Assembly (NCBI RefSeq): GCF_022352215.1
Contig: NZ_JAKRWF010000001.1
Coordinates: 186,001-250,000 of the forward strand
From: Flavihumibacter cheonanensis
Lineage (GTDB): Bacteria; Bacteroidota; Bacteroidia; Chitinophagales; Chitinophagaceae
Direction of reading: 5' to 3'
Length of the DNA stretch: 64,000 nt
Under the pieces are notes generated by a model, which saw only the letters and a program-made list of their open reading frames with translations, made no database searches and had not been told where the DNA came from. Positions 1 to 64,000 of the stretch are shown piece after piece. How positions within the stretch are numbered: position 1 is the first letter of the stretch; the number at the start of each line of letters is the position of its first letter. The position numbers and the translations under genes were made by a program.

Positions 1-2096
1 GTGGTTCCAAGCAGCAGGTTAAGCAGCTGGCAGGTATCAGGGGTCTGATGGCCAAGCCGCGTAAGAGTGGATCTACAGGTTCAGAGATCATCGAAAACCC
101 GATTCTCTCCAACTTTAAAGGAGGATTGAACGTATTGGATTACTTCATATCTACCCACGGTGCGCGTAAAGGTCTGGCGGATACGGCTCTTAAAACAGCG
201 GATGCCGGTTACCTCACCCGTCGTCTGGTGGATGTTGCCCAGGATGTGGTGATCACTGAAGAAGATTGTGGTACCCTGCGTGGTATTGCAACAACTGCGT
301 TGAAAGATAATGAAGACATTATCGAACCACTGAAAGACAGAATTGAAGGACGTTACAGTCTGCATGATATTTTCGATCCGATCTCTGAAGAACTGCTGGT
401 ATCTGCAGGTGAAGAGATCTCTGCCTTCACTGCCCAGCGCATTGATGATTCAGGAATCGAAACAGTTGAAATCCGCTCCGTACTCACTTGTGAAAGCAAG
501 CGTGGTGTGTGTGTGAAATGTTATGGTAAGAACCTGGCAACCGGTTACACGGCGCAGAAAGGTGATGCAGTAGGTATCATCGCTGCCCAGTCTATCGGTG
601 AACCTGGTACACAGCTTACCCTGCGTACCTTCCACGTGGGTGGTGTTGCAGGATCTGCTTCTGTTGAATCCAGCCTGCTTGCCAAATTTGATGGCACCAT
701 GCTGTTCGACGGTCTGCGTACTGTAACAACAGAGAACCAGGAAGGAGAGAAGGTAGAGATCGTAATAGGTCGTACCGGTGAAATCCGTAACATGGATGTG
801 GAGAATGATCGCCTGCTGAATGTGGTGAACATTCCTTATGGTGCAACGCTCCAGGTGAAGAATGGTCAGAAAGTGAAGAAAGGAGATGTGATCTGCACCT
901 GGGACCCCTATAACAACGTTGTGATTGCGGAAATTCCTGGTGTTGTGAAATTCGAGCACGTAATTGAAGGTATCACCTATCGCGAAGAGTCGGATGAACA
1001 AACCGGTCACCGTGAGAAAGTGGTAATCGAAACCAAGGATAAAACCAAGATTCCTTCTATCCTCCTCGAAGGAAAAGAAATCAAATCTTATAACCTCCCG
1101 GTTGGTTCTCATATCATCATGGATGAAGGCGATGAAGTGAAAGCCGGACAGGTATTGGTGAAGATCCCGCGTGTTCTTGGAAAACTGCGCGATATCACAG
1201 GTGGTCTGCCACGTGTAACAGAATTGTTTGAAGCACGTAACCCGGGTAACCCTGCGATCGTTTCTGAAATCGACGGTGTTGTAGCATTTGGTGCTATCAA
1301 GCGTGGTAACCGTGAGATCATTGTAGAAGCCAGAGATGGTGTAACCAAGAAGTACCTGGTACCGCTGACTCGCCAGATCCTGGCTCAGGATGGCGACTTC
1401 GTAAAAGCGGGTGTGGCACTGTCTGATGGTCAGATCGCTCCAAGTGATATCCTCTCCATTAAAGGACCATTTGCAGTACAGGAGTACGTAGTGAATGAGA
1501 TCCAGGAAGTATATCGCTTACAGGGTGTGCGTATCAATGATAAACACATTGAAGTGATCGTTCGCCAGATGATGAAGAAAGTATCCATTGTTGATCCGGG
1601 AGATACCAAGTTCCTGGAAGACGATACAGTTGATAAGTTCGACTTCATCGAGGAGAATGACTGGATCTATGATAAAAAGGTAGTAACTGATCCGGGAGAA
1701 AGCAGCAGAATGCGTGCCGGACAGATTGTGAACCTGCGTGAGCTGCGTGAAGAGAATTCCATCCTGCGTCGTTCTGACAAGAAGCTGGTGGAATATCGCG
1801 ATGCACAATCTGCAACATCTCATCCGTTGTTACTGGGTATTACCAAAGCGTCTCTGGGTGTACAAAGCTGGATTTCTGCAGCTTCCTTCCAGGAAACTAC
1901 AAAAGTGCTGAGTACTGCAGCGATAAATGGTAAAACTGATGACATGATGGGATTGAAGGAAAATGTGATCACTGGTCACCAGATTCCTGCCGGTACCGGA
2001 TTGCGTGATTTTGAAAACATGATCGTAGGAAGCAAGGAGGAATATGAATTGCTCCAGACTACCCGCGAAGCCATGAATTTCGACGACGAAGAATAA
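1..2096 (+). CDS. rpoC: DNA-directed RNA polymerase subunit beta', C-terminal part (5' truncated)
   Basis: This is the largest catalytic subunit of RNA polymerase. The reading frame is already open at base 3 and runs 697 codons to TAA, so the N-terminal half lies before the window. The visible part starts at the conserved [16 protein letters not shown] segment. It carries the bridge-helix/trigger-loop region ([19 protein letters not shown]) and the second zinc site: one Cys in EEDCGT, then three in [11 protein letters not shown]. The late [13 protein letters not shown] and [11 protein letters not shown] blocks are typical of the C-terminus. rpoB is expected just upstream. A strong hairpin terminator follows the stop. 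Certain family; only the gene start is missing. Confidence 0.98.
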
Positions 2097-2112
2097 TCCT
2101 CATACTAATTTT

Positions 2113-2150
2113 AAGTGCCTGATACAGCCTTGTATCAGGCACTTTTTCTT
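2113..2150 (+). terminator. Rho-independent terminator after rpoC
   Basis: A perfect 13-bp stem (arms 2113-2125 and 2132-2144, AAGTGCCTGATAC and its complement) has a 6-base loop and is followed by TTTCTT. It sits 17 bases after the rpoC stop and should end the rpoBC transcript. Confidence 0.9.
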
Positions 2151-2268
2151 TTACAGACAGAAGATTTTTTTGTGATGTTCACACAAAGCGTTAAAATTAG
2201 GCTGAAATTAAAAGGTCAGTAAAAGGTTCTGCCAAATCCCTTAATTTGCCGTTATCAAATACTATTTC

Positions 2269-2871
2269 ATGAAGTATCTTTCTCTGGTTTTAAGTGCTGT
2301 TGCTACCCTGATTAGTGGTTATTTATTGGTTCAGCATACAAGTAAAAAATCCGGTACCAGTAATTCTGGCACAAGTACGGAGGCCGCTGCCGGAGCTGCT
2401 GCTGAATTTAAAATCGCTTACTTCGATATCGATTCCTTACAGAACAAATACGAGTATTTTAAAGATGCCCTGGCCCAGTTAAAAGCCAAGGAAGAAAATA
2501 TGAATAAAGAGCTTTCCGGTCTGGAGCGTTCTTATCAGAAAAAGATCAATGAATGGCAGCAACAAGGTGCCAGCATGAGCCAGTCGCAGGCAGAAGCAGT
2601 GCAGCGTGAATATGGCCAGATGCAACAGAATTACCAGCAACGTCGCCTTACCCTGGAGCAGCAGTTAGAGAACCTGAAAATGGATTACAAGAAAAACATT
2701 AAGACTAAAATTGAAGATTACCTGCGTGAGTTCAATAAGGATAAAGGATATGCTTATATCATTTCTTACGAGCCTGAATTGATGTTCTACCGTGATACCG
2801 TTTACAACATAACCGAGCAGATCATCCAGGGGTTGAATGCAGAGTATAAGAAGACGGAGGAGAAGAAGTGA
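2269..2871 (+). CDS. OmpH/Skp family outer-membrane protein chaperone
   Basis: A 200-residue protein of the OmpH/Skp family, periplasmic holdases that carry unfolded outer-membrane proteins. A hydrophobic N-terminal segment (residues 1-22) is a signal or anchor. A Ser/Thr/Ala-rich linker (about 25-45) follows, then the family opening motif KIAYFDIDSL, a long charged coiled coil (about 65-155) that would form the tentacles, and a C-terminal strand segment ending EYKKTEEKK. Length fits the family. It has its own short leader after the rpoC terminator. The stop codon is formed by the first bases of a GTGAGAC-type repeat, so the Lys/Glu tail may be repeat-derived. Confidence 0.85.
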   Translation: MKYLSLVLSAVATLISGYLLVQHTSKKSGTSNSGTSTEAAAGAAAEFKIAYFDIDSLQNKYEYFKDALAQLKAKEENMNKELSGLERSYQKKINEWQQQGASMSQSQAEAVQREYGQMQQNYQQRRLTLEQQLENLKMDYKKNIKTKIEDYLREFNKDKGYAYIISYEPELMFYRDTVYNITEQIIQGLNAEYKKTEEKK

Positions 2872-2925
2872 GACGTGAGACGTGAGAAGTGAAAAAGGTG
2901 AAAGGTGAAAGGTGAAAAGTGAAAA
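2868..2925 (+). repeat. G/A-rich degenerate tandem repeat (GTGAGAC / GTGAAAG units)
   Basis: The stretch consists of imperfect 6-7-base units: GTGAGAC twice, GTGAGAA, then GTGAAAAAG and GTGAAAG forms. It begins inside the stop codon of the OmpH-like gene. The same unit family occurs at 4520-4556 and, inverted, at 51231-51284. The units are too degenerate and too closely spaced for a CRISPR. Confidence 0.8.
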
Positions 2926-2933
2926 AATACTGG

Positions 2934-2960
2934 ACCCGCGGATTCGTCTGCGGGTTTTTT
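2934..2960 (+). terminator. Terminator with UUCG tetraloop after the OmpH-like gene
   Basis: The nine-pair stem (2934-2942 with 2947-2955, one G-T pair) closes a TTCG tetraloop and runs into TTTTT. It lies 62 bases past the OmpH-like stop, immediately after the repeat block. Confidence 0.85.
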
Positions 2961-3061
2961 GTTCCCGGCCTCACTGGTCTCCCGTCTTCCTTGTCTCCTT
3001 TGTTTCCTCTTCCTTTCCTCCATCTTCCATTCTTCCATTCCACCTTTATTCCTATCTTCCA
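2961..3061 (-). repeat. Polypyrimidine low-complexity tract
   Basis: About 100 bases are almost only C and T on the + strand, built of CTTCCATT-, CTTCCTTT- and TCTCCTTTG-like units. Read on the other strand it is a purine-rich relative of the neighbouring GTGAGAC block in opposite orientation. It ends 17 bases before the permease start codon. I see no gene or clear promoter in it; frames crossing it are low-complexity artefacts. Confidence 0.6.
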
Positions 3062-3078
3062 TGCTTAACTAACTGCTT

Positions 3079-4530
3079 ATGGCCCAGGAAGGCGCTTCGT
3101 TTAAACCCACACTCGGATTATTGGATGCCACGATGATTGTAGCAGGATCCATGATCGGCTCAGGCATCTTTATTGTTTCATCAGATATTGCACGCAATGT
3201 TGGCAGTGCCGGCTGGTTGATTTTTGTCTGGTTACTGACCGGCTTTATGACATTAACCGCTGCCCTGAGTTATGGCGAATTAAGTGCTATGTATCCCAAA
3301 GCAGGCGGACAATATGTTTACCTCAAAGAGGCCTATAACCCGCTTATTGGGTTCCTATATGGCTGGAGTTTTTTTGCGGTTATTCAAACCGGTACCATTG
3401 CTGCAGTAGGGGTAGCATTTTCCAAATTTGCAGCCTATATCTTTCCCTCGCTCAGCGAAAAAAATATCCTGATTGATGCAGGTTATATTCAAATATCCTC
3501 TGCACAACTGGTAGCTATCCTGGTAGTGGTAATTCTCTCTTTCATAAATACAAGGGGTGTCAAGGAAGGCAAACTGATCCAGACCACCTTTACGCTGGCC
3601 AAACTGCTGGCTTTATTCGGATTGATCGTATTTGGTTTCCTGATCGGTGCAAAAGCCGGTATCTGGGATGCCAACTGGGCTGATGCCTGGAGTTTTGGCA
3701 AGCTGGCTAAAACGGAAGCCGGTGATGAAGTTGTGTATGTAGGAGAAACAGTCAAAAAAACTTTTTATGAAAACTGGCCTGCAATTATTGGGGCCTTATC
3801 CGCCGCGATGGTAGGTTCAGTGTTCAGCAGTGATGCCTGGAATAATGTAACTTTTATTGCAGGAGAGATTAAGCGGCCGGAGAAAAATATCGGTCTTAGT
3901 TTATTTCTGGGAACCTTGATTGTGACCATCATTTATGTTTCTGCCAATCTGATGTACACAGCAGTGCTGCCCCTCAATGAAATTGCGTTTGCACAGGATG
4001 ATCGTGTGGCAGTTGCAGCATCGCAGAATATATTTGGAAGTGTTGGTACAATTGTTATCGCACTTATGATCATGGTTTCAACTTTTGGTTGCAATAACGG
4101 CCTGATCTTATCAGGTGCCAGGGTATATTACACAATGGCAAAAGATGGTTTGTTCTTTTCCTCTGTTGGTCGCCTGAATAAAAATGGAGTGCCTGCCAAA
4201 GCCCTCTGGATCCAATGTGCCTGGGCCAGCCTGCTTTGCCTTAGTGGAAAGTATGGGGATCTGCTCGACTATGTAGTATTTGTGGTGCTGATCTTTTATG
4301 TTCTGACCATCCTCGGCATCTTTAAACTGCGCCGCAGTAATCCGGATGCACCAAGACCTTACAAAGCGTTCGGTTATCCCATCCTTCCAGCTTTGTATAT
4401 CCTGCTGGCAACTGCCATGTGTTTTGCCCTCTTGTACACAAAACCTAAATTTGCATCCTTCGGATTACTGATTGTACTGGTTGGTATTCCGATTTATTAC
4501 CTGGCGGTGGCTAGGAAAAGTGAGACGTGA
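3079..4530 (+). CDS. APC family amino acid permease
   Basis: A 483-residue inner-membrane transporter of the amino acid-polyamine-organocation superfamily, probably moving an amino acid with protons or by exchange. About 12 hydrophobic helices are visible. Helix 1 carries the hallmark glycine motif MIGSGIF, and a YPKAGGQYVYL block follows helix 2. Central loops hold GEIKRPEKNIG, a signature of LAT/APC members. The substrate cannot be told. The last residues (SET) and the TGA stop lie inside a GTGAGAC repeat block, so the native C-terminus may have been altered by the repeat. It stands alone between repeat blocks. Confidence 0.9.
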   Translation: MAQEGASFKPTLGLLDATMIVAGSMIGSGIFIVSSDIARNVGSAGWLIFVWLLTGFMTLTAALSYGELSAMYPKAGGQYVYLKEAYNPLIGFLYGWSFFAVIQTGTIAAVGVAFSKFAAYIFPSLSEKNILIDAGYIQISSAQLVAILVVVILSFINTRGVKEGKLIQTTFTLAKLLALFGLIVFGFLIGAKAGIWDANWADAWSFGKLAKTEAGDEVVYVGETVKKTFYENWPAIIGALSAAMVGSVFSSDAWNNVTFIAGEIKRPEKNIGLSLFLGTLIVTIIYVSANLMYTAVLPLNEIAFAQDDRVAVAASQNIFGSVGTIVIALMIMVSTFGCNNGLILSGARVYYTMAKDGLFFSSVGRLNKNGVPAKALWIQCAWASLLCLSGKYGDLLDYVVFVVLIFYVLTILGIFKLRRSNPDAPRPYKAFGYPILPALYILLATAMCFALLYTKPKFASFGLLIVLVGIPIYYLAVARKSET

Positions 4531-4556
4531 GATGTGAGACGTGAGAAGTGAGACGC
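4520..4556 (+). repeat. GTGAGAC tandem repeat overlapping the permease stop codon
   Basis: Five near-identical units (GTGAGAC, GTGAGAT, GTGAGAC, GTGAGAA, GTGAGAC) run without gaps. The second unit provides the TGA stop of the permease, and the first encodes its last two complete codons. Confidence 0.85.
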
Positions 4557-4570
4557 AAAAAAACTAATCC

Positions 4571-5557
4571 ATGAATTTTGATCAGCTGTTTGATGACTTT
4601 AGCAAGGTGAAAGTTGCGGTGGTGGGAGATGTTATGCTGGACACTTATTGGTGGGGCCATGTGGATCGCATTTCTCCGGAAGCACCAGTTCCTGTAGTGG
4701 CTTTGGATAGCAGTGAATTAAGAATCGGTGGTGCCGGTAACGTAGCACTCAACCTGGTAGCCCTCGGAGCACAGGTGCATATTTTCTCCGTGATGGGAGA
4801 GGACCAGGACGGTAAACAACTGGATCAATTACTGACCGACAGCAATATTGATACTTCTTATATTCTTTTCAGTCACGAAAGAAAAACAACCAACAAAATC
4901 CGCGTGATTAGCCGAAACCAGCAAATGATGCGACTGGATTCGGAAACCATAAAAGACCTGAGTGCTACAGAAGAGGAAGCAATTTTCGACAGGATTTCAG
5001 AATATATTCAGAAGGAACAACCCCAGGTGCTGATTTTTGAAGACTATAACAAAGGGGTACTCACAGAATCCCTGATAACAAAGATTATATCCCTTTGCAA
5101 ACAGCAAGGAGTGCTCACTACCGTAGATCCGAAAAAGAAAAACTTCTTCGCCTATAAAGGTGTGGATATATTCAAACCGAATCTGAAAGAAGTAAGAGAA
5201 GGATTGAATCTCTCCCTGGAAAAAGTGGATCAGGCTTCCCTTTGTGAAGTACACAGCAGATTATCGCAGGAACTCGGTCACGCTGTTTCTTTTATCACCC
5301 TTTCAGAGAAAGGCGTTTTTGTCCAACAGGAAGAAAAAGCTTTTCAGCTACCTTCCCATATGCGCAACATTGCAGATGTCTCCGGCGCTGGCGATACGGT
5401 TATTGCGGTTGCATCAATTGTTTATGCAGTGACCAAAGATATTCGCCTCTTTGCAGCAATGGCCAATATTGCGGGTGGATTGGTTTGCGAGGAAGTGGGT
5501 ACTGCAGCGATTGATAAAAAACGTTTTCTTCAGGAATGCAAGCAGTTACTTAGTTAG
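4571..5557 (+). CDS. D-glycero-beta-D-manno-heptose-7-phosphate kinase (HldE kinase domain type, PfkB/ribokinase family)
   Basis: A 328-residue sugar kinase that should phosphorylate heptose 7-phosphate at C1 in ADP-heptose synthesis for lipopolysaccharide core. It matches the kinase half of HldE/RfaE: VGDVMLDTYWWGHVDRISPE near the start, GGAGNVALNL around residue 56, and the PfkB catalytic site SGAGDTVIAV near residue 273 with Asp as the base. The adenylyltransferase half of the E. coli fusion is absent, as in species with split enzymes, and its partner is not in this window. The 3' end overlaps by eight bases the convergent DUF4230 gene. Confidence 0.88.
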   Translation: MNFDQLFDDFSKVKVAVVGDVMLDTYWWGHVDRISPEAPVPVVALDSSELRIGGAGNVALNLVALGAQVHIFSVMGEDQDGKQLDQLLTDSNIDTSYILFSHERKTTNKIRVISRNQQMMRLDSETIKDLSATEEEAIFDRISEYIQKEQPQVLIFEDYNKGVLTESLITKIISLCKQQGVLTTVDPKKKNFFAYKGVDIFKPNLKEVREGLNLSLEKVDQASLCEVHSRLSQELGHAVSFITLSEKGVFVQQEEKAFQLPSHMRNIADVSGAGDTVIAVASIVYAVTKDIRLFAAMANIAGGLVCEEVGTAAIDKKRFLQECKQLLS

Positions 5558-6176
5558 TAGCTACCCGTATTTTTTGAAATCCCTGCAGTTCCAGGAAATT
5601 CCGCAGTACTTTTAATGCCTGTTCATCCGCTTTCTCGAGTATACCTTTTTCGGTTGCCCGTTGTCGTAACTTTTCACTGGCCTGTGATACCAGTTTATTG
5701 GTTTCGGCCTGCGACCAATTCCCATCTTCAATAAAAATATCCGTGCCGGAAGGATTCACAATGATATCCTGAATGCGGGCAGCAGGGATCGTTACCGATA
5801 CTGAATCATCACTGATAAAAACTGCATTCGATTCCAGCCTGCTCAAATCTGTACCGGCTATCACTTTCCCTTTCACTACCAATACCAGTCGCTCTGCCTG
5901 TACCAGGGGAACCGGACTTATATAATCCAGTATTTTTTTCGGAGAGCCTGAAGGAACCGGACGAACCTGGCTCACTACTACTTCATCGGATGATTCAATA
6001 GTAAGAAGAGTCGCGATTTGTTTGATTTCCGTGATGAGCAGGGGTGTTTCTTCAATCAGAACAGTACTCGCCTTAAACCAGCTGCTGACAGATGGTAGCC
6101 AGTTTAATTTCACCAACAAGCTGTACAGCAGTACAACAATTACTAAAGCTGCCACTATTTTCACTATTCCTCTCAT
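5550..6176 (-). CDS. DUF4230 domain protein (membrane-anchored)
   Basis: A 208-residue protein with one N-terminal membrane helix (IVKIVAALVIVVLLYSLLV) and a soluble DUF4230 region: KGKVIAGTDLSRL, then VSVTIPAARIQDIIVNPSGT, and a helical C-terminus (ASEKLRQRATEKGILEKADEQ). The family has no known activity; members are thought to face the periplasm. It overlaps the end of the next DUF4230 gene by four bases (ATGA), so the two are translationally coupled. No catalytic residues can be named. Confidence 0.8.
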   Translation of the reverse strand: MRGIVKIVAALVIVVLLYSLLVKLNWLPSVSSWFKASTVLIEETPLLITEIKQIATLLTIESSDEVVVSQVRPVPSGSPKKILDYISPVPLVQAERLVLVVKGKVIAGTDLSRLESNAVFISDDSVSVTIPAARIQDIIVNPSGTDIFIEDGNWSQAETNKLVSQASEKLRQRATEKGILEKADEQALKVLRNFLELQGFQKIRVATN

Positions 6177-6742
6177 CGTAGTATGCTGGTGGGTTGATCC
6201 GTAAATTCAATATTGATTTCTTCATATCCCAGTTGCTGGCAAAACCGTGTGATCCAGTCACGGGTATGGGTACGCGCTGTTTCAAGTATGCCGGTTTCGG
6301 GTATAGCAGCTTCAATCTGCTTCTCCGCCTGTGCTAATAAGGCTGTTTTTTCCTCCTGGCTGAATTCAGAACGAAGCAGCCCCACTTCTTCATATTCCAG
6401 TCGTATTTTTTCCGGAGGTAGTTGAACAGATAGTAGCTTGGGAGGTGGCAATTTAATCCGGATGGATTTTCCAGTACTTGTTATATCATCCTTACTTAAC
6501 TGGGTCAGATCTATTCCTGCTTTGAGACTGGCTTCCACACTTAGCAGAATTTTCCGATCCCCGATTTTATACCAGGTCTGGTTATCGCTGGCCTTTACAA
6601 TTTTGGTAACCGTATATTCAGTGGTAGCCAAAGCCCCCATTTCTTTTATCGCCAATACCTTATCCTCCTTTGGGATGGATGAGCTGCAGCCTGCCAGCAG
6701 GAGAAGTAAAAGTCCGTTCAGATACTGCACAAATTTGCTCAT
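6173..6742 (-). CDS. DUF4230 domain lipoprotein
   Basis: A 189-residue lipoprotein: the signal sequence ends in the lipobox LLAGC near residue 19. The remainder parallels its downstream neighbour: DRKILLSVEASLKAGIDLTQL matches its KGKVIAGTDLSRL, and SIRIKLPPPKLLSVQL corresponds to VSVTIPAARIQDIIV. The C-terminal helix (LLAQAEKQIEAAIPETGILE) is shared too, so the pair arose by duplication, one copy lipidated and one with a membrane anchor. It is the first gene of the two-gene operon, divergent from ispD with only 33 bases between starts. Confidence 0.8.
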   Translation of the reverse strand: MSKFVQYLNGLLLLLLAGCSSSIPKEDKVLAIKEMGALATTEYTVTKIVKASDNQTWYKIGDRKILLSVEASLKAGIDLTQLSKDDITSTGKSIRIKLPPPKLLSVQLPPEKIRLEYEEVGLLRSEFSQEEKTALLAQAEKQIEAAIPETGILETARTHTRDWITRFCQQLGYEEINIEFTDQPTSILR

Positions 6743-6775
6743 ATTTGCAAATTACGTCTTTCGTAATTTGATCAT

Positions 6776-7456
6776 ATGGAAAAATATGCAGTGGTTGTTG
6801 CGGGCGGGTCCGGACTTCGGATGGGAACAGCAGTTCCTAAGCAATTTTTGATGCTGCGGTATCAACCAGTACTCTGGTATACACTTACGGCTTTCCTGGA
6901 TTCTTTTCCAGATATGCAGATCATACTCGTATTGCCGGAACACCATATGGAAACAGGTAAAACTATTTTGCGCTCGACTTATGACCCCGATAGAATCTGG
7001 ATGACAACCGGTGGCGAAACCAGATTCCATTCTGTAAGAAATGGGCTGCAGCATATTCAGCGACATTCCATTGTTTTTGTGCATGATGGTGTGCGTTGTC
7101 TGCTGACCCCTGATCTGATCCGTCGTTGTTATAGTGGTGCAGTGGATAAGGGTAACGCAATTCCAGCAACCACAGCAGTTGATTCCATCCGGATGGAAAC
7201 AGTTAATGGTGCGGTTTCCATTGATCGGGATAGAATCCGTCTGATACAAACTCCCCAGACATTTTATTCAGACATTATTAAATCTGCTTTTGAACAGGAT
7301 TTTCATGAGTCCTTTACAGATGAAGCCAGTGTAGTAGAAAAACTGGGTGTTAAAATCAACCTGATCGAAGGTGAGATAACCAATATCAAAATTACCCGGC
7401 CGCTGGACCTGTTAATAGCTGAAAAAGTATTGGAAGAAAGAGAGATGGGCCTTTAA
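6776..7456 (+). CDS. ispD: 2-C-methyl-D-erythritol 4-phosphate cytidylyltransferase
   Basis: This enzyme transfers CMP from CTP to MEP in the non-mevalonate isoprenoid pathway. The 226-residue protein has the nucleotide-binding signature VVAGGSGLRMGTAVPKQF at its start and VHDGVRC near residue 101, followed by AVDSIR and the LIQTPQTF segment. The C-terminal EGEITNIKITRPLDL block is typical for IspD. Length is normal. Its last four bases overlap the stop of the convergent acyltransferase-like gene. No other MEP-pathway genes are in the window. Confidence 0.94.
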   Translation: MEKYAVVVAGGSGLRMGTAVPKQFLMLRYQPVLWYTLTAFLDSFPDMQIILVLPEHHMETGKTILRSTYDPDRIWMTTGGETRFHSVRNGLQHIQRHSIVFVHDGVRCLLTPDLIRRCYSGAVDKGNAIPATTAVDSIRMETVNGAVSIDRDRIRLIQTPQTFYSDIIKSAFEQDFHESFTDEASVVEKLGVKINLIEGEITNIKITRPLDLLIAEKVLEEREMGL

Positions 7457-8370
7457 TAACGGGGCTTAAGCCATCGCAATGGAAATGGCAAATCATTCCA
7501 GGCAATAAAATAATAGGGCTCATTGACTGCTCCAAAGTTTTGATAAAAGTGTGCAATACCAGGGAGATCGGATCCTTCCATATCCAGCCAACTCAGCTGC
7601 CCTGCAAATTCCCGGATTAACTGATCCAGTAAATAATGATTGGCTGCTTTTTTTCGGGCATGGGGTACCGTTATATTGGCGAGTAAATAAAGCCGCTCAC
7701 TGTCTTTCAAACAAAGACAGGCTGCCTGAACTTCATTCGCTAACCGCACTTCCCGTATCACCAGTTGCCGTTGTCCTATTTCTGAAGTACAATATTGTAA
7801 GAGACGACGGTAATCCTGGTTGGAATAGCTCAACGATTTTCCATAAGTCTGTTGATACAAGGAAAGCACACTATTCGGATGATCAGCAGGCCGGTATTCA
7901 AATGCATACTGCGATGCAATTCTCCTGTTTTTCTGAAGATCGGTTTTGTACTGCGATTCGATACCCGCATAAGCCGGTTGCAGGTTCACCAGGTAATTAT
8001 TTCTTTCTTTCGTGTAGTAATTGTTGTCAGCTGGATTGTTGGCAAGATTAAACTCCGCAAACCGGAATCGCTGCCTGCAGGCAGAAAGGAAAAGATGGAT
8101 GAGGGTGCTGTCAACTGGCGCCAACGAATGGATTGCTGTTTTTTGAATAAATGCTGGTTGATACAGATATGCTATTCCCCATTTGGTACGCGGAAAAACT
8201 GGCAATACCGCTTCGTAAGCTTTATAAATAAAGGCACCCCAGTTGTCTGCCATGGCACTAAGAAAGGCAGGATCCGCATAGAGGCTGGTTGTCCCGGTTA
8301 AACGCTGCCATTTTTCATAAGAAAATTCAGCAGCATCAACGTATTGTATGGTTATTGTGTCATCAGCCAT
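7453..8370 (-). CDS. FemAB/GNAT-like acyltransferase-fold protein
   Basis: A 305-residue cytosolic protein that looks like the acyl-CoA N-acyltransferase fold in FemAB-type arrangement: an N-terminal ADPAFLSAM/WGAFIYKAYE region, then a second half with YKTDLQKNRRIA, a central LYQQTYGKSL helix, and the C-terminal ANHYLLDQLIREF and LDMEGSDLPGIAHFYQNFGA block. The last segment resembles proteins annotated as GNAT family in Bacteroidota. Substrate is unknown. Its start overlaps the M1 peptidase stop by 19 bases, so it is the last gene of a minus-strand operon. Confidence 0.6.
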   Translation of the reverse strand: MADDTITIQYVDAAEFSYEKWQRLTGTTSLYADPAFLSAMADNWGAFIYKAYEAVLPVFPRTKWGIAYLYQPAFIQKTAIHSLAPVDSTLIHLFLSACRQRFRFAEFNLANNPADNNYYTKERNNYLVNLQPAYAGIESQYKTDLQKNRRIASQYAFEYRPADHPNSVLSLYQQTYGKSLSYSNQDYRRLLQYCTSEIGQRQLVIREVRLANEVQAACLCLKDSERLYLLANITVPHARKKAANHYLLDQLIREFAGQLSWLDMEGSDLPGIAHFYQNFGAVNEPYYFIAWNDLPFPLRWLKPRY

Positions 8371-11072
8371 TTCTTTGCCGACAGGTTTTGAATATCTATG
8401 CTGAATGAAATTGTTTTCCAGAATCTTTTTTCTCCCAATGTAGATTGATGGTAGTTGCGGAATACTTTGGAATTCACAATGGGAATGTACAGGTTAACCA
8501 GGTTTCGGAATAAGGAAAACTGCAACCCTGCATCCATTAAAAATCGCCCATCTTCCTGATCCTCTTCCCAGGCACCAGCATAGGTGCCGATATCCATGAA
8601 TAATTTCATTGGAATTTTTACCGGCAGTTTACTTAAGGGATTTAAGTTGGCCGGAATATCTGCAGTAAGATTCAGCGCAGTTAACCAATTGTCAGACCTT
8701 CCTACTTTACTGCTTAACAAATCGGTTCGTACTTTGAACCCGCCATCCCGCATCATGATCTGCTGGCTTTTCCATCCGGTGAATTCATTTCTGCCGGCAA
8801 AATAGTTGCTGTAGGTATAATCTTCAAAACCATTGGCACCAGTCATGTTCAGGTAATACCGGCTGTTGGTCAATTGCTTCTCCACAGTGTTTGCTCCATG
8901 AGGAATAAACTTGCCGGCAAAGAACCTGACCTGCAGGCCACCACCTTCCGGTTTGGGATAATTCAGGAAATATTGAGCTGTGAATGAAAGTCGCGAAAAT
9001 GTATTCCCCACCTCAATGCGCCCATCCAGGCTGTATGGATACAATATCCGATGATTGGCATGGAAGATACGCAGTTGTTGCAGGTTCCTGTTTACCGGAT
9101 TGATTTCATCTATGAAGGAAGTATCCGTACCATCAATAACCTGTCGGGTTTTCAGAAACTCCTCCCGGAAAAAATAAGAGGTAAACTGAAGGAAGCTTTC
9201 TTTTTTAGAAACTGCCGAAGGTTGGGCAAAATTGATTCGCAGATAGGGAGCCAGTTTCAGAACGCTGAATTGAAGATCGGTAGTACCGGCCTGAAATGCA
9301 TCCATGGTAACCTTCATCATCGAGGCACCCAACACCCACTCCTGTATTGCTAAAGCAGTATTTTTTTCACCCTTACTGAACCAATGCTTGCTGATATGCC
9401 CGATACCTCCCAGTTCCTTACTACTGGTTCCATAAGTAGGTGCAAGAAAGAATCGAAACCGGCTGAGCGGAAGCTGATAGTTATGAAAAAAAGCACCCAC
9501 CTGTAAACCATCATAGTGATTATATCCAATAGCCGGACCAATTCCCAGGTATTGAAATTTATCCGTTTGCCGGCTGCTGAATAAAAAAACAGGTTTGATT
9601 TTTCGTCCGGATACATTCAATAACGGATCATTGGTTGGAATAGGAGTTGAACCTGCGAAACTGGTTGCAAAATCGCTGCTGTCTGCGTGCCTGTACAGGT
9701 GCTTCTTTACGTAAGTACGCATCATCTCATCAAATCGTTCAGCGCCCAGCTTTTTTTCCAATTGTTCCAGTTGAAGGGCTGTTTTCTCATACACCATCAA
9801 TCCATAATTAATGGAAGTCAATTCTTCTGATGGCAGCGCAGGTGATTGATCTGCATGAATGCTTTCCAACCCCTGTATCAGTGGCAATGAAATATTATCC
9901 GGGAATCTGTTTGCCGGGAAACCGTCAGGAGCGTCACCAGGATAGAATTGCTTTTTGTATCGGTTATCATAAAAGCTGTTAAGTCCTTCATCCAGCCAGG
10001 GACTATTTCTTTCATTATTTGCAATGGACAATGCGAACCAGTTATGACCGGTTTCATGTGCGATGGTAATATCCAGTTCCTGTTGATCGCGGAGCTGGTT
10101 CAATACTGTGATCGTTGGATATTCCATACCTCCTGCTCCGGCACCCTGGTATCCATCTACAATGGTCATGGTCGAATAGGGATAATCACCCAGCCAGGCG
10201 GACCGGGTACTAATAGCCCGCTTCAGATAAGTCAGACTATTCTCCCAATAGGATTCATTTTGTTTCAATACCGCAGATTGCAGTTTAATAATTTTTCCAG
10301 ATGCGAGTTGTACCGTGTCCTGTTGCAGTAAAAAGTCTTTCGAAACAAACCAGGCAAAATCAGTACAGTTCACCTGGCTGAATTCAACTACTTCATTACT
10401 GGAAGTTAAACCTGACTCACGCTCACCAGTAGCTGCTATTTTATAGCCCTGCGGAACGGTTAGGCGAACCCGGTAGTTACCGAATTCATTGTAGTATTCA
10501 CCCTGATCCAGATAGGGCATGGGATGCCATCCCTGGGCATCGTACACAGCTGGTTTGGGATACCATTGGGTAATGGCATAAAAACCATTCTTATGTCCCG
10601 ATCTTGAAAACAGCAGCGGAAGTTTGACCTGGAAGCTATTTACAATTTTCACCACTTCACCAGGAGCCAGGGGATTCAACAACAGGAGTTTACCAAAATC
10701 CTGGTGGAGGGAATCTTCCTGCCATTCCAGCAACTCGTTATTCACAGCAAACTGCAGGCGGTTGATATAACCGCGGTCTTCTTCCTTGCTGAAATAAAAA
10801 TCAAGGCGGTTATTTTGAAGGAGTTGTTCACTGAATGCTGTATGATCGTTTTTATAGGCATTGGGCCAGATATGCAGGTAGATATAGTGCAGTGTATCCG
10901 GACTGTTATTGAAATAATGAATCACCTGCCGGGCAGATATGGTGTGGGTGCTAGGGTTTAACTCAGCTTCAATGGTATGATCCACGCGTTGTTGCCAGTA
11001 ATCCTGTGAAAAACCAGGCAACTGGCAAGCCATTAAAAAAGGTAAAAGGAATATTTTTTTCAGCTGGTACAT
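8352..11072 (-). CDS. M1 family metallopeptidase (secreted gluzincin)
   Basis: A 906-residue aminopeptidase-type protease exported by an N-terminal signal peptide (ending near GFSQDY). The zinc site is complete: HETGH near residue 340 with the third ligand Glu in WLDEGLNSFYD 18 residues on, and the substrate-anchoring GGMEY upstream in place of GAMEN. The N-terminal M1 beta domain (ELNPSTHTISARQVIHYFNN) is present. The C-terminal 400 residues resemble beta-strand repeats (many aromatic-alternating strands, such as FLAPTYGTSSKELGG) and may form a barrel or ARM-substitute. It lies 6 bases after the sugar transferase. Confidence 0.87.
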   Translation of the reverse strand: MYQLKKIFLLPFLMACQLPGFSQDYWQQRVDHTIEAELNPSTHTISARQVIHYFNNSPDTLHYIYLHIWPNAYKNDHTAFSEQLLQNNRLDFYFSKEEDRGYINRLQFAVNNELLEWQEDSLHQDFGKLLLLNPLAPGEVVKIVNSFQVKLPLLFSRSGHKNGFYAITQWYPKPAVYDAQGWHPMPYLDQGEYYNEFGNYRVRLTVPQGYKIAATGERESGLTSSNEVVEFSQVNCTDFAWFVSKDFLLQQDTVQLASGKIIKLQSAVLKQNESYWENSLTYLKRAISTRSAWLGDYPYSTMTIVDGYQGAGAGGMEYPTITVLNQLRDQQELDITIAHETGHNWFALSIANNERNSPWLDEGLNSFYDNRYKKQFYPGDAPDGFPANRFPDNISLPLIQGLESIHADQSPALPSEELTSINYGLMVYEKTALQLEQLEKKLGAERFDEMMRTYVKKHLYRHADSSDFATSFAGSTPIPTNDPLLNVSGRKIKPVFLFSSRQTDKFQYLGIGPAIGYNHYDGLQVGAFFHNYQLPLSRFRFFLAPTYGTSSKELGGIGHISKHWFSKGEKNTALAIQEWVLGASMMKVTMDAFQAGTTDLQFSVLKLAPYLRINFAQPSAVSKKESFLQFTSYFFREEFLKTRQVIDGTDTSFIDEINPVNRNLQQLRIFHANHRILYPYSLDGRIEVGNTFSRLSFTAQYFLNYPKPEGGGLQVRFFAGKFIPHGANTVEKQLTNSRYYLNMTGANGFEDYTYSNYFAGRNEFTGWKSQQIMMRDGGFKVRTDLLSSKVGRSDNWLTALNLTADIPANLNPLSKLPVKIPMKLFMDIGTYAGAWEEDQEDGRFLMDAGLQFSLFRNLVNLYIPIVNSKVFRNYHQSTLGEKRFWKTISFSIDIQNLSAKKWLMTQ

Positions 11073-11078
11073 GAGTAG

Positions 11079-12497
11079 TTATTTTCCTTTTCCTGCAAAA
11101 ATGATCCGGATGGTGTACAGCATGATTTTGAGATCAAGTGCCAGAGAAATATTTTCAATATAGAGCAGGTCGTATTTCATTCGTTCCAGCATTTCATCTA
11201 CATTTTCTGCATAACCAAATTGTACCATGCCCCAGGAAGTGAGTCCGGGTTTTACATGCAGCAAATATTTGAAATAAGGATTGCGTTGCATGATCTGATC
11301 AATATAGAACTGTCTTTCAGCTCTTGGCCCAACCAGGCTCATATCACCACGAAGGATGTTCCAGAGTTGAGGAAACTCATCCAGCCTCCATTTGCGCATG
11401 TGGCGGCCCCAGGGAGTAATGCGGGGGTCGGTGGTAGAAGAAAGAGCCGGACCGTTTTGCTCAGCATCCTCAAACATGGATCTGAACTTAAGCATGGTGA
11501 AAGGTTTGCCTTTATAACCGATCCGTTCCTGTCGGTAAAGAATGGGTCCGGGTGAAGAAAGTTTAACCCGGATGGCGACATACAGGAAAACAGGCGATAA
11601 AAGCAGCATGCCTGTCAATGAAACGAAAACATCTGTTATGCGTTTGATATTCTGTTGCCAGGCTGGAATCAATCCGGTGTGGATATCGTTTAAAAAGGGA
11701 CTGAAAACATTTTCGGTGCGAACTGCACCAGACAAAATGGAAATGGTGGAGGGGACCATTTTGATTTCTACATCTAAATCGCTCAATCGTTTCAAATAGT
11801 TTGCTGTGTCTGCCTCTATATTGGATTCAAGTGCCAGCACCACAAGTTGTATCTGGCATTGATCAATGATAATCTCCAACTGATCGGCGGTGCCCAGGTA
11901 AGCAAGTGATTTGCTCAGACTGTTGGGAGCAGGAGCAATATAACCCTGGAAATGGTATCCCTCTTTTCTCAGCTGCCTTGCATTGGCTTTGTAGACAGTA
12001 GCAGCAAGACCGGAATCAGCAACAAGAAGGGATGGAAATTTGATAGTACCCTTTCTCAATTGTTTTTTTACCCGTTCTAAAAGCATCCATCTTCCAAGGA
12101 AACTAACACCAATCTGGCTGAGTACGAAAAATGCAAAGGTTTTATAGTAGTAAGCAAGACTTTTATCCTCATCATTTAGGAGGATCACAAAAAAGATGGC
12201 AATGCATCCGATCAGGCTGGCCACAACAGTAGTGGTGAACTCCCCCAGTCTGGATTTTTTATACAGCGACTGATAGGATCCAATAATTGCATAAAAGAGT
12301 ACCCAGCAAAAAGGCAGGATCAACCAACCCTGAAGAAAGCCCGGATTCAAAAACAATCTTCCATCCTGAATATTTGGAAAACCCAGGAGCTGATTGCGAT
12401 AGAGATAAAAAATAAACCAGACAAGCAGGGCTGCCAGGTAATCGCTCAATGCATACCAGGCTGGTGAAATAACAGGTTGGGAAGATTTCCGACTCAA
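11079..12497 (-). CDS. Undecaprenyl-phosphate sugar phosphotransferase (WbaP/WcaJ type)
   Basis: An initiating enzyme for exopolysaccharide or O-antigen: it moves a sugar-1-phosphate from a nucleotide sugar to undecaprenyl phosphate at the inner membrane. The 472 residues contain four hydrophobic helices in the first 140, a CoA-binding-like central domain (about 145-265), a fifth helix (VSLTGMLLLSPVFLYVAIRV), and the catalytic bacterial sugar transferase domain with KLSSPGPILYRQERIG, FTMLKFRSM, and LPQLWNILRGDMSLVGPR-like blocks (here FPQLWNILRGDMSLVGPR). It starts with four bases overlapping the upstream oxidoreductase gene. Confidence 0.9.
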   Translation of the reverse strand: MSRKSSQPVISPAWYALSDYLAALLVWFIFYLYRNQLLGFPNIQDGRLFLNPGFLQGWLILPFCWVLFYAIIGSYQSLYKKSRLGEFTTTVVASLIGCIAIFFVILLNDEDKSLAYYYKTFAFFVLSQIGVSFLGRWMLLERVKKQLRKGTIKFPSLLVADSGLAATVYKANARQLRKEGYHFQGYIAPAPNSLSKSLAYLGTADQLEIIIDQCQIQLVVLALESNIEADTANYLKRLSDLDVEIKMVPSTISILSGAVRTENVFSPFLNDIHTGLIPAWQQNIKRITDVFVSLTGMLLLSPVFLYVAIRVKLSSPGPILYRQERIGYKGKPFTMLKFRSMFEDAEQNGPALSSTTDPRITPWGRHMRKWRLDEFPQLWNILRGDMSLVGPRAERQFYIDQIMQRNPYFKYLLHVKPGLTSWGMVQFGYAENVDEMLERMKYDLLYIENISLALDLKIMLYTIRIIFAGKGK

Positions 12498-13468
12498 CTA
12501 TTGATAGTGTTATGGCGAATCTTGGTTAAAATCTGGTGCGCAACTTCCATTGCCCTGAAGCCATCCACTTCTGAAACAACTGTAGGTGTGTTGTGGAGGA
12601 TAGCATCCCTGAATTCTTCCAGTTCTTTTTTGATAGCGTTTACCTCCGGTACTGATGGATTGGCTACAGCGATGGTCTTTTTCCCTTTTGGCGTATCAAT
12701 ATCAAATTCAAACACATTTTCATCCGCGTCTGCCTTCAGGCGGATTACTTCTGTTTTCTTGTTCAGGAAGTCGATGCCAACATAAGCGTCCTTCTGGAAC
12801 AATCGCATCTTACGCATTTTTTTCATGGAAATACGACTGGAAGTGAGATTGGCAACACATCCATTGTTAAACTCTATTCGTACGTTGGCGATATCCGGGG
12901 TATCAGTCATAACAGCCACTCCACTGGAAGAAATATTCTTTACTTCACTTTTAACCATGTGCAGGATGATGTCAATATCATGAATCATGAGGTCGAGGAT
13001 TACGCTCACTTCGGTACCTCTTGGATTAAACTGGGCCAGGCGATGTACCTCAATGAACATCGGGTTCAGCTTTAAGTTTTTGGTTGCCAGGTAGGCGGGG
13101 TTGAATCGCTCTACATGTCCCACTTGCATTTTAACATTGGACTCTTTCACCAGCTTAACCAGTTCCCTGGCTTCATCCATGGTATGGGCAAGTGGCTTTT
13201 CCACGAAAACATGTTTCCCATTGCGTATAGCCAGCTGGCAGAGTTCAAAATGAAAATTGGTTGGGGCCACGATATCTGCGGCGTCAATGGCCTGGAGCAG
13301 GGCTACAGGATCCGCAAAGCGTGGAATTCCATATTGTTTACTGACTTCTTCTGCCGTTTGGTCATTGGGGTCAAAAAAGCCGACCAGGTCAACGCCGGCA
13401 ATTTCTTTCCAGTTGTTAAGGTGAAATTTTCCAAGATGCCCGGTACCAAAAACACCAATCTTCAACAT
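12494..13468 (-). CDS. Gfo/Idh/MocA family oxidoreductase
   Basis: An NAD(P)-dependent dehydrogenase of 324 residues; the fold is a Rossmann domain with GVFGTGHLGKFHLNNW at the start, FVEKPLAHT near residue 94 (the EKP catalytic motif), and the C-terminal alpha/beta domain with HDIDIILHMVKSE. It resembles enzymes acting on nucleotide sugars or amino sugars, and its four-base overlap with the sugar transferase supports a role in making the sugar that is transferred. ATG at 13468 is chosen over an in-frame TTG six bases upstream because the Rossmann strand begins at once. First gene of the minus-strand run. Confidence 0.85.
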   Translation of the reverse strand: MLKIGVFGTGHLGKFHLNNWKEIAGVDLVGFFDPNDQTAEEVSKQYGIPRFADPVALLQAIDAADIVAPTNFHFELCQLAIRNGKHVFVEKPLAHTMDEARELVKLVKESNVKMQVGHVERFNPAYLATKNLKLNPMFIEVHRLAQFNPRGTEVSVILDLMIHDIDIILHMVKSEVKNISSSGVAVMTDTPDIANVRIEFNNGCVANLTSSRISMKKMRKMRLFQKDAYVGIDFLNKKTEVIRLKADADENVFEFDIDTPKGKKTIAVANPSVPEVNAIKKELEEFRDAILHNTPTVVSEVDGFRAMEVAHQILTKIRHNTINS

Positions 13469-13485
13469 AAGCAATAATTAAACAG

Positions 13486-13493
13486 CAAATATA
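13486..13493 (-). promoter_or_regulatory. Possible Bacteroidota -7 element (TATATTTG)
   Basis: The minus strand reads TATATTTG followed by C, matching the TAnnTTTG consensus, 17 bases before the oxidoreductase ATG. No convincing -33 TTTG is seen at the right distance, so this is weak. Confidence 0.35.
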
Positions 13494-13681
13494 ATCAAGC
13501 CTGTTAACCTATTCTAAGTCTTTATAAAACAATGAATTCTGAATCTTGAATTCCCCTGTTTATACAAATTAACCAAAATTGATACTTTATTAACATTTTT
13601 TTTGGCGCTTCTTATCAAAATGTTAAATTCATGGTGTCTTACTCTAAGACTTATTAGTAAAACCAAATTAACTGATTGCTC

Positions 13682-16600
13682 ATGCCAAAAAAAATCACCC
13701 TGCCCTTATTGGGCAAATTTCTAACGTTTTTATTGCTCATGGCTTCTCTCAGTGCACAGGCACAGAAGGCCATTTCGGGCAAACTGGTTTCTAAAACCAA
13801 CCAGCCATTGCCCGGTGCCACCATTACGGTAAAAGGCACCACTGTAGGTACAGCTACTGATGAACAGGGAAATTTCCGTATTACCTTACCTGCCGGACGG
13901 AATACACTGGTTATTTCGAACGTAGGGTTCACTACTAAAGAAGTAGTTGTTGGAGACGATACGAACCTGAATATTACACTCGACGAAGATATTTCTGGTT
14001 TGAGTGAAGTGGTAGTTACTGGTTATAGCAGCCAGCAGCGAAAGAACATCGTTGGTGCTGTTTCCACTGTAAAAGGGGAGCAGCTGGCAGCGGTTCAGAC
14101 AGGTAACGTAGAGCAGCAATTTCAGGGTCGCGTACCTGGTTTGACTGTAATTACCTCCGGACAGCCGGGTACAGTAAGCCAGGTAAGGATTCGTGGATTT
14201 GGTTCCTTTACTCCTGGTGGAAACGATCCGCTGTATGTGGTGGATGGAGTTCCTACCTATAATATTGACTTCCTGAATGGTAATGATATTGAGTCCACTA
14301 CTGTACTAAAAGATGCGGCTTCTGCATCTATTTACGGTGCCCGTGCTTCTGCAGGTGTGATCCTGGTTACTACCAAAAAAGGAAAATCCAGCCAGGGCAT
14401 TCGCGTTACGTATGACATGTCTTACGGAGCTACTGTTCCTGGAAAAGGTTTACAACTCCTTACTCCCCAGCAACAGGCAGATATGACCTGGGTTGCGTTG
14501 CGCAATGCAGGCCAGCCCCTGACCCACCCCCAATATGGTAGTGGTGCTAATCCGGTGTTGCCTGATTATCTGAAAGTTGGTGATGAGTTTGGATTAAGTA
14601 ATTTATCGCCAAGTGATCCAAGACTGGATCCTGCCCGTTTCAACACCAACTTTGATGCGGGTGCTATTTACCAGGTAATCCGTGCCAACAAAGCAGGTAC
14701 AGACTGGTATGGTGCATTAACAGAAACCGGCAGGATTCAGAACCATACACTTGGATTGAGTGGTGGAAATGAAAATGCCCGTTATTATGCCGGTTTCAGT
14801 ATCTATGATGAAAAAGGTACAGTGTTAAATACCTTCCTGAAGAGGTATACACTTCGTTTGAACAGTGAGTACAAAATCGGTTCTCATATTCGGCTCGGAC
14901 AGAACTTCCAGTTTACCTATCGCGAAAACCCCAATATTGGTGGTCCGCAGGGGGAGAATGACATCATGTTCGCGCTTACCATTAACCCTCTCATTCCTTT
15001 ATATGATGAAGGAGGTGGGTTTGCTGGAACTACTGCACGTGGATTCAACAACTCAACCAACCCGGTGGCCCGTCGTATCCGTTCTAGAGATAATAAAGGA
15101 TTCAGCGGTGGTGCGTTTGGTAATATTTTCGGAGAAGTTGACTTCGCTAAACATTTTACATTCCGTACAAGCTTTGGTGGAAGTTTCTTCTACTTCCAGA
15201 ACCGTTTCCTCAACTATAGAACTTATGAGAACTCTGAAAACGTAGGTAACTATACATTCGGGGAAGGCGCAGGTAATGGTGGCGACTGGACCTTTACCAA
15301 CACCATCCGCTATGGTCAGGAAATTGGTAAACACAATGTGAACTTCATTGGAGGTATTGAAGCAATCAGTTATGGTTATTTCCGTGGTCTGAGCGGACAA
15401 GGATTAAATCCATTCTCAATCGATCCAAACTATGTTACTATCACCAACACCGACCCTAACGGTCGCCAGGTAAACAGTAATGGTAGTCCGTTTATCAAAC
15501 TGTTCTCTCAATTTGGTAAAGTGGATTATTCTTATGACGATCGCTACCTCTTTACCGGTACACTGCGCAGAGATGGTGCATCTGTATTTGGAGAAGACAA
15601 TCGCTACGGTGTATTCCCAGCCTTCTCAGCCGGTTGGAGAATTACACAGGAAAACTTCATGCGTGATACCAAGTGGATCAATGAACTGAAGATCCGTGGT
15701 GGCTGGGGTAAAATGGGTAACTCAAGAATCAGTCCGAACAACCTGTTCAATACTGCAGGAGCGCAGGCACTTTTCGGATATGACCTTGCAGGCGCTAACA
15801 CCAGCACAAGTCCTGGTCTGGCCTTAACCGGTATCGGAAACCCTGCAGCTAAGTGGGAAGAAAATACCACCATTAACGTAGGTTTTGATGGTACCTTCTT
15901 CAACAACAAAATAGATGTAATATTTGACTGGTATACCCGTAGAACCAAAGACCTTTTGTATCGGGACCGTCTGCCTGCAACTGTAGGTAATGCTACCCCT
16001 CCTTTCATCAATATCGGTTCTATGAAGAACAGCGGTATTGACCTGATGGTTACCTATAAAGACAGGATAAGCAGCAAGTTCCGTTATGAAATGGACTTCA
16101 TCTTTACCAAGTACACCAATGAGATCACCAAAGTATCTGATGCCAGATCCTTCTTTGATGAATCCTTCAGCGGTCGTATTGGTGGAGGTATTGTACGTAA
16201 TGCTGTAGGCCAGCCGGTTTCTTCCTTCTTTGGTTACAATGTAATCGGACTCTTTGCAGATGCCGCAGATGTGGACAAATCTCCCGATCAGGATGGCGCA
16301 GCTCCCGGCCGTTTCAAATATGAAGATGTGAATGGTGACGGACGTATTAATGACCAGGATCGTACCTTCCTGGGCAACCCTAACCCAGACTTCTCTTATG
16401 GTTTCAACGCCCGCCTGATCTTCGGCGATTTTGATGTGGAAGCCCTGTTCTATGGTGTCTATGGTGGTGAAGTATTGAACTTTACCCGCTGGTTTACTGA
16501 TTTCTATCCTTCTTTCGCGGGAATCGGAAAATCTGACCGCGTGCTGGATGCCTGGACTCCAGACAATAAAGACACCAAAGTTCCCATTTTTGAAAACGTT

Positions 16601-16885
16601 TCCAACTTCTCAACCAACGGTGTGTTGAACTCTTACTACGTTGAGAAGGGTAGTTACTTCCGCTTAAGAAGTTTGAAACTGGGTTATGTTGTACCTTCTG
16701 CATCATTAAAGAAATACGGAATTGATAAGCTGCGTTTCTTCCTACAGGGAACCAATCTGTTTACCATTACTAAGTACACCGGTAATGATCCGGCTGTAAG
16801 TGGTGTGGATACCAACTTTGGTGTGGACGTAGGTAACTATCCTACCAACCGGCAGTTCCTGTTTGGATTAAGTCTTGGCTTTTAA
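13682..16885 (+). CDS. SusC/RagA family TonB-linked outer membrane protein
   Basis: A 1067-residue outer-membrane importer that, with SusD, takes up oligosaccharides or other large nutrients using TonB energy. After the signal peptide (cleaved near SAQAQ) comes the carboxypeptidase-regulatory-like domain (GKLVSKTNQPLPGATITVKG, about 30-105), then the plug with VVTGYSSQQRKN, and VRIRGFGSFTPGGNDPLYVV, YGARASAGVILVTTKKGK near residue 225, then the barrel ending in aromatic FLFGLSLGF. ATG at 13682 follows an in-frame TTG at 13676; ATG is preferred. Substrate cannot be read from sequence; the neighbouring genes carry no glycoside hydrolase. Confidence 0.95.
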   Translation: MPKKITLPLLGKFLTFLLLMASLSAQAQKAISGKLVSKTNQPLPGATITVKGTTVGTATDEQGNFRITLPAGRNTLVISNVGFTTKEVVVGDDTNLNITLDEDISGLSEVVVTGYSSQQRKNIVGAVSTVKGEQLAAVQTGNVEQQFQGRVPGLTVITSGQPGTVSQVRIRGFGSFTPGGNDPLYVVDGVPTYNIDFLNGNDIESTTVLKDAASASIYGARASAGVILVTTKKGKSSQGIRVTYDMSYGATVPGKGLQLLTPQQQADMTWVALRNAGQPLTHPQYGSGANPVLPDYLKVGDEFGLSNLSPSDPRLDPARFNTNFDAGAIYQVIRANKAGTDWYGALTETGRIQNHTLGLSGGNENARYYAGFSIYDEKGTVLNTFLKRYTLRLNSEYKIGSHIRLGQNFQFTYRENPNIGGPQGENDIMFALTINPLIPLYDEGGGFAGTTARGFNNSTNPVARRIRSRDNKGFSGGAFGNIFGEVDFAKHFTFRTSFGGSFFYFQNRFLNYRTYENSENVGNYTFGEGAGNGGDWTFTNTIRYGQEIGKHNVNFIGGIEAISYGYFRGLSGQGLNPFSIDPNYVTITNTDPNGRQVNSNGSPFIKLFSQFGKVDYSYDDRYLFTGTLRRDGASVFGEDNRYGVFPAFSAGWRITQENFMRDTKWINELKIRGGWGKMGNSRISPNNLFNTAGAQALFGYDLAGANTSTSPGLALTGIGNPAAKWEENTTINVGFDGTFFNNKIDVIFDWYTRRTKDLLYRDRLPATVGNATPPFINIGSMKNSGIDLMVTYKDRISSKFRYEMDFIFTKYTNEITKVSDARSFFDESFSGRIGGGIVRNAVGQPVSSFFGYNVIGLFADAADVDKSPDQDGAAPGRFKYEDVNGDGRINDQDRTFLGNPNPDFSYGFNARLIFGDFDVEALFYGVYGGEVLNFTRWFTDFYPSFAGIGKSDRVLDAWTPDNKDTKVPIFENVSNFSTNGVLNSYYVEKGSYFRLRSLKLGYVVPSASLKKYGIDKLRFFLQGTNLFTITKYTGNDPAVSGVDTNFGVDVGNYPTNRQFLFGLSLGF

Positions 16886-16919
16886 TTCTTGAATTTGTGA
16901 ATGCTTAAATTGTTTTAAC

Positions 16920-18677
16920 ATGTTAAAGAAGAGAATCGTATACATTTCGGGTTTCCTGCTCAGTGCTGCGGTGCTGTTGGTTGCCTGTGATAAAAAATTC
17001 CTGGATCAGGAAACAACGGGATTGTTGACAGAACAACAGGCCCAAAGCCTGAAAGGGGCTCAACAATTTTTAGTCGGATCCTATGCTGCACTGAAAGGTA
17101 TTGGCTGGGAAGGTGGTGGATCCAACTGGGTATATGGAAGTATAGTTGGTGGTGAAGCCAACAAAGGTTCTGATGCGGGTGATCAGGCGAATATTGTGCC
17201 GATCCAGCAATACGCACCATTGCCAACTAACAGTTATTTCAACATCAAATGGCAGGCATTGTATGAAGGCATCGCCAGAACCAATGCAACCATCCGTATT
17301 TTGAATAACCTTTCAGAATCGGATATTTCTCCTGCTGCCAAACAACAGATGATTGCCGAAGCCCGCTTCCTGAGAGGTTACTATCATTTTGAGGCAAAAA
17401 AGATGTGGAATAACATTCCATTTGTGGATGAAACCATCAATGTATCCAGCGCAAAAGTTGGCAATACAGAAGATACATGGCCAAAAATTATGGAAGATCT
17501 GAGTTTTGCAAGAACCAACCTGGCAGCAGTTCCGAATGCTGTTGGTCGGATCAATAAGTGGGGAGCAGATGCTATGTATGCTAAAGCGTTATTGTTCCAG
17601 GGAAAATATGCGGAAGCTCGTCCGATTTTTACTGATATCATTAATAATGGTAGAACATCCAATGATATCCCTTATGATCTGGCTCCTTCTTTCCATGACA
17701 ACTTCAATCCTGACCGGGAAAATGATGCTGCCGTTCGCGCAGAATCAGTTTTCGCTTATGAAGCATCTATCAATGATGGTTCCGGCGGATTTAATGCCAA
17801 CTACGACCATATCCTGAACTTCCCCTATAATGGTGGTCCTGGTGGTTGTTGCGGATTTTTCCAGCCTTCTTTTGAGTTTGTGAATTCCTTCCGCACCAAT
17901 GCGAATGGTCTTCCTTTACTGGATGGATCTTATAATGTTGGCGCCAACCAGGTTAAAAATGACATGGGATTGGAATCTTCAGCTGCTTTCACACCTGATG
18001 CTGGTAATTTGGATCCACGTCTCGACTGGACAGTAGGCCGCAGAGGTCTGCCTTTCCTTGATTGGGGTCCTCATCCGGGTAAAGCCTGGATCCGTGATCA
18101 GGGTAATGGTGGTCCTTATGCCCCCAAGAAAATGTCTTATTATCGCAGCCAGCAAGGCAGACTTACCGATGGTACCAACTGGACCAGTGGTCTGACTTCT
18201 ACCAACTATAAGATCATTCGTTTTGCGGATGTATTGTTAATGGCTGCGGAGGCAGAAATTGATGGTGGCGGATCACTGGAAACTGCCAGAGGTTATGTTA
18301 ACCAGGTACGTGCCCGTGCAGCAAAACCAGAAACCTTCGTAGTTGACGAGGATGGTAATAATGCCGCCAATTATGTAATTGGTCTTTATAACACAGCCTG
18401 GACCGATGCCAATGTTGCAAGACAGGCGGTTCGTTTTGAAAGAAAACTGGAACTCGGTATGGAAGGTCATCGTTTCTTTGACCTCGTACGATGGGGTGTT
18501 GCAGATGTAGAATTAAATGCCTTCCTGAATTATGAAAAACCCAAACTGAGTGCTGGATATGGTTCAGCTACCTTCACAAAAGGTAAGAATGAATACTTCC
18601 CGATTCCTCAGGATCAGATTGATCTTCATACTTCCGGAGGTTCATCCACACTTCAACAAAATCCTGGTTATAACTAA
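16920..18677 (+). CDS. RagB/SusD family nutrient-binding lipoprotein
   Basis: The surface lid lipoprotein of the SusCD pair, 585 residues. The lipobox LLVAC is at residues 19-23, followed by DKKFLDQETTG. Family blocks are present: ARFLRGYYHFEAKKMWNNIPF near 145-165 (tetratricopeptide-like helices), RFADVLLMAAEAE near 438, and FERKLELGMEGHRFFDLVRWG near 510, then the terminal HTSGGSSTLQQNPGYN, the usual QNPGY end. It sits 34 bases after SusC and is followed by a hairpin terminator. Confidence 0.94.
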   Translation: MLKKRIVYISGFLLSAAVLLVACDKKFLDQETTGLLTEQQAQSLKGAQQFLVGSYAALKGIGWEGGGSNWVYGSIVGGEANKGSDAGDQANIVPIQQYAPLPTNSYFNIKWQALYEGIARTNATIRILNNLSESDISPAAKQQMIAEARFLRGYYHFEAKKMWNNIPFVDETINVSSAKVGNTEDTWPKIMEDLSFARTNLAAVPNAVGRINKWGADAMYAKALLFQGKYAEARPIFTDIINNGRTSNDIPYDLAPSFHDNFNPDRENDAAVRAESVFAYEASINDGSGGFNANYDHILNFPYNGGPGGCCGFFQPSFEFVNSFRTNANGLPLLDGSYNVGANQVKNDMGLESSAAFTPDAGNLDPRLDWTVGRRGLPFLDWGPHPGKAWIRDQGNGGPYAPKKMSYYRSQQGRLTDGTNWTSGLTSTNYKIIRFADVLLMAAEAEIDGGGSLETARGYVNQVRARAAKPETFVVDEDGNNAANYVIGLYNTAWTDANVARQAVRFERKLELGMEGHRFFDLVRWGVADVELNAFLNYEKPKLSAGYGSATFTKGKNEYFPIPQDQIDLHTSGGSSTLQQNPGYN

Positions 18678-18709
18678 TCAAACCGGTAACATTTTGTAGA
18701 TTTATAATG

Positions 18710-18736
18710 AAAAGGGTAGAGTTTCTCTACCCTTTT
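18710..18736 (+). terminator. Hairpin terminator after SusD
   Basis: A perfect 12-bp stem (18710-18721 with 18725-18736, AAAAGGGTAGAG) has a three-base loop. The T-run is inside the stem arm, so the element is symmetrical and could act in both directions or only attenuate transcription into the downstream FG-GAP gene. Confidence 0.7.
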
Positions 18737-18762
18737 CACTATCTCCCTGAAATGAATTGCAC

Positions 18763-21700
18763 ATGTTTCGCTACTGCATCTGTTTTTTAATTTCGCTGGC
18801 CCTGCTTAGTTCCTGTAAAAACGCTTCCAGAATGGGCTTTGAACTGATACCCGCTGAAAAATCCGGTATTCAGTTTGCCAATACCATAGCAGAAAATGAT
18901 TCCATCAATATTCTCGACCTGGAATACACATACAACGGGGGAGGGGTGGCAATCGAAGATTTTAACCAGGACGGACTGCCTGATATTTTCTTCACCGGAA
19001 ACAGGGTCGGCAATCATTTGTATCTCAACAAAGGAGATCTCAACTTTGAAGACATCAGTGCAACTGCCGGAATCAGTGGTAATGACAAATGGTCAACTGG
19101 TGTGGCAGTGGTGGATATCAACAACGACGGACTTAAAGATATTTATGTAGGTGCATCCATCTCAAAAGATCCGTTGAAAAGAGCCAACATGCTCTTTATA
19201 AATAAAGGTGCTGGTAAAGATGGAAAACCTTTATTCGAAGACCAGGCCCTTGCTTACAACCTGGCAGATACCGGACATACCACACATGCGGTATTCTTTG
19301 ATTATGACAATGACGGCGACCTGGATTGTTATGTTCTTACCAATAAAGTAGGTGCCGATCGATATCCCAATCAATACAAACAAAAACAACTGGATGGCAC
19401 AGCCGAAAATACAGACCGGCTGTATCGAAATGATTTTGACAGCAGCAAAGGACATCCTGTTTTTACCAATGTATCTAAAGAAGCTGGCATATTACAGGAG
19501 GGGTACGGACTTGGGGTAGCCATCGCCGATATAAATGGAGATGGCTGGAAAGATATTTATGTGACTAATGATTTTCTTACAAATGATATTTTGTGGATTA
19601 ATAATAGGGATGGCAGTTTTACGAATCGGGTAGAACAATATTTCAAACACACATCTTACTCCGCTATGGGTAATGATGTAGCGGACATCAATAACGATGG
19701 CTTGCCAGATCTGATCGCAGTGGATATGTTGCCTGCATCCAATGATCGAAAAAAAATGATGATGGCTGCCAACAGTTACCAGAACTATCTGAACAATGAA
19801 GAGTTCGGGTATCAGTACCAATATGTACGTAATACGTTGCAATTGAACCTGGGTCCGGCCTGGAAAGATTCTGCCGGAACCTCACACCCTGTTTTTGGAG
19901 ATATTGCTTTCTTTGCCGGTGTGGCTGAAACAGACTGGAGCTGGGCTCCGCTGTTCGTTGATTTTGATAATGATGGCTGGCGCGACCTGATGATCACGAA
20001 TGGTTATCCGAAGGATATTACAGATCGGGATTTTATGACCTATCGCGCATCCGCAAATAAAATTGCTCCTAAGGAAATGATCCTCGATCAGATTCCGGAA
20101 GTAAAGCTCTCCAATTTTATTTTCAAAAATTCGGATGGTACCAGGTTCACAGATCAAACTAGCGACTGGAATTTCGATAGTCCCAGTTTTTCCAGTGGTA
20201 CCGCCTACGGCGATCTGGATAACGATGGAGATATGGACCTGGTGATCAATAATACCAACCAGGTGGCGATGGTTTATAAAAACAAGGCAATTGAGAAATT
20301 ATCTGATAACCAATACCTGCAGGTGCAGTTGGAAGGACCTGCAAACAATCTGGACGGTTTCGGTACAAGAATAGAAATCCGCCAGGGAGACAGCTTGCAG
20401 GTAACAGAGTTCAGTCCATACCGGGGTTATCTATCCACCATGCAGGACATCATCCATTTTGGATTGGGAAAACATAAGCAAATTGATAAATTACTGGTTA
20501 CCTGGCCGGATGGGAAAGTTCAGCAATTGGAAAATCTTCCCGCTAATCAACGACTCGTTCTACATTACAAAGATGCGGTGACTACTGTGTTGGAAAAACA
20601 GGAACCTTTAACTCATTTGTTCACGAATATAACTGAATCCATACAGCCCTCCTACCTGCATCAGGAATACGATTACAGTGATTTCAATGTACAGAAATTG
20701 CTGCCGCATAAGTTATCTGAATTCGGTCCGGCTATGGCGGCAGAAGATCTCGATGGCAATGGTCTTACAGATCTTGTTATTGGCGGATCCTTTGGTTATA
20801 GTGCATCCATACTGCTTCAGCAAAAAGATGGTTCATTTCAAAGAACAGAACTGATTCCGGCTGCTGATGCACAGAACAAACCCTGGGAAGATATGGGTAT
20901 CCTTTTATTCGATGCAGAAAAGGATGGCGACCTGGATTTGTATATCACCAGCGGTGGTTATGAATTGGAAGCCGGGTCAAACAACTATCGTGATCATTTC
21001 TATCTGAATGATAGCAAAGGAAATTTTACAGAAGACAGCATGGCTATTCCTGTAAACACGATAAGTAAGTCCTGTGTCAGGGCTACTGATATGGATGGAG
21101 ATGGTGATCTGGATTTACTGCTGGCAGGAAGAGTAAAACCCTGGAACTATCCATTACCGGTATCCAGTACCTTGTTGTTGAATGAATCCGGAAATGGGAA
21201 GGTTCAGTTTAGGGATGCAACCAAAGAACTGGCGCCTGATCTGCAGGAATTAGGGATGGTTTGTGATGCCATCTGGACAGATATCGATAATGATAACTGG
21301 CCCGATCTCTTGTTGGCAGGAGAGTGGATGCCGGTTACTATTTTTAAAAATGAAAAAGGCAAACTGAAACGTATAAACGAAACGGGACTTGAAAAAAAAT
21401 CCGGCTGGTGGAACAGCATTGCGCCCGGAGATTATGACAATGATGGGGATATTGACTATGTGGTTTCCAACCTGGGCTTAAATTCATTTTATCGGGCATC
21501 GGATAAAGAACCGGTACACATTTACGCAGGTGATTTTGATAATAACAAATCACTGGATGCAATTCCAACCCTTTACCTTCCGAATGCAGAAGGGCAACGC
21601 AAGGAGTTTCCTGCCCAAACCAGGGATGATCTTATCAAACAGATGATTAGTCTGCGCAGAAAATTCCAGAATTATAAATTGTTTTCGACTGCAGGTATCC

Positions 21701-22314
21701 GTGAGATACTGAACGACTCGTTGATTCAAACAGCCTGGAAGGGAGAAGTGAATCAATTGGCTTCAGTATATATTGAAAACAAAGGAAATGGTAAATTTTC
21801 CATGAAGGAATTACCGATGCTGGCACAGGTTTCTATGTTAAATGGCATGTTTGTCGAGGACCTTAATGGAGATGGAAACCTGGATTTGATAAGTGCCACC
21901 AACGACTATGGTACTGAAGTATCAGTTGGCAGGTATGATGCCCTGAATGGATTGGTATTGCTGGGTGATGGCAGTGGAAACTTTTCATCCTTGTCAATTG
22001 CCTCCTCCGGATTTTATGTGCCGGGAAATGGAAAATCAGTGGTATGTATGGTAGGGCCAGATCAAAGCATTCGGCTGGCAGTTTCTCAAAACAGGGGAGC
22101 ACTGCAATGGTTTAACTGGAAAGGGGCACTCGCGCAAGTGCAGCCAGCAAGTGACGATACATATGCTATTATCTCTCTTACTAATGGTAAGCAAAGAAAA
22201 CAGGAGCGCTATTGGGGATCCGGATTTCTTTCCCAATCGCCTTTCCTGCTCTTAACCAACCAACAGGTAAAGCAAATTGAATATTTTTCTGGATCAAAAA
22301 CCGGATCGAAGTGA
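18763..22314 (+). CDS. FG-GAP/VCBS repeat lipoprotein with ASPIC/UnbV domain
   Basis: A 1183-residue exported lipoprotein (lipobox LLSSC near residue 18). At least twelve calcium-loop motifs of the form D-x-[DN]-x-D-G occur (DFNQDGLPD, DINNDGLKD, DYDNDGDLD, DINGDGWKD in the first half; DLDGNGLTD, DMDGDGDLD, DYDNDGDID, DLNGDGNLD later), each marking a blade of integrin-like beta-propellers. Between the two sets is an ASPIC/UnbV region (about 525-600; FSPYRGYLSTMQ, VTWPDGKVQQL). The activity of such proteins is unknown. ATG at 18763 is preferred to TTG at 18757. Its last bases overlap the haloperoxidase start. Confidence 0.88.
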   Translation: MFRYCICFLISLALLSSCKNASRMGFELIPAEKSGIQFANTIAENDSINILDLEYTYNGGGVAIEDFNQDGLPDIFFTGNRVGNHLYLNKGDLNFEDISATAGISGNDKWSTGVAVVDINNDGLKDIYVGASISKDPLKRANMLFINKGAGKDGKPLFEDQALAYNLADTGHTTHAVFFDYDNDGDLDCYVLTNKVGADRYPNQYKQKQLDGTAENTDRLYRNDFDSSKGHPVFTNVSKEAGILQEGYGLGVAIADINGDGWKDIYVTNDFLTNDILWINNRDGSFTNRVEQYFKHTSYSAMGNDVADINNDGLPDLIAVDMLPASNDRKKMMMAANSYQNYLNNEEFGYQYQYVRNTLQLNLGPAWKDSAGTSHPVFGDIAFFAGVAETDWSWAPLFVDFDNDGWRDLMITNGYPKDITDRDFMTYRASANKIAPKEMILDQIPEVKLSNFIFKNSDGTRFTDQTSDWNFDSPSFSSGTAYGDLDNDGDMDLVINNTNQVAMVYKNKAIEKLSDNQYLQVQLEGPANNLDGFGTRIEIRQGDSLQVTEFSPYRGYLSTMQDIIHFGLGKHKQIDKLLVTWPDGKVQQLENLPANQRLVLHYKDAVTTVLEKQEPLTHLFTNITESIQPSYLHQEYDYSDFNVQKLLPHKLSEFGPAMAAEDLDGNGLTDLVIGGSFGYSASILLQQKDGSFQRTELIPAADAQNKPWEDMGILLFDAEKDGDLDLYITSGGYELEAGSNNYRDHFYLNDSKGNFTEDSMAIPVNTISKSCVRATDMDGDGDLDLLLAGRVKPWNYPLPVSSTLLLNESGNGKVQFRDATKELAPDLQELGMVCDAIWTDIDNDNWPDLLLAGEWMPVTIFKNEKGKLKRINETGLEKKSGWWNSIAPGDYDNDGDIDYVVSNLGLNSFYRASDKEPVHIYAGDFDNNKSLDAIPTLYLPNAEGQRKEFPAQTRDDLIKQMISLRRKFQNYKLFSTAGIREILNDSLIQTAWKGEVNQLASVYIENKGNGKFSMKELPMLAQVSMLNGMFVEDLNGDGNLDLISATNDYGTEVSVGRYDALNGLVLLGDGSGNFSSLSIASSGFYVPGNGKSVVCMVGPDQSIRLAVSQNRGALQWFNWKGALAQVQPASDDTYAIISLTNGKQRKQERYWGSGFLSQSPFLLLTNQQVKQIEYFSGSKTGSK

Positions 22315-23654
22315 AGACAACAATGAAGCACACTAAAGTACTCCTATATCTCGCCTTCCTGATAGTGATCAGTACATGGGTTGCCTGCACGGATAAAAAA
22401 TCCAAAGCAGTAATCCTGCCTGCGGTAGAAATCTTGCACGCCAATCAGAAAAAACTTACTGACCTGATTATTTATGATGTTTTTTCTCCTCCTGTTGCGG
22501 CAAGAATTTATAGTTATACTTCACTGGCTTCCTATGAAGCGATCCGGCACCTGCAATCGGATCAAGCATCTCTTACAGCTAAGCTGCCTGGCTTCAAAGC
22601 TATGCCTGAGCCGGAAAAAGGGAAAGAATATAATTTCGTACTCTCCGCAACAAGGGCTTTTCTGAGTGTGGCAAACAATCTCACATTTTCAGTTGATACC
22701 CTGTTACAATATGAAAAAGGCGTGCTTGCAACTTTCAAAGCCGGACTCGAACCGAAAGTGTACGAAAGGTCTATCGCATTTGGTGAAGCCATCGCAAAAA
22801 AAATAATGGAAAGAGCAGCAATTGATAACTATCCGCAAACCCGCGGTAAACCACGTTATATTGGAAGTCGCTTACCCGGCAAATGGAAACCAACTGCTCC
22901 GGATTACAGTGACGCGGTGGAACCCTGTTGGGGTGATATGCTTCCCTTTTACAACGATAGTGTTGCTGCCTATCCGTTACCTCCTGCACCTGCTTATTCC
23001 ATGAAGGAATCTGATCCTTTTTATCAGCAGGTAATGGAAGTTTATACCATTGGAAAAAATCTCACCGAAGAACAAAAACTAATCGCCACCTACTGGGATG
23101 ATAATCCGTTTGTAACTGAACATGAGGGACACCTGATGTTTGCAAATAAGAAGATTACGCCTGGTGGCCACTGGATGGGAATTGCTTCTATTGCCTGTAA
23201 AAAAGCAGGAACAGATCCTGTAAAAACAGCCAGGGTGCTGGCACTTACCGCCATGAGCCTGATGGATGGCTTCATCCTTTGCTGGGATGCCAAATACAAG
23301 TATGAACTCGTTCGACCCATTACTGTGATCAATGAACAACTTGATAAAAACTGGTTACCTTATTTACAAACTCCTCCTTTTCCGGAATACCCAAGTGGGC
23401 ATAGTGTAATAACTGCTGCAGCAGCTACGGTGCTGACGATTGAACTGGGAGAAAATTTTGCTTTTCATGACGATAGTGATAAAGAATACATAGGACTGGA
23501 GCGTGATTTCAAATCGTTCCAGGAAGCAGCCGCCGAAGCTTCTATCAGTAGGGTATATGGAGGCATTCATTTCCGGCCGGCGGTAGAAGAAGGAACAAAA
23601 CTGGGAAGCTGGTTGGGGGCTGAGCTCATGAAGAAAATCAATGCAGCAGAATGA
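22311..23654 (+). CDS. Vanadium-dependent haloperoxidase-like protein (PAP2 superfamily)
   Basis: A 447-residue exported, probably lipid-anchored protein (weak lipobox WVAC) of the vanadium haloperoxidase/acid phosphatase superfamily. The oxyanion-site motifs are in order: KYKYELVRP near residue 328-336, PSGH near 360, and SRVYGGIHF near 411 with Arg and His in place. Members either bind vanadate and oxidise halides or hydrolyse phosphate esters; sequence alone does not decide. GTG at 22311 gives a four-base overlap with the preceding stop; ATG at 22323 is the alternative. A further FG-GAP gene overlaps its stop, so three genes are coupled. Confidence 0.85.
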   Translation: MKTTMKHTKVLLYLAFLIVISTWVACTDKKSKAVILPAVEILHANQKKLTDLIIYDVFSPPVAARIYSYTSLASYEAIRHLQSDQASLTAKLPGFKAMPEPEKGKEYNFVLSATRAFLSVANNLTFSVDTLLQYEKGVLATFKAGLEPKVYERSIAFGEAIAKKIMERAAIDNYPQTRGKPRYIGSRLPGKWKPTAPDYSDAVEPCWGDMLPFYNDSVAAYPLPPAPAYSMKESDPFYQQVMEVYTIGKNLTEEQKLIATYWDDNPFVTEHEGHLMFANKKITPGGHWMGIASIACKKAGTDPVKTARVLALTAMSLMDGFILCWDAKYKYELVRPITVINEQLDKNWLPYLQTPPFPEYPSGHSVITAAAATVLTIELGENFAFHDDSDKEYIGLERDFKSFQEAAAEASISRVYGGIHFRPAVEEGTKLGSWLGAELMKKINAAE

Positions 23655-25135
23655 GGCCGGTTGTTTTTTTAGTTTGTTTTTTGTGGCTATTTTTTTCAAA
23701 TTGCCTCGGGCCAGAAAAAAGAAAGTTTACAGACACAAATTCAGCACAGGGATTTGAATTGGCTCAGCAATATTGCCAATCCTGTCACCTTGTACCTCAG
23801 GCCAACGACCTGGATAAAGCTACCTGGGCAAATTATGTGCTACCGAAAATGGGTTTGTATCTGGGCTATCATTCTATGGGAATGAACCGGTATATCACTA
23901 AAACAGCTAAGCCAATAGTTTCTGCGGAAGAATGGGATAAAATCCGGCATTACTTTATTACGGAAGCGCCCGATCAACTAGCTGATACCAGTAACCGAAA
24001 ATCAATCAAAACAGGTTTGGATGGATTTGAAGTACTGCGTGGTTCACAATTAACAGAGCAGCCCCTTACAACTTATATTGGATACCAGGAAACAACAGGT
24101 CAGTTACTGGTTGGTGATGGCATGAAGCCTGCCCTGTTTGTAACAGATCCCACCGGAACATCAAAGCCAGCTACTCTTTCAACCGGTGTTGGAATCTCGC
24201 ATATTATTGCTGATTCCTCCCTCTATGTTTTGACGATGGGGGTGTTGCAACCATCGGACAGCCGGCTGGGTACATTGGTGAAATTTGATGCCTTAACAGG
24301 AACCGGACAAACAATGTTGGACAGCCTACAGCGACCGGTTCATTTTGTACTGGAAGATCTGAATCAGGATGGCAGGAAAGATATTGTTGTTGCAGAGTTT
24401 GGAAATCAATCGGGGCAATTATCCTGGCATGAGCAAACACCGCAAAATACTTTTCTGAAACACATACTTCGGGCACAACCAGGTGCAATACGAATTATCA
24501 AAACCGACTGGAATAAGGATGGCCATCCTGATATAGTGGTTTTAATGGCTCAGGGGGATGAGGGTGTGTTTTTATATGAAAACACCGGGACTGGTCAATT
24601 CAAAGAAAAAGTCTTGCTGAGATTTCCGGCAGTACATGGAAGCAATTATTTGGAAATGCTGGATTATAACCAGGATGGATTGCCAGATCTGCTGGTAACA
24701 AATGGGGACAATGGCGATTATCCACCGGTTATGAAACCCTACCATGGTATCCGGATCTTTCAGAACCTGGGGAACAATAAGTTTGAACAGGTGCTCTTTC
24801 TTCCAATGAACGGGGTAGGTAAGGCTATGGCTGCTGATTTTAACCAGGATGGTCAACTGGATATTGCAGCTATCTCTTTTTTCCCGGATAGGGTGAATAG
24901 TCCGGATGAAGCTTTTGTTTTCTGGAAGGGCTTGGGCCAGGGTGTTTTTGAGCCCTCCAGTTTTCCGGAAGCAAAAAATGGAAACTGGCTAACCATGGAC
25001 CGGGCTGATATGGATGGGGATGGCGACCTGGATATCGTACTTGGTCAGGCATCTTTTGGACTAAATGAGTCCGGGTCAGGCCAGGCTTCTGGTTTGAAAA
25101 ACTCCTGGATACTGCTAAAAAACCGGTTGCGATAA
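23651..25135 (+). CDS. FG-GAP repeat lipoprotein with N-terminal c-type heme motif
   Basis: A 494-residue lipoprotein (lipobox FFSNC near residue 18). Right after the linker it has CQSCH near residue 43, a CxxCH heme-attachment motif, in the context GFELAQQYCQSCHLVP, as in mono-heme cytochrome c. FG-GAP calcium loops then follow (DLNQDGRKD, DWNKDGHPD, DYNQDGLPD, DFNQDGQLD, DMDGDGDLD), one propeller in size. It overlaps the haloperoxidase by four bases (ATGA). A Met ligand is possible (VLPKMG about 25 residues after the heme), a short spacing for a full cytochrome domain. It may deliver electrons at the cell surface; that is inference. Confidence 0.85.
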   Translation: MRPVVFLVCFLWLFFSNCLGPEKRKFTDTNSAQGFELAQQYCQSCHLVPQANDLDKATWANYVLPKMGLYLGYHSMGMNRYITKTAKPIVSAEEWDKIRHYFITEAPDQLADTSNRKSIKTGLDGFEVLRGSQLTEQPLTTYIGYQETTGQLLVGDGMKPALFVTDPTGTSKPATLSTGVGISHIIADSSLYVLTMGVLQPSDSRLGTLVKFDALTGTGQTMLDSLQRPVHFVLEDLNQDGRKDIVVAEFGNQSGQLSWHEQTPQNTFLKHILRAQPGAIRIIKTDWNKDGHPDIVVLMAQGDEGVFLYENTGTGQFKEKVLLRFPAVHGSNYLEMLDYNQDGLPDLLVTNGDNGDYPPVMKPYHGIRIFQNLGNNKFEQVLFLPMNGVGKAMAADFNQDGQLDIAAISFFPDRVNSPDEAFVFWKGLGQGVFEPSSFPEAKNGNWLTMDRADMDGDGDLDIVLGQASFGLNESGSGQASGLKNSWILLKNRLR

Positions 25136-25139
25136 CTTA

Positions 25140-25877
25140 CTAGTTAACTAGTCGGCTGTTTTGAGCATATTGTTGAATCGGCGCATGAATAAAGAGGCAG
25201 GAACCATCTTTTATGGTATTGATAATGGGGCGTGCCAGGTAAGTTGGAATAGCCGGACAACCATAACTTCTGCCCAGGTAGCCCTGGCTTTCAATAAGTG
25301 ATTCGGAAACATAATTTGCTCCATGTACCACAATCGCCCGGCGAAGTGCGTTATCATTAATGCCTTTTTCAAGTCCGGATAATTTTAAAGAATACCCATT
25401 ACTGCCATAGTAAGTCGATTCTGTGCGATAGAAACCTGGACTGCTCATATGAGATTTGGCCCGGTTGGAATAGGCAACGGCCTGGTCCTTTCCGGAATTC
25501 CGGCCATGCGCAACATAGGTATGAAAGAGCAACTGATTTTTTTCTAAATCAATGATATATAATCTTTTAGAAGTGCTGGGCTGACTGAAATCCGCAATAC
25601 TGAGAATGGATGAATTGGATAGTTCTCCCTTTTTTTTCAGTTTCTCCCAGCCGCGAATGGCCTGCTCAAATGCATCTGCAGAGAGCCCCAGGGAATCCAG
25701 CCCTAATCCGTGGTATACTGAAATCCATACACCAATAGCCGGAGCTTCAGCGATGCTGCTGTCTGAATAGCTGTTTTTGTAACCGGATGGGATTGTTTTA
25801 TTGCCAGGGTAGGCACTTATGGATAATGTGGCAATCACTAGGATAGTGAATAATAAGCCTGCTGATTTATACTGCAT
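25140..25877 (-). CDS. Secreted murein L,D-transpeptidase catalytic-domain protein (YkuD_2 type)
   Basis: A 245-residue exported protein likely acting on peptidoglycan cross-links. The YkuD-type catalytic core shows HGANYVSESL with SYGCPAI about 20 residues later, supplying the His and the nucleophilic Cys. AFEQAIRGWEKLKKKG is the usual helical region before it. The start ATG at 25877 is chosen because it opens directly into a signal peptide (KSAGLLFTILVIATLSIS) and has AAAGGA 9 bases upstream; an upstream in-frame ATG at 25919 would add 14 residues. It faces the c-heme FG-GAP gene tail to tail; a 14-bp palindrome (25139-25152) covers its stop codon. Confidence 0.85.
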   Translation of the reverse strand: MQYKSAGLLFTILVIATLSISAYPGNKTIPSGYKNSYSDSSIAEAPAIGVWISVYHGLGLDSLGLSADAFEQAIRGWEKLKKKGELSNSSILSIADFSQPSTSKRLYIIDLEKNQLLFHTYVAHGRNSGKDQAVAYSNRAKSHMSSPGFYRTESTYYGSNGYSLKLSGLEKGINDNALRRAIVVHGANYVSESLIESQGYLGRSYGCPAIPTYLARPIINTIKDGSCLFIHAPIQQYAQNSRLVN

Positions 25878-26289
25878 ACTAATAGTCCTTTTTTTAACCA
25901 GATCAGATGGCAAAGTCATCGAATAGACGATCAGTGCCAGAAAAGAGTTGCCTTACCTAACGTGCAAAAATTCCCGAACCATATTCAAGTTAGCGAATTT
26001 TAGCTTTTTCGGGCAGAGTTTAAGCCGTAAAAACGCTATAGGAGAATTACGAAGAATTGAAAATATTTCAATATGTAGTGAATAACACGTGAATAATCTG
26101 GGGTGCTGCAAGGGGAAATTGGCCTCAAGTTTGTTTACTATGGACGAATCCAACATAAAATCCAATTCCTGAAGAACAGTGTAAGGCCCGTTTTTTCAGT
26201 CCATGCCTCTGAAAGCAATTAATCTGGCCTCTGACAACCGAATTATCTACCGCAGTGGCGACAAGAGATGTAGTGATACGTCTCTTTTT
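25878..26289. other. Gene-free stretch of about 410 bases with two structured sites
   Basis: No convincing protein gene is seen; one minus-strand frame of 70 codons (26165-25953) has no signal, domain or start support and is rejected. Two structures stand out: an inverted repeat ATTGAAA-ATA-TTTCAAT at 26056-26072, and a + strand terminator ending at 26291. The + strand terminator has no known + strand gene in front of it, so a short RNA or a small protein gene could lie here. Confidence 0.5.
26056..26072. promoter_or_regulatory. 17-base palindrome, possible operator
   Basis: Seven-base arms ATTGAAA and TTTCAAT flank three central bases. It is 180 bases upstream of the L,D-transpeptidase start and has the size of a dimeric-regulator site. 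Nothing else supports the call. Confidence 0.35.
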
Positions 26290-26291
26290 TT
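26264..26291 (+). terminator. Orphan + strand terminator
   Basis: A nine-pair stem (26264-26272 AGAGATGTA with 26277-26285, one G-T pair) has a GTGA tetraloop and is followed by TTTTTT. It points toward the 3' end of the minus-strand GAF gene, whose stop codon (26290-26292) overlaps the T-run. No + strand gene precedes it for over 1 kb. Confidence 0.75.
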
Positions 26292-27069
26292 ATACACTTT
26301 CTATGGGATGAGGAGCAATCGTACGGCAAAGGGTGCGCATTTTTTGGATCACCTGCTCAATGGTGTCTTTTGAAATCTGCAAAAAGTGCTTATTGGTATG
26401 CTGATCGTCTTCCGCAAATTCCAGATAAAGTTTGGTGGCTGCAAGGGTCTGGGCAAAATCCTCGTGCATCTTGTAAGCTATATATTTCAGTTCCTGCCTG
26501 AATTCTTCTGTTTTCAACTCCGTTTTTTTAGAGGCCGCCAGTAAGAGGTCGTTTTTATGTTCGAGGAGTTGCTTGTTCTGCAATTTGGAAACAACCAGCC
26601 GTCCAATTTGCTGTGCAATTTTTTCCATTGCAATAATCTGGGTTTCACTCAGTCCATCTCTTTTTTCAACCCCCATTACGGTGAGACAGCCAGATTTGAA
26701 ACCTGCATCCAGTCTGATTGGTATAGATGCTAAAAACTGGATTTGTGTGGGCAATTGAATCTGGTAAGGTGCGTATGTGGTAGTTAGCTGATCCATATCA
26801 GCGACTATCAGAATAGAATCACATTGTGCCGGAACTTTATACTGATGTTCTTGAACATCTGGAAATCCTAACCATTCAGCCAGGCCTTTTCTCACAAAGT
26901 ATTTTGTAACACCTAAAAAGCTAATCGCGGCAACCTGGCAATCGCTGATATGGGCAGCCAATTCAACGGGTAAATGCAAATCTTCGTCGCTGACCATTTC
27001 CACTGGCATAGACTGCGAACTGTGTCCGGGTGGAATGGTTTGGTTGGTATGAGCAAGAACCGTGATCAT
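26290..27069 (-). CDS. GAF-domain protein with histidine-kinase-like dimerisation helix but no ATPase domain
   Basis: A 259-residue cytosolic protein. Residues about 25-175 fit a GAF sensor domain (AAHISDCQVAAISFLG, CDSILIVADM, FLASIPIRLDAGFKSGCLTVMG). A linker and coiled coil follow, then YKMHEDFAQTLAATKLYLEFA near 205, which looks like the His-box helix of HisKA_3 kinases, with a second helix QIIQ-type (TIEQVIQKMRTLCRTIAPHP). The protein ends there; no N, G1 or G2 box of a HATPase domain is present. It lies 18 bases after the Crp/Fnr gene, so it likely works with it. Confidence 0.7.
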   Translation of the reverse strand: MITVLAHTNQTIPPGHSSQSMPVEMVSDEDLHLPVELAAHISDCQVAAISFLGVTKYFVRKGLAEWLGFPDVQEHQYKVPAQCDSILIVADMDQLTTTYAPYQIQLPTQIQFLASIPIRLDAGFKSGCLTVMGVEKRDGLSETQIIAMEKIAQQIGRLVVSKLQNKQLLEHKNDLLLAASKKTELKTEEFRQELKYIAYKMHEDFAQTLAATKLYLEFAEDDQHTNKHFLQISKDTIEQVIQKMRTLCRTIAPHPIESV

Positions 27070-27087
27070 AACTGGGGTCGGTTGGAG

Positions 27088-27681
27088 TTAGGTGGTTAAA
27101 ATTCGCTTACTTCTGATCCGGCAAAGTGTTTCTAGCCGCATTCCCAGGTAGGAGGCGGAATACTTTAGCGGAATACGGTTAATGAGTCCGGGATGTTTTT
27201 CAACGAAACGAAAGAACTTGTCTTCCGCGGAAGGAATTCTGCTGATGAATGCTCTTTCTTCAGCTCCCCGGTAATTGTCTTCCAATAATAACTTTGTGAT
27301 GAAAGGAATCTCCGGACAGTTTGCAAACAGGAATTCAACTGCCTCAGCACTAAGGGCAACAAACTCACATTCGGTTAGGGCCTGAATATACTCCTCACAT
27401 TCCTGTTCAAGCCCGATATTACTGATGCTTGTGATCATTTCTCCCTCTTCATTTAACCAGGTGGTGATTTCTTCGCTCTTGTATTTCCGATATCCTCTCA
27501 CAACGCCCTTGACCAGGAAATAAAGCGTGCGGTGATCCATTCCTGGTTTAAACAAAAACGCCCCTTTCTTTAACGTGATGGAAAAGGAGTGCTGGCTGAT
27601 CAGCTCTTCGGTTTTCATGCTCAGCGGGTAAAGTGCATTCAGAAATTCGGTCAAATGATGCTTACTACTACTCATATGCAT
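27088..27681 (-). CDS. Crp/Fnr family transcriptional regulator (paralogue A)
   Basis: A 197-residue regulator with an N-terminal cyclic-nucleotide-binding-like barrel (KKGAFLFKPGMDHRTLYFLVKGVVRG; EGEMITSISN) and a C-terminal helix-turn-helix. The recognition helix reads LETLCRIRSKR, the FNR-type ExxSR pattern but with Cys for Ser. Ligand residues of true CRP (the Arg/Glu pocket) are not evident and no iron-sulphur cysteine set is present, so the signal is unknown. It is first in a two-gene minus operon with the GAF protein and divergent from paralogue B. Confidence 0.85.
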   Translation of the reverse strand: MHMSSSKHHLTEFLNALYPLSMKTEELISQHSFSITLKKGAFLFKPGMDHRTLYFLVKGVVRGYRKYKSEEITTWLNEEGEMITSISNIGLEQECEEYIQALTECEFVALSAEAVEFLFANCPEIPFITKLLLEDNYRGAEERAFISRIPSAEDKFFRFVEKHPGLINRIPLKYSASYLGMRLETLCRIRSKRILTT

Positions 27682-27777
27682 TGATGGTCACACTATTAGA
27701 AACTCAAACTTCTATCAAATGTTGTGTTTTCTAACCTGTGGTGAATGGGTAAAATTTTGGAAATAGTTTGTAAAAAA

Positions 27778-27814
27778 TACAGGTTTTTGGCTTTTTCATA
27801 AGTGAAAACCTGTA
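27778..27814. promoter_or_regulatory. 10-bp inverted repeat between the two Crp/Fnr genes
   Basis: Arms TACAGGTTTT (27778-27787) and AAAACCTGTA (27805-27814) are perfectly complementary across 17 bases. Read on the minus strand the stem is followed by TTTTTT, so it may be an operator or an attenuator in the leader of paralogue A (its ATG is 97 bases on). Confidence 0.5.
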
Positions 27815-27898
27815 AAATTAGTGTCAGATAGGCCACTATTTTATACTTTAAAGGCAGATTTGTTTGATAATTGTCAACCTTTTTTCTTAAAAATTTCG

Positions 27899-27914
27899 TT
27901 TGATATAAATCAAA
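27899..27914. promoter_or_regulatory. Perfect FNR-type box (TTGAT-N4-ATCAA)
   Basis: The bases TTTGATATAAATCAAA contain an exact TTGAT-ATAA-ATCAA dyad, the consensus site of FNR-type regulators, flanked by a further T/A pair. Its centre is 44 bases before the ATG of paralogue B, about where a class II activator site would sit if transcription starts close to the ATG. The site lies between divergent Crp/Fnr paralogues. Confidence 0.65.
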
Positions 27915-27950
27915 GCCCTGAGTAAAGGCCTCATACGATATTTGTAAACC

Positions 27951-28544
27951 ATGGTTATTCAAAGCACTCCGGACAGTTCCCGCTTATTTCAATTGTTGGG
28001 CAGTTTGCATCCGCTTACCCCGGAGATTATTGACTTTCTTACTCAAAAGGCTACAACCAAAACGGTTCGGAAAGGCAAAATGCTCCTGCGGAGTGGTGAA
28101 ATTTGTCACCACCTGTATTTTATCTCCAAAGGAGCAATCAGGGGATTCATAAAAGAGGAAGACAAGGATATTACTACCTGGATCTCGATAGACAATGAAA
28201 TTGTGACCTCCATCTCCGGTTTGAATGACCAGGCACCTTCCAGAGAAAATATCCAGGCAATTGAAAATTCGGAATTGTTGGTGATCAGTCATGCCGACCT
28301 CGAAACCCTGTACCGGAATTACCTTGAGTTCAATATTGTTGGAAGAAAGTTGCTGCAACGCTATTACCAGGATGCGGAAGGCAGGGCTTTTGTTGCACGC
28401 ATCCCGGGTACTGATCATAAATACCAGTATTTTGTAGAGCATTACCCGCACCTGATCAACCGGGTACCCATTAAATACATTGCGTCTTTTCTGGGTGTTA
28501 CCCTGGAAACCCTGAGCCGGGTGAGGAGACGATTATCTGTATAA
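27951..28544 (+). CDS. Crp/Fnr family transcriptional regulator (paralogue B)
   Basis: A 197-residue paralogue of the divergent gene, with the same layout: cNMP-binding-like barrel (RKGKMLLRSGEICHHLYFISKG, NEIVTSISG), a dimer helix, and an HTH whose recognition helix is TLETLSRVRRRL. The ExxSR pattern matches FNR and predicts TTGAT half-sites, one perfect pair of which lies just upstream. No 4Fe-4S cysteine set is visible. The next gene starts 10 bases after its stop, so it may be cotranscribed with the Gfo/Idh oxidoreductase. Confidence 0.85.
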   Translation: MVIQSTPDSSRLFQLLGSLHPLTPEIIDFLTQKATTKTVRKGKMLLRSGEICHHLYFISKGAIRGFIKEEDKDITTWISIDNEIVTSISGLNDQAPSRENIQAIENSELLVISHADLETLYRNYLEFNIVGRKLLQRYYQDAEGRAFVARIPGTDHKYQYFVEHYPHLINRVPIKYIASFLGVTLETLSRVRRRLSV

Positions 28545-28554
28545 ATCAACAAAC

Positions 28555-29961
28555 ATGTCTAACCGAAAAGCAGCCGGTCGCCGTCATTTTATAAAAGGAC
28601 TCGGCTCTGCTGCATTGGCGATAACCCTGCCATCCTTGAGTGAGGCAGCTGGCAGCGAAAAGGAAGTTATACTCACTCCAACGACTAAGCGAATCAATGC
28701 CAATGATCGCATACGGGTTGGCGTTATAGGGATGGGAATTATGGGACACCGCAACCTGAGAACAGCATTAAAAGTGCCGGGTGTTGAACTTGCTGGCGTA
28801 TGCGATCTTTACCAGGGCCGACTAATTCGCGCGAAGGAAATTTATGGTGCTGACCTTTTCACAACGATGGATTATAAGGCGCTTGTTGACAGACCTGATA
28901 TCGATGCGGTTATTGTAGCAACCAGTGATCACTGGCATGCACCTATTGCTACATATGCCCTGCAAAAAAAGAAAGCAGTTTATGGGGAGAAGCCCGTGGT
29001 TCATAAAATTTCGGAAGGACTACCTCTTATTTCAGTACAGCAACAGTCAGGTGCCATCATGCAGGTGGGTAGCCAACGTGTTAGTAGCCTGCACTATGCA
29101 AAGGCAAAGGAATTATATAACGCTGGCGCGATTGGCAAACTGAATCTCGTAGAAGCTACTTATGATCGGCAAAGCGCTATGGGTGCCTGGCAATATACCA
29201 TGCCCCTGGATGCATCTCCGGCAACTGTGGACTGGGATGGATTTATCCGTGCATCGAAAAAACCTCCCTTTGATGCGAAGCAGTTTTTCTGGTGGCGAAA
29301 TTACCGGGCTTTTGGAACAGGAGTAGCAGGTGACCTTTTTGTGCATCTGTTATCAGGGGTGCATTTAATAACAGGTTCTCTTGGTCCCACTAAAATTTAT
29401 GCAACTGGTCAGCTCGCTCATTGGAAGGATGGGCGCGATGTACCGGATATCATGACTGCCATTATGGATTATCCTGCTACTGCCCAGCACCCTGCATTTC
29501 AACTAACGCTAAGGGTCAATTTTATCAGTGGAGGAGGAGATACCAGTTCGATTCGGTTGATAGGGGATGAAGGTGTAATGAAAATTGGTGGCCGCGATCT
29601 GGAACTCACGCACAGCATCATGCCGAAAGCGCCGGGCATTGGTGGCTGGGATGCGTTGGAAACCTATCCTGCAGCCATGCAGGAGGAATTGCGCAAACAG
29701 TACAATAGTCGGTATTCACAGGCTGATCACCAGCGCCCTCAAAAGGAGCCGATCCGATTTGTCAATCCACCCGGGTATGATGAGCACCTTGATCATTTCA
29801 TGAATTTTTTTGAAGCCATGCGTACGGGTAAACCGGTGATTGAGGATATTAGCTTTGGATTCCGTGCAGCTGCTCCCTGTATTGCCTGCAATGACAGTTA
29901 TTTTCAGCAGCGGATCCTGCACTGGGATCCTGTTCAGATGAAACTCATCAACAAGAAATAA
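28555..29961 (+). CDS. Tat-exported Gfo/Idh/MocA family oxidoreductase
   Basis: A 468-residue oxidoreductase with an N-terminal twin-arginine signal (RRHFIKGLGSAAL; residues 9-20), then a Rossmann fold starting RIRVGVIGMGIMGHRNL near residue 51 and the catalytic EKPVVH motif near 146. The C-terminal half matches the large GFO_IDH_MocA_C domain (VDWDGFIRASKKPPFD, FFWWRNYRAFGTGVAGDLFV). Such Bacteroidota enzymes are exported with bound NAD(P) and act on sugars or cyclitols. The aldo-keto reductase starts 6 bases after the stop, suggesting a joint sugar-redox role. Confidence 0.87.
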   Translation: MSNRKAAGRRHFIKGLGSAALAITLPSLSEAAGSEKEVILTPTTKRINANDRIRVGVIGMGIMGHRNLRTALKVPGVELAGVCDLYQGRLIRAKEIYGADLFTTMDYKALVDRPDIDAVIVATSDHWHAPIATYALQKKKAVYGEKPVVHKISEGLPLISVQQQSGAIMQVGSQRVSSLHYAKAKELYNAGAIGKLNLVEATYDRQSAMGAWQYTMPLDASPATVDWDGFIRASKKPPFDAKQFFWWRNYRAFGTGVAGDLFVHLLSGVHLITGSLGPTKIYATGQLAHWKDGRDVPDIMTAIMDYPATAQHPAFQLTLRVNFISGGGDTSSIRLIGDEGVMKIGGRDLELTHSIMPKAPGIGGWDALETYPAAMQEELRKQYNSRYSQADHQRPQKEPIRFVNPPGYDEHLDHFMNFFEAMRTGKPVIEDISFGFRAAAPCIACNDSYFQQRILHWDPVQMKLINKK

Positions 29962-29967
29962 ACAACT

Positions 29968-30963
29968 ATGTATTCGGCTAATCCTGATCGTTATAACGGA
30001 ATGCAGTACCGTCGCGCTGGTAAAAGTGGGTTAAAACTGCCTGCTCTCTCTTTTGGGCTCTGGCATAATTTCGGTGAGTTGGATCCTTATGCCAAATCAA
30101 AATCCATTGTATTCAAGGCATTTGATCTGGGCATAACTCATTTTGATCTGGCGAATAATTATGGTCCGCCTCCTGGAGCTGCTGAAACCAATTTTGGCAA
30201 GATCCTTAAAGAAGAGTTGGGACGCTATCGCGATGAACTGATCATCTCCACCAAAGCAGGCTGGCCCATGTGGCCGGGCCCCTATGGCGATCTGGGATCA
30301 AAAAAATACCTGGTTGCCAGCCTGGATCAGAGTTTGAAACGCATGGGATTAGACTATGTCGATATCTTTTATCATCACCGGCCGGATCCTGATACGCCGA
30401 TGGAAGAAACCATGGCGGCATTGGACCTGCTGGTGCGACAGGGGAAAGCTTTGTATGTAGGGATATCAAGTTACAGTGCGGAAGAAACCCGAAAGGCTGC
30501 AAAGTTGTTGAAGGAGTTGGGAACGCCCTGTCTGATTCATCAGCCCAAATATTCCATGCTGGATCGGTGGGTGGAAAATGGATTACTGGATGCAGTTGAG
30601 TATACAGGTATGGGATGCATTACTTTTTCTTCATTGGCGCAGGGGCTCTTAACCAACAAATACCTGAAAGGCATACCGGAGGGATCAAGGGCTGCCAGAC
30701 CACTGGGCAATGGAGCCATTGAAGCAGAGCAGATCACTCCGGAAAACATTGCGAAAGTGAAACAACTGGATGAACTGGCGAAAGAGCGCGGTCAGAGCCT
30801 GGCCCAGATGGCTTATGCCTGGGTACTCAAGGATCCAAGAATTACTTCTGTGATTGTGGGCGCCAGTCAACCTGAACAGGTGGAAGATGCAGTAGGCTGT
30901 CTGAAACACCTGCAATTTACTGCAGATGAATTGCAACGTATTGAAGACATCCTTGCCAGCTGA
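29968..30963 (+). CDS. Aldo/keto reductase (YghZ/MgrA type, L-glyceraldehyde 3-phosphate reductase-like)
   Basis: A 331-residue NADPH-dependent reductase of the (beta/alpha)8 barrel family. The family tetrad is seen: Asp and Tyr in DLANNYGPP, Lys in ISTKAGWP and His in YHHRPDP. The WPMWPGPYGDLGSKKYL segment is characteristic of the YghZ/MgrA branch, which reduces aldehydes such as L-glyceraldehyde 3-phosphate; true substrate is open. The last 38 bases overlap the start of the glutamyl-tRNA synthetase-like gene. Length is normal for the branch. Confidence 0.88.
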   Translation: MYSANPDRYNGMQYRRAGKSGLKLPALSFGLWHNFGELDPYAKSKSIVFKAFDLGITHFDLANNYGPPPGAAETNFGKILKEELGRYRDELIISTKAGWPMWPGPYGDLGSKKYLVASLDQSLKRMGLDYVDIFYHHRPDPDTPMEETMAALDLLVRQGKALYVGISSYSAEETRKAAKLLKELGTPCLIHQPKYSMLDRWVENGLLDAVEYTGMGCITFSSLAQGLLTNKYLKGIPEGSRAARPLGNGAIEAEQITPENIAKVKQLDELAKERGQSLAQMAYAWVLKDPRITSVIVGASQPEQVEDAVGCLKHLQFTADELQRIEDILAS

Positions 30964-31843
30964 AAAAGTTCATAAAACCCGCTACGCACCAACACCCAGT
31001 GGCTACCTGCACCTGGGCAACCTGTATTCCTTTATACTAACGGCAACTATCGCCCGAAATACCAGCGCTTCGATACTCCTGCGAATAGATGATATGGATC
31101 GGGATCGGTTTCGGCAAGAATACCTTCAAAATATTTTTAAAACATTGCGTTTTTTTGAGTTGCCTTACCAGGAGGGACCAAAAGATGAAGTTGATTTTTT
31201 GAAGTACTGGTCGCAGCAACACCGATTGGATAATTATACAAAAGCATTGGATGAATTGAGGCAAAAGGGATTGTTATACCCCTGTGCCTGTACCCGAACG
31301 GATTTGCAAAAAGCCGGCCTACTTTCAGGCTGTGCCAGAGATTGCAGTACAAAATTACGGCTGGATGATCCGGGATTGAATTGGCGTTATCGAACCCCGG
31401 AGCAGTCGCAATTCCTGCAACTGTTCACCGGAGAAACAATCGCCTATGATTTCCCCGTTTCCATGAAAGATTTTATCGTGCGCAAAAGAGATGGAACACC
31501 TGCCTATCAGTTGTGTTCAGTAGTAGATGATACGCGGTTTGGCGTAAACCTGGTAGTGCGGGGTGTTGATCTGCTGGAAAGCAGTATAGCACAGGTAGCA
31601 TTGAGTCATTCATTGGACAACAACACTTATGCAACTGCTGTTCACTTTCATCATCCCTTGCTTACAGATAAGGCTGGCTATAAACTCTCCAAATCGGAAG
31701 GCGCCGAAAGTTTGCATACACTTATAAAAAGTAGCTCTACTCCGTCCCAAATACTTACCCTGCTTGCACAGCGATGTGGTATAAACCATCTGGTTTCACA
31801 TTGGACGGATTTCACTTACTCTGAACTTACTTCGATTGTATAA
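30926..31843 (+). CDS. Glutamyl-Q tRNA(Asp) synthetase-like protein (class I, GluRS paralogue without anticodon domain)
   Basis: A 305-residue class I synthetase catalytic core. ATP-site motifs: HLGN in RYAPTPSGYLHLGNLYSF (HIGH) and KLSKS near residue 255 (KMSKS). A zinc-site Cys pair and third Cys lie in CACTRTDLQKAGLLSGCARDC near 120. Length and lack of an anticodon-binding domain fit YadB/GluQRS, which glutamylates queuosine-34 of tRNA-Asp; KLSKS being intact fits less well, as many YadB proteins have lost it. It begins inside the aldo-keto reductase end (38-base overlap), and no in-frame ATG is close after 30926. Confidence 0.7.
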   Translation: MNCNVLKTSLPAEKVHKTRYAPTPSGYLHLGNLYSFILTATIARNTSASILLRIDDMDRDRFRQEYLQNIFKTLRFFELPYQEGPKDEVDFLKYWSQQHRLDNYTKALDELRQKGLLYPCACTRTDLQKAGLLSGCARDCSTKLRLDDPGLNWRYRTPEQSQFLQLFTGETIAYDFPVSMKDFIVRKRDGTPAYQLCSVVDDTRFGVNLVVRGVDLLESSIAQVALSHSLDNNTYATAVHFHHPLLTDKAGYKLSKSEGAESLHTLIKSSSTPSQILTLLAQRCGINHLVSHWTDFTYSELTSIV

Positions 31844-31897
31844 GCGGATGACAGCAGATTCCATAGCTTTGCTGCAATTGAGCAATATTTCAACAGC

Positions 31898-32317
31898 GTG
31901 CAACCAATTAAGCTACTCGCCTGCCTGATCTTCGTTTATGCCTTTGGTTTAGGCTTGCTCTCCTGTGTTGATCCTTCTCCGGAACAGGAGCCCGTTAAAA
32001 AAGATTATATCAAAAAGATTGAAGGCGTGGATGAGCCGCTATCCCCCGAAGCAATACAAAAAGGAGAGGTGCTGATTGCTTATTCCGATTGTTACACCTG
32101 TCACCAAAAGGATAAAAGATCCAAAGGCCCTGCTTTCGAGTCTATCGCTGCACGATATCCCGCGAGCAAGGGGTATATCAGCCTCCTGGCCCTGAAAATC
32201 ATCCAGGGTGGTTCAGGTGCCTGGGGCCATCCGGTTATGACACCACATCCGACGCTGACAGAAGATGATGCCAAACTGATGGCTACCTATATTCTTTCTT
32301 TAAAAACAGGGAACTAA
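31898..32317 (+). CDS. Cytochrome c lipoprotein, mono-heme
   Basis: A 139-residue c-type cytochrome with a GTG start and lipobox LLSC near residue 23, tethered outside the cytoplasmic membrane. Heme attaches at CYTCH (residue about 66); the axial Met is in GHPVMTPHP near residue 112, within the right spacing for class I. The DAKLMATYILSLK helix closes the fold. It lies 54 bases after the synthetase-like gene. Its electron partners are not in the window, unless the c-heme FG-GAP lipoprotein is one. Confidence 0.85.
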   Translation: MQPIKLLACLIFVYAFGLGLLSCVDPSPEQEPVKKDYIKKIEGVDEPLSPEAIQKGEVLIAYSDCYTCHQKDKRSKGPAFESIAARYPASKGYISLLALKIIQGGSGAWGHPVMTPHPTLTEDDAKLMATYILSLKTGN

Positions 32318-32445
32318 TGGGATAGGTCGGTATGATTTGGGGTATTGTTTCTACACCCCACCGCATATTCAGGCCGGCATGGTTCTTTTACGATGTAATA
32401 CAAATGCTTGAAAAAGCGATTTGTTAACAATTAAACTTCATCATT

Positions 32446-32637
32446 ATGGAAGCGTGGAAAGAAAAAATAGCAGGCAACTGGAATATTATTAAAGGTAAGA
32501 TCAAACAGCAGTATGGAGACATGACTGACAACGACCTCACCTACGTAGAAGGTAAAGAAGATGAGTTGCTCGGTCGCATTCAAAAAGCCTCTGGTAAAAC
32601 CAAAGAAGAGGTAAAGGAATGGATTGATAAATTATAA
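32446..32637 (+). CDS. CsbD family stress-response protein
   Basis: A 63-residue small acidic/basic helical protein with the CsbD pattern: GNWNIIKGKIKQQYGDMTDN at the start and LLGRIQKASGKTKEEVKEW at the end. Homologues in Bacillus are sigmaB-controlled general-stress proteins; function is unknown. It is monocistronic: a clear terminator follows and a 10-base palindrome TTGTTAACAA lies 16 bases before the start. Confidence 0.88.
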   Translation: MEAWKEKIAGNWNIIKGKIKQQYGDMTDNDLTYVEGKEDELLGRIQKASGKTKEEVKEWIDKL

Positions 32638-32656
32638 TCAAACCGGTTACCCGTTT

Positions 32657-32686
32657 AAAATGGCCATCCCTGTGATGGCCATTTTT
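32657..32686 (+). terminator. Terminator after csbD-like gene
   Basis: A 12-bp stem (AAAATGGCCATC, 32657-32668, with its complement at 32674-32685) has a 5-base loop and a short T-run. It lies 20 bases past the stop. Confidence 0.88.
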
Positions 32687-32728
32687 AATTATATTCAGGT
32701 TTGTTTTAATGTTATCAACCTGAATGCT

Positions 32729-33307
32729 ATGATTCAAAAACTACTGTTAATCTGCTTTTGCGTAATACTTATCGCTTGTTCAAGTAATGCTCCTGTTGAG
32801 CAGGTAACTCCGGCAGCTGATTCTGCTGAGCTGGTTATAATGTCTGAATTACCCGCCACAGTAGTGCTCAAAAACTGGGAGGCCGGTGATCCTCAGCTGG
32901 CTGGTACCATTGCCAATTTGTACCAGGCCTGGGATTCCGATATCCCTACTGACATGGCCTCCTACCTGGCTGACAGTACTGTTTTTGATTGGCCCAATGG
33001 CGTACGGGTGAGCACCAATAAGGAAACAGTAGAAGCAGAATTGCACAAATGGCGCAACACGTATTCATCTACCACCAATACTCCTTTTTCTTTGATTTCA
33101 CTGCACAATAAAGACCGCAACCAGGACTGGGTGATTGCCTGGGTTTGGAATAAATGGCAAACCAAAGACGGTAAAAAAGATTCCATGCTTGTCTGCGATA
33201 ACTGGTTGTTGAAAAATGGCAAAGTTGTTTACCTGAACAGCTCCGAAAATCGCACTTCCAAATCCCTGTCAGGATTATTGAATACAGCTATTCCGGTTGA
33301 GGAGTAA
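32729..33307 (+). CDS. Lipoprotein, possibly SnoaL/NTF2-like
   Basis: A 192-residue lipoprotein with lipobox LLIAC? at residues 14-18 (ILIACSSN). The mature part, with a helix-rich start (IANLYQAWDSDIPTDMASYLADSTVFDWPNG split in this region) followed by strand segments (PFSLISLH, WVIAWVWNKWQTK, MLVCDNWLLKNGKVVYL), resembles the cone-shaped SnoaL/NTF2 fold. I recognise no specific family. ATG at 32729 is chosen because it opens on the lipoprotein signal; longer frames upstream run through the csbD terminator. Confidence 0.65.
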   Translation: MIQKLLLICFCVILIACSSNAPVEQVTPAADSAELVIMSELPATVVLKNWEAGDPQLAGTIANLYQAWDSDIPTDMASYLADSTVFDWPNGVRVSTNKETVEAELHKWRNTYSSTTNTPFSLISLHNKDRNQDWVIAWVWNKWQTKDGKKDSMLVCDNWLLKNGKVVYLNSSENRTSKSLSGLLNTAIPVEE

Positions 33308-33331
33308 AAATAATCAGTAGGTTTGCTTTCT

Positions 33332-33892
33332 TCAAACTGCATCCAGCATCACTCGCTTCTTATTTTTAAGTTGCTTAAAGTGAGATGGCGTTAATCCTGT
33401 TACCTTTTTGAACTGCGTGGAAAGATGGGCTACACTGCTGTAATGCATCTGATAGGCTATTTCTGTTAAATTAATCTGATCATAAACAAGTAATTCTTTT
33501 ACCCGTTCAATTTTATGCGTGATCAGAAACTGCTCTATAGTTGTACCCTGCACTTCTGAAAATAGATTCGCCAGATAGGTATAATCATGATTTAACTTTT
33601 GATGCAGATATTCAGAAAACTTTATTGCCAAAGGTTCTTCAGAGTTGTGAACCAGATCTATAATAACATTCTTTATCTGCTCAATTAAAACACTTTTGCT
33701 GTCATCCATCAATTCCAGCCCAGCTTTCAATAGTGCTACCCTTAATTGATTTTGCTGTTCACAGGAAATATTTTCAATGATTTCAACCTCGCCTAGTTCC
33801 ACCATACTAAAATGAATACCTAATTTGATTAGCTCCTGTTTTACGACCATTTTACACCTGGTGCAAACCATATTTTTAATATAGAGTTTCAT
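33332..33892 (-). CDS. AraC family regulator with N-terminal HMA-like heavy-metal domain
   Basis: A 186-residue protein. The first 70 residues resemble a heavy-metal-associated domain (YIKNMVCTRCKMVVKQEL, a CxxC pair in the metal-binding loop), and the C-terminal 100 residues are an AraC-type double helix-turn-helix (LANLFSEVQGTTIEQFL; EIAYQMHYSSVAHLSTQFKK; GLTPSHFKQLK). A stand-alone fusion of this type is frequent in Bacteroidota as far as I recall; a metal-responsive role is inferred from the CxxC only. It is divergent from the neighbouring small-secreted gene, with 149 bases between. Confidence 0.85.
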   Translation of the reverse strand: MKLYIKNMVCTRCKMVVKQELIKLGIHFSMVELGEVEIIENISCEQQNQLRVALLKAGLELMDDSKSVLIEQIKNVIIDLVHNSEEPLAIKFSEYLHQKLNHDYTYLANLFSEVQGTTIEQFLITHKIERVKELLVYDQINLTEIAYQMHYSSVAHLSTQFKKVTGLTPSHFKQLKNKKRVMLDAV

Positions 33893-34041
33893 TGGAAGAG
33901 AAGATTAATATAAACATGGTCTATCTAAATATAACCTTTTATACCCAGATTCATTTGACTCCTTCTGTAAAGTGTGAATTATATAACATATTTCTGAAGT
34001 TGTGTAACAGTTTGTCCGTTTATTTGTGTCAGCTTTGTGAA

Positions 34042-34692
34042 ATGAAAAATATAAAACAACTAGTACTTTCCATTCTTGCTCTAACTTCAGCAGCAGTGAT
34101 GAATGGACAAGCCACTGATGCATCTTTCATGATTGATAAGGTGAATCAGCATGCAGTAATGATTACGTTAAACCAGACAGAGGAAATGGCCAGCGATGCC
34201 CTGCAATTGAGACTCGAAAGGTCTGGATTAAAGAAGAAAATGAGAAGGGGAGTAGTTCGGTATAAGGAAGTAGTGCTTTCTGAAATCAGTCCGGAAAAAA
34301 TTGATATCTATACTAAAATTGAAAAGGGGCAAAATAATAGCAGTGTAGTTTATATGGCTGTATCAACAGGGTACAATAATTTTGCTAATAGTACAGATGA
34401 TACTCTGATCAATCAAAATGTCAAAGCGTATCTTGAATCATTGGTTATGTATACCAATTCCTTCTCTGATGATGTTGATATTTCCGCTCAGATCAAAGAT
34501 TTAGGAAAGGAGGAAAAAGAACTTGAGAAATTAATGGAGGAGCAAAAAGACCTTCAAAAACAAAAGTTATCTGTCGAAAACAGACTTAGAGAATTGGATC
34601 AGGAAATCAGATTGAAAGGTGAACTGATCAGTAAAAATAAAGCAGCTCTGGAAGCAGCCAGGGTGAAGCGAAGTGATCCTAAAAATAAATAA
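34042..34692 (+). CDS. Secreted coiled-coil protein of unknown function
   Basis: A 216-residue protein with a clean signal peptide (KQLVLSILALTSAAVMNG). Residues 25-150 are an unknown domain (GVVRYKEVVLSEI; IDIYTKIEKGQNNSSVVYMAVSTG), and residues about 155-205 form a charged coiled coil (LEKLMEEQKDLQKQKLSVEN; LRELDQEIRLKGELISKNKA). Ends KRSDPKNK. I know no family. ATG at 34042 is chosen over upstream codons because of the signal peptide; the next small gene begins one base past its stop, suggesting coupling. Confidence 0.6.
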   Translation: MKNIKQLVLSILALTSAAVMNGQATDASFMIDKVNQHAVMITLNQTEEMASDALQLRLERSGLKKKMRRGVVRYKEVVLSEISPEKIDIYTKIEKGQNNSSVVYMAVSTGYNNFANSTDDTLINQNVKAYLESLVMYTNSFSDDVDISAQIKDLGKEEKELEKLMEEQKDLQKQKLSVENRLRELDQEIRLKGELISKNKAALEAARVKRSDPKNK

Positions 34693-34693
34693 T

Positions 34694-34888
34694 ATGCAAC
34701 CCCCTTTCCTAAGTGCAGGAACAATTGTTTATGAGCACAATATGATAAATGAGCCTTTATTTGATTTATCTTCTGATGAAATCCCTTCACATGGTAAAGA
34801 GGGTAAAAGAAGTTTTGGAATAATTGATCTTTGGATCATGCGAAAGAAAAGACGTTCTTATAGAATGTACCGTAACAATTTTTATTGA
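34694..34888 (+). CDS. Small basic-ended protein, unknown
   Basis: A 64-residue protein starting one base after the stop of the secreted coiled-coil gene. No signal or membrane segment is seen; the C-terminus is strongly basic (MRKKRRSYRMYRNNFY). The N-terminal part is acidic/polar (EPLFDLSSDEIPSHGKEG). The spacing and codon pattern suggest a real coupled gene; no family is recognised, and it could also be a chance frame. Confidence 0.45.
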   Translation: MQPPFLSAGTIVYEHNMINEPLFDLSSDEIPSHGKEGKRSFGIIDLWIMRKKRRSYRMYRNNFY

Positions 34889-34909
34889 GGAGAGTTAATT
34901 CAGTGAATA

Positions 34910-35614
34910 TCAGATATGAAAAGTTTTTTTTAGACTCCTTCCTTTTTTCATTCTGAAATGCACAAAAAATAACACAATAACAACAGGAATCGTACAGGCT
35001 GCTACAAGTAAACTCCAATCAATATGAAAGATTCCTCTCAGGTAATAATATAATATCCCATCAATTAAAATACAAAGAATGGCTGCTCCAAGAAATACAT
35101 ACGCTATCAGATTGATACCTTTATATTTAGAATGGCGGATGATTTTAATTAAAATAGCAGCTAGAAAAGTGGCTGCAAAAATCAGCGGTATTCCAACTTT
35201 AATCGACCAGTTAATACCATCTGTTATTAAATCAAACAGAAAAAGTAAAATGATTGATAGCGTAAGACCACCTGCAAGTTGAAGTGTTGTTCGCTGCTGC
35301 CAGAAGGTAAACATCGAAATGTAAGAAAATACGGTAAGGCAGATTGCTGCCGGATATTCCGACCACGTAATATTGCTATTAAGAATACAATCAATTACAA
35401 TAGCTGCTACAATGGAAGAAAGCAGTATAAGTGAGATGATCTCCCAGGTAAACTTCTTTTCCGGGGGACTCATTTTTTTTCCATAAACAATAAACTGTTT
35501 CCCAACTGTATCTGGAACCGACACAATACCTGAATTATCTACTGCTTGTCTGCATAATGGACAAACAGTCATCGTCTCTTCCAATTCAACCCCGCAGTTA
35601 CGGCAAATGTTCAT
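34910..35614 (-). CDS. DUF6320-like membrane protein with N-terminal zinc ribbon
   Basis: A 234-residue protein. A zinc ribbon opens it (CRNCGVELEE, then CPLC), then a short hydrophilic linker, then about six hydrophobic helices (for example FTWEIISLILLSSIVAAIVI; LAGGLTLSIILLFLFDL; LIAYVFLGAAILCILIDGIL) and a basic tail. The family (DUF6320) has no known function. It is 12 bases downstream of the acyltransferase-like gene, and the esterase gene is divergent from that one, so the three form a compact unit. Confidence 0.72.
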   Translation of the reverse strand: MNICRNCGVELEETMTVCPLCRQAVDNSGIVSVPDTVGKQFIVYGKKMSPPEKKFTWEIISLILLSSIVAAIVIDCILNSNITWSEYPAAICLTVFSYISMFTFWQQRTTLQLAGGLTLSIILLFLFDLITDGINWSIKVGIPLIFAATFLAAILIKIIRHSKYKGINLIAYVFLGAAILCILIDGILYYYLRGIFHIDWSLLVAACTIPVVIVLFFVHFRMKKGRSLKKTFHI

Positions 35615-35625
35615 GTCATTTTAGT

Positions 35626-36900
35626 TTAGGTATACCTGGTTAGTTTTACCGCTATTCCCTGATTGGTTAAAAATGAAAGAAATTTTCGCTCCAGTTCTTT
35701 TGATACCGTTATGTTGCAAAATGTCAAATGCAATTTACCATTAAAACCTGCTGCAGCACAATTCACTTTTAGGATATCATTTGGAGGTGGTGGAATAAAT
35801 ATAAATTGTTGTATCAGGGAATTTATTTCTGTGCCTAAATCAATATTCCCCATATTGGTAACCACACCACTATATTGCTTCGTTCCCCGGGAATACAAAA
35901 TGGATAGAAAAAGTGATTTAATAAATAAGGGAAGGGTTCTTACAATGGGATTTTTTTCTCCGCTTACATTTCTCGATATCATTTTACTGATTAGTTTCCT
36001 ATCCGTTTCTAATCGAACCTGGTGAAAAACAATTTTCACTATTTCTTCAAAACTATAATGCCCAAGGTGCAGATCTATGCCTGGCATCACATAGAGTGAA
36101 AAGTTTCTCATGGTACGGGATGGGAAAATCCTGCGCAGATTTACCGGAACTTCAATACGAATTATCTTATTTGAGCGATGTTTTTTTAACGCAGATTGTT
36201 CTTCAAATAGTTCTTGCATAGAATGTAGATAAACGGCTACCAGGTAGTCTGTTATACTTACTTCATACTTTTTTGCATTTGCAGCAATACTTTTTACAGA
36301 TAGCTCTGCTGTCAATATTTTAAGTCGGGGCCGATCATTTAACCTGAAGGGAAGATGAAATGCATTTGGCTGCCTTTGATTTATACTATCAATTTTTTTG
36401 AAATAACGATTATAGGCATCTTCATACTCCTCTTCCTTCGGAAGATCCTTCGGTTGGTGAAAGGGCAATTCCTGCGGAAGCTGAACCCCCGTCTTTTCGA
36501 GGTAGAGAAATAACAAGGTTTTTAGAAACTCCAATGCGCCAGTTCCATCCGTAAGAATATGCGAGAATTCTACGCTAATCCGATTAGCCTTTACCAATAT
36601 TCTGAATAAGAGCTCCTGTTTTTCAAATGCGCGACAGGGTGTATCACTATCAGGAATTACTGTAAAAGGAAGATCAGCAGGTTCCAGGTAATACCAGAAA
36701 AATCCCGCTTTAAGGGTAACTTTATAATACGGAAACCGATTCTCCAGGCTTTGAATGGCTTCAATGAATTGTTTTGCTTTCACCCTCTCCTTCAGATCAA
36801 CAGATATCCTGAAAACAGCGGTTAATTCCTGGCTTTTTACTGCCGGATATATTTTGGCTGCATTGTCAAGCCTTAACCAAAAATCGGTAAAGTCCTGCAT
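35626..36900 (-). CDS. Condensation-domain-like acyltransferase (alcohol acetyltransferase/WS-DGAT type)
   Basis: A 424-residue CoA-dependent acyltransferase fold. The HxxxDG active-site motif is HILTDG near residue 114 (SHILTDGTGA). The later VTNMGNIDLGTEI block near 340 corresponds to the solvent-channel/SNMG motif of condensation and wax ester synthase families. RIEVPVNLRRIFPS near 250 is conserved in this group. It presumably makes esters from alcohols and acyl-CoA, but substrates are unknown. First gene of the minus pair with DUF6320; divergent from the hydrolase. Confidence 0.72.
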   Translation of the reverse strand: MQDFTDFWLRLDNAAKIYPAVKSQELTAVFRISVDLKERVKAKQFIEAIQSLENRFPYYKVTLKAGFFWYYLEPADLPFTVIPDSDTPCRAFEKQELLFRILVKANRISVEFSHILTDGTGALEFLKTLLFLYLEKTGVQLPQELPFHQPKDLPKEEEYEDAYNRYFKKIDSINQRQPNAFHLPFRLNDRPRLKILTAELSVKSIAANAKKYEVSITDYLVAVYLHSMQELFEEQSALKKHRSNKIIRIEVPVNLRRIFPSRTMRNFSLYVMPGIDLHLGHYSFEEIVKIVFHQVRLETDRKLISKMISRNVSGEKNPIVRTLPLFIKSLFLSILYSRGTKQYSGVVTNMGNIDLGTEINSLIQQFIFIPPPPNDILKVNCAAAGFNGKLHLTFCNITVSKELERKFLSFLTNQGIAVKLTRYT

Positions 36901-37004
36901 TTCTTATTATTTGTGAGGGCAGTTGATTAACAGTTCATCGGGACAGATACCTGATTATAGTAGGTACCTTACGGAGCAATTAGGATAACAATCAAACAAA
37001 TCAG

Positions 37005-37913
37005 GTGGCAAGTACCGAAAGTAAATTATTCAATTTTATGCTAAGAATGGTTGGCAGGAAAAAGTTTCTCAGTCAACGATTCGCTTCTGGCAGGTTTCAG
37101 TTATTCAACCGGTCTCACCCGCCGGAGTCATTGCTGGAAATTTGCAGTATCCGGCAATACCAGGTTAACAATCGAAATGTATTTGAATTAAGTCCAAAGT
37201 ACGCAAAAGCCTCTGGCAGACATATTCTTTATTTTCATGGTGGTGCCTATATCAGCGGTTTCCTTTCTTTTCATTGGAAATTTCTGGCACGGCTGGTAGA
37301 AAAAACAGGCTGTACCATCACAGCTCCCGATTATCCATTGGCTCCGGCATATACCTACAAGGAATCCTTTGCAATGGCAGAATGGATTTACAATAAACTG
37401 CTCCATACGCATACCCCAAATGACTTGATATTAATGGGTGATTCTGCAGGTGGCGGGTTTGCGCTGGCAATTGCACAAAAACTTCAAATAGACCGCATTC
37501 CCCAACCTGATCAGATCATTTTGCTTTCACCCTGGTTAGATATAACGCTAAGCAATCCGCAACTCAATGAATATAAGGGTGTTGAACCTTTTTTAGGTAT
37601 TGAAGGGCTTAGGACCGTCGGAAAGCAATATGCCGGAGATACACCTCCGGATCATTACCTGCTTAGTCCGGTTTATGGATCTTTTGAGGGATTGGCAACC
37701 ATTTCAGTATTTATAGGCACCAATGATATTCTCCTGGCAGATGCCAGAAAACTGAAGACTCAATTAGATTCCCTGGGAATTGAATACAACTTCTTTGAAT
37801 ACGAAGAAATGCCACATGCCTGGATGTTTCTGAATTTCCCCGAATCGAAAAAAGCACTGCAACAAATACTGGAGCTTATTAAAAAAACACCCAATAATCA
37901 TAGGCCAGGCTGA
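37005..37913 (+). CDS. Alpha/beta hydrolase, hormone-sensitive lipase family
   Basis: A 302-residue esterase. The oxyanion-hole motif HGGAY is near residue 79, the nucleophile elbow GDSAGGG near 148, and the Asp and His of the triad likely in GTNDILLAD near 240 and MPHAWMF near 270. This combination fits the HSL/Esterase_A family. GTG at 37005 is the reported start; ATG at 37038 (residue 12) is a credible alternative. It lies 104 bases from the divergent acyltransferase-like gene and may reverse or edit its ester product; that is inference. Confidence 0.82.
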   Translation: MASTESKLFNFMLRMVGRKKFLSQRFASGRFQLFNRSHPPESLLEICSIRQYQVNNRNVFELSPKYAKASGRHILYFHGGAYISGFLSFHWKFLARLVEKTGCTITAPDYPLAPAYTYKESFAMAEWIYNKLLHTHTPNDLILMGDSAGGGFALAIAQKLQIDRIPQPDQIILLSPWLDITLSNPQLNEYKGVEPFLGIEGLRTVGKQYAGDTPPDHYLLSPVYGSFEGLATISVFIGTNDILLADARKLKTQLDSLGIEYNFFEYEEMPHAWMFLNFPESKKALQQILELIKKTPNNHRPG

Positions 37914-37971
37914 CCGGCATCATAGCCAAATAGTAATATAGAAAGTAGTTTTCCAGAAAGATGGATTGGTT

Positions 37972-38715
37972 ATGAAGTTATTTTTGTTGCTACTAGGCTG
38001 TTTGAGCCATCTTAGTTTTTACGGTCAAACTGCTAAGGAGATAGTTCAGGCAGCAGATGCTAAGATGCGGGGTACTACTTCCCAGGCTCAGATCACCATT
38101 CAAACCATCCGGCCCAGCTGGTCGCGCGAAATGACCGTTTCAACCTGGGTGAAGGGCAGGGATTTAGCTATGATCCTGGTTCTGTCACCTGTTAAAGACA
38201 AAGGCATTGTTTTCCTAAAAAGAAAAAAAGAAGTCTGGAACTGGCTGCCTGCCCTTGAAAAAATCATCAAACTGCCCCCTTCCATGATGAGCCAGTCGTG
38301 GATGGGTACCGATTTTACCAACGACGACCTGGTTAAGGAATCTTCCATAGTGGAGGATTACAACCACAGTATAGTGGGAGATACGGTCATTGATAAACAC
38401 AGTTGTTACCTCATTCAAATGATACCGAAACCGGAAGCTGCTGTTGTTTGGGGTAAATTATTGGTTTGTATTGATAAAACCGATTACCTGGAATTGCATA
38501 CCCGTTTTTATGACGAAGACGGAAGCCTGGTTAATGCCATGAATGCATCCGACATCAAACTAATGGATGGTCGGCTCATTCCAACCCGGTTTGAAATGCT
38601 GCCAATGGATAAACCCGGTCAAAAAACAATAATGATCTATAAAGTAATCCAGTATGACCGCAAGATAGACGACGCTTTTTTTACAACTGAAAAAATGAAA
38701 AAGCTTACACAGTAA
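37972..38715 (+). CDS. LolA-like outer membrane lipoprotein-sorting protein
   Basis: A 248-residue exported protein (signal peptide LFLLLLGCLSHLSFYG). Its mature part fits the LolA-like sorting-protein family (PF17131-type): AKEIVQAADAKMRGTTSQAQ, then the half-open beta barrel with WLPALEKIIKLPPSMMSQSW and WMGTDFTNDDLVKESSI, and TTEKMKKL at the end. LolA proteins carry lipidated cargo across the periplasm. It starts a five-gene tight operon (gap 3 bases to the first permease). ATG at 37972 is used; an in-frame TTG is 6 bases upstream. Confidence 0.82.
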   Translation: MKLFLLLLGCLSHLSFYGQTAKEIVQAADAKMRGTTSQAQITIQTIRPSWSREMTVSTWVKGRDLAMILVLSPVKDKGIVFLKRKKEVWNWLPALEKIIKLPPSMMSQSWMGTDFTNDDLVKESSIVEDYNHSIVGDTVIDKHSCYLIQMIPKPEAAVVWGKLLVCIDKTDYLELHTRFYDEDGSLVNAMNASDIKLMDGRLIPTRFEMLPMDKPGQKTIMIYKVIQYDRKIDDAFFTTEKMKKLTQ

Positions 38716-38718
38716 ACG

Positions 38719-39936
38719 ATGTGGATTATCAAACTGGCATGGAAAAATTTGTGGCGCAACCGAAGCAGAACCCTGATCTCGGTGGCTGCTGTTTTTTTTG
38801 CTGTTCTACTTTCCACTATCGCAGAAAGTTTGAAACAAGGAGTATTTGAAAACCTGGTTAAAAACGTAGTGAGTTTTTACACAGGTTATATCCAGGTACA
38901 TAAAATGGGATACCAACAGGAACAACTACTCGATAATAGTTTTGAAGAGGATAGCAGGGTAAAAGATGCCATACAATCAGCAACTAATATCCGGGTAATC
39001 GCCCCCCGACTGGAAGGCTTCGCACTTGCCTCTTCAGAGGCTCTTACTAAAGGTTGTCTCATTATTGGAGTTGACCCGGCATTTGAAAATGAGATTACTG
39101 GTTTAAGAGCCCGCCTTGTTACTGGCGTATTCCTTAACAACAGGGATACCGGTGTTATGCTTTCGGAGGGATTGGCAAAACGACTTAAAATTTCGCTGCA
39201 GGATACCGTTGTTTTAATTGGTCAGGGATACCATGGAGCAACTGCAGCAGGAAAATACCCGGTTAAAGGTTTACTCAGGTTTGGATCTCCCCAACTGAAC
39301 GACAAATTACTCTACATGCCCCTGCCAGTTGCACAGGATTTTTTTAGTGCCCAACAGCTCATTACCTCTTATGTAGTTTCACTTCATACAGATAAAGAGC
39401 TCAACCAAACAGCAATGCAGGTTAGCAAACAAATCGGTGATCAATATGAAGTGATGACCTGGGAAGAATTACTGCCCGATATCAAACAACATATCCAGAC
39501 CGATTCCAACAACATGAAAGTGGTACAGGGCGTATTGTATTTGCTCATCTTTTTTGGCATTTTCAGTACACTGCTCATGATGATGCTGGAAAGAAAGTTT
39601 GAAATGGGCATGCTGGTTGCCATCGGTATGAAAAAATCAAAATTGGTTCAACTCTTTTTAACGGAGTCTGTTTTGACTGTTTTAATTGGATGTATAGCAG
39701 GTTTAATTGCCAGCATCCCGCTGGTGTATTACCTGAAAAAATACCCCATCAAAATAGGTGGTGAAACAGCTAAAGCTTATGAGCGATTTGGTTTCGAAGC
39801 CATCTTTCCAACTTCTACCAGTTCCTCCATTTTTCTGAGCCAGGCACTGGCTGTTTTGATCATCGGACTTGTGTTATCACTTTATCCTGTTTATAAAGTC
39901 ATCCGGCTTAACCCGGTAACTGCCATGAAAAAATAA
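38719..39936 (+). CDS. ABC transporter permease, FtsX/LolC-MacB type (first)
   Basis: A 405-residue inner-membrane permease with one helix at the N-terminus (TLISVAAVFFAVLLSTIAES), a large periplasmic domain (about 45-270), and three C-terminal helices (GVLYLLIFFGIFSTLLMMML; LTVLIGCIAGLIASIPLV; ALAVLIIGLVLSLYPVYKV). It ends RLNPVTAMKK, the coupling tail typical of MacB/LolC/FtsX permeases. It pairs with the following permease; both are needed for a LolCE-like heterodimer. Gap of 3 bases to the LolA-like gene. Confidence 0.88.
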   Translation: MWIIKLAWKNLWRNRSRTLISVAAVFFAVLLSTIAESLKQGVFENLVKNVVSFYTGYIQVHKMGYQQEQLLDNSFEEDSRVKDAIQSATNIRVIAPRLEGFALASSEALTKGCLIIGVDPAFENEITGLRARLVTGVFLNNRDTGVMLSEGLAKRLKISLQDTVVLIGQGYHGATAAGKYPVKGLLRFGSPQLNDKLLYMPLPVAQDFFSAQQLITSYVVSLHTDKELNQTAMQVSKQIGDQYEVMTWEELLPDIKQHIQTDSNNMKVVQGVLYLLIFFGIFSTLLMMMLERKFEMGMLVAIGMKKSKLVQLFLTESVLTVLIGCIAGLIASIPLVYYLKKYPIKIGGETAKAYERFGFEAIFPTSTSSSIFLSQALAVLIIGLVLSLYPVYKVIRLNPVTAMKK

Positions 39937-39942
39937 CTACCT

Positions 39943-41157
39943 ATGATCTTCTTACTGGCATGGAGAAATAGCTGGCGTAACAAAGCAAGGAGCATTGTAA
40001 TCATGCTTTCCGTTGCCATCGGTATTTTTGCCGGTATGGGAGTTCTTGCCTTGTATAAAGGCATGATGAAAAGCAGGATCAGAACCGTAATTGATTCAGA
40101 AGTGGGCCATCTACAGATTCAACATCCGGAATTTAAAAATGATTACCACCCTTCTTATGTGCTTCCTGATGGCAATCTTCTGCTAACCAGGGTTCGGTCC
40201 CTTCCCGAAGTAAAAATAGCTGCCCCCAGATCCATTGTGCAGGGTATGTTGGTGACTACCACCAGCAGCGCGGGTGTTCAGATCAATGGGGTAGTGCCTG
40301 AACTGGAATATGCCACTTCGCAGTTAAAGCAAAAGATTCAAACGGGAGAGGGGTTTCATCCTGAAAAGAAAAATGAAATCCTCATTGGTAAAAAACTGGC
40401 CGATAAAATGAAATTGAAACCAGGTTCAAAACTGGTTTTGACATTTTCTGACACAACAGACAACCTGGTATCTGCGGCCTTCCGGGTGGCCGGGATTTAT
40501 CAGTCTGGCAATGCCCCGCTGGATGAATTCAATGTATATCTAACCATGCAAGCCCTGAATGAATTATTGCTTACCGGTGATTCCTTCCATCAGATTTCTA
40601 TCCTGTTAAAAAACGATGAGATGCTCACCAAGGCAGGTGCGCAATTGCAGCAACTGAATCCCTCTCTGCTGGTTGAATCCTGGAAAGAATTGTCGCCGGA
40701 AACCGATCTCATGGTTAATACGGTTGATCAATATTCCTATATCATTATGTTGATCATATTGATTGCACTTGCTTTTGGTATCCTGAATACTATGCTGATG
40801 TCAGTGCTGGAACGTACCAGGGAAATCGGAATGATGGTAGCACTGGGTACTTCCAAAAGCAAGATTTTCTTACTTGTTTTTACCGAAACAATTTTCCTCA
40901 CTATTGCAGGTACGCCGATTGGTTTGATGCTGTCCTGGCTGGTTATTCTTTATTTCCAAAAACATGGCCTCGATCTTTCTGGTATGGGGGAAGAGATGCT
41001 GGCCAGCTTTGGATTCGGCACCATGATTTATCCTTCTTTCCCTGGTGAAAAACTCTTCCCGATTCTGATGATGGTTATTGGTACGGCTGTTTTCTCCTGC
41101 CTGTTACCTGTAATAAAAGCGCTTCGGCTGAACCCGGTGGAAGCATTAAAACGATAA
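39943..41157 (+). CDS. ABC transporter permease, FtsX/LolC-MacB type (second)
   Basis: A 404-residue paralogue of the preceding permease: N-terminal helix (SIVIMLSVAIGIFAGMGVLA), a periplasmic domain (about 45-270), then three helices (YIIMLIILIALAFGILNTML; IFLTIAGTPIGLMLSWLVI; LMMVIGTAVFSCLLPVIKAL) and the ending LRLNPVEALKR. The ERTREIGMMVALG block is the conserved FtsX-domain motif. It starts 6 bases after the first permease, so subunits are likely made at equal amounts. Confidence 0.88.
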   Translation: MIFLLAWRNSWRNKARSIVIMLSVAIGIFAGMGVLALYKGMMKSRIRTVIDSEVGHLQIQHPEFKNDYHPSYVLPDGNLLLTRVRSLPEVKIAAPRSIVQGMLVTTTSSAGVQINGVVPELEYATSQLKQKIQTGEGFHPEKKNEILIGKKLADKMKLKPGSKLVLTFSDTTDNLVSAAFRVAGIYQSGNAPLDEFNVYLTMQALNELLLTGDSFHQISILLKNDEMLTKAGAQLQQLNPSLLVESWKELSPETDLMVNTVDQYSYIIMLIILIALAFGILNTMLMSVLERTREIGMMVALGTSKSKIFLLVFTETIFLTIAGTPIGLMLSWLVILYFQKHGLDLSGMGEEMLASFGFGTMIYPSFPGEKLFPILMMVIGTAVFSCLLPVIKALRLNPVEALKR

Positions 41158-41167
41158 ATGAACCACT

Positions 41168-41881
41168 ATGCCTAAAACCGTTATTGATGCGCATACTATC
41201 AGCAAAGTGTATAACCCCGACACGATTCCGGTATACGCTGTCAACAATGTACATCTCCATTTGGAAGAAGGTGAATTTACCGCGCTTGTTGGTCCGTCTG
41301 GATCTGGTAAAACAACTGTCCTGAATATGATTGGCGGCCTGGATAAACCTACGGAAGGAAATATTTACATCAACGAGGTGGATATTACAAAGCTTTCCCA
41401 ATCAGAGCTGATTAATTTCAGGTTGCATAATATCGGTTTTGTTTTTCAGTCCTTCAATCTTATTCCGGTTTTGAAGGCCAAAGAAAATGCGGAGTTTATC
41501 ATGTTGTTACAGGGAGTCAAAAAGAAAGAACGCGAAGCCCGATTGCAGCAGTTGTTTAAAGAAATTGGCCTGGAAGATAAAATGGATGTCAGACCTGCGC
41601 AGCTATCAGGCGGCCAGCAACAACGGGTTGCAGTTGCAAGAGCACTTGCTACCAGGCCTCGTTTCATTTTGGCGGATGAACCCACCGCCAACCTGGATTC
41701 TGTTGCTGCTTCCAAACTGCTTGACCTGATGGAAAAACTAAATCGCGAAGAGTATATGACTTTTCTTTTTTCTACACACGACCAGCGGGTTATTGACAGA
41801 GCCCGAAGGGTGATCACGCTCGTAGATGGAAGGATTGCCTCCGATACCGCTGCTGTTTCAACTGAGTTTCCTCATGGATAG
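41168..41881 (+). CDS. ABC transporter ATP-binding protein (LolD/MacB-type)
   Basis: The 237-residue motor of the transporter. Walker A GPSGSGKTT near residue 41, signature LSGGQQQRVAVARAL near 142, Walker B FILADEPTANLD near 160 and the switch His in STHDQRV near 198 are all intact. The IGFVFQSFNLIPVLKAKENA Q-loop block is typical of the LolD/MacB/FtsE class. It lies 10 bases after the second permease and 3 bases before the barrel gene. Confidence 0.93.
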   Translation: MPKTVIDAHTISKVYNPDTIPVYAVNNVHLHLEEGEFTALVGPSGSGKTTVLNMIGGLDKPTEGNIYINEVDITKLSQSELINFRLHNIGFVFQSFNLIPVLKAKENAEFIMLLQGVKKKEREARLQQLFKEIGLEDKMDVRPAQLSGGQQQRVAVARALATRPRFILADEPTANLDSVAASKLLDLMEKLNREEYMTFLFSTHDQRVIDRARRVITLVDGRIASDTAAVSTEFPHG

Positions 41882-41884
41882 GAT

Positions 41885-43027
41885 ATGAAACATCAATTGC
41901 TCATAACATGTTTAGTATTGCCGTCTATGCTGTTGGCACAGGATACTGCCTCTCATAAATCAGTCTGGGCGTTTAATGGATATCTCAAAGATTTGCAATG
42001 GATCCGCTTGAATAAAGATTTTTCCAAACCTGTTGCTACCAATCTTGTTCACAACCGAATCAACCTGAAATGGAATAAAGCAGAACAATGGGCAGGGCGA
42101 CTCGAAATCAGAAACCGCTTGTACTGGGGTGGGGATGTTCGGGAACAACCAGGCTTTAAAGAGCAGCTACGCAACCAGAGTGAGGCAGTAAATCTTTCTG
42201 TAAACTGGCTCGATACCCGGTCTGCTATCCTACATTCCAACCTGGAGCGATGTTGGATCGAATTTAAAAAGCCAAAATGGAATGTAAGGGCTGGCAGGCA
42301 ACGCATCAATTGGGGCATAACCAATACCTGGTCGCCCAATGATATTTTTAACAGTTACAACTTCCTTGATTTTGATTACGAAGAACGTCCGGGTAGCGAT
42401 GCTATTAAAACACAATACCTCCTCAATGAGTTGTCCCACCTTGAACTCGCGGTAGCGGGTACCCGAAATAAACCCATAATAGCCGCCAATTATTTTACCA
42501 ACTACCGGCAATACGATTTGCAGGCCAATTCCGGATTTTACCAGGGAAATTTTACAGCCGGACTTGGATGGGCGGGTAATATCAAAGAAGCCGGTTTTAA
42601 AGGAGAGGCACAGTTTCATGGCAGTAAGAAAGACGGACTTTCCAATTTACTGGTAGTGCTGGAAGGAGATTATATGTTTAAAAATGGCTGGTATGTATCA
42701 ACCACTTTTTTATTCAACGATAAAGGCTGGGATAGCCCCCTTGATAGCCTGAACACATTGGTATTTCAGGTATCTCCCCGCAACCTGATGCCCACCAAAT
42801 GGAATTTCCTGGTCAATACCTCGAAAGAAATTACGCCAATTTTAAGTGGAAGTATGAGTGTGGTGTATGCGCCCGGTACCAATCTGCTGATTCTGTTTCC
42901 CACGCTTCGGTACAATGTGCAAACCAACCTCGATCTGGATTTTGTCTGGCAATCTTTTTTTGCATCCTCCAGTGGCTTTGAGGCCCTCTCGCATATTGGT
43001 TTTCTACGGGCGAAGTGGAGTTTTTAA
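41885..43027 (+). CDS. Outer-membrane beta-barrel protein, DUF1302-like
   Basis: A 380-residue exported protein (signal ending MLLAQD). Alternating aromatic/polar strands continue to the end, which finishes with an aromatic (RAKWSF), as for a barrel inserted by BAM. A GRQRINWGITNTWSPND segment near residue 138 resembles the GRQ-x-NWG motif of DUF1302 porin-like proteins. It is the last gene of the operon and could be the outer-membrane exit or acceptor of the system. No biochemical function is known to me. Confidence 0.68.
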   Translation: MKHQLLITCLVLPSMLLAQDTASHKSVWAFNGYLKDLQWIRLNKDFSKPVATNLVHNRINLKWNKAEQWAGRLEIRNRLYWGGDVREQPGFKEQLRNQSEAVNLSVNWLDTRSAILHSNLERCWIEFKKPKWNVRAGRQRINWGITNTWSPNDIFNSYNFLDFDYEERPGSDAIKTQYLLNELSHLELAVAGTRNKPIIAANYFTNYRQYDLQANSGFYQGNFTAGLGWAGNIKEAGFKGEAQFHGSKKDGLSNLLVVLEGDYMFKNGWYVSTTFLFNDKGWDSPLDSLNTLVFQVSPRNLMPTKWNFLVNTSKEITPILSGSMSVVYAPGTNLLILFPTLRYNVQTNLDLDFVWQSFFASSSGFEALSHIGFLRAKWSF

Positions 43028-43380
43028 TGGCTCCTTTTATAGGAATTTATTGCAATAAACACAAAACTGCCGATAGCATAACAAACAACATCCAGGCTAT
43101 CAGCTGTGAAACGGTTGCTTAGTTTCGGAAAAAGTAATTCCGCTATCAAGGAAGTCAGTATAAAATATCCGATAATATGAAGTAGTGGTAAACGGTAGTA
43201 AGCATCCTTAAGTAGCAACCTGCGCTCCCATACAACCAGTTGCAGGATGATGGGCATACATACCAGGGGATCTGCATAATTATCCACCATTTTAACCGGT
43301 ACATGGAAACAATTTTCCAATATCTGGTGCAGGATAAAAATGAACAGACAGCTGCCGAATAGAACAGACTCTTTTTGCAT
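43024..43380 (-). CDS. Small membrane protein, unknown
   Basis: A 118-residue protein with about four hydrophobic segments (VLFGSCLFIFILHQIL; DPLVCMPIILQLVVW; LLHIIGYFILTSLIAELLF; VVCYAIGSFVFIAI). It resembles Bacteroidota proteins labelled magnesium citrate secondary transporter, but that name is an unreliable inheritance and no transport motif is visible. It faces the barrel gene tail to tail with four bases of overlap. Confidence 0.55.
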   Translation of the reverse strand: MQKESVLFGSCLFIFILHQILENCFHVPVKMVDNYADPLVCMPIILQLVVWERRLLLKDAYYRLPLLHIIGYFILTSLIAELLFPKLSNRFTADSLDVVCYAIGSFVFIAINSYKRSH

Positions 43381-43381
43381 T

Positions 43382-43612
43382 TCAAAAAGCAGCTATAAAA
43401 ACAAAGAATAAGATTACCAGAACCACCGGTGAAAGCAATAACATAAGCAGCAGAACAGGCAGCTTGATTATAAATACCAGTATCTGAACCAGGATGGGTT
43501 GTTCTTTATCAGGCTTCATCCAGGTTACGGCCTTATTTAACAATTTCCGGATGCCCGATTTTATTTCTTCCAGGAAGCTTTCGTCCTTGTCCGGTATTGG
43601 CATTTGATCCAT
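43382..43612 (-). CDS. Small single-span membrane protein, unknown
   Basis: A 76-residue protein with an acidic N-terminus (PIPDKDESFLEEI), an amphipathic helix and a C-terminal hydrophobic segment (LLMLLLSPVVLVILFFVFIA). It ends one base before the start of the neighbouring small membrane gene, a spacing that suggests a real two-gene unit. No family is recognised. Start could be the internal Met at residue 4. Confidence 0.45.
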   Translation of the reverse strand: MDQMPIPDKDESFLEEIKSGIRKLLNKAVTWMKPDKEQPILVQILVFIIKLPVLLLMLLLSPVVLVILFFVFIAAF

Positions 43613-43655
43613 GAGTCAAACTTACCACTATCAGCCGACCCATCAACTCAAAACG

Positions 43656-43683
43656 AAAAAGCACCTCATTTGAGGTGCTTTTT
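43656..43683 (-). terminator. Terminator of the tRNA-Asp transcript
   Basis: The 13-bp near-perfect stem (43656-43668 and 43671-43683, core GCACCTCA) has A and T runs on either side. On the minus strand it directly follows the tRNA 3' end and ends in TTTTT. It also could end + strand transcripts. Confidence 0.85.
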
Positions 43684-43684
43684 G

Positions 43685-43758
43685 CGGACCGGACGGGACT
43701 CGAACCCGCGACCTCCGCCGTGACAGGGCGGCATTCTAACCAACTGAACTACCGATCC
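43685..43758 (-). tRNA. tRNA-Asp (anticodon GUC)
   Basis: The minus strand folds into a full cloverleaf: acceptor GGATCGG with CCGGTCC and discriminator G, D-arm GTTC/GAAT, anticodon stem CCGCC/GGCGG around loop CTGTCAC (GTC), T-arm GCGGG-TTCGAGT-CCCGT. The 3' CCA is not encoded. A terminator follows at once. Confidence 0.97.
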
Positions 43759-43895
43759 TTCCAACAACCTGAAACTCTGCGATTTAGATCCCGTTGTTTC
43801 AAATTGGGATGGCAAAGATAAAGGGATTTCCCAATTCAAAACAAAACTTTTCCTAAAAATTTTTCAACCCTTAATTTTACACCACAACTGATAGT

Positions 43896-44873
43896 ATGCC
43901 AGAGAATAAAAACCGACAGTTTTTAGATTTTGAAAAACCTATTAAAGACCTTTTTGATGAAATCGAGAAGCAAAAGATTTCATCCGAAAAAACGAAAATT
44001 GATAATTCCGATTACATAAAGAAACTGGAAGATCAGGTGCTGGAAACCCGCCGGCAGATCACTGAAAACCTGACCAGCTGGCAAAAGGTTCAGCTCAGCA
44101 GGCACCCTGACCGTCCGTATACCCTGAAGTATATCCAGAAGATGACCACCAATTTCGTGGAGCTTCATGGTGATCGAAATGTAAAGGATGACAAAGCCAT
44201 GGTTGGCGGATTTGCCCAACTGGATGGTGAAACCGTAATGTTTATAGGTCAACAAAAAGGGATCAATACCAAAATGCGCCAGCTCCGGAATTTCGGTATG
44301 GCCAACCCTGAGGGCTATCGCAAAGCACTTAGACTCATGCGCCTCGCCGAAAAATTCAATAAACCAATTGTTACACTCATAGATACCCCAGGTGCGTATC
44401 CCGGACTGGAAGCTGAAGAACGCGGACAGGGAGAAGCCATCGCACGTAATATCTATGAAATGATGCGTCTCAAAGTTCCTGTGATCTGCGTAGTTATTGG
44501 TGAAGGTGCATCAGGTGGAGCCCTCGGAATAGGAGTAGGTGATCGAGTGTTCATGTTGCAGAACTCCTGGTACACTGTTATCTCTCCGGAAAACTGTTCC
44601 TCCATTCTTTGGAGAAGCTGGGCGCAAAAGGAAAAAGCAGCAGAGGAACTGAAACTTACTCCAGATCATATGGTCAGCTTTGGCCTGGTAGATGGCATCG
44701 TACCAGAACCTATAGGCGGTGCTCACTGGGATTATAATGAGGCCGCGGCCAATCTTAAAAAAGTGCTGATTGAAACCTTGAAGGATATTAAACAGGTGCC
44801 CGCAGAAGAGCGGGTGCGTTTGCGCATCGAGAAGTACAGTAAAATGGGCTTCTGGGATGAATTGCCGGTTTAA
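43896..44873 (+). CDS. accA: Acetyl-CoA carboxylase carboxyltransferase, alpha subunit
   Basis: A 325-residue subunit of the enzyme that carboxylates acetyl-CoA to malonyl-CoA for fatty acid synthesis. The N-terminal coiled helix region ([35 protein letters not shown]) precedes the crotonase-fold core with [10 protein letters not shown]-like [33 protein letters not shown] near 165, and the oxyanion-hole [17 protein letters not shown] near 200. Length is normal. accB/C/D partners are outside the window. dapA follows 35 bases on. Confidence 0.96.
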
Positions 44874-44908
44874 TTATTCCTCATCAATCAACTTTTTACT
44901 TTTTAAAA

Positions 44909-45796
44909 ATGAATCTTAGACAATCTCTCCGTGGTACCGGTGTAGCTATCGTAACTCCTTTTACAGCTACCGGTGAAGTCGACTATACAGCACTTGAAAA
45001 CCTGATCAATTATCAGTTAGGTAATGGTGTGAATTATATTGTAACCCTGGGCACTACCGGGGAAACGCCCACGCTCAGCAAGGAAGAAAAAAAGGAAATC
45101 ATCCTCTTCACGTATGAGAAAGTTGCCGGTCGCGCTCCTATAGTAGTAGGAGTAGGTGGTAACAACACACAGGAACTCGTGAAAGACCTCGCCAGCTTAC
45201 CGCTTGAAAAAGCAGCTGCCGTTCTGAGTGCCTGCCCTTATTACAACAAACCTTCCCAGGAAGGAATTTTCCAACACTATAAAGTGCTGGCGGCAGCATC
45301 TCCCAAGCCGGTGATCCTGTACAATGTTCCTGGAAGAACGGGTCGCAATATGGAAGCCTCCACCACGCTTCGCCTGGCGCATGAAGTTCCCAATATTGCA
45401 GGTATCAAAGAAGCCGCGAACAACCTGCCACAGTGCATGCATATCTTGAAAAATCGTCCGGATCATTTCCTGGTTTGCAGTGGAGATGACGATCTCGTAA
45501 TGCCTCAACTTTCCCTTGGAATGGATGGTGTGATCAGTGTGATCGCAAACACTCTTCCAAAAAAGTTTACTGAGATGGTGAATGCAGGATTGGCCTTTGA
45601 TTTTAGCAAAGCAAAAAGCATCAACGACCAGTTGCTGGAAGCCTACTACCTGCTGTTTGCGGAAAACAATCCTGCTGGCGTGAAAGCCTTTTTGGCGGAG
45701 CAGGGATTGATCACTAATACCCTGCGGTTGCCACTTGTTCCACTCAGCGCTGATTTGCAGCAAAAAGTGGCAGCTTATTTAAAACAATTGTCCTGA
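44909..45796 (+). CDS. dapA: 4-hydroxy-tetrahydrodipicolinate synthase
   Basis: This enzyme condenses pyruvate with aspartate semialdehyde, the first committed step to lysine and meso-diaminopimelate for peptidoglycan. The 295-residue barrel has TLGTTGETPTLSKEEK near residue 44, the catalytic Tyr in PVILYNVPGRTGRN near 135 and the Schiff-base Lys in AGIKEAANN near 163, and CSGDDDLVMP near 189. Length is normal. It overlaps the following esterase gene by one base (TGATG), so they form an operon. Confidence 0.96.
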   Translation: MNLRQSLRGTGVAIVTPFTATGEVDYTALENLINYQLGNGVNYIVTLGTTGETPTLSKEEKKEIILFTYEKVAGRAPIVVGVGGNNTQELVKDLASLPLEKAAAVLSACPYYNKPSQEGIFQHYKVLAAASPKPVILYNVPGRTGRNMEASTTLRLAHEVPNIAGIKEAANNLPQCMHILKNRPDHFLVCSGDDDLVMPQLSLGMDGVISVIANTLPKKFTEMVNAGLAFDFSKAKSINDQLLEAYYLLFAENNPAGVKAFLAEQGLITNTLRLPLVPLSADLQQKVAAYLKQLS

Positions 45797-46611
45797 TGCT
45801 TAGAGCCGGACTGGCACTAGTGCTACTCCTGTACTTTTCAGTTGCGGATGCCCAGTTTTCTACTGCTAGTTCGCAGGTTCAGATAATGGATTCGAGCTTC
45901 CCGATCAAGTCCCTTGGTCGGGAACGCCGGATCTGGATCTATTTGCCCTCCGACTATGCGAGCTCCGGCAAATATTACCCGGTGCTGTACATGCACGATG
46001 CCCAAAATCTATTTGATGCAGCTACATCCTTTGCTGGTGAGTGGGGGGTAGATGAAGAACTGGACCGGATGAAGTTCCCGATGATTGTAGTTGGCATTGA
46101 TAATGGCGGGATGAAACGCATGAATGAATACAATCCCGAAAATCATGAGCGTTTTGGAAAAGGGGAGGGAAGGGCCTACCTGGAATTCCTGGTGAAAGAA
46201 CTCAAACCTTATATTGATCGTCGGTATCGAACCAAAAAACAGGCAAAGTATACCGGCATCGCTGGATCTTCAATGGGTGGATTGATATCCTATTATGCAG
46301 GCATCTGGTATCCCAAAAGCTTTGGAAAAATCGGGGTATTGTCACCTTCCTTCTGGATTGCTCCCAATCTGCAACAACTCACTGCAGAAAGCATTCATCC
46401 CCGCAGGCACAAACATCAATTCTATTATTTCTATGCCGGGGCAAAAGAATCCAAAACCATGGTATCTGATATGGAAGCGATGATCAGCATTCTGCAGAAA
46501 GCTGTTCCTTCTTCTCAAATCACTAAGCGCGTTTCTCCCATCGGCGAACATAATGAAGCTGCCTGGAGAAGCGAACTGCCTCATTTTCTTAGGTTTAACC
46601 TAAGAAAATGA
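45796..46611 (+). CDS. Esterase of the alpha/beta hydrolase fold (Esterase_phd/enterochelin-type)
   Basis: A 271-residue exported hydrolase (signal peptide ending SVADAQ). PVLYMHDAQNLFD near 65 and the nucleophile elbow GSSMGGL near 157 fit the esterase D/enterochelin-esterase family; His of the triad likely in GEHNEAAW near 255. Substrate unknown. Its start overlaps the dapA stop by one base. The last coding bases form a 13-bp hairpin (46581-46611) that includes the stop codon. Confidence 0.82.
   Translation: MLRAGLALVLLLYFSVADAQFSTASSQVQIMDSSFPIKSLGRERRIWIYLPSDYASSGKYYPVLYMHDAQNLFDAATSFAGEWGVDEELDRMKFPMIVVGIDNGGMKRMNEYNPENHERFGKGEGRAYLEFLVKELKPYIDRRYRTKKQAKYTGIAGSSMGGLISYYAGIWYPKSFGKIGVLSPSFWIAPNLQQLTAESIHPRRHKHQFYYFYAGAKESKTMVSDMEAMISILQKAVPSSQITKRVSPIGEHNEAAWRSELPHFLRFNLRK
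46581..46611. other. 13-bp hairpin covering the esterase stop codon
   Basis: Arms TCATTTTCTTAGG (46581-46593) and CCTAAGAAAATGA (46599-46611) are perfectly complementary around TTTAA. The terminal TGA is the stop codon. There is no T-run on either side, so it is not a standard terminator; it may protect the 3' end or be part of the adjacent repeat. Confidence 0.6.
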
Positions 46612-46643
46612 ATTAGGAAGTGAGAATTATGAATTATGAATTG
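46612..46643. repeat. GAATTATGAATTATG-type low-complexity repeat
   Basis: It is a mixed GTGAGA and GAATTATGAATTATGAATT unit block directly after the esterase stop. A reverse-oriented copy lies at 46708-46744. It belongs to the same family of G/A-rich blocks as at 2868-2925. Confidence 0.65.
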
Positions 46644-46707
46644 TCTTTCTGTAAGTAGCGAATACTAGTGATCTAATGTTCTCCATTAATGCTTGACCTA
46701 CATACCC

Positions 46708-46744
46708 CAATTCCTAATTCACAATTCATACTTCATAATTCTGT
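46708..46744 (-). repeat. Inverted copy of the GAATTATGAATT repeat at the rnz 3' end
   Basis: On the minus strand it reads GAATTATGAAGTATGAATTG, then GTGAATTAGGAATTG. The TGA stop of rnz (46719-46721) lies inside it and the last residues of RNase Z (RIMKYEL) are read from it. Confidence 0.65.
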
Positions 46745-47633
46745 AAGTCGTTCCTTCCAATGCCAGCTGCGTATTCTCAAACACCTCCCTGGCTTCGTCT
46801 TCGAATTGCTGGAGCTTTTCGTATTTGGAACTGAAATGTCCTATTAACAGGCGACCGACCCTGGCTTTGCTGGCGATAGTAGCAGCTTCATGCGTGGTGC
46901 AATGAAATCGCTTTGCAGCTCTCTCGGCCAGGTCTTTCAGGTAAGTTGTTTCATGGTAAAGCAGATCTACCCCTTTTACTGCATCAATCAAACTTTCATT
47001 GTAGCAGGTATCTGCTGAATACGCATAGGAACGAGGAGCAGGAGCAGGGTCCGTAACCCATTCATTTAATACAATTGCTCCTGTTTTGGTGCGATAATCC
47101 TCCCCCCATTTCAGGCGGTCATAAAAGATGGCTGGCACTTCATGCTGGATTGCTTTCTCGGGATTTACCTTTCGCGGCGCTTTCACCTGGTCGAACCGAA
47201 ATCCCCAACAGGGAATGCGATGGCTGGTTGAAAAGGCTGTCACCCGAAATTTATCATTCTCCACTAACACCCCTGATTCCAATGGATGAAAATGCAGCGG
47301 ATAGGGTAACAAGGTATCGGCTACTTTCAATTGAAGGTTGATTATCGTCAATAAATCAGCCGGCGCATATAAATGCAAATCCAGTTCTCTACCCAATAAC
47401 CCCATGCTGGTGAGAAGGCCAATCAGCCCGAAATAATGATCCCCATGCAGGTGTGAAATGAAAATGTGCTGAATCTTGCTGCGGCGGATTTTGTATTTGG
47501 CCATTTGCATCTGGGTCCCTTCCCCACAATCAACCAGGAACAGGTGTTCATCCAGAGTCACAATCTGCGCTGTGGGATGCCGGTCAAATGCAGGAAGGGC
47601 AGAGTTATTGCCCAAAATGGTAACAGCCATCAT
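46719..47633 (-). CDS. rnz: Ribonuclease Z
   Basis: The endonuclease that removes the 3' trailer of tRNA precursors, a 304-residue zinc metallo-beta-lactamase-fold protein. The zinc motif HLHGDHYFGL is near residue 61-67, GMLGRELDL-like text and CTTHEAATIAS near 245, and the final ligand in GHFSSKY near 268. CCA-site residues match the short-form RNase Z. It follows the STAS protein, with 3 bases between. Start could be the second Met at 47630. The last residues are repeat-derived. Confidence 0.94.
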   Translation of the reverse strand: MMAVTILGNNSALPAFDRHPTAQIVTLDEHLFLVDCGEGTQMQMAKYKIRRSKIQHIFISHLHGDHYFGLIGLLTSMGLLGRELDLHLYAPADLLTIINLQLKVADTLLPYPLHFHPLESGVLVENDKFRVTAFSTSHRIPCWGFRFDQVKAPRKVNPEKAIQHEVPAIFYDRLKWGEDYRTKTGAIVLNEWVTDPAPAPRSYAYSADTCYNESLIDAVKGVDLLYHETTYLKDLAERAAKRFHCTTHEAATIASKARVGRLLIGHFSSKYEKLQQFEDEAREVFENTQLALEGTTYRIMKYEL

Positions 47634-47636
47634 AGG

Positions 47637-48032
47637 TTAATCGTTGTTGAATAAAGGTTCTCCGTCATCCAGTAATTCCCGTTCAATTTCTTCCATCTGC
47701 ACAATATCCCAGGCTTCCGATTCCGTAGGAGTAGGACTCAAAATCTCCAGCAATTGCTGCTCATCAAGATAGTTTTCCACCTGTGGTTGTAATTCGCAGA
47801 TCACAAAAGAAGCATTGTTTTCATAATAGGCTTGTTGTATCTTGACCAGAATTTCAGCAATAGGAAGTTCTATCGCCTCAACAGGATTAAGATTCAATAC
47901 CAGGTTTTTAACGTCATTTTGCAGGTATCCAACCAAACTTACCTCCAGTTCTGCTGTCATATTAGCAGTCAATTTTGGTTCCAGGACGGTAATGGCATGA
48001 AATTTCTCCTTGGTATCAATTTTGACCTGCAT
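47637..48032 (-). CDS. STAS-domain (anti-anti-sigma-like) protein
   Basis: A 131-residue cytosolic protein whose strand/helix order (IDTKEKFHAITVLEPKLTAN, then NLVLNLNPVEAI, then ILVKIQQAYYENNASFVICE) fits the STAS fold used by anti-anti-sigma factors. A conserved Ser/Thr phosphosite (DSSG) is not evident: the loop reads NPVEAIELPI, so regulation by phosphorylation is doubtful. The acidic tail (EEIERELLDDGEPLFNND) is unusual. It is just upstream of rnz in the same operon. Confidence 0.72.
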   Translation of the reverse strand: MQVKIDTKEKFHAITVLEPKLTANMTAELEVSLVGYLQNDVKNLVLNLNPVEAIELPIAEILVKIQQAYYENNASFVICELQPQVENYLDEQQLLEILSPTPTESEAWDIVQMEEIERELLDDGEPLFNND

Positions 48033-48138
48033 ATAGTCTGAAATTTAGTGTTGATTTTAACGTTATTTCGATAGCGGTGAAGCAAACCTAAACTCAAAAA
48101 TATTCGTTATTATTGTATAACACACAACTACTTATAAA

Positions 48139-50670
48139 ATGGACAACAATTTTTCAGCCCAGGTAAAGGAGATCATCTCGTTCAGCAGGGAGGAGGCGTT
48201 GAGGTTGGGTAATGATTTTATCGGTACGGAGCACTTGCTGCTTGGGCTGATAAGAGAAGGTGACAACACCGCTGTCCGTATTCTGAAGAGTTTTAATGTG
48301 GATCTGTATGAACTGCGAAAGGAAGTGGAACTGGCAGTGAAGGATAAAACAGGAAAGAATATAGCCAATATCAATAGTTTGCCTCTCACCAAGCAGGCAG
48401 AGAAAGTGATTCGGGTTACTGTTTTGGAAGCAAAAGCATTGAAGAGCCCGACTGTTGAAACAGAACACCTCATGCTTTCTATTCTCAAGAACAAAGAAAA
48501 TATCGCTACCCAAATCTTAAATCAGTTTGACGTGGACTACGATTTATTCCGAAATGAACTCGGCGTTGTTAAGAGCAACGATGTGAGAAGTGAATATCCG
48601 GATGAGAATGAAGATGATTTTGATGAAGAGAAAAAATACAGCCAGCAAAAATCCAAACAGGCAGGCGCCACCAAAAGCAAAACGCCGGTATTGGATAATT
48701 TCGGTCGCGATATCACCCGACTGGCTGAATCCGGTTCTTTAGATCCTATCGTTGGTCGCGAAGAAGAAATCGAAAGAGTATCTCAGATTCTGAGTCGCCG
48801 TAAAAAGAACAACCCCATCCTCATCGGTGAACCAGGTGTTGGTAAAACCGCTATCGTGGAAGGACTTGCATTGCGCATTGTACAGCGAAAAGTATCTCGT
48901 GTGCTGTTTGATAAACGCGTGATTTCGCTCGATCTTGCTGCACTGGTTGCAGGTACCAAGTACCGCGGACAGTTTGAAGAGCGCATGAAAGCCATCATGA
49001 ATGAGCTGGAGAAAAACCGCGATGTGATTCTCTTTATCGATGAGATTCATACCATCGTTGGTGCGGGTGGAGCAAGTGGCTCACTGGATGCTTCCAACAT
49101 CTTCAAGCCAGCCCTCGCACGTGGTGAATTGCAGTGCATTGGTGCATCTACGCTGGATGAATACAGAATGTATATCGAAAAAGATGGTGCACTTGATCGT
49201 CGATTCCAGAAAGTAATGGTTGATCCTCCAAGTGTGGATGAAACCATCATGATCCTTAACAATATCAAATCCAAATACGAAGAATATCACAATGTGAATT
49301 ATTCGGATGATGCGATTGATGCCTGTGTGAAGCTGAGTGATCGGTATATGACAGATCGCCTGCTGCCAGACAAAGCCATCGACGTATTGGATGAAGTAGG
49401 AGCAAGAGTACACTTGAAAAATATCAATGTGCCGGAAGAGATCCTGGAACTGGAACGGAAGATTGAAGATGTGAAGAATGAAAAGAACCGGGTCGTAAAA
49501 AGCCAGAAGTTTGAAGAAGCTGCTTCCCTTCGGGATACCGAAAAACGCTTGCAGGAAGAACTCGAAAGAGCCAAGGCGCAGTGGGAAGAAGAAAGCAAAC
49601 ACAAACGTTATCCCATTAGCGAAGAAGATATTGCTGAAGTGGTGAGCATGATGACCGGCATTCCCGTGAAGCGTATGGTGCAGGCAGAAAGTGAGAAGCT
49701 GAAGAAAATGTCGGATGATATGCGGGGTATGGTTATCGGTCAGGATGAAGCCATTCAGAAAGTAGTGAAAGCCATCCAGCGGAACCGGGTAGGATTGAAA
49801 GATCCCAAGAAACCAGTGGGTACTTTTATCTTCCTGGGACCAACCGGTGTTGGTAAAACAGAACTCGCACGTTCTCTTGCCCGCTACATGTTTGACAGTG
49901 AAGATGCGCTGATCCGTATTGATATGAGTGAATACATGGAAAAATTCACCATTAGCCGTCTGATTGGAGCACCTCCGGGTTATGTAGGTTATGAAGAAGG
50001 CGGACAGCTAACAGAAAAAGTACGTCGTAAGCCGTATTCCGTAATCCTGCTGGATGAAATTGAAAAAGCACACCCGGATATTTACAATATCCTGCTGCAG
50101 GTGCTGGATGATGGCCAGCTGACAGACGGACTCGGCCGAAAGGTAGATTTCAAAAACTGTATGATCATTATGACCTCCAATATTGGTGTTCGCCAGTTGA
50201 AAGATTTTGGTGATGGAGTTGGGTTTGCAACAGCCGCCCGATCTGCCAGTTCGGAGGAAAACAACAAGGCAGTGATTGAGAAAGCGCTGAAGCGGACCTT
50301 TTCACCTGAGTTTTTAAACCGTATTGATGATGTGATCATTTTTAATTCACTTGAAAAAGAACATATTTTCCAAATCATTGATATCCTGTTGAAAGGTGTG
50401 CTCAAGCGACTGAACAACCTCGGCTTCACACTCGAGTTGACAGAAGAAGCAAAAAACTTCATCGCTATAAAAGGATATGATATTCAGTTTGGTGCGAGAC
50501 CTCTCCACCGGGCATTACAGAAATACCTGGAAGATCCATTGGCAGAGGAGATACTCAATATGACTATCAAACAGGGTGATGTGTTGATCGCTGACCTGGA
50601 TAAGGAGAATAATAAAATCTTCTTTACCCTGAGCGAATCTGCTCCTAAAAAAGAGAAATCAGCATCCTAA
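48139..50670 (+). CDS. clpC: ATP-dependent Clp protease ATP-binding subunit
   Basis: A double AAA+ unfoldase of 843 residues that feeds damaged proteins to ClpP. Domains: Clp N-domain (about 1-145; [19 protein letters not shown]), AAA-1 with Walker [10 protein letters not shown] near 230, a middle domain with UVR motif (about 440-490; [19 protein letters not shown]), AAA-2 with Walker [10 protein letters not shown] near 570, and [20 protein letters not shown]. The C-terminal domain has [15 protein letters not shown]. The UVR-containing middle region fits ClpC rather than ClpA/B. Likely stress-inducible; no CIRCE site seen upstream. A terminator follows. Confidence 0.95.
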
Positions 50671-50692
50671 GATTCTAAGTAAATTCTAATAC

Positions 50693-50721
50693 AAGGCTAC
50701 CCGAAATGGTAGCCTTTTTTT
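50693..50721 (+). terminator. Terminator after clpC
   Basis: The nine-bp stem AAGGCTACC (50693-50701) with its complement (50708-50716) has a 6-base loop and a TTTTT run. The downstream gene starts 14 bases on. Confidence 0.9.
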
Positions 50722-50735
50722 GTATTTTAAGGAAC

Positions 50736-51230
50736 ATGACCAAGCACCTGAAAAAAGAAGAAAAGCCATTTTATTTCAAAGTATTAACTGTGGGTTGTCT
50801 CCTGCTGCTGCTGGCCAACTGGATACTTGCCATTGTTACGTATCCTTCTCTGCCGGCTACCATTCCTTCTCATTTCAATGCCAGGGGAGAAGTTGATGGA
50901 TACAGTTCCCGTGCAACTTTATTCCTATTGCCTGCAGTTGCTACTTTTTCCTTGTTGATTCTGTTAATGGTGGGACCTTTGAAATCTAAGTTTAATAACC
51001 TATCTACAACGGTATATTCTGTTCCATTGCAACCCATGACCGAAGCGCGCTTATTAAAAGTGATTGCATTCCTTACGGCTATATTATTTTTGGTAATTGA
51101 AACGTTGCTCATTCAGTCCGCTAAAACCGGTCAATCCCCCAGCCATTTTTATTGGGTCTTTATCCTCGCCGGCATCCTCGTCATCTACCCCTTCGTCGAA
51201 ATGGCCCTCGATAAAAAAAGGAAACCCTGA
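50736..51230 (+). CDS. DUF1648 domain membrane protein
   Basis: A 164-residue integral membrane protein. The N-terminal region after the first helix has the DUF1648 pattern TIPSHFNARGEVDGYSSR, as in SdpI-like and related immunity/envelope-stress proteins. Four hydrophobic segments are seen (LLLLLANWILAIVTY; ATLFLLPAVATFSLLILLMV; LLKVIAFLTAILFLVI; FYWVFILAGILVIYPFVEM). ATG at 50736 is used; a longer frame starting upstream would read through the clpC terminator. It ends at a repeat block. Confidence 0.75.
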   Translation: MTKHLKKEEKPFYFKVLTVGCLLLLLANWILAIVTYPSLPATIPSHFNARGEVDGYSSRATLFLLPAVATFSLLILLMVGPLKSKFNNLSTTVYSVPLQPMTEARLLKVIAFLTAILFLVIETLLIQSAKTGQSPSHFYWVFILAGILVIYPFVEMALDKKRKP

Positions 51231-51284
51231 TCTTTCACCTTTCACTTTTCACCCTCTCACTTCTCACCTTTCACCTTTCACCTT
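51231..51284 (-). repeat. CTTTCACC/TTCTCACC low-complexity repeat
   Basis: On the + strand the units are TTTCACC, TTTCACT, CTCTCACT and similar; on the minus strand they are GTGAAAG and GTGAGAA, the same family as the 2868-2925 block in reverse orientation. It starts right after the stop of the DUF1648 gene and ends 11 bases before the cmk ATG. Confidence 0.8.
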
Positions 51285-51295
51285 ATCTTCGCTCC

Positions 51296-51985
51296 ATGGC
51301 TGTCAAAAAGAAAATCATCATCACCATTGACGGATGGAGCAGTTGTGGCAAGAGTACCGTTGCCAAACAACTGGCGAAAGAACTAAACTATGTTTATATT
51401 GATAGCGGTGCCATGTACCGTGCTATCACCTTATATTTTTTACGTAACCATATCGACTGGCCAAACACAGAAGAAGTAAAGGAAGCACTAACTAACATCC
51501 AGCTCGATTTTCGGTACAATGACCATAGTCAGCAATCAGAGATTTTTCTGAATGATGAAAATGTGGAATATGTAATCCGGGATCTTGTAGTAGCTGAAAA
51601 AGTTAGTGAGATTGCTGCTATCCGCGAGGTACGTGAGTTTGCTGTGAAACAGCAGCAGTCAATGGGTAAGAAGAAAGGCATTGTAATGGATGGCAGGGAT
51701 ATTGGAACGGTGGTATTTCCAAATGCCGAATTAAAAATCTTCATGACGGCCGACAATGCGGTTCGGGTAGAACGCCGGTTTAAAGAGTTGTATGAGAAGA
51801 ATCCGAATGTTACCATAGAGGAAGTAAAAAACAACCTGGAGATGCGTGATTATATTGATAGCAATCGCGAAGTCAGTCCGCTTCGCCAGGCTGAAGATGC
51901 CCTGGTGCTGGATAATTCCAAACTAACCATGCCGGAGCAATTAGCCATCGCACTCAACTGGGTAAAGGAACGCCTGCCTGCCTGA
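51296..51985 (+). CDS. cmk: Cytidylate kinase
   Basis: The enzyme phosphorylates (d)CMP to (d)CDP. The 229-residue protein has P-loop GWSSCGKSTVAK near residue 11, YIDSGAMYRAI near 34, GRDIGTVVFPNAELKIF near 130 and the C-terminal DYIDSNREVSPL block. All are typical of bacterial CMK. Length normal. It lies 11 bases after a repeat block, so its promoter may be inside or upstream of the DUF1648 gene. Confidence 0.95.
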   Translation: MAVKKKIIITIDGWSSCGKSTVAKQLAKELNYVYIDSGAMYRAITLYFLRNHIDWPNTEEVKEALTNIQLDFRYNDHSQQSEIFLNDENVEYVIRDLVVAEKVSEIAAIREVREFAVKQQQSMGKKKGIVMDGRDIGTVVFPNAELKIFMTADNAVRVERRFKELYEKNPNVTIEEVKNNLEMRDYIDSNREVSPLRQAEDALVLDNSKLTMPEQLAIALNWVKERLPA

Positions 51986-52063
51986 TTTCCTGGCTTCCTG
52001 CAACTTTTCCCGATCTCGTAAATGCATTTCCTCATCGCGTAAACAAGCGCGTATTCTGCAGGA

Positions 52064-52071
52064 TAAATTTG
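52064..52071 (+). promoter_or_regulatory. Bacteroidota -7 promoter element (TAAATTTG)
   Basis: TAAATTTG followed by C matches TAnnTTTG and stands 25 bases upstream of the siderophore-receptor ATG, so the leader would be about 20 bases. No clear -33 TTTG is seen at the usual spacing, and no Fur-like dyad is obvious. Confidence 0.4.
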
Positions 52072-52096
52072 CGCCTTATAAAATATAAGGACGAAG

Positions 52097-54445
52097 ATGA
52101 GGCAAATAGTATTGGTAATAGTATTGACTTTCAGTGTTTTGGGTTCAATCGCCCAAAACGGCACGGCAATTTTAAAAGGGAAAATCACCACAGCAGATAA
52201 AAAGCCCGGCGAAGGTGTGACGGTGGTTTTACAACCCATCAACCGTACAGTGCTTGCGGACAACGGAGGAAATTATAACTTTTCAGGTCTCGAGGCTGGA
52301 GAATATACCCTTCTGGTAAGCCTTGTTAGCTATGAAGATATTACCCGCACAATTGAGCTAGCTGCCGGGGAAACCAAAACAGAAGACATCCAACTCAATC
52401 TTTCCAACCGCGAATTGAATGAAGTGGTGGTTATTGGGAATAAAAACAGTTTTAAAACCAACCGGGTTTCCAATTCCCTGAGGCTGGGCAGCAGTCTGCT
52501 GGAAACGCCGCAGAATATCCAGGTAGTTACTTCCAAACTCATCAACGACCAGCAGATCTTTGATATGCTCGAAGGCGTTACACGTAATGTGAGTGGGGCC
52601 TCAAGAGTGGAGCACTGGGACAACTATGCGCGTATAACCATGCGCGGTAGTAATGTTGGAGCTTTCAGAAATGGAATGAATGTATCCACTACCTGGGGGC
52701 CCTTAACTGAAGATATCAGCATGGTGGAACGTATTGAATTTGTAAAAGGTCCGGCTGGTTTCATGTTATCAAACGGAGATCCTGCAGGTTTCTATAATGT
52801 AGTTACCAAAAAACCAAGCGGTCGTAACAAAGGTGAAGTAACCATGAGCCTGGGAAGTTTTGACCTGTATCGTGCAACTGCTGATATAGATGGAAAATTG
52901 ACGGAGAATGGCAAACTGTTATATCGTATTAATGTTATGGGACAACTCAAAGGCTCTCATCGCCAGTTCGATTTTAATAATCGCTATAGCATCGTTCCAG
53001 TGCTGAAGTATCTGATTGATGATCGCACTTCTGTAACATTGGAATATACTCACCAGTTCTCGGAAGTAAATCTGATTGGTTCCAATTACCTCTTTTCCAA
53101 AAGAGGTTATGCAGATCAGCCCAGAACCATGACCTTGGCGGAATCCAGGATGCCTGCAACCAGAATGCTGGATAGAAGTCTGCTTGCCATCTTTGATCAC
53201 AAATTGAATGAGAACTGGAAATTAACCGCACAGGCTGCATATTTCAATTATAACCAGGAAGGCGCTTCTCTATGGGCGGCTGGATTTGACCCCAATAACG
53301 ATAGCTTATTGCAACGTTCTATGAGTAGCTGGGATGTTTTGGGTACCAGCAAAATGGGGCAGTTATTCCTGAATGGGGAAGAGCAGACCGGTGCAATCAG
53401 TCATAAGTTCCTGGTAGGACTGGATATGAGTAATAAAGAGTATTTCCACGACTGGAATCAATATGCGATGCTGGGACTTCCTACGTTTAACGTGTATAAA
53501 CCAGTATACGGACAGGGCGCCATTCTGCAGGTAGATCGCAGTAAAGATATCCGTGAAAGAGGAGTTCGTTATTATAATGGGTATACCGGATTTTATGTTC
53601 AGGATGAAATGGGTTTCCTCGAAGATAAACTGCGGTTGACCCTGGCCGGTAGAATCACACAATTAAAAACCGGAGATGTTTATTCCGGTGATTTTAAACG
53701 CAGCAAGTTTACACCGAGAGTAGGGTTGAGTTATTCTATCGATGCCAATACAGCTGCTTATGCACTAGTTGACCAATCCTTCATGGAAAACTATGGAGTA
53801 GATGAAACCGGTCGTGTTTTTGATCCGGTGACTGGAACCAATATGGAACTCGGTATTAAGAGAGACTGGATGAATGGGAAATGGAACTCTGCAGTTACAG
53901 TGTATCAAATCAAACGCGATAATGTACTGGCGGCCGATCCAAACAAACCTAATCCTGCAGGAGGATTTTTCAATACAGAAACGAGGCAGGAAACAAAAGG
54001 GGTGGAGGTGGATATCAAAGGTCAACTACTGAAGGGACTGGATGTGATTATCAACTATGCTTTCACGGAAGCAAAAGTGGTAGATCATCCAAATAAAGCA
54101 GCCATCGGCACGCAGGTAGCTGGTTCAAGTCGCCATATTCAAAACGCCTGGCTGAACTACCGCCTGGATCGTGGAAAATTAGCCGGATTTGGTGTGTCGC
54201 TGGGGTATCAATACCAGGCAAAAAGATCCCCCTGGTTTGTGTTTGATGGTACGGAAAACAGTTTGCCGGATTATTTCAGAATGGATGGAAGCCTTTCTTA
54301 CCAGCGCAAGAATATTGGATTTAATCTGGTCGTAAATAATATTTTGAACAAATACCTGTATTCCGGTGCTCCGTATGCCAATTTCTTCTATTGGCAGGCA
54401 GAGCCGGGAACCAATGTGCGATTCTCGGTTGGGTATAAATTTTAA
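52097..54445 (+). CDS. TonB-dependent siderophore receptor
   Basis: A 782-residue outer-membrane receptor (signal ending SIAQN). A carboxypeptidase-regulatory-like domain (TAILKGKITTADKKPGEGV, about 20-100) precedes the plug, which has LETPQNIQVVTSKLINDQQ and EGVTRNVSGASRVEHWDNYA, and FVKGPAGFMLSNGDPAGFYN near 218, typical of FhuA/FpvA-type siderophore receptors. The barrel ends FSVGYKF. The following gene starts on the last base of its stop and encodes a PepSY-type protein, a usual partner in iron acquisition. Confidence 0.9.
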   Translation: MRQIVLVIVLTFSVLGSIAQNGTAILKGKITTADKKPGEGVTVVLQPINRTVLADNGGNYNFSGLEAGEYTLLVSLVSYEDITRTIELAAGETKTEDIQLNLSNRELNEVVVIGNKNSFKTNRVSNSLRLGSSLLETPQNIQVVTSKLINDQQIFDMLEGVTRNVSGASRVEHWDNYARITMRGSNVGAFRNGMNVSTTWGPLTEDISMVERIEFVKGPAGFMLSNGDPAGFYNVVTKKPSGRNKGEVTMSLGSFDLYRATADIDGKLTENGKLLYRINVMGQLKGSHRQFDFNNRYSIVPVLKYLIDDRTSVTLEYTHQFSEVNLIGSNYLFSKRGYADQPRTMTLAESRMPATRMLDRSLLAIFDHKLNENWKLTAQAAYFNYNQEGASLWAAGFDPNNDSLLQRSMSSWDVLGTSKMGQLFLNGEEQTGAISHKFLVGLDMSNKEYFHDWNQYAMLGLPTFNVYKPVYGQGAILQVDRSKDIRERGVRYYNGYTGFYVQDEMGFLEDKLRLTLAGRITQLKTGDVYSGDFKRSKFTPRVGLSYSIDANTAAYALVDQSFMENYGVDETGRVFDPVTGTNMELGIKRDWMNGKWNSAVTVYQIKRDNVLAADPNKPNPAGGFFNTETRQETKGVEVDIKGQLLKGLDVIINYAFTEAKVVDHPNKAAIGTQVAGSSRHIQNAWLNYRLDRGKLAGFGVSLGYQYQAKRSPWFVFDGTENSLPDYFRMDGSLSYQRKNIGFNLVVNNILNKYLYSGAPYANFFYWQAEPGTNVRFSVGYKF

Positions 54446-55614
54446 TGCGAAATCCAGTTGTCATGACCTTCAAAAAAATTATAGGTAAACTGCATCTTTG
54501 GCTGGGATTGATATCCGGTGTTTTGGTTGTTTTTCTTGGTATCACAGGCTGTTTGCTTGCTTTTGAAAAGGAAATCAGAAACCTTACGGAGTCTTATCAG
54601 TTTGTTGAAAAACAGGATAAACCTTACTTGCCTCCTTCACAATTAAAAGCTATTGCACTAAAGCACCTGGATGGACGTCCTGTTGTGGGATTGGAATATG
54701 GGAGTCCGGGTAAAGCAGCTTTTGCTGCTTATTATGATACCGTGGCCTATACCATAGTTGCAATGAATCCGTATACCGGGGAAGTGCTGAAGGTGAAAGA
54801 CATGACAAAAGATTTCTTTCGCATTGTATTGAAAGGACATTTTTATCTGTGGTTACCCCCAGCAATCGGCAGGCCTATTGTCGGTTCAGCGACATTGGTG
54901 TTTTTAATCATGTTGATCAGCGGCATCGTATTATGGTGGCCAAAAAACAAGGCTGCTATCAAACAACGCTTTTCCATCAAGTGGAATGCGAAATGGAGAA
55001 GAGTGAATTACGATCTGCACAATGTATTGGGTTTTTACATGAGCTGGATTGGGATTTTCCTCGCAATAACCGGACTTGTTTGGGCCTTTGATTGGTTTGC
55101 AGATGCAACTTACTATACGACCTCTGGTGGTAAAAAAAGACCACCCCATGAGCATCCGGTTTCCAATCCAAAAATTCCGGGGAATACAGACCAGGTGGCT
55201 GACGAGTTATGGGCGGCGCATTTAGCCAATATGAGTGAAAAAGAAAGTATCACGGTGTTTTATCCGGTTACAGAAACTGATCCGTTGGAAATGGGTGTCA
55301 ATCACCGGCCTGGCACTTACTACAAAATAGATTATTATCACTACGACCGATACAGTGGTGAAGAATTACCTGCTACGGGTTCTTATGCCGGGGGCTTTGA
55401 TGAAGCTGGTTTGGCTGATAAACTGGTACGTATGAATTATGATATCCATGTTGGAGCGATCTTAGGTTTACCTGGTAAATTCCTCGCTTTCTTTGGCAGT
55501 CTGATTGCAGCATCACTCCCTGTAACTGGATTTCTGTTATGGAGAGGCAGAAGAAAAAAGAAAGCTAAATCTCAGGTGGCACTAGGCAAAGTAATTTTGC
55601 AACCTGTTTTGTGA
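54445..55614 (+). CDS. PepSY-associated membrane protein (siderophore-iron reductase-like)
   Basis: A 389-residue inner-membrane protein of the PepSY-TM family. About four helices flank PepSY regions: KLHLWLGLISGVLVVFLGIT at the start, FLIMLISGIVLWWPKNKAAI near 155, WIGIFLAITGLVWAFDWF near 205, and the last LGSLIAASLPVTGFLLW near 355. Conserved His residues in the helices (HLWLG, HNVLGFY) could bind heme. Family members near ferric siderophore receptors reduce or process iron complexes. It overlaps the receptor by one base. The internal Met at 54463 is an alternate start. Confidence 0.85.
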   Translation: MRNPVVMTFKKIIGKLHLWLGLISGVLVVFLGITGCLLAFEKEIRNLTESYQFVEKQDKPYLPPSQLKAIALKHLDGRPVVGLEYGSPGKAAFAAYYDTVAYTIVAMNPYTGEVLKVKDMTKDFFRIVLKGHFYLWLPPAIGRPIVGSATLVFLIMLISGIVLWWPKNKAAIKQRFSIKWNAKWRRVNYDLHNVLGFYMSWIGIFLAITGLVWAFDWFADATYYTTSGGKKRPPHEHPVSNPKIPGNTDQVADELWAAHLANMSEKESITVFYPVTETDPLEMGVNHRPGTYYKIDYYHYDRYSGEELPATGSYAGGFDEAGLADKLVRMNYDIHVGAILGLPGKFLAFFGSLIAASLPVTGFLLWRGRRKKKAKSQVALGKVILQPVL

Positions 55615-55629
55615 AAATTTACTTCAACA

Positions 55630-56091
55630 ATGAGCCAGATCAACATATCCTCTATGAAAGTTATTGGTATTACTGTTAGAACCTCAAATGCTGCAGGTGC
55701 ATCCGGAACGGATATACCGGAACTTTGGAATCGTTTTTTGTCGGAAGCAATACTATTAAAAATCCCGAACCGGATTAACGATACAATTTACTGCGTATAT
55801 ACATATTACGAGGGCGATCACACTAAACCCTATACAACACTGTTAGGATGCCAGGTAACTGAACTGGATACTATTCCACATGGCATGACCGGTATAGAGA
55901 TTCCAAAAGGTATTTACGAACAGGTATCAGTTACCGGGAATTTAATGAATGGAATTGTATTTGAAGCCTGGATGGATATCTGGCAGCGCCCATTAAATAG
56001 AACCTATATCGCGGATTTTGAAGTCTACGATGAGAAAGCAGCTGATATGACCAATGCAGAAGTGAACATATTTGTGGGTGTTCAGAATTGA
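55630..56091 (+). CDS. GyrI-like/AraC effector-binding domain protein
   Basis: A 153-residue cytosolic protein of the GyrI-like small-molecule-binding fold, without a DNA-binding domain: KVIGITVRTSNAAG, IPELWNRFLSEAIL, NDTIYCVYTYYEGD, GMTGIEIPKGIYEQVSVTG, and FEAWMDIWQRPLNRTYIADF. Stand-alone members (Cass2/GyrI) bind drugs or toxins. Gap of 15 bases after the PepSY gene; ten bases overlap the convergent endonuclease-like gene. Confidence 0.8.
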   Translation: MSQINISSMKVIGITVRTSNAAGASGTDIPELWNRFLSEAILLKIPNRINDTIYCVYTYYEGDHTKPYTTLLGCQVTELDTIPHGMTGIEIPKGIYEQVSVTGNLMNGIVFEAWMDIWQRPLNRTYIADFEVYDEKAADMTNAEVNIFVGVQN

Positions 56092-56843
56092 ATGGTCGTC
56101 AATACAGGTAAATGATCTGAGTGCAGCACCGCAGGAACTTCCGATTGAACAGGCTTCCCTTTCAACCTCGAATTGAAGAAAATATAATCAATCGTTTTAA
56201 CAGGCGCTTCTGTTGGAAAACTCGGTTGATCCAGGCCAGAGGCAGCAGTCAATTGTGATAAGAGCAATTGAATTTCGGGTTGTTCAGGGGTTGCGTTCAG
56301 ATCTCCCACAAAAACGGCTGGCAGTTTCCTTTTTTTCAGGTACTGCAACACTTCCTCAGCCTGCTTCAAGCGGGTAGGTGCATCCAATGAAAAATGTGCA
56401 TTGGCAAAAAGCGCCCTGCCTACACCCGGAATAGCTACTTCAACTACAATTAAAGCCAGCGATTGCCTCAGGCTATCCGGTTTTAATAAACTAAGCCTGA
56501 TATTCTCCACTTTTTTTATTGGATAACGCGAAAGGATTCCTTGTCCATATGCCCCTCCCTGATAAGCAAAATGCCGCACAAAAGCAAAATGCATCCCGGT
56601 AATCTCAGCCAGTCGTTGCATCTGGTCGATTTGCCCGGATCGGGTGCACACACTGTCCACTTCCTGTAAACCAACCAGCTGAGCCTTTGTGCTCAGAATA
56701 AATGTACCAATAGAGTCCAGGGTATTTCGCTCTTCTTTATCTGCACCATGATGAATATTATAACTCATAACGGTGATGCCTGGTTGCTGACCAGCAACCT
56801 TGAGTCCTGCAAATATTGACAGCAGTACCAATTTGTACGCCAT
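56082..56843 (-). CDS. Secreted endonuclease/exonuclease/phosphatase family protein
   Basis: A 253-residue secreted enzyme of the EEP fold (DNase I/sphingomyelinase/inositol phosphatase). VMSYNIHHGAD near 28 carries the metal Asn, VGLQEVDSVC near 60 the metal Glu, VGDLNATPEQPE near 172 the Asp/Asn pair and SDHLPVL near 240 the catalytic His. ATG at 56843 is chosen over upstream codons because it opens on the signal peptide (YKLVLLSIFAGLKVAG). Substrate class unknown. Confidence 0.85.
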   Translation of the reverse strand: MAYKLVLLSIFAGLKVAGQQPGITVMSYNIHHGADKEERNTLDSIGTFILSTKAQLVGLQEVDSVCTRSGQIDQMQRLAEITGMHFAFVRHFAYQGGAYGQGILSRYPIKKVENIRLSLLKPDSLRQSLALIVVEVAIPGVGRALFANAHFSLDAPTRLKQAEEVLQYLKKRKLPAVFVGDLNATPEQPEIQLLLSQLTAASGLDQPSFPTEAPVKTIDYIFFNSRLKGKPVQSEVPAVLHSDHLPVLTTIQF

Positions 56844-56847
56844 GATT

Positions 56848-57129
56848 TTATTTGTGCTGCATATTACGCACTTCATTCCACACAAAATCTTCGATTTCAT
56901 CAAATAAAAAGCGTTCCCTTTTTCTACCTTTTGTTTCTTCTTCGAATTTGTTGGTGAGATTGAGTGCCAACTGGTACATTTCATCAGTGGCAGACTGGTC
57001 GACCATTTCAGAAAAACTCTTGGGTTGTTTTCCTTCTTCCAGGCTACGGATATAACACAATACTTCTACTACCTCAAAATGTGTTTTTTGCCAGGAATCA
57101 AAACCGTTTGGAAATTCTGGTATTCCCAT
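56848..57129 (-). CDS. Small conserved protein, unknown
   Basis: A 93-residue soluble protein beginning MGIPEFPNGFDSWQKTHFEV, with a helix-rich, highly charged composition (FEEETKGRKRERFLFDEI). The pattern of helices ending in DFVWNEVRNMQ suggests a small helical domain. No family recalled. The ATG at 57129 is preferred to an upstream start that would add ten poorly motivated residues. It lies 4 bases before the EEP gene, so the pair may be cotranscribed. Confidence 0.6.
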   Translation of the reverse strand: MGIPEFPNGFDSWQKTHFEVVEVLCYIRSLEEGKQPKSFSEMVDQSATDEMYQLALNLTNKFEEETKGRKRERFLFDEIEDFVWNEVRNMQHK

Positions 57130-57170
57130 GTTGAATAGTTTTAAGGTTCTCGTATTCAACTAAATTTAAC

Positions 57171-57821
57171 CTATTTACCGGTATAAACAAGTTTTCTGAA
57201 ATCTCCTCCACTGCCGGCACCCAGGAAGATTCCGATTTTACCAGATTTGGCTGTGCGTAAGCGGTTTACTTTCAAAGCCGGACTTGCATTTCCATTAATC
57301 ATTGCAATAACTTCGGTATCAGTAACGTGGATGGTCATACTAAACCAATTATTGGGCTCCGGAGGAAATTGTATAGCATTTTCAAACTCGGCATTCCGTT
57401 CGTCTCTCAATCTCTTCCAGGTATATTCCGGATGGGCAATATACTGGATGGCATGAATTCTTCGAACGGAATCTGTTGCAAGGAAATTAAAAGGCCGGCA
57501 ATAAACTGCTTCATAGGTAGAATCATTTTGTCCGTTGAAAACAATTCCAACAAAACTTTTCTGAAACTCATCTTTGCCTCTTAATTCCAGTGTAAAGATA
57601 CCGGTTGAAATGTTCCCAACCGGTAACCAGATAATTCCTTCCCCTTCCGACTCCGATACTTTGATATAATCAGACCGTTCATCACTTTCAACTGTGATGG
57701 TCCGGTTGACCACAACCAGTTTTCCCTTTTTCTGCAATTGAGAGAACTGAAGAGACTTCTGCGCGGATATGGAAATTGAAGTTGCTAGTAGTCCAACTAG
57801 TAGTATAGCTATTTTATTCAT
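57171..57821 (-). CDS. Secreted LamG/DUF1080-like protein
   Basis: A 216-residue protein with a signal peptide (cleaved near SISAQK). Strand-rich segments GIIWLPVGNISTGIFTLELRG-type split over about 70-90, FVGIVFNGQNDSTYEAVYCR, and FSMTIHVTDTEVIAMINGN fit a concanavalin-like jelly roll as in DUF1080/LamG proteins. No catalytic Glu pair is evident. It is 41 bases upstream of the small conserved gene on the same strand and could lead a three-gene minus operon. Confidence 0.62.
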   Translation of the reverse strand: MNKIAILLVGLLATSISISAQKSLQFSQLQKKGKLVVVNRTITVESDERSDYIKVSESEGEGIIWLPVGNISTGIFTLELRGKDEFQKSFVGIVFNGQNDSTYEAVYCRPFNFLATDSVRRIHAIQYIAHPEYTWKRLRDERNAEFENAIQFPPEPNNWFSMTIHVTDTEVIAMINGNASPALKVNRLRTAKSGKIGIFLGAGSGGDFRKLVYTGK

Positions 57822-57922
57822 AGGTTTTTAAAGTTGAGCGCAAATACAGCAAAAAACGGGAAAAGGGAAAGTTAAGAATGAGGAACTTGATAAGCTTGCA
57901 GCGTCTCCAATTCAAAAACTCC

Positions 57923-57938
57923 TACGAATTTTTGCGTA
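57923..57938 (+). promoter_or_regulatory. Dyad site 1: TACGAA-TTTT-TGCGTA
   Basis: A 16-base dyad of the form TACG(A/C)A-N4-TGCGTA, 53 bases before the ATG of the unknown lipoprotein gene. A GATTTTTA element begins exactly 24 bases after its end (57962), the same distance as at site 3. Likely a regulator-binding site. Confidence 0.6.
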
Positions 57939-57991
57939 TTGCAGCAGTCTGGAATTAGCGAGATTTTTATTCCACTTTTAAAATCCAGTAT

Positions 57992-59101
57992 ATGAAATGC
58001 ATTCCAATTTGGTTGGTCATTTGCACCGGCTTATTTGTTTCCTGTAGCAAAAGCAAAGAAGATGAATCCACAATCAATGCTGCTTTTGAACTAATCGAAC
58101 AACTGCCTGGGGACTCACGCTTGTATGAACAGGCCGACCTGGTCATACACAATAACCAACCCTTCATAAGTGCTACCAGCTCGGAATTCGGTAACCGCAA
58201 CAGTATCTTTCTCTTCCCTTTGCAGGATGGCTGGCGCAAATATGAACAACCCAACCAGGAATTTGTACTGCTTACCTCTTTTAATAATATGTTTTATGGA
58301 ATCATGGAATTTCGGGAACCTTACCAGGCGGGACAGGTTTCCACTTTCCGGTATTCCTATTTTCTCTACAAGTGGATCAATTCAGCGTTTGAAAACATAG
58401 CCCGACTAGATTTCACCGATCATAACGGATTGGTTCAAGCGCCTTTGCAGAATCTGCGCTGGTATAAAAACCAGGGCACACTGCAACTTGTAGCGCAACA
58501 AAGTAATGGAACCAGTTTTCTATGGAACCTCACGCTGGAACGTTTTGATCAGAAACAGGAAATTGGTAACTCCGGGCTTAATCAGGTCGTGATTCCATCT
58601 GCAGCTGGTATCAATTTCACTTCCTATCGCCAGATCAACGGAGCGTTTGACCGCCTGGATATTGTTCGGAATTATTTCTACAATGGTCAGTCTTTGCAAA
58701 CTGGCAAAGAGCATGTGTTTCAGGAAACCCTTGACGGCAGTTTTAACAGTACCTATCTGTTTTATGCAGGTATGGGTAATGCATTGTATGGGATCCGCGC
58801 CAATCAATTGCGCAATCTGGATACAGATCAAACCATAAAAGAGCTTTCAGATGGATTGCATTTCCAGGTTTCCAACATTAAATCTGCTAACGGTAAGCTA
58901 TACATGCTGATTGGTAAAGGGGATGCGGATTGTAAAATACTGGGTGTATTTGATGGGACCAATTTTAAAGAATATACCTATTCTCTGCCCGCTGAACTGG
59001 ATCCCTGTTCCCGCCTGCTCGATGTGGAAGAAGTGAATGGTAAGCTCTACTGCCTGCTGCTTAGTAACCGGCAACTGGCAGTTGTACAGCGATCGCTTTA
59101 A
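57992..59101 (+). CDS. Lipoprotein of unknown function
   Basis: A 369-residue lipoprotein (lipobox GLFVSC near residue 16). The mature part alternates strands and turns (NSIFLFPLQDGWRKY; NNMFYGIMEFREP; LYMLIGKGDADCKILGVFDG), suggesting a beta-propeller of about seven blades. No family recalled. It carries a TACGAA-N4-TGCGTA dyad upstream, shared with the two-component genes and the gene at 61798, so it may be a target of that system. It overlaps the response regulator stop by four bases, tail to tail. Confidence 0.65.
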   Translation: MKCIPIWLVICTGLFVSCSKSKEDESTINAAFELIEQLPGDSRLYEQADLVIHNNQPFISATSSEFGNRNSIFLFPLQDGWRKYEQPNQEFVLLTSFNNMFYGIMEFREPYQAGQVSTFRYSYFLYKWINSAFENIARLDFTDHNGLVQAPLQNLRWYKNQGTLQLVAQQSNGTSFLWNLTLERFDQKQEIGNSGLNQVVIPSAAGINFTSYRQINGAFDRLDIVRNYFYNGQSLQTGKEHVFQETLDGSFNSTYLFYAGMGNALYGIRANQLRNLDTDQTIKELSDGLHFQVSNIKSANGKLYMLIGKGDADCKILGVFDGTNFKEYTYSLPAELDPCSRLLDVEEVNGKLYCLLLSNRQLAVVQRSL

Positions 59102-59754
59102 GAAATCCAGTTGTTGCGCATAGCGGCATTGATGGCACTTACTTTATTGTTCACCTGCAACTTTCGGTAAATGTTTTCCAGGTGCTTACGAACTGTTCCT
59201 TCGCTGATCTCCAAACTGGCCCCGATCTGCTTGTAACCCAATCCATCTTTTAATAATTCAAGTAATTCGATTTCTCTTGGAGTTAGGTGGCAGTCAGGTT
59301 GCTGACCAGCTTGCTTTGGTTTAGAAGCTTCTGCAGCACGAATATAGTTCAGTGCTTTCAGTGCAATACTGGCCGACATGGCAGCCCCTCCGGCGATGGT
59401 TTGCTGAATGTAGGAGATCAGTTCTGTGCCGGTTTCATCTTTTAAAAGGTATCCACTGGCGCCGGCTAAAATTGATTGAAAGATTTTTTCATCGTCATCA
59501 AATGTAGTAAGCATGATGACTTTACAATAGGGATAACGTTCTGCTATATGCGCAGTAGTCTCAATACCATTAAGCTCCGGCATTTCAATATCCATTAATA
59601 CCAGGTCAATGGTCTGACTTTCCATTTTTTCCAGTAGCTCGGCCCCGTTGCCCGCTTCAATACAAACCTGGACTGATGGATCCTGTGCCAGTTTTTGAAC
59701 AATGGCAATTCTTGTCCGGGCATTGTCTTCTGCTATCGCAATTTTAATAGACAT
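59098..59754 (-). CDS. NarL/LuxR-type response regulator
   Basis: A 218-residue regulator. The receiver domain (about 1-120) has the acidic pocket AEDN, phospho-acceptor Asp in DLVLMDIEMPELNG near 54, and Lys in LLKDETG near 105. After a linker, a LuxR HTH (LTPREIELLELLKDGLGYKQ, then GASLEISEGTVRKHLENIYR) occupies about 155-215. It is downstream of the TPR kinase gene, with 34 bases between. A perfect dyad of the shared type lies 35 bases before its ATG, suggesting autoregulation. Confidence 0.94.
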   Translation of the reverse strand: MSIKIAIAEDNARTRIAIVQKLAQDPSVQVCIEAGNGAELLEKMESQTIDLVLMDIEMPELNGIETTAHIAERYPYCKVIMLTTFDDDEKIFQSILAGASGYLLKDETGTELISYIQQTIAGGAAMSASIALKALNYIRAAEASKPKQAGQQPDCHLTPREIELLELLKDGLGYKQIGASLEISEGTVRKHLENIYRKLQVNNKVSAINAAMRNNWIS

Positions 59755-59788
59755 AGTACAAATCTATAGATTCAAAAAAGCAATCGTC

Positions 59789-61666
59789 CTACGCAAAACT
59801 GCGTATCAAAGGGAGCTCAATTGTCAGCCTGGTCCCGTTTCCTTTTTCACTATGAATCTCCAGGGTTCCATTGAGCTCCTTCACGCGTTCCCGCAGGTTC
59901 CGAAGGCCTGCTCCCATGCTATCATTGCTGGTATCCATTCCTGTTCCTGAATCACTGATGCTGGCTTTCAATAAACCATTTTCCGCTACTAACTGAACAG
60001 TCACCAGGCTGGCGCTGGCATGTTTGAGTGCATTGGTTACTCCTTCCTGGATCATACGAAATAAATGCGTTGCGATTTGATTGCCCAACACCAGGTCAGG
60101 ATTACCGGTAACAGGCAGCACTTTTACCTGTGTGATTTTTTTATAATAATCAATGAGTTTGGAATTAAAGGCAGACAGGCTTACATCCGGATTGTTCATC
60201 AACCATACGGTTTTTCGCAATTCGGCAATTGTTTCATCTGTAAGCTGTCGAATATCCTGCAAGGGAACGGATGGAGTAGATCCTTCATTCGCCTGCTCAA
60301 CTGAGGCCTTGATGAAAGTGAGATAAGAACCAATATTATCATGCAGCTCTCTGGAAATCTGCATGCGCTGATCATTAAGTCGCGCCATCTCCTGCGCACC
60401 TGCCTTCAGTTTTTGTTGCTTAAAGTAGAGCAGAGCAATTATAATTGCCAATAAGAGTAGTACACTCACTCCACCTAATGCCAGGTTTCGGAATCGTAAA
60501 CTGGCTTTGCTTTTTTCCAGGGCTGCGTCTTTTTGTGCCGACTGATACCTGGTTTCCAATTCGGCGGAAGCTTTGAGCATCTCATTTTCTGTAAAACGAT
60601 TTTTTTCTGCTTCATGTAGTCCCAGATAATATTGCATACTGTCTGCCTGCTGAAGCCCTCCATAGGCAATAGCCGTTTGCAAGTAAATGCTGATGAGCTG
60701 TTCTGATAATCCGCCTGCTGCTGCAACGGGCAGGGCGAGTTTCAATTGTTCCAGGGCAGGTTTGAATGATCCAGTAGCATTATAAGCAATTGCGAGCGTC
60801 GCTCTTGCGCTGGCCAGTTCTCCATCGAGTCCCATGGATTTACGCAGTTCGATACTCTGTTCCGCCAGGCGAATAGCTTCATCAAAATCTTTTTTCCCAA
60901 TAGATATATTACTCAGGTTATTCAGGGCTGCTGACTGTGCATAGATGTTCTTAGAGCTGCCGGCAATATCCTGTGCTTTGCGGTAATAAATCAATCCGTT
61001 TGAAGTGTCCTTTGTTTTCAGGTAGGTATTACCGATATTAACCAGCGTATTTGATAGTTCGTAAGTACGGTTAAGGGATTCCAGCAATCCGGCACTTTTG
61101 GTTTGATAGTCGATGGCTTTCGAATAGTTTCCCATCGTGAAATACAAAGCTCCGATATTGCCCTGCACCTGGGCAGATTCAAATACCTTGTTCTCTTTTT
61201 CAAAATAAGCCAGGGCGGATGTGAAATGCAACATGGCACTGTCTAACTTGCCGGCCTTATAATAGCAATTACCTAATTTGAGCTGAATGGATGCCGTGCC
61301 GCTGGAATCTTTTAATGATTTTCGGATAGTCATGCCTGTGGACAGTTCTGCAATAGCGGCATCCAGATTTCCTTTGAGCAGCAGGGCTGTGCCATAGTCA
61401 TTTCGGGCCTGCGCTTCGAGGCCTGGATTGGAGATCCTGGATGCCACTACTACAGCCTGCTGACCGTAATGAATAGCCGAATCTATGGAAACAGGTAGAT
61501 AGGCCCAGCAGAGATCACTGAGCAGCTTAGCCTGTTCAGCTGCATTGGATGTTTTGTTGAAAACAACTTTCAGGGAATCAGTTTCAGAATTGTTTTGAGC
61601 TGTCAGCAGCAATGCATTCAGCACAAAGGCCAATAGCAGTGCTGCTGGTTTAAAAACTATGTACAT
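59789..61666 (-). CDS. TPR-containing sensor histidine kinase (HisKA_3/NarL-partner type)
   Basis: A 625-residue kinase. A signal/anchor (LLLAFVLNALLLTAQN) leads into a large TPR sensor domain (about 30-370; repeats such as GNIGALYFTMGNYSKAIDYQ and LVNIGNTYLKTKDTSNG), then a membrane helix (LGGVSVLLLLAIIIALLYF near 395-415), the HisKA_3 helix with the phospho-His in RELHDNIGSYLTFIKA near 440, and a HATPase with GTGMD near 577 and GAGLRNLRERVKELNG near 590. Exterior TPRs likely bind a partner or ligand. It pairs with the response regulator. Confidence 0.92.
   Translation of the reverse strand: MYIVFKPAALLLAFVLNALLLTAQNNSETDSLKVVFNKTSNAAEQAKLLSDLCWAYLPVSIDSAIHYGQQAVVVASRISNPGLEAQARNDYGTALLLKGNLDAAIAELSTGMTIRKSLKDSSGTASIQLKLGNCYYKAGKLDSAMLHFTSALAYFEKENKVFESAQVQGNIGALYFTMGNYSKAIDYQTKSAGLLESLNRTYELSNTLVNIGNTYLKTKDTSNGLIYYRKAQDIAGSSKNIYAQSAALNNLSNISIGKKDFDEAIRLAEQSIELRKSMGLDGELASARATLAIAYNATGSFKPALEQLKLALPVAAAGGLSEQLISIYLQTAIAYGGLQQADSMQYYLGLHEAEKNRFTENEMLKASAELETRYQSAQKDAALEKSKASLRFRNLALGGVSVLLLLAIIIALLYFKQQKLKAGAQEMARLNDQRMQISRELHDNIGSYLTFIKASVEQANEGSTPSVPLQDIRQLTDETIAELRKTVWLMNNPDVSLSAFNSKLIDYYKKITQVKVLPVTGNPDLVLGNQIATHLFRMIQEGVTNALKHASASLVTVQLVAENGLLKASISDSGTGMDTSNDSMGAGLRNLRERVKELNGTLEIHSEKGNGTRLTIELPLIRSFA
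59790..59805 (-). promoter_or_regulatory. Dyad site 2: TACGCA-N4-TGCGTA
   Basis: A perfect 16-base dyad at the very end of the kinase gene (it overlaps the stop codon) and 35 bases before the response regulator ATG. Its position fits an autoregulatory operator for the regulator, though coding constraint on the kinase end must be considered. Confidence 0.55.
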
Positions 61667-61731
61667 ACGGTGTTTGGGTTCTTAGGTGAATTTAAACAAT
61701 TCACACAAACGGAGAAGTGTATACGCAGTAA

Positions 61732-61747
61732 TACGAAGAATTGCGTA
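61732..61747 (+). promoter_or_regulatory. Dyad site 3: TACGAA-GAAT-TGCGTA
   Basis: It is 50 bases before the ATG at 61798 and in the gap shared with the divergent kinase gene. It is preceded by another half-site set (TACGCA at 61722-61727, then the direct TACGAA). GATTTTTA follows 24 bases after its end (61771-61778), as at site 1. The stretch after the dyad is partly conserved with site 1 too (TTGC-N-G). Confidence 0.6.
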
Positions 61748-61797
61748 TTGCGGATGGACCGGATTGTCTGGATTTTTACTGAAAAATGTATTTCTCC

Positions 61798-62799
61798 ATG
61801 AAAAAAATCCTATTCCTGTTATTACCAGCCAGTTTATTAGTAACCGAATCCGCATTTAGCCAGGTTACAGAAAAGGAAGCCAGTAAGTTTTTTGCTCCCA
61901 AAGGCAATCACCGATCCCCTTTCAAAGGTGAAACCGAAGCCTGTTTAACTAGTGTGAATCTGCAATTCAAACTTGCCTCACGTGAATACATTGAGAAGCG
62001 GGGGGCCGGCAATATTATTTCCTGGGCCTTCCTGGAGGGCATCGATGAACAATTGATGCAGGAGATTGCGAATGAATATTACGTGCGACTGGCTGCAAAG
62101 CTGAAAGAAAATGGTATTGGATTATCTGAGGAGTATCGTGAATCCGATTCCTACAAAAAATTAGTAGAGAAAAATTCAGACCGCAACCGGGAAGTCTTTA
62201 AGAAAAACTGGGGTGTGAGTCGCATCCTTACGGCCAATGAAGCCCCCTATATTGAATATCCCGTGGGTATGATGGGGCCCCATTCTTCTTTAGGTAATGA
62301 TTTGAAGAAGCCGGTTGGGCAGGTTTTCATCACCATCGACTTCGCTGAATTTGTATTGAAGATTAGTCAGTCAGCCCGCGATATCCAGGGGATTACCACG
62401 ACCAAATCAAAATCCACCCTGATTCCTCGGATCCGGATTGAAGGTGTATCCCAGGGGGCCAAGATGCGCGGCGATGGAAGTTATGCCTTGTTTACAGGCC
62501 GCAATTGGGGGTATACCAATGCCATCATGCCAAATGATAAGGCACTCCATTCGGATCTGGGTTATGCACTGGAAACACAGGCTAGTAAAGGCATGCCGGA
62601 AACGATGAAACGCTTCAAGTCTAATGTGGCGGGTGATATGGCAGCCATTTTCAGTGGTGGACTGGTAGGTAATGGTCGCGCTACAGGTGAGTTCACCTAC
62701 ACGGTAAAAGCTGATCCTGCCCTTTATAAAAAGGCAGTACTTGACGCGCTGGATAATTTCAATACTTACCTGGTAGCCTACATTAATTCAAATCGCTAG
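61798..62799 (+). CDS. Secreted protein of unknown function
   Basis: A 333-residue protein with a signal peptide (KKILFLLLPASLLVTESAFS). The mature region begins VTEKEASKFFAPKGN and mixes helices and strands (YIEKRGAGNIISWAFLEGID; NEYYVRLAAKLKENG; VGQVFITIDFAEFVLKISQS; TLIPRIRIEGVSQGAKMRGD). It ends with an amphipathic helix (ALDNFNTYLVAYINSNR). No family is recalled. ATG at 61798 is chosen over 61786 because the signal peptide starts there. It shares the dyad site with the lipoprotein at 57992. Confidence 0.6.
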   Translation: MKKILFLLLPASLLVTESAFSQVTEKEASKFFAPKGNHRSPFKGETEACLTSVNLQFKLASREYIEKRGAGNIISWAFLEGIDEQLMQEIANEYYVRLAAKLKENGIGLSEEYRESDSYKKLVEKNSDRNREVFKKNWGVSRILTANEAPYIEYPVGMMGPHSSLGNDLKKPVGQVFITIDFAEFVLKISQSARDIQGITTTKSKSTLIPRIRIEGVSQGAKMRGDGSYALFTGRNWGYTNAIMPNDKALHSDLGYALETQASKGMPETMKRFKSNVAGDMAAIFSGGLVGNGRATGEFTYTVKADPALYKKAVLDALDNFNTYLVAYINSNR

Positions 62800-62822
62800 T
62801 GAAGTTGGTTTTTCCTGGCTCC

Positions 62823-62855
62823 TTATTCGGTCTTCTTTGTACTTCAACCGAATAA
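62823..62855. other. 9-bp inverted repeat in the intergenic gap
   Basis: Arms TTATTCGGT (62823-62831) and ACCGAATAA (62847-62855) flank 15 bases. No T-run follows. It may end transcription of the preceding unknown gene or, with the next palindrome, form a switch. Confidence 0.4.
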
Positions 62856-62862
62856 TACATAT

Positions 62863-62894
62863 ATTGGCTGGAATTAATATTAATTCCAGCCAAT
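62863..62894. promoter_or_regulatory. 32-base perfect palindrome upstream of the DUF2339 gene
   Basis: Two 16-base arms (ATTGGCTGGAATTAAT and its complement) meet without a loop, ending 6 bases before the ATG at 62901. It is not followed by T-residues, so it is not a terminator for the DUF2339 gene; it may be a DNA-binding site or an RNA hairpin next to the start codon. Confidence 0.65.
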
Positions 62895-62900
62895 TATAAT

Positions 62901-64000
62901 ATGAGCGATAACAGCGAGCAAATAAATCAACTCCTTGGTAAATTAGAACTGCTTTTAAAAAGGCATGAAGAATTTGCAAAGGAGATTTACAATCTTCGAT
63001 ATCAGATACAACAACTAAAGGAGGAAAAGCCATTTATTGGCGCGGAAAAATCAGTGCTTCGGGAAATTAAAGAATCCAGCGAACCTGCCAATCCGGTGAA
63101 ACCGGTGCAACAGGTAATCGAACCTTACCGGCCCCCCGCACCAACGATCATCAAGCCAAAAGAAAAATCGGACTGGGAGAAATTTATAGGTGAAAACCTG
63201 ATCAATAAAATTGGTATTGTGATCACTGTAATAGGTGTTGCAATAGGCGCCAAATATGCTATCGATAAAGAACTCATTAGCCCGCTTACCCGTATTATTC
63301 TTGGTTACCTGGTGGGGTTGGGCCTTCTTGGTTTTTCAATAAAACTGAAAGCGAAATACGAAAGTTTCAGTGCTGTTTTATTAAGCGGAGCAATGGCGGT
63401 GATGTATTTCATTACCTACACAGCATATAGTTTGTATGCATTATTTCCCCAATGGTTTGCCTTTCTCCTGATGTTACTCTTTACTGTCTTTACGGTTGTG
63501 GCTGCTCTCCATTACAACCGGCAGGTGATTGCACTTGTCGGACTAGTCGGCGCTTACGCAGTACCCTTTTTACTCAGCGATGGTTCTGGCAAAGTGGGGA
63601 TTCTTTTTTCCTATATGGCTATTATTAACCTGGGAATTCTCTCCATTGCAGTAAAAAAATACTGGAAACCTCTTTATTATGCTGCTTTTGGATTTACCTG
63701 GATAATCTATGCAAGTTGGTTTTCATTTTTTTATGTGCAGGAACAACATTTTACTTTATCACTTCTTTTTTTAACGATCAATTTTATACTTTTTTATCTG
63801 ACTTTCCTGGCTTATAAACTCCTGCAAAACCAGCAGTTTGTGGTTAGCGATGTGCTGATGCTGGTATTGAACTCTTTCCTGTTTTATGGACTTGGTTATG
63901 CCATACTGGCCGATCACCCGACCGGTAAACACCTGTTAGGGCTTTTCACGCTAGGTAACGCAATCATTCATTTTGTAGTTAGCGCTGTCATTTACCGAAA
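62901..64000 (+). CDS. DUF2339 family membrane protein (3' truncated by window end)
   Basis: An open frame of over 366 codons starting at ATG 62901 and running off the edge. The N-terminus (about 1-35) is a coiled coil (QINQLLGKLELLLKRHEEF), followed by a proline-rich linker (KPVQQVIEPYRPPAPTII) and WEKFIGENLINKIGIVITVI at the first membrane helix, a hallmark of DUF2339 proteins. Further helices follow in sequence (IILGYLVGLGLLGFSIKL; AVLLSGAMAVMYFITYTAYS; WFAFLLMLLFTVFTVVAAL). The full family member has 15-20 helices; function unknown. Confidence 0.85.
   Translation, partial: MSDNSEQINQLLGKLELLLKRHEEFAKEIYNLRYQIQQLKEEKPFIGAEKSVLREIKESSEPANPVKPVQQVIEPYRPPAPTIIKPKEKSDWEKFIGENLINKIGIVITVIGVAIGAKYAIDKELISPLTRIILGYLVGLGLLGFSIKLKAKYESFSAVLLSGAMAVMYFITYTAYSLYALFPQWFAFLLMLLFTVFTVVAALHYNRQVIALVGLVGAYAVPFLLSDGSGKVGILFSYMAIINLGILSIAVKKYWKPLYYAAFGFTWIIYASWFSFFYVQEQHFTLSLLFLTINFILFYLTFLAYKLLQNQQFVVSDVLMLVLNSFLFYGLGYAILADHPTGKHLLGLFTLGNAIIHFVVSAVIYR

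Follow-up and report, generated by a model that had tools for sequence, protein, structure and literature searches.

The window analysed here, a 64,000-nucleotide stretch of DNA from Flavihumibacter cheonanensis, contains a locus of four genes (Table 1) that code for an exported, lipoprotein-like protein (LIP), a NarL/LuxR-type response regulator (RR), a TPR sensor histidine kinase (HK) and a secreted protein (SEC). Three copies of a 16-bp dyad, TACGMA-N4-TGCGTA, lie among these genes at exactly the coordinates given in the first-pass annotation, which had also placed GATTTTTA 24 bases beyond site 1 and beyond site 3. This is correct for both sites, but such a box is not limited to them, since site 2 has TAGATTTG on the minus strand, facing RR. 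Site 2 does precede RR, as had been claimed, and it also overlaps the last codons and the stop of HK.

Table 1. Features of the locus, in coordinates of the window
Feature	Position	Strand	Remarks
Dyad 1 (putative operator), TACGAATTTTTGCGTA	57923..57938	+	oriented to LIP
TTG (-33-like) + N20 + GATTTTTA	57939..57969	+	-7-like box 57962-57969; predicted +1 ~57974
LIP, exported, lipoprotein-like	57992..59101	+	369 aa; predicted beta-propeller
RR, NarL/LuxR-type response regulator	59098..59754	-	218 aa; receiver + GerE
RR promoter -7 box, TAGATTTG	59759..59766	-	23 bases from dyad 2
Dyad 2 (putative operator), TACGCAGTTTTGCGTA (minus strand)	59790..59805	-	overlaps HK 3' end
HK, TPR sensor histidine kinase	59789..61666	-	625 aa
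Third half-site, TACGCA	61722..61727	+	one helical turn before dyad 3
Dyad 3 (putative operator), TACGAAGAATTGCGTA	61732..61747	+	HK/SEC divergent gap; oriented to SEC
TTG + N20 + GATTTTTA	61748..61778	+	box 61771-61778; predicted +1 ~61783
SEC, secreted	61786..62799	+	337 aa from 61786; 333 aa from likelier start 61798

TPR-sensor kinases with NarL-type regulators are frequent in Bacteroidetes, and to our knowledge the operators and targets of such pairs are mostly unknown. RR matches the Pfam families Response_reg (1.2e-23) and GerE (9e-17), the domains of a NarL/FixJ-type regulator, and its D55 is invariant across 9 aligned regulators. HK has hydrophobic stretches at 1-23 and 390-420, with the TPRs between them and HisKA_3 and HATPase_c afterwards, which is the FimS-like order of a TPR sensor held between two membrane segments and followed by the kinase domains. 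The NCBIfam FimS equivalog appears among the hits of HK, but at 60.9 bits against a cut-off of 600, and RR reaches 126.1 bits with the NarL equivalog, whose cut-off is 250.

The FimS/FimR system of Porphyromonas gingivalis resembles this pair in that its kinase has a periplasmic multi-TPR sensor, whose signal is perhaps a protein or peptide, and in that an activating regulator governs exported surface genes and binds a target promoter (PMC5706477, PMC1974823, PMC11053733). It differs in that the targets examined here are non-fimbrial, with no fimbrial Pfam family among them, and in that the RR gene owns an operator within the 3' end of HK; no operator motif for FimR was found in the available portions of the literature searched. 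Because the layout of HK resembles that of Porphyromonas FimS, the kind of system is already known. The first-pass description of an undescribed sensing system was consequently too strong for a kinase with an activating regulator in the FimS/FimR layout (PMC5706477), and neither this operator and regulon nor a name for the SEC family was found in the literature searched.

A scan of the 4,844,690-base assembly found the exact dyad at three places (four strand hits), all of them at this locus. The reversed pattern gave 3 hits in the same assembly, so that the raw count is not unusual by itself; the three dyads, however, fall within 3.9 kb, with a probability of ~6e-7 under uniform placement. Furthermore, all three have identical promoter phasing, 23 bases followed by a Bacteroidetes -7-like box read towards the target gene, the box being GATTTTTA at two sites and TAGATTTG before RR, and this phasing sets the centre of the dyad at a predicted -43.5. 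None of 7 HK-facing readings has a box at the 23-base spacing. The composite dyad-N23-NANNTTTR occurs in the genome at 3 places with zero mismatches and at none with one mismatch, and up to two mismatches yield 5 hits in total vs 13 for the reversed control. No extra sites emerged in this genome from the relaxed dyad with <=1 mismatch (44 strand hits vs 58 for the reversed control).

Such repeats might also be RNA hairpins, acting as attenuators or terminators, or chance palindromes. Dyad 2 can form a 6-bp stem, and the raw strand hits barely differ between pattern and control (4 vs 3), but the dyads lie upstream of the predicted starts, and the three regions fold not clearly more strongly than shuffles (z-scores of -1.44, -1.05 and -0.26), so that we rejected the hairpin; clustering, phasing and cross-genus conservation speak strongly against chance. 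We regard this explanation as highly improbable.

The geometry of the dyads is that of a putative NarL-type operator. In E. coli, NarL sites are 16-bp inverted repeats of 7-2-7 type (TACCCCTAAAGGGGTA; PMC4549865), and a single site at -44.5 (or -66.5 or -77.5) is enough for activation (PMC9314961). RR shares with NarL a GerE/LuxR output domain, and its presumed sites share the 16-bp repeat with TAC...GTA ends (PMC4549865); unlike in NarL, the half-site is TACGMA rather than a heptamer of the TACCCCT type, and none of the targets found is a nitrate gene. The TTG that abuts the dyad we take to be the -33 element. In Flavobacterium psychrophilum the sigma-A -7 box spans -12 to -5 (PMC9723704). 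The RR promoter has a perfect match, TAGATTTG, to the Bacteroidetes consensus TAnnTTTG, with a predicted +1 at the A of its ATG and possibly a leaderless transcript, whereas the target promoters (GATTTTTA and the like) deviate from it as SAnnTTTA, which we read as weak, activator-dependent boxes. Predicted starts and phasing were taken from 14 of 18 target rows, many of the 18 having been found via the pattern itself; two near-duplicates, G029 and G614 were excluded.

A regulator bound at these positions could instead repress the promoters, or its own gene. A dimer at -43.5 might in principle block the polymerase, and NarL represses frdA via a 7-2-7 site at -4/+6 (PMC4549865). The dyad, by contrast, is clear of the predicted start and of the -7 box, and the fixed 23-base spacing, a TTG directly next to the dyad and weak -7 boxes suit an activator sitting beside the polymerase, which makes repression unlikely.

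Conservation was followed in loci found by protein homology. Of 11 such loci, 9 have the dyad-TTG-N20-box cassette ahead of SEC or of the operon to which SEC belongs, and the arrangement is seen again in several related genera. In Gynurincola, SEC and the HK-RR pair are on separate contigs (L023, L044) and the dyads are kept at both, so that SEC retains its dyad when unlinked. Conservation of the dyad in orthologous loci, on which the first-pass proposal depended, was thus borne out. Some of these loci are not independent (L021 is a contig of G008, the source of L015; L023, L024 and L025 are those of L016, L017 and L018), and the SEC of L019 is 100% identical to that of the window. The third half-site is exact in L015, L019, L020 and L021 and differs by one base in L022, from Flavihumibacter UBA7668, where the regulator gene is without an upstream dyad. 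S. lumbrici has SEC with no dyad upstream and no RR match at E<=1e-40 in its genome as assembled. TACG-N8-CGTA is likewise absent from the 500 bases upstream of the more distant SEC homologues L045 and L046. The cluster on C175 (L001) has another layout.

Across 394 genomes of the family, the composite with TTG occurs at 18 places in 11 genomes, one of which (in G521) falls inside a gene, and its reversed control at 0 in 394. Scoring of the 7 candidates that ranked highest at first look in each genome called a close RR relative in 21 genomes, which include 9 of the 11 with the composite, the other 2 falling outside (Fisher 2.7e-11, uncorrected for relatedness).

Among RR relatives picked by protein similarity, TACG-N8-CGTA was present upstream of 17 of 25 scored; 8 of the 25 had known dyads beforehand, and the relatives first reached by protein similarity had it in 9 of 17. 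A shuffled composition control gave 0.075 loci on average and a maximum of 2; the Markov control took 420 bases from each of 26 loci with minus-strand loci unturned, and for this reason is a composition control only. The 26th locus, L087, in which no regulator frame was parsed, was omitted from scoring and tree, and has TACG-N8-CGTA at 1913. A clade of 18 regulators that includes RR (support 0.94) has the dyad in 16, counting the Pedobacter regulator L049, assigned as dyad-bearing by hand; the exceptions are L082, with a 7-of-8 version, and L083, with none. Five KRH/RRH regulators and L098 have no TACG-N8-CGTA upstream. In the scored set the dyad goes with the recognition helix, being present in 17 of 20 RKH vs 0 of 5 KRH/RRH regulators (Fisher p 0.001). 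The helix (TVRKH) was rejected as sole determinant: the paralogues L039 and L042 share TVRKH and have no dyad, L052 likewise has RKH and no dyad, and the clade therefore explains dyad presence better than the helix does. Seven of 10 control loci were parsed (not L037, L041 and L043; L051 and L095 are one gene), and the dyad was missing from all 5 paralogue promoters parsed in G000 and G036 (L036, L038, L039, L040, L042), or all 6 with L052.

These counts bear on whether a different regulator, such as a NarL-type paralogue, binds the dyads, the adjacent RR gene being just one of its targets. The genome holds 38 matches to RR at E<=1e-3, among which several are of NarL type, and in G029, which has no RR relative at E<=1e-52, the composite adjoins a non-orthologous regulator, 41% identical over 155 residues to the one of UBA4857. 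Against this stand the paralogue promoters, the 16 of 18 clade members and the 9 of 11 composite genomes. The LIP-SEC operon of L024 cuts both ways, as it lies next to a different regulator (42% identity) and the putative operator differs too (TAGTAC-N4-GTACTA). On balance, binding by another regulator seems improbable.

LIP matched neither Pfam nor NCBIfam families at E<=0.1, and homology to a Niabella propeller was rejected when BLAST gave no meaningful match. SEC had no Pfam match at E<=0.1, its sole NCBIfam match was at chance level (0.086), and 12 SEC members together gave a single weak Pfam hit, to a phage tail family (0.016). Searches of SEC against the PDB returned no sequence match at E<=1 and no fold match at E<=0.001. 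CsgG chains were 8 of its 10 best Foldseek hits, with E-values of 0.05-0.5 and TM of 0.11-0.13, values too weak for a CsgG-like pore to be claimed.

Sequence and comparison together show dyads that are phased, conserved and linked to the RR clade, which supports the earlier proposal of a mini-regulon under the NarL-type regulator that partners the TPR kinase, with binding by RR as our inference. The dyads are very likely operators through which the adjacent RR would activate LIP, SEC and its own gene, and not HK. HK, with its repeats in the periplasm, would sense a ligand, probably proteinaceous or a peptide, and phosphorylate RR, a step that we do not take for granted because phosphorylation had no effect on DNA binding by FimR (PMC1974823). 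RR would then dimerise on 16-bp inverted repeats, TACGMA-N4-TKCGTA, in the 7-2-7 geometry of NarL, at about -43.5 beside the -33 TTG, and from there turn on the weak -7 boxes before LIP and SEC. Through dyad 2, within the 3' end of HK, RR would activate its own gene separately from HK, a positive feedback that would provide more RR with HK not raised.

More tentatively, LIP and SEC might make up a novel exported module that pairs a propeller lipoprotein with an uncharacterised, possibly oligomeric surface protein and whose expression a periplasmic TPR sensor would read out and self-amplify. The dyad-TTG-N20-box cassette might be portable and in different genomes bring other exported effectors under this switch (other lipoproteins, a TPR-CHAT protease-like protein and one with weak likeness to ricin lectins). 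The operator, its phasing, the RR clade and the targets can be read together across several genera, which supplies a pattern for searches as well as two exported families that have no annotation, and the separate self-activation of RR from inside the HK gene would be a circuit design open to test.

The pattern TACGMANNNNTGCGTA was searched through the whole assembly containing the window (4.84 Mb in 241 contigs), and its only matches are the three at 57923, 59790 and 61732 (sites 1, 2 and 3), exactly where the first-pass annotation had reported a shared dyad ahead of the genes for a lipoprotein (LIP), the NarL-type response regulator (RR) and a secreted protein (SEC). The outcome of this genome scan is ordinary in count, as the reversed-pattern control likewise gave 3 matches in the same assembly, but not in placement, since all three dyads fall at the locus within 3.9 kb (about 6e-7 under uniform placement). 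The common box that had been noted downstream of sites 1 and 3 is real, both continuing with TTG, 20 bases and then GATTTTTA, and site 2, read on the minus strand, has TAGATTTG after the same 23 bases, a perfect match to the Bacteroidetes sigma-A -7 box (TAnnTTTG at -12 to -5; PMC9723704). Because this 23-base gap is common to them, all three dyads are centred at -43.5 relative to the predicted start. The composite dyad-N23-NANNTTTR was found in the genome without mismatch at the three dyads and nowhere with exactly 1 mismatch; allowing up to 2 gave 5 matches in total versus 13 in the reversed control. Site 2 occupies the final codons and stop of the TPR sensor histidine kinase (HK) gene, so that RR appears to have its own promoter; the predicted RR transcript start is the A of its ATG (window 59754-59766), suggesting a leaderless mRNA.

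Genes of the locus, in window coordinates
Gene	Position	Strand	Content
RR	59098-59754	minus	receiver and GerE domain
HK	59789-61666	minus	TPRs between two hydrophobic stretches, then HisKA_3 and HATPase_c
LIP	57992-59101		no Pfam match at E≤0.1; no NCBIfam match
SEC	61786 or 61798 to 62799		no Pfam match at E≤0.1; one NCBIfam match (0.086)

The single NCBIfam match of SEC is at chance level. LIP is predicted to fold as a beta-propeller (pLDDT 76.6), and its model matched 419 PDB chains at E≤0.001 in structure comparison; the medium-confidence SEC model (pLDDT 71.7) matched none in the PDB at that threshold. The SEC protein is 100% identical to that on a contig of Flavihumibacter sp. Prado059.

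Five of 195 family genomes, counting that of the window, encode SEC homologues (E≤0.001), and 11 loci came from scanning an 84,980-species collection, a scan whose reach was set by its two peptide patterns. Among these orthologous loci, picked by protein, the dyad proved conserved: dyad-TTG-N20-box lies upstream of SEC, or of an operon containing it, in nine, namely four Flavihumibacter-type loci (L019-L022), Gynurincola (L023), UBA4857 (L025), two Pedobacter-labelled MAGs (L026, L029) and Niabella (L028), with a one-base difference from TACGMANNNNTKCGTA in L022, L026, L028 and L029. The other two are informative. In S. lumbrici (L027) no such dyad was found upstream of SEC, and the regulator search of its genome gave no match at E≤1e-40. 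At L024 (47-18 MAG) the LIP-SEC operon adjoins a regulator 42% identical, and the gap (8699-8714) contains the 16-bp TAGTAC-N4-GTACTA, 23 bases ahead of CAATTTTG; this single site, absent at the kinase-regulator junction, is suggestive of a possible swap of operator and regulator.

In Gynurincola, SEC (L023, judging by length the same contig as G036 C27) and the HK-RR pair (L044) lie on different contigs with the dyad at both, and extra dyads face the genes for a TPR-CHAT protein and a 345-aa lipoprotein. The TPR-CHAT gene (L044 10828-13683; CHAT 4.6e-56) encodes an apparent signal peptide and is divergent from the kinase gene, with the dyad facing it, making its product a candidate exported CHAT protein under two-component control.

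Relatives of the UBA4857 regulator (E≤1e-52, with scoring confined to the top 7 first-look candidates of each genome) numbered at least 26, in 21 of 394 genomes and 14 of 101 genera. TACG-N8-CGTA occurred between -320 and +80 of the frame start in 17 of the 25 scored loci, against a mean of 0.075 and a maximum of 2 in a shuffled-composition control. Eight of the 25 (L078-L081, L086, L088, L089, L092) had dyads already known by other routes; among newly met loci the dyad was found in 9 of 17. Of the 17 loci with a dyad, 12 have the full NANNTTTR box at exactly N23, three keep TTTG at that position but lack the A, and in two the box is displaced by one base. In the regulator tree a clade of 18 (support 0.94) has the dyad in 16; L082, a dyad-less member, carries a 7-of-8 version with TTG. 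Two dyad-bearing regulators (L095, L101) fall outside this clade, and five parsed paralogues in genomes G000 and G036 have no dyad. A second TACG-N8-CGTA in L099 (1405-1420; G614 C133), past the regulator start and with TACTTTTG at N23, is a possible further target promoter.

Searched directly in the 394 family genomes with at most 1 mismatch, dyad-TTG-N20-box was found at 18 places in 11 genomes, two of them the window's own, the source of the pattern, and one (in G521) inside a gene; the reversed control gave 0 matches. Nine of these 11 also belong to the set of 21 genomes that encode a close regulator relative (Fisher 2.7e-11, uncorrected for relatedness). A looser dyad without mismatches matched in 10 of 20 chosen genomes and its control in 0. 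Over 14 target promoters, partly selected by pattern, information amounts to 23.2 bits for the dyad, 5.8 for TTG and 12.7 for the box plus next base, the 20-base spacer averaging 0.26 bits per base. An exact dyad-TTG-N20-box also precedes an outer-membrane beta-barrel gene in G029 (L072 8213-8228), beside a non-orthologous regulator-kinase pair. The window's own genome has three TACGAA-N4-TTCGTA-like near-matches within 1.4 kb on contig C175 (L001 3999-4036, 5376-5391), upstream of genes whose products are small and exported; with one of them placed some 20 bases ahead of an ATG instead of at the 23-base distance from a -7 box, they are probably another element.

None of seven kinase-facing readings of divergent dyads has a box at N23 spacing, from which we infer that the regulator would raise its targets and its own gene, not the kinase. 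The sites, their phasing, their conservation and their link to the regulator clade are direct results of the comparison; the mechanism is modelled on known systems. NarL binds a 16-bp 7-2-7 site as a dimer and activates from a single site near -44, as well as from -66.5 and -77.5 (PMC4549865 and PMC9314961), and RR may by analogy bind its sites as a dimer and activate from near -44. HK shares its layout, with RR, with FimS/FimR, and would by analogy be a periplasmic TPR sensor whose ligand may be a protein or peptide, as described for FimS in PMC5706477 and PMC11053733; as a caution, FimR DNA binding is reported to be unaltered by phosphorylation (PMC1974823). The operator geometry matches that of NarL, but the locus proteins score far below both the FimS and NarL equivalog cut-offs.

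The regulon was absent among the titles and abstract starts listed for Flavihumibacter two-component systems, Bacteroidetes TPR kinases with NarL/LuxR regulators, Chitinophaga/Chitinophagaceae response regulators and Bacteroidetes RegPrecise regulons, a scope outside which most subscription papers lie. Phasing, conservation and the regulator-clade link, all read from sequence, bear out the central proposal of the first-pass annotation, a mini-regulon of the TPR kinase's NarL-type regulator. The proposed regulon appears new, its layout and operator geometry being of already known kinds; the comparative evidence is unusually clear, and the predicted targets are two unannotated exported families.
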